Shown one piece after another: positions 1 through 10,745 of a DNA stretch of 10,745 nucleotides (positions are counted from its first letter, which is position 1; each line of letters starts with the position of its first letter). The notes under the pieces were generated by a model. The model saw only the letters and a program-made list of their open reading frames with translations. It did no database searches and had not been told where the DNA came from. Both the position numbers and the translations under genes were made by a program. The stretch spans positions 1-10,745 of the forward strand of contig NAVB01002431.1 in the NCBI GenBank assembly GCA_002179805.1, written 5' to 3'. The stretch is from Acanthamoeba lenticulata (Eukaryota > Discosea > Longamoebia > Acanthamoebidae).

Positions 1-38
1 GTGGGCCTGTCACGTGCCTTCTTACCGCCGCTCGGTAC

Positions 39-65
39 ATCGGTCGAGGCCGCACCCAGAGCCAG
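39..65 (-). other. Candidate 27-nt exon of the left ankyrin gene
   Basis: On the minus strand a tag acceptor (66-68) is followed by nine in-frame codons, LALGAASTD, and a gtaccg donor. Joined after the preceding six-nucleotide unit (Ser-Ala) it reads SALALGAASTD. This resembles the first helix of an ankyrin repeat (consensus TPLHLAAxxG). The 115-nt intron before it is normal in length. The donor is weaker than the usual gtacg, so this is tentative. Confidence 0.35.
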
Positions 66-1673
66 CTACATCGACATCCCCCAAAACAAAACAACCCCAA
101 CAAGCACCCAACGTTCAGCCTCCCCACCAACCTACGCGACCACAGAGGCAACGAGGGTCTTTCTCGTGATGGGCTCGTACCGCACTCTGCAAACAGGAAC
201 GTTGACACGCAGCGGGTCGTGAGCCAAGCCAAAAAAAGAGCGGAAAAGAGCGAAGAAGAAGAAGAAGAAGTACGTACCACGACGTCCTGCCGTAGGGGGA
301 GCCATCACAGGTCGGATCGATGAACGACGATGGTCAGCCTAAGACTCACGTATACACACAACATACACTCCCAAACAAAACACATAGCGAGAAGCGTACA
401 TCCTGGAGTGGTGCAATGATGAGCATTAGCCGGGGAAGGAGGTACGGTGAGAATGATTATTATCGATTTTGTTTTTATGTGTCCAAATTAGGATAAAATT
501 AGAGCGGGTTAAACACGTACGAATTCATCCTGAAAGACATGAGTGGCCCAGCCAGTTGAAGCAAGTAGACGGTGTGTCAGTTCGTGAGCAGACACGAATG
601 GAGAAGGGAGGGGAGAATTGGCTGCACCTTCTGTTGTACGCAACACAAAAGACATAAAGGAGGAGAGAAGGCAGGCGTGAGTGTCCGCCATGTCATGTTT
701 AAACAGCTGGCAGGGTTGGGGAAGGAGGAAGCCGCACCATCTATTTGGTGTACAAGTTCATGTCCCAATCCACCAGTCCCCTCGCGTTAGTTTCGTCGAG
801 CAAAGCAGCATAGGCGTAGTGCATCACTGTTGGGTCTGAAAGACGCGTACCTCCTACACGAGCACGAATTGAGTAAAAGTCAGTCAGCAGAACAACAGCC
901 ACTACAAAGGATCGAGGACGAGTAGAAGACGTACCACCAACTACAGGCAGTCGAGGCCAAAGCAGATGTGAACAAAACAAGAGGGGAGGAGGCGAAGTAG
1001 TGTGAGCGCGGCAGAGAGGTGCAGAAATTTACTGTACTACATGATGTGGCAGAAGAACGTACGGACGGTTTGTTGATGTCGGCCCCCATTTCCAACAGCT
1101 CGAGGACCGTATCTTCGGCATGTTCACCGTTGTCGGCGCACACCAGGTACAACGGCGTGCACTACACTCGACCACCAGATGGGACCAGTGGGCGTGACCC
1201 AGCAGCAGAGCTCTGGTCAGCCCCTAAAAAGAACAAAATGACGGGACGCGGCAGGAAAAAGCCTGGGGCGCACCTTCTGCTCTCGCGCACGGGTTCAGGC
1301 CGAACGGGATGGATCAGGGCGAGGAAAGGGGACGCAAGAGAACGTGAGATTAGTGACGGTGAAAAGGTTCTACACGAAATAAGGCAAAGGGAAGTGAACC
1401 TCTGGGCCCTGCGTACACATTCATAACAAAAAATTCGTTAAATTCGTCTTGTAGCGATTATGCGATTCGGGCCCCAGTTTGAGAAGAAGAAGAGTTTCTT
1501 ACCACAGTAAGAAGGGAGTTGATGTTGAGGAGCGGGTTGGCATCAAGAATCTCTTGGACGTCTTTCAAATTGCCTGAGTGAATGACGTCGACCAAGCGCA
1601 GTTCCTCGACCTCGGTAGAGATGGAAGGGGAGCTGGTGGACAAAGCGAGCACTGCAGCTGCAGCCGCAGCCAT
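39..1673 (-). CDS. Ankyrin-repeat protein, probable paralogue of the adjacent Roco gene (partial, 3' end outside window)
   Basis: Exon 1 runs from the ATG at 1673 (A at -3, G at +4) to a GTG|gtaaga donor at 1503. It encodes 57 residues: a poly-Ala start, a Ser-rich stretch, then a helix-turn-helix half repeat (LVDVIHSGNLKDVQEILDA). The next full exon, 1063-1161, is an ankyrin repeat. Between and after them lie small phase-0 candidate exons, listed separately. The layout (low-complexity leader, half ankyrin unit, microexons, ankyrin exon starting at TPLY and ending at PS|gtacg) matches the N-terminus of the Roco gene immediately upstream on the same strand. A tandem paralogue is therefore likely. 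No LRR, Roc or kinase part lies in the window, so calling it a Roco protein is an inference. An in-frame ATG-less extension of exon 1 reaches 1838, so a more upstream start is not excluded. Confidence 0.65.
252..270. repeat. GAA/TTC microsatellite
   Basis: Six uninterrupted GAA triplets on the plus strand. On the minus strand they form a TTC pyrimidine tract just after the donor of the 278-286 unit, inside a putative intron. Confidence 0.8.
1063..1161 (-). other. Ankyrin-repeat exon of the left gene
   Basis: Exactly 33 codons, one ankyrin repeat length, from tag|TGC to TCC|gtacgtt, phase 0 at both ends. It begins CTPLYLVCADNGE and ends LELLEMGADINKPS, with the TPLY, LELL and GADIN signatures of the family. 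An in-frame TAG directly upstream forces the acceptor. The exon pairs with 8756-8845 of the Roco gene, sharing TPLY, VLELL, GAD(I/V)N and PS|gtacg, with three extra residues after the first helix. Confidence 0.85.
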
Positions 1674-1980
1674 CGTGGAAAGAGTGCGTGTTGGGTGTGG
1701 GTGCGGCGCTTCACCGCGGTGACAACTCCAGCCAGCTGGACCGCGGCTTCGCTCTTTTCTTCTTCGTTTCGTTTTTTCATTCGCTGCGGGTTGGTTCTTT
1801 TTTGGTTGGCTTTGTAACGACCCCGTAAAAAGGGCCAATTAGCCGTACTGGCTTAAGCCAGCCTCGTGTGTGGGCCAAGAGCTGTGGCGCAACCGACTTT
1901 ACTCTAAAGCAGACGCGACCTTGGCACTACCACAACGCGCACGCGGGGTGTGCAAAAAGAAACAGCAGCCGATCTCTCCA
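1674..1980 (-). promoter_or_regulatory. Spacer between tandem minus-strand genes (3' UTR plus promoter)
   Basis: About 307 nt separate the Roco stop codon from the next minus-strand start codon. No supported coding exon lies here, although one frame stays open from 1838 into exon 1. An AGTAAA hexamer on the minus strand near 1905 could serve as a poly(A) signal for the Roco gene, but no canonical AATAAA is seen. No TATA box is evident. A perfect palindrome lies at 1848-1861. Confidence 0.4.
1848..1861. repeat. 14-bp perfect palindrome
   Basis: CTGGCTTAAGCCAG reads the same on both strands, between the two tandem genes. It could be a dimeric transcription-factor site or part of a 3' processing hairpin, or chance. 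It has no loop, so it is not a classical terminator. Confidence 0.6.
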
Positions 1981-3595
1981 TCATTCTTGGCCCTGGGGCT
2001 CCGCCTCTTCTTGTCGTGCCTTGTTGCCTTCTGGGGCGTACTGTCGCAGACGCTCCACGATCTGACGAAACGTCGGCCGGTCCTCCGGGTTGTTCCGCCA
2101 ACACTCCTGTTTTCGTCATGTACGTCAGGACGACTTGCTCGGCTGGCCTTTTTGGTGTTTGTTGTGGCGGAAGATGGATGGATGAGCAGTGCGCACCTGC
2201 ATGAGGCTGGCAAACTCAGGAGGACAGCTTTCGGGGCCGGGCGGGGTTGGACGGCACTCATCGTTGATGATCGCGTTGATGCAGTCCCGCGCTTGGAAGT
2301 ACCCATTGCGCTGGAACTTGAGCCAATACTCGTCCACGAAGGGCAGCTTCCGCGCCGCGATCTCCCACATGACAATGCCAAAGCTGATGGCCGCCACGGG
2401 GTCAGGCAACATGACGGGCACTGCTGGAGCCACGACGCGACGAACCTGTAGACGTCCGAGCGCTCGTCGTACTCGACGCGCTCCAAGTTGACCACCTCTG
2501 GCGCGAGCCACTGCCACGTGGGGAGTCCCTCCTCGATCGTCGGGTCCGTGTGTCGAGCCAGGCCAAAGTCGCCCACCTTGGCCACGATGGGCGACGCCAC
2601 GTTCGTGCTCACGAGCTGCTCACGAGCCCAGCGGCAAACACACGCGTCGCCAGCGTCAGCCCACACGCGCTCGAGACGCTGGAAAGCAAGGCGCCGGGCT
2701 GGAACGGAGGGAGGTCGACGTACGAAGACGTTGGGCGAGCGGAGGTCGCGGTGCACGATGGGCGGCTGGAAGGAGTGGAGGTAGGTCATGCCCTTGGCCA
2801 CGTCGAGCACGATGCGCCAGCGCAGCGGCCACGGAATCTCCTCGTCCGTCAGCGGCGCCTTGGCAAGGTGCAGGCACTCCTTGGGGAAGAGGCCCTTCTC
2901 CCCGTGCTGGGTCTCGACCTCGCACCACCCGCGCTCCTCCATCGCGGCGTTCCGCTTGATGCCCACCTTCTCGCCTGCGATGGTGCGCCGTTAATCAACG
3001 TCGAGCTCGAGACGAAGCACACAAGGCCGCTCTTTGGACCAAGCTGGGAGGAGGAGGCTATCGCGGTAGTACCCTTGGGGAGCTCCAGCAGCTGCGCGCC
3101 CTCGGGCAGGGGAGAGCGGTGGGCGGCCGCGTAGACCTGGCGGACGACGCCCTTCTGCTGGTTGTCCAGGAAGTGGTAGAGGTCGCCCCCCGCCGCGTAC
3201 TCCATCACCATGCCCAGCGGACGGTGGCAGATGCCAAAGAGCCGGATCACGTGGTCGTGCTGCAGACAGCTGTGGCGTTTCAAGTGGTTAAAAACAATAA
3301 CATTAAAATATAGTTCGACAAAAAGAAAAAAGAAAAAAGAAAACAAACCTCATGAGGAAAGCCTCCCGGCGGAACTCGTCAAACTTCCTGGCCTCCTCTT
3401 CTCGGTCCTCTTCCTTGGCTCGCTGTAATACAAATGATAGAAATGAGTTCCAATTATTGGTTAAAAAAATTAAGAGATCTCTAAAAAAAAGGGAGAACAT
3501 ACGAGGAGGAGCTTGAGCGCGACGGTGGAGTGGTTCCAAGTGGCCTTGTAGACCTCGCCGAAGCCGCCCTTGCCGATGCGGTTGTGCTTGCGCAG
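1981..3595 (-). other. TKL/Roco-type protein kinase domain (seven exons)
   Basis: In order: glycine loop GKGGFGEV (3551-3577), beta-3 lysine in VALK (3512-3514), helix C glutamate in FRREAFLM, hinge MVMEYAAGGDLYHFL, catalytic loop HRDLRSPN (HRDLR at 2739-2753), DFG (2562-2570), APE (2496-2504), SDVYSFGIVMWEI, and the C-lobe end CWRNNPEDRPTFRQI. HRDLRSPN is typical of Roco and related TKL kinases. The tail is short, ending QEEAEPQGQE before TGA. Introns are 3423-3502, 3270-3348, 2975-3072, 2616-2723, 2384-2445 and 2107-2196. The kinase is broken between helices D and E by an SH3-like insert. No catalytic residue is missing. Confidence 0.95.
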
Positions 3596-6500
3596 CTCGT
3601 CCTCACCGATGAGCCGCACGGAGCCCATGGCGATGTCCGGTGCCAGGCGTCCGATGGTGATCCGCCCGCGGTGCGCGGAGCAGCGCACGGGACGCGCGCC
3701 CATGACGGCCTCGATGCACTCGGTGTACTCGAACGCGTGGCGGCACACCTTGTCGCTCCCGCTGCGGACGAGGCACGGGACCCGCTTCTGCACGTCGAGC
3801 CCGATGTAGCCCTGGAAGAGCACGTCCATCACGTAGACCAAGTGCTCCAGCAAGTCGACAAGCAGGATGTCGTCCGCGGCGGCCGACGAGGATGAAGCAG
3901 CCTTGTCCTCTTCGCCCTCGCCCTTGGCCTCGCCTCGCGAGGACACGTCGCTGCCGCCGCTGCTGGTGGCGGCTGACGCGCTGCCTTCGGCGAGCTTCCA
4001 CAGGCTGATGGACTTGACGCGCAGCAGGCCCGAGGCCAGCGAAAGGCTCTTCTTATTGTCCTTGCTGTCCTTGTTCGTGACGGCTTGGTCGAGCGCGGTG
4101 GCGCTGTTTGTGCGGACGAGCAGCTCGAACAGGTAGGTCGGGCTGGAATGTTGGCGGATGAGGGCGCGCTCGGCCACCAGCGTGCCATCGGCCTCCTGGC
4201 GGCAGAGCTCGACCAGGATGCCCGTGCGCCAGGCGAGGATGAGCTTGAGGTCGGGCGTGTGGAGCACACGCACGATGAGGCGCGCAAAAAGGCCGATTGG
4301 CACAAAGTCGCCGAGGTCGTAGATGCGCCCAAACTCGGTGACGCCGCTCTCGCGCACCTCTGGCCACTCCTTGGCTAGGGCCGCGGTCGGACACTCGTCA
4401 GGCAGGAGCGAGGGCACCATGAACAGCTTCCCCTGCGGGCCCTCGGCCTTGGGCTCTTCGGCGTCCTCGCTCTCGGACTTGTCGGGCTTGATCTGCTCCA
4501 CCCGCATCTGAAACAGGATCTGCACAGCGCCGCCCCGTGTGAGAAACTCGAGCTCGTGTGGCGCCGCGATGAGCCGCCGTCGCGGTACCTGAAATCGCTC
4601 AAACATGCGGAGAAGGGCCGGGTGCAGGTGTCGTGGAAAGTCGCGCCAGACCCAGTTAAAGAGTTCTCGCTGGGCGATCAGGCCGTTCTTGATCCATTTG
4701 TTGTTGAAGGAGATGATGCTCTTCATGACGTCGGCCAGCCACTGCGGATCGATCACCACCAGATCCTGCAGGCCGCCGAACGGATCGTCAAAGTGCACCA
4801 GCGTTCCCACATCATGCAGAAAGTGCACGACTTCGCCCAAATCTTCGATGGCAATGCCGCAGCCCTTGCCCAGCTTCTCGATCCGCTCCCAGGTCGTCCA
4901 TTTCAGTCCCTCCTGACGATTTTTTGCGGACACCAAAGAACGAAAACGACGCCAGATCGGTAAAAGAACGAAAGCGATAGCGAGGGGGGGGAGGGCGGAA
5001 CCTGAGCGATCGACTCCCGCGAGAAGGCGATAAGCGAATCGCTGCTAAGAAGCAGAGATGCAGCCCCGCTCGTCGCGCTTGGATCTGCCGTCGTTGATTC
5101 GGCTGGGACCTCGTCTGCGGTGGGGTCTGGGGACTTGCCGCTGCGCAGGTTGTCGATGGTCTGCAGCAGCAGGTGGTAGCTCTCAGGCACCGTCTGCTTG
5201 AGGAAGCTATGCTTCTCGGCCAAGTCGACGATGGCCTCCATGAGCTCTTCGATTCCGTCGCCCGTCCGGCAGCTCACGTAGCAAACCTTGCGCACGTTCA
5301 TGTCTTGTCTGTTCGGTGTGGTGATGTCAGCATGACCGTGGGCCAGCAGGGAAGGGGAGGAAGAGGGGCAAGTTCCGAACCGCTGGATCTGCTTGCCGAT
5401 CTGGAGCAGGGTCTGGCTGCTGGGGCAGTTGGGGTGGTCGATGTGGGTGCCGACGACGATGATGGGCGCCTCGAGCCCCTTGGTCGAGGTCTTGACCTGC
5501 TTGAGCCAGTACTGGAGATTGGTGCGGTCGTCGTCGACGACGTTGAAGACGACGAGATAGAGCGAGCGGGCGGTGAGGAAGAGCTGGTGGGTCGGGTAGA
5601 ACACGACCTGCCCGCCAAAGTCGTAGGTCTGGAACTCGATGGGGTCCCCCTTGGAATCCTTCCGGCGGGGCGTCTTCTTGCTGGCCTGCCGGCTCCAGTT
5701 CTCGGTCGAGAGCCGCCCCATGGAGATCCCGTCCGTGCTGCTCGCCCCCGCCCATGGCCACTGTGAGTCGCGCGGGCCCGAGGCCGAGCCTCACGTACGC
5801 GTACGGGCGGGCGTGTACCTCAGAAGCGGGATGGAGAGGGTGCTGTTCTTCTTTTTCTTGTCGGACGACTTGCCGTTCTTCCGCATGAGCTTGGGATTCT
5901 CGAGGAAGGCGTGGAGGCACTTGAGGATCGACGTCTTGCCCACGTTTTCCCGGCCGACCAGCATCAGCTTCACCCGCGACCACTTGCGCTCGTGTGACCT
6001 GTCCAGCATCCAGCCAACCGACCATCAGCCCTGCTGCTCCATCATCTTCATCATCATCAGCATCGTCGCTACCGTACATTTTGAGGTTGCGCAGGTAGAC
6101 CATCAGCGGCTTGAGGTTGCGGTCGAGCCGCTGCTTGATCTCGACGGGAATGCTGGGAAGCGGGTTGCCGGTGAGGTCCATCTTCTCGAGGTGTTTGAAG
6201 TCGGAGATGAAGGTCGGCAGGACGGTCAGCTGGTTGTCCGACAGGTCGAGCTTCTTCAGCGCGCGAAACTCGCGGACCCACTTGGGCAGCGTCGTCAGGT
6301 TGCGCCCCGCCAGCGACAGCTCCTTCTGCTTCGCCAACACCGATGCCGCCTGCACTCCCCTCGTGTGAGTCTTATGTGATAGTTTTCTTTTTGCAATTTA
6401 TAGAAGAGAAAAATGAAACAATTTTAATAAGAATATAATATAATATATAAAATAAAATGTAAAAAAAGAGGAAAGCAGCGCACCCGCCTCCCCACGATGG

Positions 6501-7519
6501 CGCCTTCGAAGAGGAGGATGAGGGCGACGGCCATGTGGCCTCGCTGCGCAGCTGCATCGAGCGGCGTTTCCTGAGAGAAAGAGAACAGCGAGTCAGCAAG
6601 GGCTCCAATCAGGGACTTCTCCCCGAGGATTGGATTCTTCGCCGTACCTCCTACGCGGCGGTGGCAAGTGACAAAATCAGGTCCAACAACAACAACAAGA
6701 AGGCCATGATGTGAGACAGAAAGGCCTTCACGAAGGCAGGGAAAGCAAGAAAGCTCAAAAAGAGGGCAAGCTGCGTACCTCCTGTCCGCGGCACGTGCGG
6801 TAGGGCGATTGGGAGAGATGACTCAAAGGTGAGCCAACAATAACGTGTCTCTGATAATGATGGCGCAGGTTATGACGGATTGATGGTACGTACATACTGC
6901 AGTCGTGTCGTGATGGAAAGCACAAGTTAGATCGCCACGCGGTGAACGATCGGAGGAAGGGGAGGGGGCGACGTACTCTGGGCTCCTTTACTGTCGGCTG
7001 TGCGGGCCCCGTTTCTCCCTGGGTTAGGGGGTGGGGGGAAGTCGCGTCAATCTCTCCTCCCATGAAGCACTTCTCTTTTTCATCCTAACCGACGAACGTA
7101 CCAACTGAAGGCATCATCATCGTCACGCCACGCATAGAAATGTCCGCAATAAAGGATGAAGGTGAGAATGAGAATGAAGAGTGCGACGCCACAGGCCCAA
7201 GAGTCGAGGAGGAGCACGTACAATCTGCGCATAAGGAAATGATGACGATTAGAAACGGAAAAGAAAGGCGTCAGCGCTGAGCGCCAGGTCCAGGACTTGG
7301 GAGGGAAGGCACGCACGGCCTGGATCGATCAATCAGTCGATCGACAGCATCCATCCGAATGACAACACGGGCGCGGACAAGAACGAGTTTGGTAAGGTCA
7401 GCAAACGGTGCACAGCACTACACGCCTTTGATCTGCACACACACACACACACACGACACCACAAGTAGATGACGTGACATAGCATACCCCCTGCCCGAGC
7501 GAAAGAGCAACACGAACAT

Positions 7520-7550
<31 letters not shown>

Positions 7551-9590
7551 TCAAGTGAGTCCTGGGAGGTTTCGCCTTGCCAACAATCAACAAGTACACG
7601 ATGTCTAGCATGGGACGCAGTTCTTCGTACCAGCTGTGCACGCGTATGGCGTAAAAGTGAAGAACAAGGAAAGAAAACCACCAACAGAATGATGGTTGCC
7701 CAGTCGTGAGCCACAAGTTGCGGTTCCTCCTCCTCTTGGGTTTGGGGCTGCGACACGTACCGTCTGTGTGTGCACAGACGACCAAAAGCGGCGTTCGGTG
7801 TTGGTGAGGGCAAAAAGCGCATGCATGTGAACACCTCTACTCTGAAAGGGCGGCGATTTGGGAGAAGATGGGGGAACAGGCGTACATTCTGATTGGTTGT
7901 TGTTGTTGTTGTTGGTGTTCAATGGGATCGCGACAGACAGCACATCATTCGCGTCACACACAAGTCGTTTAGATATGGCAAGTGCGCCATGTGTGTGGAG
8001 GTATCATGAGGTCAGCCCGCAGGAGACGTACATCCTGCCCGAAGGAAGAACAGTCCAACACGGGAACACAAGAGTGCCATTAGCTTAGATTCGTCATCAA
8101 CAACTACAACATCGTCATCATCTGACACGACCAGAGGAGAAGCGCACCAGCTAATCGTATCGTAGGCCACAACAAGATCAACGTCAGCCCGAGCCCCAAG
8201 AGGTGCGACGCACAACGATCGAAGAGCCAAAGTGAGCTCGTTGGAATGCTAACAACGACATCGGGCAGCAGCTACACAGACAACAACGACAAAATGGACG
8301 TACCCGTTTCTGGTGGAAGAGTTAACAGAGGGCCCAGACACACGCGGAGGAACACAAATGACTTGGGCGGTGAGACAACACAATAATGACGGGGATCATC
8401 GTTCTTGTGCATGCACTTACCGTCTGGAGGCAATGGGCACACGGTGTCAGTAGTGGACAATGGACGAGAGACGAAGAGAAAGAAGAAGAAGAAGGAGGAG
8501 GAGGAGAGATGGTCGTACTCGCTGCGGGGAGGAGGAGGAGGACCAATCAAGCGACAAAGCAAGACAAGAAGCAGCAGACCAGCGGCAAGGAGGCGGATGA
8601 GCGTGAGTGATCATGAGAGGACTTGACCATGGAGTGGTGGGGCGCCTCTCACGTACCCTCTGTTTCGTGAATGGGAGAAGGAGGAAGAAGGGGCACGTCG
8701 GTCAAAACAAGAAAAGACCAATAGGTCAAGAGCTGAGGCGCGGGAAGAGTCGTACGGAGGGCGCGTTGACGTCCGCGCCTCGTCGGAGCAACTCGAGCAC
8801 AAAAGTGGCCCGTCCCTCCTCCGCCGCCACGTACAGAGGAGTCCTCTGCATGCGTCCCGCCAGGCGTTCCGTCAATCAAGCACGTGCCTTGAGTTTGCGA
8901 GGTGTGATCGTACCCACTGCACGACGGCCAGCCCAACAGCAGCAGCAACAACAGTCGTGTTTGTGTTGAACAGGAAAGACCGTAAGGCACGTGTGGCTGG
9001 TTAGGGCAGCAAGAAAAAGGGGACAATTGTCGGCGTACCTCCTGCACGAGTACGTCAGCAAAAAAGGGAAAGAGACCGTGAAAGACGAGGAGGGGGAGGG
9101 GGAACGCATACCTCGGCCTAGGCCATGTGCATGTCGGGAACGGGAGGTCCAGAACCGGACGCACGTGGCACCATGAAACAAAGCCCACGCGTCATTTTCC
9201 CACCAACCAAAACGAAGACGAATAAAAAAGCGAACACCGACGGAGGGCTGGTGTGCCGGGGGGGGGGGAACGAGAGGAAAGGCGCACATCGATGTGAAAG
9301 ACGGCGTTGACGTGGGGAAGCCGGTCGAGCAGGCTTCGCCAGGACACCTCGTCGCCCAGCTTGGCCGTCTCTTCGAGCTCTTTGAGGGCGGCCGCGCCGC
9401 CAATCCGTACGGCGCCCACCGAAGGGACCGAGGCATTGCCTCCTGTGAGCGTACCTGTGGACGAGGCGGGCGACGCCGAATTCGGGGGACTCACCCCCGT
9501 CGTGCTGCTGCTGCTGTTGGTGCTGCTACTGCTGCTGCTGTTCACCTTTCTGGTCCCATCGTCGGTATGGGGCCGCGACAGCTTGTTCAT
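1981..9590 (-). CDS. Roco-family protein kinase (ankyrin-LRR-Roc-COR-kinase with inserted SH3-like domain)
   Basis: Large exons in transcription order: 9288-9590, 8756-8845, 6484-6570, 6078-6349, 5819-5998, 5381-5737, 5002-5308, 3503-4912, 3349-3422, 3073-3269, 2724-2974, 2446-2615, 2197-2383, 1981-2106. Every junction is GT-AG and phases agree throughout, giving 1,336 codons before the TGA, plus roughly 20-25 from candidate microexons at 6648-9117. The ATG at 9590 has A at -3. The frame stays open to 9839, so a longer N-terminus is possible. Roco proteins couple a Roc GTPase and COR dimerisation module to a kinase, usually as cytosolic signalling scaffolds. All GTP-binding and kinase motifs checked here are intact, so an active enzyme is expected. 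The partner and pathway cannot be read from the sequence. Domain entries below give details. Confidence 0.93.
2862..3149 (-). other. SH3-like domain inserted in the kinase domain
   Basis: After helix D (GDLYHFLDNQQKG) the protein reads VVRQVYAAAHRSPLPEGAQ, then LLELPKGEKVGI, then RGWCEVETQHGEKGLFPKEC, before helix E resumes at PWPLRWRIVLDVAKGMTYLH. This follows the SH3 pattern ALYDY, ELSFKKGD, GWW, G(R/K)xGLFPxNYV. The length is about 62 residues, usual for SH3. The 98-nt intron 2975-3072 cuts through it (phase 1). Visible departures are Cys in place of the second Trp and Glu-Cys in place of Asn-Tyr, so proline-peptide binding may be altered. The family call is from motif reading, not a profile search. 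Confidence 0.7.
3596..5204 (-). other. COR region and linker to the kinase
   Basis: COR starts near VPESYHLLLQTIDNL (about 5205) and continues in the 1,410-nt exon 3503-4912 after an 89-nt intron (4913-5001). Family-like stretches include LGEVVHFLHDVGTLVHF, LVVIDPQWLADVMKSII and the region ending FMVPSLLP. In Roco proteins COR mediates dimerisation and relays the GTPase state. Two low-complexity insertions are visible: an acidic one near 4433-4488 (SESEDAEEPKAEG) and a Ser/Ala/Glu-rich one near 3870-3980. The linker to the kinase carries a Cys/His-rich segment at about 3655-3785. Confidence 0.85.
5205..5998 (-). other. Roc GTPase domain
   Basis: Motifs in order: G1 LVGRENVGKTS (about 5929-5968), G2-like STDGIS at the start of exon 5381-5737, G3 DFGGQ (5608-5622), G4 as THID (5437-5448, the Roco form of NKxD), and G5 SCR (about 5266-5277). 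Introns are 5999-6077, 5738-5818 and a 72-nt in-frame one at 5309-5380. The acceptor at 5738 was chosen over an earlier AG because only it restores the reading frame and the STDGI motif. All nucleotide-binding motifs are present, so GTP binding is expected. Confidence 0.93.
6078..6349 (-). other. Leucine-rich repeats (three)
   Basis: One 272-nt exon holds KELSLAGRNLTTLPKWV, LKKLDLSDNQLTVLP and LEKMDLTGNPLPSIP, three LxxLxLxxNxLxxLP repeats, then a capping helix leading to NLKM. Three is few for a Roco protein. The repeats directly precede the Roc P-loop, the standard order. The exon joins Roc through the 79-nt intron 5999-6077 in phase 2. Confidence 0.92.
6350..6483 (-). other. AT-rich intron between ankyrin and LRR exons
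   Basis: 134 nt, donor gtgcgc and acceptor gtgcag. Its centre is almost pure A/T, unlike the GC-rich exons and the milder intron string upstream. No reading frame or RNA gene is visible in it. Confidence 0.7.
6484..6570 (-). other. Ankyrin-repeat exon (last before the LRRs)
   Basis: 29 codons from ctcag|GAAACG to CGG|gtgcgc, phase 0 at both ends. It reads ETPLDAAAQRGH, then LILLFEGAIVGRR, with the TPL-xAA-xxGH and LL-xxGA signatures. The first four ankyrin positions are absent from this exon. The three single-codon units just upstream (Y, E, E) would supply them. Confidence 0.85.
7436..7454. repeat. CA/GT dinucleotide repeat
   Basis: Nine CA units plus one C on the plus strand. On the minus strand this is a GT run ending directly at the cag acceptor of the weak 7424-7432 unit. 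That acceptor could therefore be a repeat artefact. Confidence 0.9.
7511..7550. repeat. CACGAA hexamer repeat
   Basis: About six and two-thirds copies of CACGAA, one with T for C (CATGAA). It lies inside the putative intron between the L (7631-7633) and G (7488-7490) units. It is a simple repeat with no spacers, so not a CRISPR array. Confidence 0.9.
7896..7914. repeat. TTG/CAA trinucleotide repeat
   Basis: A run of about six TTG units on the plus strand. On the minus strand it is an AAC run immediately before the acceptor of the 7886-7888 unit. A shorter CAA run of the same kind lies near 6684-6698. Confidence 0.75.
8756..8845 (-). other. Ankyrin-repeat exon (first full repeat of the Roco protein)
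   Basis: 30 codons from gcag|AGG to TCC|gtacgac, phase 0 at both ends. It reads RTPLYVAAEEGR, then FVLELLRRGADVNAPS, a clear ankyrin unit. Stops upstream in frame leave no earlier acceptor. The exon lacks the three or four residues that normally precede RTPL. The AE, E and W units upstream provide them. Confidence 0.9.
8914..9117 (-). other. Three microexons between exon 1 and the first ankyrin exon
   Basis: 9112-9117 (AE, donor gtatgc), 9039-9041 (E, gtacgc) and 8914-8916 (W, gtacga). All follow TAG or CAG, with introns of 170, 70, 122 and 68 nt around them. Joined in order they give HID-AE-E-W-RTPLY, filling the hairpin positions that a normal ankyrin repeat needs (consensus DxxGxTPL). This fit is the best protein-level support for the microexons. 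Confidence 0.65.
9288..9590 (-). other. Exon 1 of the Roco gene: Ser/Thr-rich leader and ankyrin half repeat
   Basis: 101 codons, from ATG to GAT|gtgcgc. Residues 1-60 are low complexity (two poly-Ser runs, then Ser/Pro/Thr/Gly), with no signal peptide or membrane segment. Residues 66-101 form a helix-turn-helix, with ALKELEETAKLGDE followed by RSLLDRLPHVNAV. It aligns with exon 1 of the left gene (SGNLKDVQEILDANPLLN). Confidence 0.75.
9504..9540. repeat. CTG/CAG-type triplet run encoding poly-Ser
   Basis: Mostly CTG triplets on the plus strand, with TTG, GTG and CTA variants. On the minus strand it is read as AGC/AGT serine codons in exon 1 of the Roco gene. Length polymorphism would be expected. 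Confidence 0.85.
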
Positions 9591-9971
9591 CTTGCGGGGC
9601 CAGAAGGCTTTGAACGTCCCCGTGCCACCTAAAAATTTTCCGACTACGATTATTTTTTCTTTATCGGGCCTTTTTTCTTGGCCTCGACCGAGCCGCTTTA
9701 CGGAACAAAGGAGGATGAGGCGCACCGCGACGGTGAGCCCCTTGTGCTTGGGACGCTCGGTTGCCCACTCCTTCTTCCTCCCCAGCGGGGCAGCTTCACG
9801 CTCTCGTCTGTACATGAACTCATTGCATCTTCCCAACAACGATTAAATGGACGGCTGATTATTTTGAACAACTCCAGTGCGTGCAGCTTGTTCAGCATCA
9901 ACGGAGTGTTGTCCAATGTGAAGCCTGGTGTTGGCGGTATTCTGCCTCTGCGCCGGTTCGCATCAAAATCA
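9591..9971. promoter_or_regulatory. Divergent intergenic region between Roco and PPR genes
   Basis: About 380 nt separate the two start codons, so the genes probably share this as a bidirectional promoter. An A/T-rich patch at about 9630-9675 is the only compositional feature. No TATA box or repeat is evident. The Roco frame stays open to 9839, and the PPR frame is open through most of the region without an ATG. Transcription starts cannot be placed. Confidence 0.45.
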
Positions 9972-10745
9972 ATGTGTGCGTGTGCTGCCACTTTGGTCCT
10001 CTCTACACTCCGGCGAGGAACTCCTAACGACGGCGCTTGCGCAAGCACAGGGTCCCTCCCAAAGGGCCACCGAATGGGCAACCCAGGCGGCCCGCCGCCG
10101 CTCAAGACACTCGAAGAGCTCGAAGCCAGCAGCGGGCCCTTCCACGCGACCACCGTGCGCCACCTCCTCCACGAGCAGCACGAGAGATTTCGGCGACCCG
10201 AGGAGAAGCAGCGGATCGTCAACTTGCTCCCACGCGTCCAAGGTGCGCTCGAGTGCTTCTCTGATCGGAACGATGCGGCGGCGGCTCTGACACGTGTTTC
10301 TGCTCGGTGCGGCCGCTCCGTTGTGCCACAAAACGAACCCAACAGTCGGAGACTTGTACTCGTACAGCGCGTTGATCCGCGAGCTGGTGCGATTGGACCT
10401 GCTCCATGAGGGCGTCCAGTTCCTCATCCGCGTCGACGCCGAGGGCCTCCCGATGACCGCCCAGCTGTTCAACATCGTCATCGACGCCTATTCCAAGCGA
10501 GGCCTCACGGAGAGTACGTGACGAATCAACCCACGTCACTGGAATCTTTCATGAACCGAGCGTTGATCGTGCCGTGCCGTGTTTGAAATGCCTCGTGCGC
10601 AGACATGGCCGACCTGGTGGACATCATGAAGTCATGCCACGCACAACCGGACAAGTTCACCTACGCCATCTTGCTGAACCACTACGCCAAGCAGGGCGTC
10701 GTGTCTGAGCTCGAGCGACTCATCAAAGAGATACTGAAGAGCAAG
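9972..10745 (+). CDS. Pentatricopeptide-repeat (PPR) protein, probably organellar (partial, 3' end outside window)
   Basis: Exons 9972-10242, 10346-10513 and 10603-10745 join in frame through introns of 103 and 89 nt (donors gtgcgc and gtacgt, acceptors aacag and gcgcag). Three degenerate 35-residue P-class repeats are visible: SYSALIRELVRLDLLHEG, then LFNIVIDAYSKRGLTEN ending QPD, then FTYAILLNHYAKQGVVSEL. PPR proteins bind single-stranded RNA in mitochondria or plastids and act in processing, stability or translation. The N-terminus (MCACAATLVLSTLRRG) is basic and free of acidic residues, consistent with a mitochondrial presequence. The ATG at 9972 is the first in frame but has a poor context. 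The upstream open frame includes LPLRRFASKS, which also looks presequence-like, so an upstream spliced start is possible. Confidence 0.82.

Follow-up and report, generated by a model that had tools for sequence, protein, structure and literature searches.

The window studied here, a stretch of 10,745 nucleotides of Acanthamoeba lenticulata DNA, raises the question of whether single codons lying between an acceptor and a donor site, repeated along one gene, can be exons. The gene in question (gene 1) is an ANK-LRR-Roc-COR-kinase (Roco) gene of the Acanthamoeba Roco kinase type, located on the minus strand. Pfam searches on separate pieces recovered Roc (53.8 bits) followed by COR (COR-A, 62.3; COR-B, 27.9), together with LRR_8 (30.2) and PK_Tyr_Ser-Thr (27.6), the combination and order that characterize a Roco kinase; the LRR, Roc, COR-A/COR-B and kinase parts span approximately positions 2423 to 6349, with several introns unmodelled. 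A protein search with the COR-kinase piece gave two matches, neither of them named, and the second ANK exon, searched in its read-through frame, gave none. Upstream of this part lie a predicted first coding exon of 101 codons (9288 to 9590, ending in VNAVFHID before donor GTGCGC) and two ANK exons, RTPLYVAAEEGRATFVLELLRRGADVNAPS (8756 to 8845) and ETPLDAAAQRGHMAVALILLFEGAIVGRR (6484 to 6570), all three open in frame and multiples of three. We consider it probable that the stretch is Roco kinase coding sequence in which numerous short spliceosomal introns separate one- and two-codon exons that would be joined in the mRNA.

From the first coding exon to exon 6484–6570, we identified 17 single-codon units (YAG-NNN-GT; GTACG donors counted together with GTATG, GTGCG and GTAAG donors) and two 6-nt units, the same numbers that a previous sequence-only reading had given for the minus strand. 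Every unit is preceded by AG and followed by GT, consists of whole codons and is free of stops. All were compared with contig C8, described below. Ahead of the first ANK exon are GCCGAG (AE, 9112–9117; TAG-GCCGAG-GTATG, identical in C8), GAG (E, 9039–9041; CAG-GAG-GTACG, with donor GTAAG in C8) and TGG (W, 8914–8916; CAG-TGG-GTACG, TAG-TGG-GTACG in C8). Between the two ANK exons follow AGG (R, 8657–8659), CGA (R, 8519–8521), ACG (T, 8421–8423; donor GTAAG in the window and GTACG in C8), the 6-nt AAACGG (KR, 8304–8309), CTG (L, 8148–8150; donor GTGCG), GAT (D, 8032–8034), AAT (N, 7886–7888), ACG (T, 7761–7763), CTG (L, 7631–7633), GGG (G, 7488–7490; donor GTATG), GCC (A, 7317–7319; donor GTGCG), ATT (I, 7222–7224), TTG (L, 7102–7104), TAT (Y, 6894–6896), GAG (E, 6779–6781) and GAG (E, 6648–6650), making 16 small exons in a row, or 13 plus 3 if an ambiguous unit is also an exon. 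This possible 21-nt exon (PTVKEPR, 6977–6997) was kept outside the small-exon count and shows no difference between window and C8; for an alternative 42-nt reading to the same donor at 6976 (14 residues), the acceptor is CAG in the window and AAG in C8, so that no YAG is found there. With full inclusion, AEEW would join the first exon to the first ANK exon, and RRTKRLDNTLGAIL(PTVKEPR)YEE would lie between the two ANK exons, lengthening the loop between two ankyrin repeats by 17 residues.

The three-nucleotide spacing was quantified on the minus strand of region 6571–9287, where YAG ends exactly 3 nt upstream of 13 of the 17 strict GTACG sites. The remaining four sites are located inside the ANK exon (8834), at its end (8755), after a 6-nt unit (8303) and at the ambiguous unit (6976). 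On the plus strand, for which the absence of such spacing had been claimed previously, YAG was found at 3 nt for 0 of 3 GTACG sites. The sequence-only reading had also called for a test against shuffled sequence, and in 2000 dinucleotide shuffles the mean count at offset 3 was 0.03, with a maximum of 2 at any offset. With a wider donor set (GTACG, GTATG, GTGCG, GTAAG, plus GTGAG and GTACC), candidates of 0 to 15 nt in the region comprised 17 of length 3, two of length 6, two of length 7, and one each of lengths 1, 11 and 14, with no other lengths in this range and no antisense candidate of length 3.

A second, tandem Roco-like gene (gene 2) in the window carries ten predicted exons of 3–9 nt on the minus strand (GPE, K, LV, E, M, K, DEF, D, DVV and SA; 181 to 1408), which flank an ANK exon (1063–1161) on both sides; the gene runs on in contig C8. 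This contig aligns with the window from end to end at 95.9% identity, and is apparently its other haplotype. Genes 1 and 2 together have 29 small-exon elements, all identical in C8, whereas random intron windows left a mean of 20.3 of 29 intact between haplotypes and reached 29 in none of 5000 samples. Over four genes, haplotype differences affected 1 of 168 small-exon bases (GAC/GAT, synonymous) and 0 of 208 AG/GT bases (large exons counted too), in comparison with 266 of 4925 intron bases (Fisher's test, p 0.001 for small exons and p 4e-8 with AG/GT added). In a fifth haplotype pair, C591/C946, the six small exons compared were all unchanged. The acceptor and donor sites expected around a microexon (an exon of about 30 nt or less) are present at these tiny segments and conserved between haplotypes, which makes the segments candidate microexons. 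In addition, the metagenomic relative P0009 shows, upstream, a pattern that fits CAG-TGG-GTACG and, downstream, one that fits CAG-AGG-GTACG; such patterns occurred in 3.3% and 0.4% of shuffled flanks, respectively. The same search found no match for AE, for E (strict) or for the second R unit, and single compatible matches appeared at other offsets too.

Gene 1 and five more ANK genes in the genome were assigned 70 small exons of up to 18 nt, 51 of them single-codon. This list was made by eye and its script required multiples of three and no stops, so that these two properties of the 70 exons are no evidence in themselves. In five genes, candidates of length 3 numbered 45 in sense and 3 in antisense, and lengths 0, 1, 2, 4 and 5 pooled gave 3 and 7, respectively. 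Candidates of length 6 were no commoner in sense (9 vs 8), and the 6-nt exons therefore rest on conservation and context. The introns measure 66–272 nt (median 102 nt), and some splice sites are weak, with AAG acceptors at two C462 exons and a GTTCAC donor in gene 2. GTACG donors follow 48 of 70 small exons and 6 of 16 large exons (p 0.04), a preference left unused because the search method biased it. A splice-site matrix was also tried as a unit detector and set aside, as it kept too few units for use. A search for paired sites does indicate clustering: 8 of 12 pairs with spacing 70–100 (reversed control 8) and 15 of 16 pairs with spacing 101–131 (reversed control 5) fell inside the small-exon genes. 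Matches of this search were also seen in C90/C91, C387/C519 and C693.

The ankyrin repeat has a period of 33 residues, and its canonical entry hairpin has 7. In C462, C431 and C591, the small exons supply the ankyrin beta-hairpin, and with them most repeats measure 33 residues or come closer to it. Of eight hairpins in these genes, five measure exactly 33 with the small exons (the rest 34, 32 and 29) and none without them; one of the five uses a 9-nt exon for which one of two donor readings was preferred once it was seen to yield 33. A C591 unit was read as AGGGCGGTG before GTACTT, in preference to AGGGCG before GTGGTA, because the result is 33 residues. In C591 the loop occurs in mini-exon form as KDKDG, RNNDEM and TDG, and in uncut form as VDRVGW. 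The entry hairpin is closer to canonical with small exons in C462 (6 vs 3) and without them in C431 (6 vs 9). These hairpins in further genes, together with the conservation between haplotypes and the sense-strand excess of length 3, favour the first alternative of the sequence-only reading, namely one-codon exons that keep the frame of a Roco kinase. The small units are most likely phase-0 one-codon exons included in the mRNA.

Routine inclusion of the long gene 1 chain is less certain, since skipping yields a more canonical ankyrin spacing: without the chain, repeat spacing in gene 1, gene 2 and C374 is 30, 33 and 31, close to 33, in comparison with 47, 50 and 48 with it. The second C374 loop gives 32 without and 40 with its chain, and the entry hairpins of the three genes measure 7, 8 and 6 without small exons and 11, 12 and 10 with them. 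Scoring by Pfam with and without small exons is mixed over C462, gene 1 and C374, and leans to skipping for the last two. In gene 1, scored with the ambiguous 14-residue unit as part of the chain, five of six models score better without the chains and only Ank_5 gains with them; in C374, the small exons lower Ank_2, Ank_3, Ank_4, Ank_5 and ANK_LRRK2, leave Ank tied and slightly raise two weak models. For C462 they raise Ank_4, Ank, Ank_3 and Ank_5, and lower Ank_2 as well as two weak models, Ank_KRIT1 and ANK_LRRK2. It is therefore conceivable, if rather unlikely, that the one-codon exons are real but optional, so that loop length and sequence vary and even the whole chain may be skipped; all listed units are in phase 0 and multiples of three, and any subset would hold the frame. 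A more doubtful extension is that the Roco kinases of this amoeba freely combine these phase-0 codons in the loop joining two ankyrin repeats, with splicing advancing step by step along the chain, so that a putative recognition surface could exist in a great number of loop versions without loss of frame. Against optional inclusion, most short hairpins of C462, C431 and C591 reach about 33 only with their small exons, and three long-chain Roco-type paralogues have equal totals of small-exon residues (4, and 17), suggesting a fixed product.

The second alternative of the sequence-only reading, recursive removal of one long intron with the triplets as by-products, is very improbable. As in recursive splicing, acceptor and donor sites are paired within the intron, close together and in series. 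However, a ratchet point is AG directly followed by GT with zero bases between, and an RS-exon starts with a 5′ splice site, whereas the amoeba units are spaced by 3 and keep whole conserved codons; no candidates of length 0 were found on the sense strand of five genes, none of the 70 listed small exons begins with GT, and the region spans 2.7 kb only.

The sequence-only reading had named the same enrichment in random introns as a result that would refute it. In 20 ANK stretches, hand-picked for short open frames among 150 matches listed (one being C591, a small-exon gene), only 4 of 216 donors had the offset-3 spacing, and 22 LRR loci, including three haplotype pairs judged by near-identical flanks, showed a mild excess (9 of 86 GTACG sites). 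The genome-wide YAG-N3-GT enrichment that had also been proposed for checking fared less well. CAGN3GTACG appeared to exceed CAGN4GTACG (1643 vs 1278), but such counts depend on composition (reversed controls 2366 and 1130), and the stricter YYNYAGN3GTACGY gave 264 vs 238 for its N4 counterpart (reversed controls 443 and 228); as this excess is small and composition sways the counts, no genome-wide effect is claimed. Chance, or an artefact of composition in repetitive introns, for which the mild LRR excess might speak, is the least credible explanation, being contrary to the shuffles, the antisense strand, the ANK stretches, the haplotype constraint and the small genome-wide enrichment of the strict pattern.

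Under the preferred reading of in-frame one-codon exons, all or nearly all units would be joined into the mRNA through intron definition. Exon definition would hardly be adequate, because an exon of this kind is roughly as long as the exonic portion of the U1 pairing site; the introns would probably be removed one after another, with U1 pairing to the codon and the following GTACG. The arrays may be the product of repeated phase-0 intron gain in a loop-coding stretch, since the three long-chain paralogues combine equal residue totals with different cut points; the small-exon residues of the chains are not conserved among paralogues. Introner elements were sought in an all-against-all comparison of 80 introns, which gave a single 32-nt match (E 4.6e-5), unlike the common sequence by which introners are recognized.

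Several known systems share part of this organization. Micro-exon genes (MEGs) of Schistosoma mansoni are described as carrying many small exons, mostly multiples of three, serially in one gene, with sizes of 3–81 bp in the abstract and 6–81 bp, mostly 15 bp, in the results (PMC10526429). The amoeba genes likewise contain series of symmetric exons, as reflected in the excess at length 3. Unlike MEGs as portrayed in those sections, with long introns and short secreted proteins, they have runs of 3-nt exons in the ANK loops of ANK-LRR-Roc-COR-kinase pieces, among introns of the short sizes given above. Plants have tiny constitutive microexons, including a 1-nt exon in Arabidopsis APC11 for which intron definition and recursive-like sequential removal have been proposed (PMC4674806, PMC8831610, PMC11096116); in the excerpts of these papers a site has either one microexon or an adjacent pair, in contrast to the gene 1 row of 16 (13 + 3, should the ambiguous unit be an exon). 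Human RPS24, with three consecutive microexons of which one is 3 bp, and Drosophila homothorax, with a 3-bp exon, indicate that such exons exist and may adjoin other microexons (PMC12686416, PMC7392893), but in the portions of these sources considered each has one 3-bp exon, in alternative isoforms, unlike the amoeba runs. Comparable long runs of 3-nt exons were not found in the excerpts of open-licence literature searched, in which no paper on Acanthamoeba and microexons, and, by title, nothing related on microexons in Amoebozoa, was found.

If transcripts agree, up to 16 consecutive one- or two-codon exons would be precisely joined in one mRNA, and one-codon exons in a signalling-kinase gene would be extreme in both exon smallness and packing density. 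Such genes would lend themselves naturally to tests of intron definition and splicing order, and would represent intron gain taken almost to one intron per codon. They would also call for caution with gene models of protists rich in introns, from which residues may go missing unnoticed.

The window constitutes the entire contig C1390 (10,745 bp) of a 48.5-Mb genome assembly in 1825 contigs, and it aligned over its whole length with contig C8 (95.9%); the two contigs were therefore read as two haplotypes. A profilin frame from this genome had the PDB entries 1f2k (profilin II) and 1acf (profilin I) as its top matches; both are Acanthamoeba castellanii proteins, and the organism was taken to belong to Acanthamoeba. 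ANK, LRR, Roc, COR-A, COR-B and kinase domains were found in the tested pieces of gene 1, on the minus strand, which is predicted to encode a Roco kinase. Gene 2, read as Roco-like from its sequence, lies in tandem after gene 1 on the same strand (positions 1-1673, continuing into C8), aligns with the LRR-to-kinase part of gene 1 and contains a separate series of 3-9-nt exons. At 10083-10745, the plus strand resembles, by eye, a portion of a gene for a PPR-type repeat protein.

The sequence-only reading had proposed about 20 one-codon exons in gene 1 on the basis of a YAG placed 3 nt before minus-strand donors, and this spacing was confirmed. In the small-exon region (6571-9287), YAG ended exactly 3 nt upstream of 13 of 17 GTACG sites, the enrichment over shuffled sequence which that reading had proposed to look for (shuffle mean 0.03; never more than 2 at any offset). 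Of the other four sites, two were assigned to the 90-nt ANK exon and one to a 6-nt unit, and one was ambiguous. Once the donors GTATG, GTGCG and GTAAG were included, the single-codon units numbered 17 and the 6-nt units two, the totals originally reported. On the plus strand, YAG stood 3 nt before none of the three GTACG sites.

Pattern searches together with ANK or LRR homology led to four further ANK genes, named here by contig (C374, C462, C431 and C591). An LRR match was found downstream in C374, C462 and C591, which look by eye like Roco genes, and C431 (minus strand) looks as if WD40-like repeats follow its ANK region. Across the six genes we listed 70 exons of ≤18 nt (51 of 3, 10 of 6, 5 of 9, 2 of 15 and 2 of 18 nt), a length divisible by three and the lack of a stop being conditions of entry; none of the 70 started with GT. 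The introns of these genes (n = 80) had a median length of 102 nt. When frame and stop conditions were lifted, the raw candidate spectrum of five genes contained 45 candidates of length 3 in sense vs 3 in antisense (102 and 103 donors, respectively); for length 6 the values were 9 vs 8, so that length alone fails to mark 6-nt exons. The spectrum of 20 ANK stretches, C591 among them, was flat (length 3 at 4 of 216 donors), indicating that single-codon units are not a general trait of ankyrin genes. A mild excess of offset 3 was observed in 22 LRR loci, haplotype duplicates included (9 of 86 GTACG sites). More YAG-NNN-GTACG pairs with intron-like spacing were seen in C90/C91, C387/C519 and C693 (L009, L010, L012, L016 and L028).

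Since the units had been chosen on the window sequence, C8 provided an independent test. All 29 elements (AG, exon and GT) of genes 1 and 2 were identical in C8; random intron windows of matched lengths had a mean of 20.3 of 29 intact, and 29 was reached in 0 of 5000 samples. Near gene 1 units, the changes between haplotypes stayed within the splice-site consensus (CAG to TAG, and GTACG to or from GTAAG). In a pooled comparison of genes 1 and 2 with the pairs C462/C909 and C431/C966, small exons differed at 1 of 168 nt, a synonymous GAC/GAT change on the minus strand of C431/C966 (L013/L019). Differences amounted to 0 of 208 nt in AG/GT splice sites (those of large exons counted in), 4 of 714 in large exons and 266 of 4925 in introns, gaps in the second haplotype being counted. 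Six small exons were likewise unchanged between C591 and C946. At the ambiguous 42-nt unit (6977-7018) and its donor at 6976 the haplotypes agreed, and the acceptor immediately upstream differed. AAG stands instead of YAG before two single-codon exons of C462 (L060), and one AAG acceptor of C591 is CAG in the other haplotype.

Small exons precede the TPLH-like motif of ankyrin repeats as N, G and M ahead of TALHWAC (C462), Q, G and R ahead of MLLHWAS (C431), all single codons, and GG and W ahead of TPLHYAA (C591); their residues correspond to the hairpin ahead of TPLH. In the eight hairpins with small exons between ANK exons of these genes, the TPL-to-TPL distance was 34, 33, 32, 33, 33, 33, 29 and 33 with small exons, and 29, 31, 29, 32, 27, 28, 23 and 30 without them, in the same order; for one of the eight, RAV-GG-W of C591, the donor was picked with 33 in mind. 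The C462 entry hairpin was closer to the canonical 7 with its units (6 vs 3), and that of C431 without them (6 vs 9). On balance, the hairpin register is the strongest sign that such small exons are translated. Within the single ANK-LRR gene C591 (C591:67801-70101, L076; L084 in C946), the same loop occurred as KDKDG (15 nt), RNNDEM (18 nt), TDG (9 nt), RAV-GG-W or uncut VDRVGW, resembling stages in a graded series of intron gain.

The long chains of gene 1, gene 2 and C374 overshoot the canonical loop, with spacings of 47, 50 and 48 when included and 30, 33 and 31 when left out (40 vs 32 for a second C374 loop), and Pfam scores for gene 1 and C374 leaned toward omission. The repeat register therefore offers no argument for routine inclusion of the long chains in these genes. 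Points in favour of it are the reading frame, the haplotype constraint seen for genes 1 and 2, and residue totals that are equal although differently cut. The entry hairpin has four small-exon residues in each gene (AE-E-W, GPE-K and EM-E-R), and the predicted inner chain has 17, cut differently: R-R-T-KR-L-D-N-T-L-G-A-I-L-Y-E-E in gene 1 (minus strand), LV-E-M-K-DEF-D-DVV-SA-IE-N in gene 2 (minus strand; IE and N read in C8) and G-R-R-WNFQT-L-DD-S-M-T-D-M-T in C374. These equal totals of 4 and 17 are only suggestive, because they were spotted post hoc and omit one ambiguous longer unit each in genes 1 and 2 (in gene 2 a possible 27-nt unit, by eye); C374 has one extra residue in the next exon.

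A distant metagenomic relative, P0009 (a 185-residue frame on a 1552-base contig), matched the ANK exon (87% identity, 10% query coverage) and read through both flanks. Its upstream SSGYA fits CAG-TGG-GTACG, the W exon of gene 1 (3.3% of shuffled flanks match), and its downstream RRGYD fits CAG-AGG-GTACG, the R exon (0.4%). The E unit fitted with a relaxed donor only (11%), and neither the AE unit nor the second R unit turned up in the flanks in the protein-level pattern search; YAG-Nk-GTACG with k = 1 and 6 upstream and 2 and 6 downstream also fitted, once each. From its protein residues, P0009 gives a hint of the W and R exons.

The U1 5′ end in this genome is ATACTTACCTG, the usual one, and a 3-nt exon is about as long as the exon-side portion of a U1 site. 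Donors prefer G at the exon end, and 34 of 51 single codons ended in G. Exon definition seems barely possible for 3-nt exons, and an intron length of about 100 nt fits intron definition; introns would be removed one after another along the chain. The origin we favour is repeated phase-0 intron gain into a pre-existing loop. As the introns have next to no sequence in common, no introner family was seen as their source.

The genome paper on A. castellanii gives 6.2 introns per gene (PMC4053784), and other papers describe single 3-nt exons and small microexon clusters (PMC4674806, PMC8831610, PMC11096116, PMC10526429, PMC12686416, PMC7392893). Small-exon runs, mostly of single codons, reached 16 in gene 1 and 12 in C374; comparable long runs of tiny exons were not found in the extracts of open-licence papers covered by a literature search on microexon runs and 3-nt exons. 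Microexons are a known kind and what is new is the degree, the chains of one-codon exons being a strong prediction, with splicing read from DNA alone.
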